From: an uncultured Clostridium sp.
GTDB lineage: Bacteria > Bacillota_A > Clostridia > TANB77 > CAG-508
DNA length: 5,915 nt
Reading direction: 5' to 3'
Assembly: GCA_947382445.1 (NCBI GenBank)
Contig: CANCZH010000090.1
Coordinates: 1-5,915 of the forward strand
How positions within the stretch are numbered: the stretch's first letter is position 1; every line of letters begins with the position of its first letter. The position numbers and the translations under genes are program-made. Positions 1 to 5,915 of the stretch are shown here, piece by piece. The notes beneath the pieces are model-generated. The model was not told where the DNA came from. It saw only the letters and a list, made by a program, of their open reading frames with translations, and made no database searches.

Positions 1-304
1 CGAAGTATGGTAAAAGTCTTGTTTCTAACATTCTACAATAACGCTTGTATGTAGTAGGAGCAAGTTCTTTTGAACCATAATCTCTTTTCCATATCTCAGT
101 AAATTCAGAAAATCTAAGAGACTTACCATCAACAACTAAACCATTTTGTACTTCGGTAACAAACTTTGCTAGTTCAACTTCTGCATCTTTTTTAGTTCCA
201 TGTACTGTCTTTCTATGTATCATAGGATTTCCATTTAGGTCAAAACCTTCAGATACTGTTAACCTGTAACTATTTTTTCCTCTTTTTTCTATACTCCCAG
301 CCAT
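1..304 (-). CDS. int: Tyrosine-type phage integrase, N-terminal part (runs off left edge)
   Basis: The leftward frame starts at ATG 304-302 (MAGSIEKRGKNSYRL) and stays open for 101 codons to the window edge, so only the N-terminal part is present. Residues 1-55 look like the arm-site DNA-binding domain of Tn916/phage-type integrases: a basic strand-rich start, then the pattern RKTVHGTKKDAEVELAKFV. Residues about 64-101 (SLRFSEFTEIWKRDYGSKEL, then APTTYKRYC) match the start of the SAM-like core-binding domain. The catalytic domain with the R-H-R-Y residues lies outside, so activity cannot be judged. A strong ribosome site, AAGGAGGTGA, sits 8-9 nt before the ATG and fixes the start. The family integrates and excises the element by site-specific recombination; the attachment site would be expected to the left, outside the window. 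Local GC, about 35% in a sampled line, is higher than in the two genes to the right. Confidence 0.93.
   Translation of the reverse strand, partial: MAGSIEKRGKNSYRLTVSEGFDLNGNPMIHRKTVHGTKKDAEVELAKFVTEVQNGLVVDGKSLRFSEFTEIWKRDYGSKELAPTTYKRYCRMLETRLLPYF
258..263. promoter_or_regulatory. Isolated GTTAAC copy inside the int coding start
   Basis: A single GTTAAC lies within int codons 14-16 (Arg-Leu-Thr), about 105 bp downstream of the int operator pair. It could be an auxiliary operator or a chance match: the core is six bases long, so one or two copies are expected by chance in a window this AT-rich. Confidence 0.25.
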
Positions 305-315
305 TACTTAATTCA

Positions 316-346
316 CCTCCTTTCAAGTATGCCTATGGGTGGGAGG
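316..346 (-). promoter_or_regulatory. Possible Shine-Dalgarno-sequestering hairpin in the int leader
   Basis: In the predicted int mRNA leader of about 64 nt, a pyrimidine-rich stretch CTCCTCCCACCC (minus strand, around 348-337) contains CCUCC (346-342). This can pair with the GGAGG of the int ribosome site (320-316) across a 21-nt loop. The pairing is only 5 bp of mostly GC, but a C-rich tract is conspicuous in such AT-rich DNA. It might reduce int translation. This is an inference with no test available here. Confidence 0.25.
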
Positions 347-362
347 AGTATGTAATTCTATT

Positions 363-394
363 GTTAACAAAAACATTATATAATAATAGTTAAC
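363..394. promoter_or_regulatory. Paired GTTAAC operators at the int promoter
   Basis: Two perfect GTTAAC palindromes lie at 363-368 and 389-394, 26 bp start to start. The first is part of a longer perfect palindrome, TTGTTAACAA (361-370). Read in the int direction, the second copy lies in the promoter spacer 3 nt after the -35 box and the first lies at the expected transcription start. An imperfect further copy, GTTTTCAAAA, follows at 406-415. The same two-site arrangement recurs in front of xis and of the zinc-finger gene, so these are likely repressor or activator sites. Confidence 0.6.
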
Positions 395-403
395 AAAATG
401 CAA
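375..403 (-). promoter_or_regulatory. Predicted sigma-A promoter of int
   Basis: On the minus strand a perfect -10 TATAAT (380-375) is preceded, with a 17-nt spacer, by TTGCAT (403-398), which matches the -35 consensus only in its TTG. Transcription would begin near 368, giving a leader of about 64 nt before the int ATG. The operator copy at 389-394 is inside the spacer, so a bound protein would be expected to block polymerase. Confidence 0.6.
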
Positions 404-427
404 TAGTTTTCAAAAAGAAACTTAAAA

Positions 428-448
428 ATTTTATTCGTATAATAAAAT
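428..448. repeat. AT-only inverted repeat between int and the NTPase gene
   Basis: The arms ATTTTATT (428-435) and AATAAAAT (441-448) form a perfect 8-bp inverted repeat around CGTAT. It holds a TATAAT (438-443) with no -35 at a suitable distance. Having only A-T pairs, it would be a weak hairpin. It may be a protein site or chance in an AT-rich stretch. The rest of 404-486 shows nothing else recognisable. Confidence 0.3.
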
Positions 449-486
449 GTAGAAAATTGTCGAAAGTTGTAATATCAATGAACTGC

Positions 487-515
487 TAGACTTTTTACAG
501 AAAATGTGATATGAT
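487..515 (+). promoter_or_regulatory. Predicted extended -10 promoter of the NTPase gene
   Basis: TAGACT (487-492, four of six matches to TTGACA), a 17-nt spacer and TATGAT (510-515) with a TG dinucleotide one base upstream (507-508) make a reasonable extended -10 sigma-A promoter. The start site would be near 522 and the leader about 50 nt. No GTTAAC motif lies anywhere between 395 and 573, so this promoter appears to be outside the control that acts on int and xis. Confidence 0.5.
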
Positions 516-573
516 TTGACAAAATTAGTATACTAAAGAAAAATAAAAAAATTGTATTTTTAAGGAGAAATCT

Positions 574-3500
574 ATGGGTATACTGATTAATTTATATAAC
601 TTAATATTAAAGTTGAAAAATAAGAAAGAATACGAATCTTTGGCACCAGTATCCAATATAAGGAAAAGTGCAACTTTAAATATGCTAATTAATACTATGG
701 CAGATGAAAAAAATTATAATGTTGCATTATCAGGAAAGTATGGAGCTGGAAAAAGTAGTTTAATTAAAAGTTTTTTTTATGGAATAAGAAAAATAATTTA
801 CAAACCTTTATATATATCGTTAGGAATGTTAGGGTTAGAAGAAAATGAAATTGATGTAAATGAATTTGGACAAGAAATAGAAAAAAGCATAATACAGCAA
901 ATAATATATAAGGAAAAAACTACTAAATTACCAGATTCAAATATAAAAAGGGTTTCTAAATTAAAAAAAAGAAATGTCTTATTCATAATGATTGTAATAA
1001 TTATTATAATTTCATTAAAAATAAATTCTTTATATATAGAAAATTATAATGAGGAAATAAAAATAATAATCGAAAAGTTTCTACTTCTTAATATATGGTA
1101 TAAGATAGGTATTGGAATAATAGCATTAATCATAATTTTGTTGATTTCAAAATTATTTGCTAAGTTCCTAAAAAAAGTCGATATAAAAAATATAAAATTT
1201 AATTTTACTAATACAGAAATAGAGATAGAAAAAACAAGTACAGAATCATTGATTAATAAATATATGGATGAATTGGTATATTTTTTTAGTATGACTGATT
1301 ATAATATTGTAGTTATAGAAGATTTAGACAGATTTTTAGAAAAGGAAGAAATTAAAGATAGAGTTTTAATAATATTTCAAAAATTAAAAGAATTAAATCA
1401 GATTTTAAATTCTTCTAAACAAATTAAAAGAAAAATTACTTTTTTATATGTTGTTAAAGATGATTTATTTAAAAATGAAGAGGAAAGAACTAAATTTTTT
1501 GATGCAATAGTTCCTGTAATTCCTGTAATGTCAAACTATAATTCTTATGCTGAATTAAAGAATAGGTTTGAAGTTTATAATATTGATGACAAAATAATGC
1601 AAGATATTTCACCATATATTAATGATTATAGAGTTATTAAAAATCTAAAAAATGAATATGAACTGTATCAAAAGGAAATAGAAGGAAACGAAATAGTAAA
1701 AGAGAAACAATTAGCAATGCTTACACTTAAAAATATAAGACCTAGTGAGTATGAATGTTTATTGAACAATAGAGGATTTATCTATGAAATTATAAATCAG
1801 AAACAAGAATATATAGATAAAAAAGCACTGAATATAAATGAAAAAATCGAAAAAAATGAGAAAAGAATAAAGGACCTTAATAATGAAAAGTTAAAAAACT
1901 TTCAAGAATTAAAGAGATTAGCTGTTAGTAGTTTATATGGCAAATATGCTAGTAGGAGTGTAAGCGGATCATTATCAGTAGAACAATTTTTTAGTAATAG
2001 TATGAACTATGATAAAATAAAAAATACAACTATCTATTTAAATGATCCAAGAGGATATTGTTTCAGCGAGTCAGATATATTTGAGTATTTTGGAGGAAAG
2101 GATAAATTTCTAGAAAGAGCAAATAATATTGCTAAAGAAAAAGAAATAGATGTTGAAAGATTAATTGTTGAAAATGAAAAACTAGAAAAAGAAAAAGAAG
2201 ATTTAGTCAAAAAGCCATTCTATGAATTGATTGGGGATAATGAAAGCATAGAAATAGATGATGAATTTATAAAAATGTTATTAGAGAATGGATATATTGA
2301 TGAAAGTTACCAAGACTACATGTTTAAATTTAAAGAAACTAAAGACATAAATAAGAATGATTATACTTTTATTTCTAATGTAAGGCAATATAGAGGGACA
2401 AAATACGATTATAGCATTAGTAATGTAGAAAAAGTCGTTGAAGAATTGAACAGTAGTTATTTTGGAACGGAGGCAATTCTAAATTATAGTGTTATAGACT
2501 ATTTAATAACATCAAATAGTGATGAGTTAAAAGAGAAACAAGATAATTGTATTAATATGCTTACAGAATTAAATGAAAATAAAGAAAATTTTATATTAGG
2601 TTTTGTTAAACATAAACAAAACAAAGAGACTTTTTTAGCTATGCTTCATAAAAAGAATAAAAATACTATATATGAGATGCTACTTAATAATAGTGAAAAA
2701 AATGAGAAAGTCGAAACAATAATAAAAAATGTCTTAAATATTCCTGAAATATTAGATTTTGAAAAAACTAATAAATATATTCGAGAGCATATTGAAAGTA
2801 AAAGAAATTTCTCGAATTGGGTTAAATTAAATGATAATATAAAAGAATCATTAAATGTATTAGATGTTAAATTTAAAGAATTGGAAGAAAATGATACTGA
2901 GTTTTTAGAATTTATATATAATAAAAATTTATATAGATTAAATTCAGAAATGATTAGATTGCTATTTCAAAATAAAGGCTATTCTGAGCAGGAGTTTGAA
3001 GAAAAAAGTTTAAGTATTATTATGCATGATACAAATTTAGAAACAATGAAAAAATATGTAGAAAGCAATAAAAGGGAATATATAAATAATTGCTATTTAG
3101 AAACTACAGGAGCTAAAAACGATATTAAAGATATAATTGAATGCTTGAATAATTGGGATTTAGACATTGAAAATAAAAGGGAAATAATAAAAAATATTTA
3201 TGGACAAGTCGAAGATATAAGAGATGTAGATACTGACTATTACGATGAAATTATGGTAAGAAACAAAGTAAATCCAACTTGGGAAAATTATTACTATTAT
3301 TACATTAATAGTGATGAGATTACTGATGTATTATTGCAAAATATAGAACTAAATATAGAGAATATAAAGAAACAAAGTGTTAGTAGCATTAAAATGTCAG
3401 AAGAAGATGAAACGAAGTTTAAGAATTTTAGGGGTAAAATAGCCAGAAATAACAAACTTAATATTAGTACTTACAAGCAAATAATACCAACATGTTGGAT

Positions 3501-4131
3501 TATATTAAACAAAATAGAAGAAAATGAAATAGAGGACGAAAGACTAAAGACACTAGTAAGACATAAGGTAATAAAATTAAATGATGATAATTTACAAGTT
3601 TTATATAATCAAGTTCCAGAGGTTATAGATTTATATATAAATAATAATATACAATATTTTATTAACCATATTGAAGACTTTACATTAAATGAATTTATGA
3701 TATGTGATATAATAAAATCATCTTGCATAAAATTTAGGGACAAAAATAAAATAATAGAAATTATAAATAAAGAGTACATAAATGTAGAATCAATAAGACT
3801 TATAATTGATAATTATAGTCAAAATAAAATAAGTAAAGTAAGCGAAGAACTAAAGGAAAGGATATTTAGTTCAAAAGTAGAATTAAATTATAAACTAATG
3901 TTTTTAGAGAAAGAATTAGATAAAAATAATTCAATCGAATTAATTGATAAGTATTTAAGATTATTACCTATACCATATAAATATATAGCCAACTACGAAG
4001 AATATTCTAAACCATTTTCTATACAAAAAACAAAGAGTAGTGAAAAAATGTTAGAGAATTTGAAAAATAAAGGATTTAAATTTACTAAATCGATTAAGAA
4101 AAATAGAATTATTATATATAATAAAAAATAG
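574..4131 (+). CDS. YobI-like membrane-anchored P-loop NTPase (1185 aa)
   Basis: The start is ATG 574, with AAGGAG at 562-567, 6 nt upstream. After a short leader comes the family signature YESLAP (20-25), then Walker A SGKYGAGKSS (53-62). Two hydrophobic helices follow (about 134-149 and 174-195), inserted before Walker B NIVVIEDLDRF (244-254, acidic pair E249-D250). A sensor-like strand FLYVVKDDLF (290-299), the block FFDAIVPVIPVMSNYNS (308-324), DYRVIKNLKNEY (351-362) and KNIRPSEYECLLNNRGFIY (386-404) all fit my knowledge of the YobI-like family, named after Bacillus subtilis YobI. Coiled coils are likely at about 409-450 and 530-560; the rest, to 1185, is helix-rich and very acidic/lysine-rich, without recognised domains. 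Membrane segments inside the P-loop domain resemble KAP NTPases. The biochemical role is unknown; its place as lysogeny-region cargo suggests phage defence or exclusion (inference). Sampled GC is about 20%, lower than int or xis. Confidence 0.85.
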   Translation: MGILINLYNLILKLKNKKEYESLAPVSNIRKSATLNMLINTMADEKNYNVALSGKYGAGKSSLIKSFFYGIRKIIYKPLYISLGMLGLEENEIDVNEFGQEIEKSIIQQIIYKEKTTKLPDSNIKRVSKLKKRNVLFIMIVIIIIISLKINSLYIENYNEEIKIIIEKFLLLNIWYKIGIGIIALIIILLISKLFAKFLKKVDIKNIKFNFTNTEIEIEKTSTESLINKYMDELVYFFSMTDYNIVVIEDLDRFLEKEEIKDRVLIIFQKLKELNQILNSSKQIKRKITFLYVVKDDLFKNEEERTKFFDAIVPVIPVMSNYNSYAELKNRFEVYNIDDKIMQDISPYINDYRVIKNLKNEYELYQKEIEGNEIVKEKQLAMLTLKNIRPSEYECLLNNRGFIYEIINQKQEYIDKKALNINEKIEKNEKRIKDLNNEKLKNFQELKRLAVSSLYGKYASRSVSGSLSVEQFFSNSMNYDKIKNTTIYLNDPRGYCFSESDIFEYFGGKDKFLERANNIAKEKEIDVERLIVENEKLEKEKEDLVKKPFYELIGDNESIEIDDEFIKMLLENGYIDESYQDYMFKFKETKDINKNDYTFISNVRQYRGTKYDYSISNVEKVVEELNSSYFGTEAILNYSVIDYLITSNSDELKEKQDNCINMLTELNENKENFILGFVKHKQNKETFLAMLHKKNKNTIYEMLLNNSEKNEKVETIIKNVLNIPEILDFEKTNKYIREHIESKRNFSNWVKLNDNIKESLNVLDVKFKELEENDTEFLEFIYNKNLYRLNSEMIRLLFQNKGYSEQEFEEKSLSIIMHDTNLETMKKYVESNKREYINNCYLETTGAKNDIKDIIECLNNWDLDIENKREIIKNIYGQVEDIRDVDTDYYDEIMVRNKVNPTWENYYYYYINSDEITDVLLQNIELNIENIKKQSVSSIKMSEEDETKFKNFRGKIARNNKLNISTYKQIIPTCWIILNKIEENEIEDERLKTLVRHKVIKLNDDNLQVLYNQVPEVIDLYINNNIQYFINHIEDFTLNEFMICDIIKSSCIKFRDKNKIIEIINKEYINVESIRLIIDNYSQNKISKVSEELKERIFSSKVELNYKLMFLEKELDKNNSIELIDKYLRLLPIPYKYIANYEEYSKPFSIQKTKSSEKMLENLKNKGFKFTKSIKKNRIIIYNKK

Positions 4132-4151
4132 CACATAAAGTGCTATTTTTT
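4123..4151. terminator. Shared bidirectional terminator of the convergent genes
   Basis: TAGCAC (4129-4134), a 5-nt loop ATAAA, and GTGCTA (4140-4145) form a perfect stem, extended by A6 (4123-4128) pairing with T6 (4146-4151). Read from either side it is a GC-containing hairpin followed by a U run, so it should stop transcription both ways. The TAG of the NTPase gene (4129-4131) and the TAG of the leftward gene (4145-4143) sit at mirror positions in the stem. Confidence 0.9.
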
Positions 4152-5183
4152 ATTAGAGTCTAGCCATTTATCAAAATCCTCATAAGTTTTCTTCTCATTT
4201 CTAATGTCATCCATAAATTTTTTAGCTTGCTTTTTCCAATTTTCATAATCTTTTTTATAAACTTCTATATCAGGATTACGTTTAACTAACATAGCCTTTT
4301 TAGAATACATTTTGCGATATTTACCATAAACTTTATCGTTTTCTTGTTTTATTCTTTGAGCAATTTGATTGCCTATATCTTTACAAGTCTGACTTCCTTT
4401 AAATAAATTATTACAATAATTAACTCTTAGGTTATCTGTTATAAAGTATTTACCACAATTTTTACATTTTTTTATTATAAAATTATTTTCTTCCACAAAT
4501 TGAAATAATGTAATATAAAGTATAGTGTAAACACTAGAACTAGTTGCACTAATGTTAGAATATACATCAGCAAAATGTAGCCCTGTTGTAAAAAACTCTA
4601 ATAGTTTTTGTTCACTATTTTCAAGATATTCAGGAACAATCTTATAATTAAAAGCATTATCTATTTGAAAATCAGTAACATATGGTTTTAATGTTTTAAA
4701 ATGTGATGTGTAATAAATGTAAAATCTCATCTTATTAGTCATTTTTCCGGAATTTTCCACACTATGTTTATTGAAAATATAGTCAACAAATTTCGAGTAA
4801 AGTTTTTGAACTTTTTTTGCATCTTTTTTGATTGGCTCAAAATATTTTTGGGCTAATGTTTCTATTTCATTGTAGTTATATGACTTGTCAAGCTTTAATT
4901 TTTTAATATCAGTTTCTTCAAAGTATTTAAGATAAGATGTAAAAAACTTAGTAAACCAAACAAAATACTCATTAAAATTAGAAAAATCTGTATTTAAAAA
5001 GTTAATTATATTTGTTCCAGTTCGATAAAATGATAAATGATCTTTAATAAAAAAATGACAATTAGAAAGTTCATCTAAAGTATAGTAATGTAATTTGTCT
5101 AGATCTCCATATAATAAAGTTACAAGACTAAGATTTTCTCTAGTATTAATGGAAATATGTATTTCACTATTAATTTTATTCAT
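4143..5183 (-). CDS. Zinc-finger protein, DUF6076-like; candidate element regulator (346 aa)
   Basis: The start is ATG 5183-5181 with GGAGG (5192-5188) 4 nt upstream. Residues 1-235 are mixed helical sequence rich in Tyr, Phe and Lys, with no recognised enzyme motif. Residues 238-278 carry a clear metal-binding pattern: C240-x2-C243-G-x2-F, R253, YC257, C267, then G271 and a basic tail (NQIAQRIK). This order resembles the treble-clef CGNR zinc finger of putative transcription regulators and, from memory, the C-terminal part of DUF6076 proteins; the family name is uncertain. The last 70 residues are lysine-rich and helical. There is no signal peptide or membrane segment, so it is probably cytoplasmic. 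It is divergent from xis across 149 bp containing operator-like GTTAAC sites, which is the usual position of a CI/Stl repressor. DNA binding and repression are inferences; an unrelated cargo function is possible. Sampled GC is about 22%. Confidence 0.8.
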   Translation of the reverse strand: MNKINSEIHISINTRENLSLVTLLYGDLDKLHYYTLDELSNCHFFIKDHLSFYRTGTNIINFLNTDFSNFNEYFVWFTKFFTSYLKYFEETDIKKLKLDKSYNYNEIETLAQKYFEPIKKDAKKVQKLYSKFVDYIFNKHSVENSGKMTNKMRFYIYYTSHFKTLKPYVTDFQIDNAFNYKIVPEYLENSEQKLLEFFTTGLHFADVYSNISATSSSVYTILYITLFQFVEENNFIIKKCKNCGKYFITDNLRVNYCNNLFKGSQTCKDIGNQIAQRIKQENDKVYGKYRKMYSKKAMLVKRNPDIEVYKKDYENWKKQAKKFMDDIRNEKKTYEDFDKWLDSNKK

Positions 5184-5192
5184 AATTCCTCC

Positions 5193-5234
5193 GTTAACAG
5201 TTTATAAAATTGCCAAAAGTTAACTTGCTATCAA
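5193..5234 (-). promoter_or_regulatory. Paired GTTAAC operators and weak promoter of the zinc-finger gene
   Basis: Perfect GTTAAC copies lie at 5219-5224 and 5193-5198, again 26 bp start to start; the latter touches the ribosome site (GGAGG, 5192-5188). On the minus strand TTGATA (5234-5229, five of six matches to -35) precedes the first copy by 4 nt, as in the int and xis promoters. The -10 is unclear: TATAAA (5206-5201) is 22 nt from it, too long, while closer hexamers such as TTTTAT (5209-5204) fit poorly. The operator pair is clear; the exact promoter is not. Confidence 0.5.
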
Positions 5235-5250
5235 AATAACCTATAAAGTA

Positions 5251-5279
5251 TTTACAAGGTTAACTATACACAATATAAT
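5251..5279 (+). promoter_or_regulatory. Predicted sigma-A promoter of the xis-replisome operon
   Basis: TTTACA (5251-5256, five of six matches to TTGACA), a 17-nt spacer and a perfect TATAAT (5274-5279) make the best promoter in the window. Transcription should start near 5286, giving a leader of about 47 nt before the xis ATG. Confidence 0.75.
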
Positions 5280-5291
5280 ACATTTGCTAAC
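5259..5291. promoter_or_regulatory. Paired operators at the xis promoter (GTTAAC and GCTAAC)
   Basis: GTTAAC (5259-5264) lies in the spacer 2 nt after the -35 box; GCTAAC (5286-5291) lies at the predicted start site, 27 bp further on. The int promoter has the same order: -35, GTTAACTAT, TATAAT, about six bases ending in TTT, then GTTAAC. The match in both sequence and position points to the same DNA-binding protein at both promoters. Confidence 0.6.
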
Positions 5292-5332
5292 AAAAGTCAA
5301 TACATAATAACAAGAAAACTGGAGGTGATACT

Positions 5333-5530
5333 ATGGAATTACAAAAAGTTCAAAGAACAACACTAACAATGAAAGAAGCAGCAGAGTATTTAGGAATTTC
5401 TTATTGGTTAGTTAATCAATTAGTAAGAAGAAAACAAATACCATGCTCAAAAGTTGGTGGCAAATATTTATTTAGAGTACAAGTGCTAGATGAATATTTA
5501 GAAAAAATGGAACAACAATCTATAAGCTAG
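5333..5530 (+). CDS. xis: Excisionase-type winged helix-turn-helix protein (65 aa)
   Basis: The start ATG 5333 follows a strong ribosome site GGAGGTGA (5321-5328). The 65-residue product has the layout of the excisionase/HTH_17 family, a MerR-like winged fold: helix-turn-helix LTMKEAAEYLGISYWLVNQL (11-30), then the wing RRKQIPCSKVGGKYLFRV (32-49) and a short C-terminal helix DEYLEKMEQQ. Such proteins bend DNA at attachment-site arms and steer the integrase toward excision; some relatives act only as transcription regulators. It is the first gene of a rightward operon: the replisome gene starts 28 nt after its stop. Its promoter carries the paired operators, so it is probably silent in the integrated state. 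The role as the partner of the int gene here is inferred from element layout. Confidence 0.8.
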   Translation: MELQKVQRTTLTMKEAAEYLGISYWLVNQLVRRKQIPCSKVGGKYLFRVQVLDEYLEKMEQQSIS

Positions 5531-5558
5531 ATTGCAAGGAAAGAGGGGAAAGGAGGAT

Positions 5559-5915
5559 ATGTATAATTTACAATGGTTAAAATTAGAAATTAAAATATTT
5601 TCAAACAGAAAAATTCAAATATTACTAAAAGAAACTGATGGCGACACATATTTTAGAGTATGGATTCAGTTAATAACTATTGCTATGGAATGTAGTAGTG
5701 GAGGAAAGCTAGTAATAGGAGAAAATACACCAATGACAATAGAAAACTTTTCAAAGATTATGGGAAAGTCTAAGAAAAAAATGGAGAAAATTATTAAAAA
5801 ATTTCAAGAATTAAATATGCTAATTATAGAAGAAGGAGCATACAAAATTAAAAATTGGAGTAAATACCAAAGTGTTGAAACAAACGAAAAATATCAAGAA
5901 CAAAATAGAATAAGA
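5559..5915 (+). CDS. Phage replisome organiser, N-terminal part (runs off right edge)
   Basis: The frame is open from ATG 5559 to the window edge, 119 codons. The sequence matches the phage replisome organiser N-terminal domain: an opening of the form x-W-x-K-L (LQWLKLEIKIF, 4-14), then GDTYFRVWIQLITIAM (28-43), a glycine turn (SSGGKLVI), a winged-helix part TIENFSKIMGKSKKKMEKII (60-79) and the hallmark end KIKNWSKYQS (96-105), which corresponds to the family's N-W-x-K-[HY]-Q. These proteins bind the phage origin and recruit the host helicase loader; the C-terminal half, and possibly an origin, lies outside the window. AGGAGG (5551-5556) is only 2 nt from the ATG, unusually close; GAGGGG (5543-5548), 10 nt away, may be the working ribosome site. 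TTG 5532 in the same frame is a less likely start. Confidence 0.88.
   Translation, partial: MYNLQWLKLEIKIFSNRKIQILLKETDGDTYFRVWIQLITIAMECSSGGKLVIGENTPMTIENFSKIMGKSKKKMEKIIKKFQELNMLIIEEGAYKIKNWSKYQSVETNEKYQEQNRIR

Follow-up and report, generated by a model that had tools for sequence, protein, structure and literature searches.

The window, by which we mean the whole stretch of 5,915 nucleotides analysed here, can best be read as the regulatory end of a mobile element that is integrated and has variable cargo. An integrase and an excisionase are both present according to the profile searches, and the genes of the window are as follows:

2..304, minus strand: int, N-terminal 101 aa of a tyrosine integrase (PF14659, 7.8e-7), running off the window end
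574..4131, plus strand: cargo gene, 1185 aa, a YobI-like P-loop NTPase (PF20693, 1.3e-86)
4143..5183, minus strand: DUF6076 gene, 346 aa, the proposed autoregulated repressor (PF19553, 1.6e-11)
5333..5530, plus strand: xis, a 65 aa excisionase (TIGR01764, 2.7e-13; PF12728, 1.6e-12; PF09035 Tn916-Xis, 6.4e-5)
5532..5915, plus strand: rep, phage replisome organiser N-terminal family (PF09681, 3.1e-21; TIGR01714, 1e-17), running off the window end

A full-length relative, L001, matches PF00589 at 7.2e-25 in a profile search. The DUF6076 gene is the one that the initial annotation had called a zinc-finger gene; it is divergent from xis, and its product scores 44.7 bits against the DUF6076 profile (PF19553), for which the cut-off is 23.5. 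The cargo NTPase resembles the anti-phage protein Tmn (PADLOC Tmn, 6.2e-54, residues 16-481). The window Xis is similar to Tn916-type excisionases, with 23.5 bits against a cut-off of 22.9 for PF09035, and Tn916 itself has a gene order and a regulator that differ from those of the window element.

Relatives were collected by scanning species genomes with the Xis protein, and the 80 that were kept out of 87 make up, together with the window, a set of 81 loci. They are labelled as uncultured Clostridia, Bacilli, Lachnospiraceae and Erysipelotrichaceae, many of the isolate labels carrying animal names. Most of these relatives share a common plan, in which int on the minus strand is followed by variable cargo, DUF6076 on the minus strand, xis, rep, an IstB/DnaC-like gene and a second variable region. 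The regulator gene lies upstream of xis and divergent from it in the window and in most relatives with that stretch in view. A relaxase cluster (c4, whose representative matches PF03432 at 4.1e-38) occurs in 24 of the 81 loci and has no member in the window, which is a fragment. The element can be called mobilizable-element-like. With the integrative mobilizable elements portrayed in excerpts of PMC5704250, it shares an integrase, an excisionase, a MobA/VirD2-like relaxase in some relatives and restriction-modification-like cargo. The restriction-modification-like genes are found in the second variable region of the relatives and were recognised by reading the sequences.

Paired GTTAAC sites at three promoters

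The initial annotation had listed GTTAAC at positions 258, 363, 389, 5193, 5219 and 5259 and GCTAAC at 5286, with start-to-start distances of 26 bp for 363/389, 26 bp for 5193/5219 and 27 bp for 5259/5286, and a sequence scan returned every one of these positions and spacings. The predicted promoter features are given below, with the boxes read from the sequence and the operators, which carry no strand, located by the scan:

398..403, minus strand: int -35 box TTGCAT, near-constant in the consensus of the 26-bp class (12 loci)
389..394, unstranded: int operator 1, GTTAAC in the -35/-10 spacer, 3 nt behind the -35 box
375..380, minus strand: int -10 box TATAAT, between both operators, 17 bp from the -35 box
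363..368, unstranded: int operator 2, GTTAAC, starting 7 nt after the -10 box, at about +1
5251..5256, plus strand: xis -35 box TTTACA
5259..5264, unstranded: xis operator 1, GTTAAC in the spacer, 2 nt behind the -35 box
5274..5279, plus strand: xis -10 box TATAAT, 17 bp from the -35 box
5286..5291, unstranded: xis operator 2, GCTAAC at about +1 (GTTAAC in many relatives)
5219..5224, unstranded: DUF6076-gene operator 1, GTTAAC 4 nt behind TTGATA (complement of 5229-5234)
5193..5198, unstranded: DUF6076-gene operator 2, GTTAAC abutting the Shine-Dalgarno sequence (complement of CCTCC, 5188-5192)

The int and xis promoters are built alike, each with a -35 box, a gap of 2-3 nt, site 1, a -10 box at a 17-bp spacer and site 2 at about +1, with the two sites placed as had been claimed. 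At the DUF6076 gene, the pair does lie behind TTGATA as had been described, but no clear -10 box can be read there.

GTTAAC occurs six times in the window where 1.28 copies are expected, a number that none of 200 shuffles reached, and GYTAAC has 13 matches on both strands where 3.46 are expected, a number reached by one shuffle in 200. The window holds two exact 26-bp GTTAAC pairs plus one 27-bp GYTAAC pair, and none of 3000 dinucleotide shuffles equalled that: at least one exact 26-27 bp pair arose in three of them, two exact pairs in none and three GYTAAC pairs in none. Nor did two pairs ever arise when the shuffling was restricted to the two intergenic stretches. The two central genes are indeed free of GTTAAC, as had been noticed, but the significance attached to this does not stand, given that ~0.5 copies are expected there at a background of ~0.12 per kb. 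That background was obtained outside promoters in the 81 loci (52 copies in 451.5 kb, 60 in 515.5 kb), and the density outside promoter regions is equal in both operator classes.

Conserved pairs were found in the related elements, both at xis and at int. When scored as two sites with at most two mismatches, 26-30 bp apart and within 115 nt upstream of xis, the xis pair is present in 42 of the 81 loci (28 exact, 10 with one mismatch and 4 with two). Int is in view in 57 loci, 29 of which belong to the class with the xis pair (hereafter the GTTAAC class); the int pair occurs in 23 of these 29 and in none of the 28 others, although in seven of the latter the stretch that was scored contains a single GTTAAC. 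These counts at xis and int support the original proposal that one regulator would co-control int, xis with replication, and its own gene. Six loci of the GTTAAC class are without the int pair. In one of them, L048, int is truncated, and in the other five (L018, L027, L030, L033 and L050) a same-strand gene, either cargo or DUF6076, ends 39-52 nt from int, so that int is probably on the transcript of that gene. L009 and L047 retain the int pair despite a same-strand ORF upstream (at 192 and 25 nt, respectively).

The int promoters of the 26-bp type have the consensus CTATTGCATTTTGTTAACTATTATTGTATAATATTTTTGTTAACAA over 12 loci. Between the two sites, a -10-like hexamer is present in all 23 int pairs, in 36 of 40 scored xis pairs and in 4 of 13 DUF6076-gene pairs, by a weak test that accepted seven A/T-rich hexamers. 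At the DUF6076 gene, a 26-bp pair that is exact or has one mismatch occurs in only 13 loci (consensus GTTAACGGAGGAAT). Other loci of the GTTAAC class have one GTTAAC near the gene start and a one-mismatch copy further off, e.g. at 36 bp in L020. The same operator word is used at the regulator, excision and integrase promoters of the window and its relatives, with a spacing that varies at the regulator gene. Exact pairs are nearly restricted to these promoters: of the 62 in the 81 loci, 60 belong to the int promoter or the DUF6076-xis region. The two exceptions, in L029 and L034, are close to the left end of the sequence fetched, which may have cut off int.

Operator type and the DUF6076 tree

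Counted as the fewest changes needed, the operator state changes once on the tree of DUF6076 proteins (69 rows), compared with 13 changes for Rep (78 rows), 10 for Xis (78), 10 for Int (53) and 11 for the IstB/DnaC-like protein (57). When the same 45 loci are used for each tree, the state changes once for DUF6076, eight times for Int, seven times for Rep and six times for Xis. One hundred label shuffles per tree on the 45 loci averaged 14.5-14.8 changes, with lowest counts of 10-11. The Int, Rep and Xis trees fall below these minima, so that some signal is present in those genes as well, which is what linkage would produce. Operator type, which tracks with DUF6076, does not follow the Xis, Rep or Int trees, which argues that the sites are not read by Xis, Rep or Int. 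The 39 GTTAAC rows group together on a careful DUF6076 tree, at a fork whose support of 92/89 is not full, and the spacing of the xis pair is 27 bp in a DUF6076 clade of 30 rows and 29-30 bp in a clade of 7 rows.

Individual loci separate DUF6076 from the other element proteins. L002, L003 and L013 have Xis and Rep proteins 95-97% and 93-99% identical to those of the window, a DUF6076 protein 30-33% identical, and no xis pair; L002, the only one of the three with int visible, has an Int N-terminus 100% identical to that of the window and no int pair. In L015, L016 and L019, the DUF6076 protein is 78-80% and Rep only 56-59% identical to the window, and the xis pair is kept. In L013, which belongs to another DUF6076 clade, the DUF6076-xis region contains two GCTAAC sites at a distance of 29 bp. 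L032 and L033, which sit on a long DUF6076 branch, have an altered pair, GTTAAT-N21-ATTAAC, at both the DUF6076 and the xis promoters, and their operators have thus changed jointly at the two promoters.

Xis would be a candidate for a GTTAAC-binding co-regulator, as some small excisionases are, given that it is a DNA-binding protein of the HTH_17/Tn916-Xis type whose gene adjoins the sites; Rep might be considered in the same way. However, near-identical Xis and Rep proteins occur in L002, L003 and L013 without the xis pair, and the 6-10 state changes on the Xis trees and 7-13 on the Rep trees stand against a single one for DUF6076, so that we regard such a role for either protein as very improbable. 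Control by the zinc-finger product rather than by Xis gains support from the tree counts of the 45 loci and from L002, L003 and L013. A 26-bp pair at the regulator's own gene did not prove general beyond the 13 loci given above, and our confidence in DUF6076 is slightly lowered because the pair at its gene is less general than those at int and xis.

The main weakness of the tree argument is that the block running from Pint through cargo and DUF6076 to Pxis is contiguous, and linkage alone could therefore give much of the signal. Some other factor might read GTTAAC while DUF6076 travels in the same block. Indeed, elements whose Xis and Rep are near-identical can differ in the block as a whole, and among 42 cargo protein pairs of at least 40% identity, 38 are within one operator class and 4 are across classes, these coming from two locus pairs (L020/L066 and L028/L037). 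Yet DUF6076, or a different c34 protein, recurs in the block while the cargo varies, and the operators of L032 and L033 are altered in step at two promoters. A modest argument in the same direction is that L020 and L066 have in common a three-gene cargo block (49-73% identity) and differ in operator class. In addition, a reader encoded outside the block would need to be common to many hosts. We consider it unlikely that linkage is the whole explanation.

GTTAAC might also be bound by a host regulator, in which case the element would have joined a host regulon. Clostridial repressors whose operators are partly similar A/T-rich palindromes do exist, those of the Rex type being an example. We searched 195 genomes of one host family for exact pairs with 20-24 bases between the sites and found 38 places in 26 genomes, a count that by itself proves nothing, as a reversed control pattern is commoner in these genomes. 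The location of the pairs speaks against a host regulon: 24 of the 38 places are at the promoters of these elements, as assigned via neighbouring element genes (26 loci checked), coordinates next to DUF6076 matches or int pairs scored on the same contigs. For the other 14 places the flanks that were fetched gave no match to an element gene, and 10 of these places fall within long open frames. Away from these elements, then, exact pairs look like chance occurrences. Control by a host regulator is thus extremely unlikely in our judgement.

A proposed DUF6076 switch

The GTTAAC pairs at the int, xis and regulator genes, compared among many relatives, point to DUF6076 as the switch that most likely keeps the element silent, and we think it likely that the DUF6076 protein is the element's autoregulated master repressor acting at these sites. 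From the sequence data we infer direct binding by DUF6076, repression in preference to activation, and bridging by an oligomer. The DUF6076 protein would bind the GTTAAC palindromes, probably as an oligomer that engages two sites 26-30 bp apart flanking the -10 box at int and xis. Occupancy of the paired sites across the -10/+1 region would then shut the int promoter, the xis-rep operon and the DUF6076 gene's own promoter, and relief of repression would switch on the integrase, the excisionase and replication together. The direction of control is unreadable from sequence, and DUF6076 might bind the same sites as an activator, or serve mainly to count copy number or to set directionality. However, the sites found here, in the promoter spacer, at about +1 and on the ribosome-binding site of the DUF6076 gene itself, are of the kind typically used for steric repression, and we regard a non-repressor role as very improbable.

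Lambda CI and ImmR of ICEBs1 are HTH-containing, autoregulated master repressors of prophages and ICEs. The circuit proposed here would be similar to theirs in that the regulator is divergent from the excision/replication operon, the operators overlap both promoters and the integrase is placed under the same control; autoregulation, suggested here by the sites, would be a further likeness. Unlike CI and ImmR, DUF6076 has no recognised HTH, and its putative operators are paired 6-bp palindromes 26-30 bp apart. Integrative mobilizable elements, where excerpts of PMC5704250 describe their regulation, respond to regulators of helper elements. In contrast, the DUF6076 switch would be encoded by the element itself.

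No DNA-binding domain was recognised in the window protein, for which DUF6076 is the sole Pfam match above cut-off, and no HTH family was found in it by Pfam up to E 10 or by NCBIfam up to 0.01. Across 70 chosen proteins (the window protein, 30 database proteins and 39 locus proteins), cysteines 240, 243, 257 and 267 do not vary. An AlphaFold2 model of the protein is confident (pLDDT 90.3, pTM 0.77) and has no significant fold match in the PDB; a likeness to the FlhDC regulator, seen in low-ranking structure matches (E 1.3-3.3), was set aside as no evidence. DUF6076 has an N-terminal domain lacking a known relative and, after it, a four-Cys zinc finger; in this it resembles, by eye only, the ABATE-CGNR proteins (Jann_2411), whose C-terminal treble-clef four-Cys zinc finger is proposed, in excerpts of PMC2954205, to bind DNA in a dimer. 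DUF6076 gave no Pfam match to CGNR (PF11706) or ABATE up to E 10, and these were absent from the structure lists, which does not exclude membership.

Among the CC-licensed PMC papers searched, none names DUF6076 and none brings GTTAAC together with an excisionase and a repressor. If the switch is real, it would give a function to a family unnamed in that literature, and would name the switch of widespread gut-bacterial elements with anti-phage-like and restriction-modification-like cargo. The natural, sequence-defined operator swaps would in that case let a new DNA-binding domain be dissected directly.

DUF6076 beyond the Xis-defined relatives

Within the nearest host family, a search with the window DUF6076 protein gave matches in 80 of 195 genomes. 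Eighty of the listed places were fetched, and removal of 1 short and 7 duplicate rows left 72 new ones. In 8 of these the divergent region contains a pair with no more than one mismatch, and all 8 fall on the same side of an enlarged tree of 141 rows (midpoint-rooted, with a weak split support of 78). Such a pair is absent from all 86 rows of the opposite side, where L013, L133, L136 and L147 reach two mismatches, and the GTTAAC side includes 7 rows without a pair. By a looser automatic score, the operator state changes five times on this tree, not once.

Other DUF6076 clades have other repeated words in the same place, for example ATTGCAA (14 of 14) and ATACTATA (6 of 6); this is suggestive only, as many words were screened and the comparison was with mononucleotide shuffles. 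Among 18 loci of three other classes, no word common to the int and xis regions is as clear as GTTAAC, the nearest being AAAAATAGC in 8 of 10 loci of one class. We give even odds to a wider view, in which the DUF6076 proteins would make up a large superfamily, so far undescribed, of zinc-finger proteins that act as master repressors in mobile elements. In at least three architectures its members would have their place at the recombination module: a tyrosine integrase with Xis and Rep, a small HTH_17-like gene with a divergent tyrosine integrase, and a serine recombinase. Each clade would have its own operator word (GTTAAC, possibly ATTGCAA and ATACTATA, and others), and swaps of the DUF6076-operator cassette would generate distinct 'immunity' types.

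The neighbours of DUF6076 were examined in all 80 fetched flanks, including the 7 dropped as duplicates from the 141-row tree set. An excisionase, an excisionase-like small gene, a tyrosine integrase or a serine recombinase is present in 66 of them; of the other 14 places, 9 have only the N5 gene and 5 have none of these genes, 3 of the latter being at contig ends. The representative of neighbour gene N11 has no Pfam match, that of N10 (69 aa) is an HTH_17 protein, and that of N9 is a serine recombinase (PF00239/PF07508).

Possible regulators and candidate operators of other classes

In four related loci the position of DUF6076, the proposed autoregulated repressor, is taken by a different protein of 291-294 aa (cluster c34) with a CxxC-type motif, encoded at:

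L063:6356-7234, c34 gene
L066:6874-7758, c34 gene
L078:5981-6859, c34 gene
L079:6928-7803, c34 gene

The promoter region at these c34 loci is without GTTAAC pairs, and that of locus L061 was judged by eye to be of the same type. The replacement of DUF6076 by c34 is possibly a non-homologous regulator swap.

Five further loci (L053, L054, L062, L064 and L080) form a distant DUF6076 clade. All five of their int promoters contain TGTCGGGTTT, and four of their five DUF6076-xis regions carry the similar TGTACGGTTT, making TGTCGGGTTT/TGTACGGTTT a candidate operator of another class.

Surroundings of int

The int-DUF6076 interval (574-4131 in the window, and the same region in relatives) is a cargo hotspot of varying gene content. 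Its cargo includes a Tmn/YobI-like NTPase (cluster c73), found in the window at 574-4131 and also in L019, and, among relatives, AAA_21 proteins (cluster c15).

Because int lies directly downstream of DUF6076 or of same-strand cargo in ten loci (L018, L027, L030, L033, L050, L113, L175, L179, L184 and L189), the integrase may be co-transcribed with the regulator there. A leader also precedes int:

305-350, minus strand, int leader of the form CTCCCACCCATAGG(T/C)AT(G/A)C..GAAAGGAGGTG

The leader is kept in many loci, including those with oppositely oriented cargo; the window copy folds no better than shuffled sequences.

A conserved protein after the DnaC-like gene

L018:9870-10493, gene for a conserved 207-aa protein (cluster c5)

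This protein has a winged-helix match (PF13463, E 0.002) that falls below the cut-off. Its cluster occurs in 25 loci, in many of which the gene comes after the DnaC-like gene; by eye, these are mostly loci in which no relaxase cluster c4 was found.
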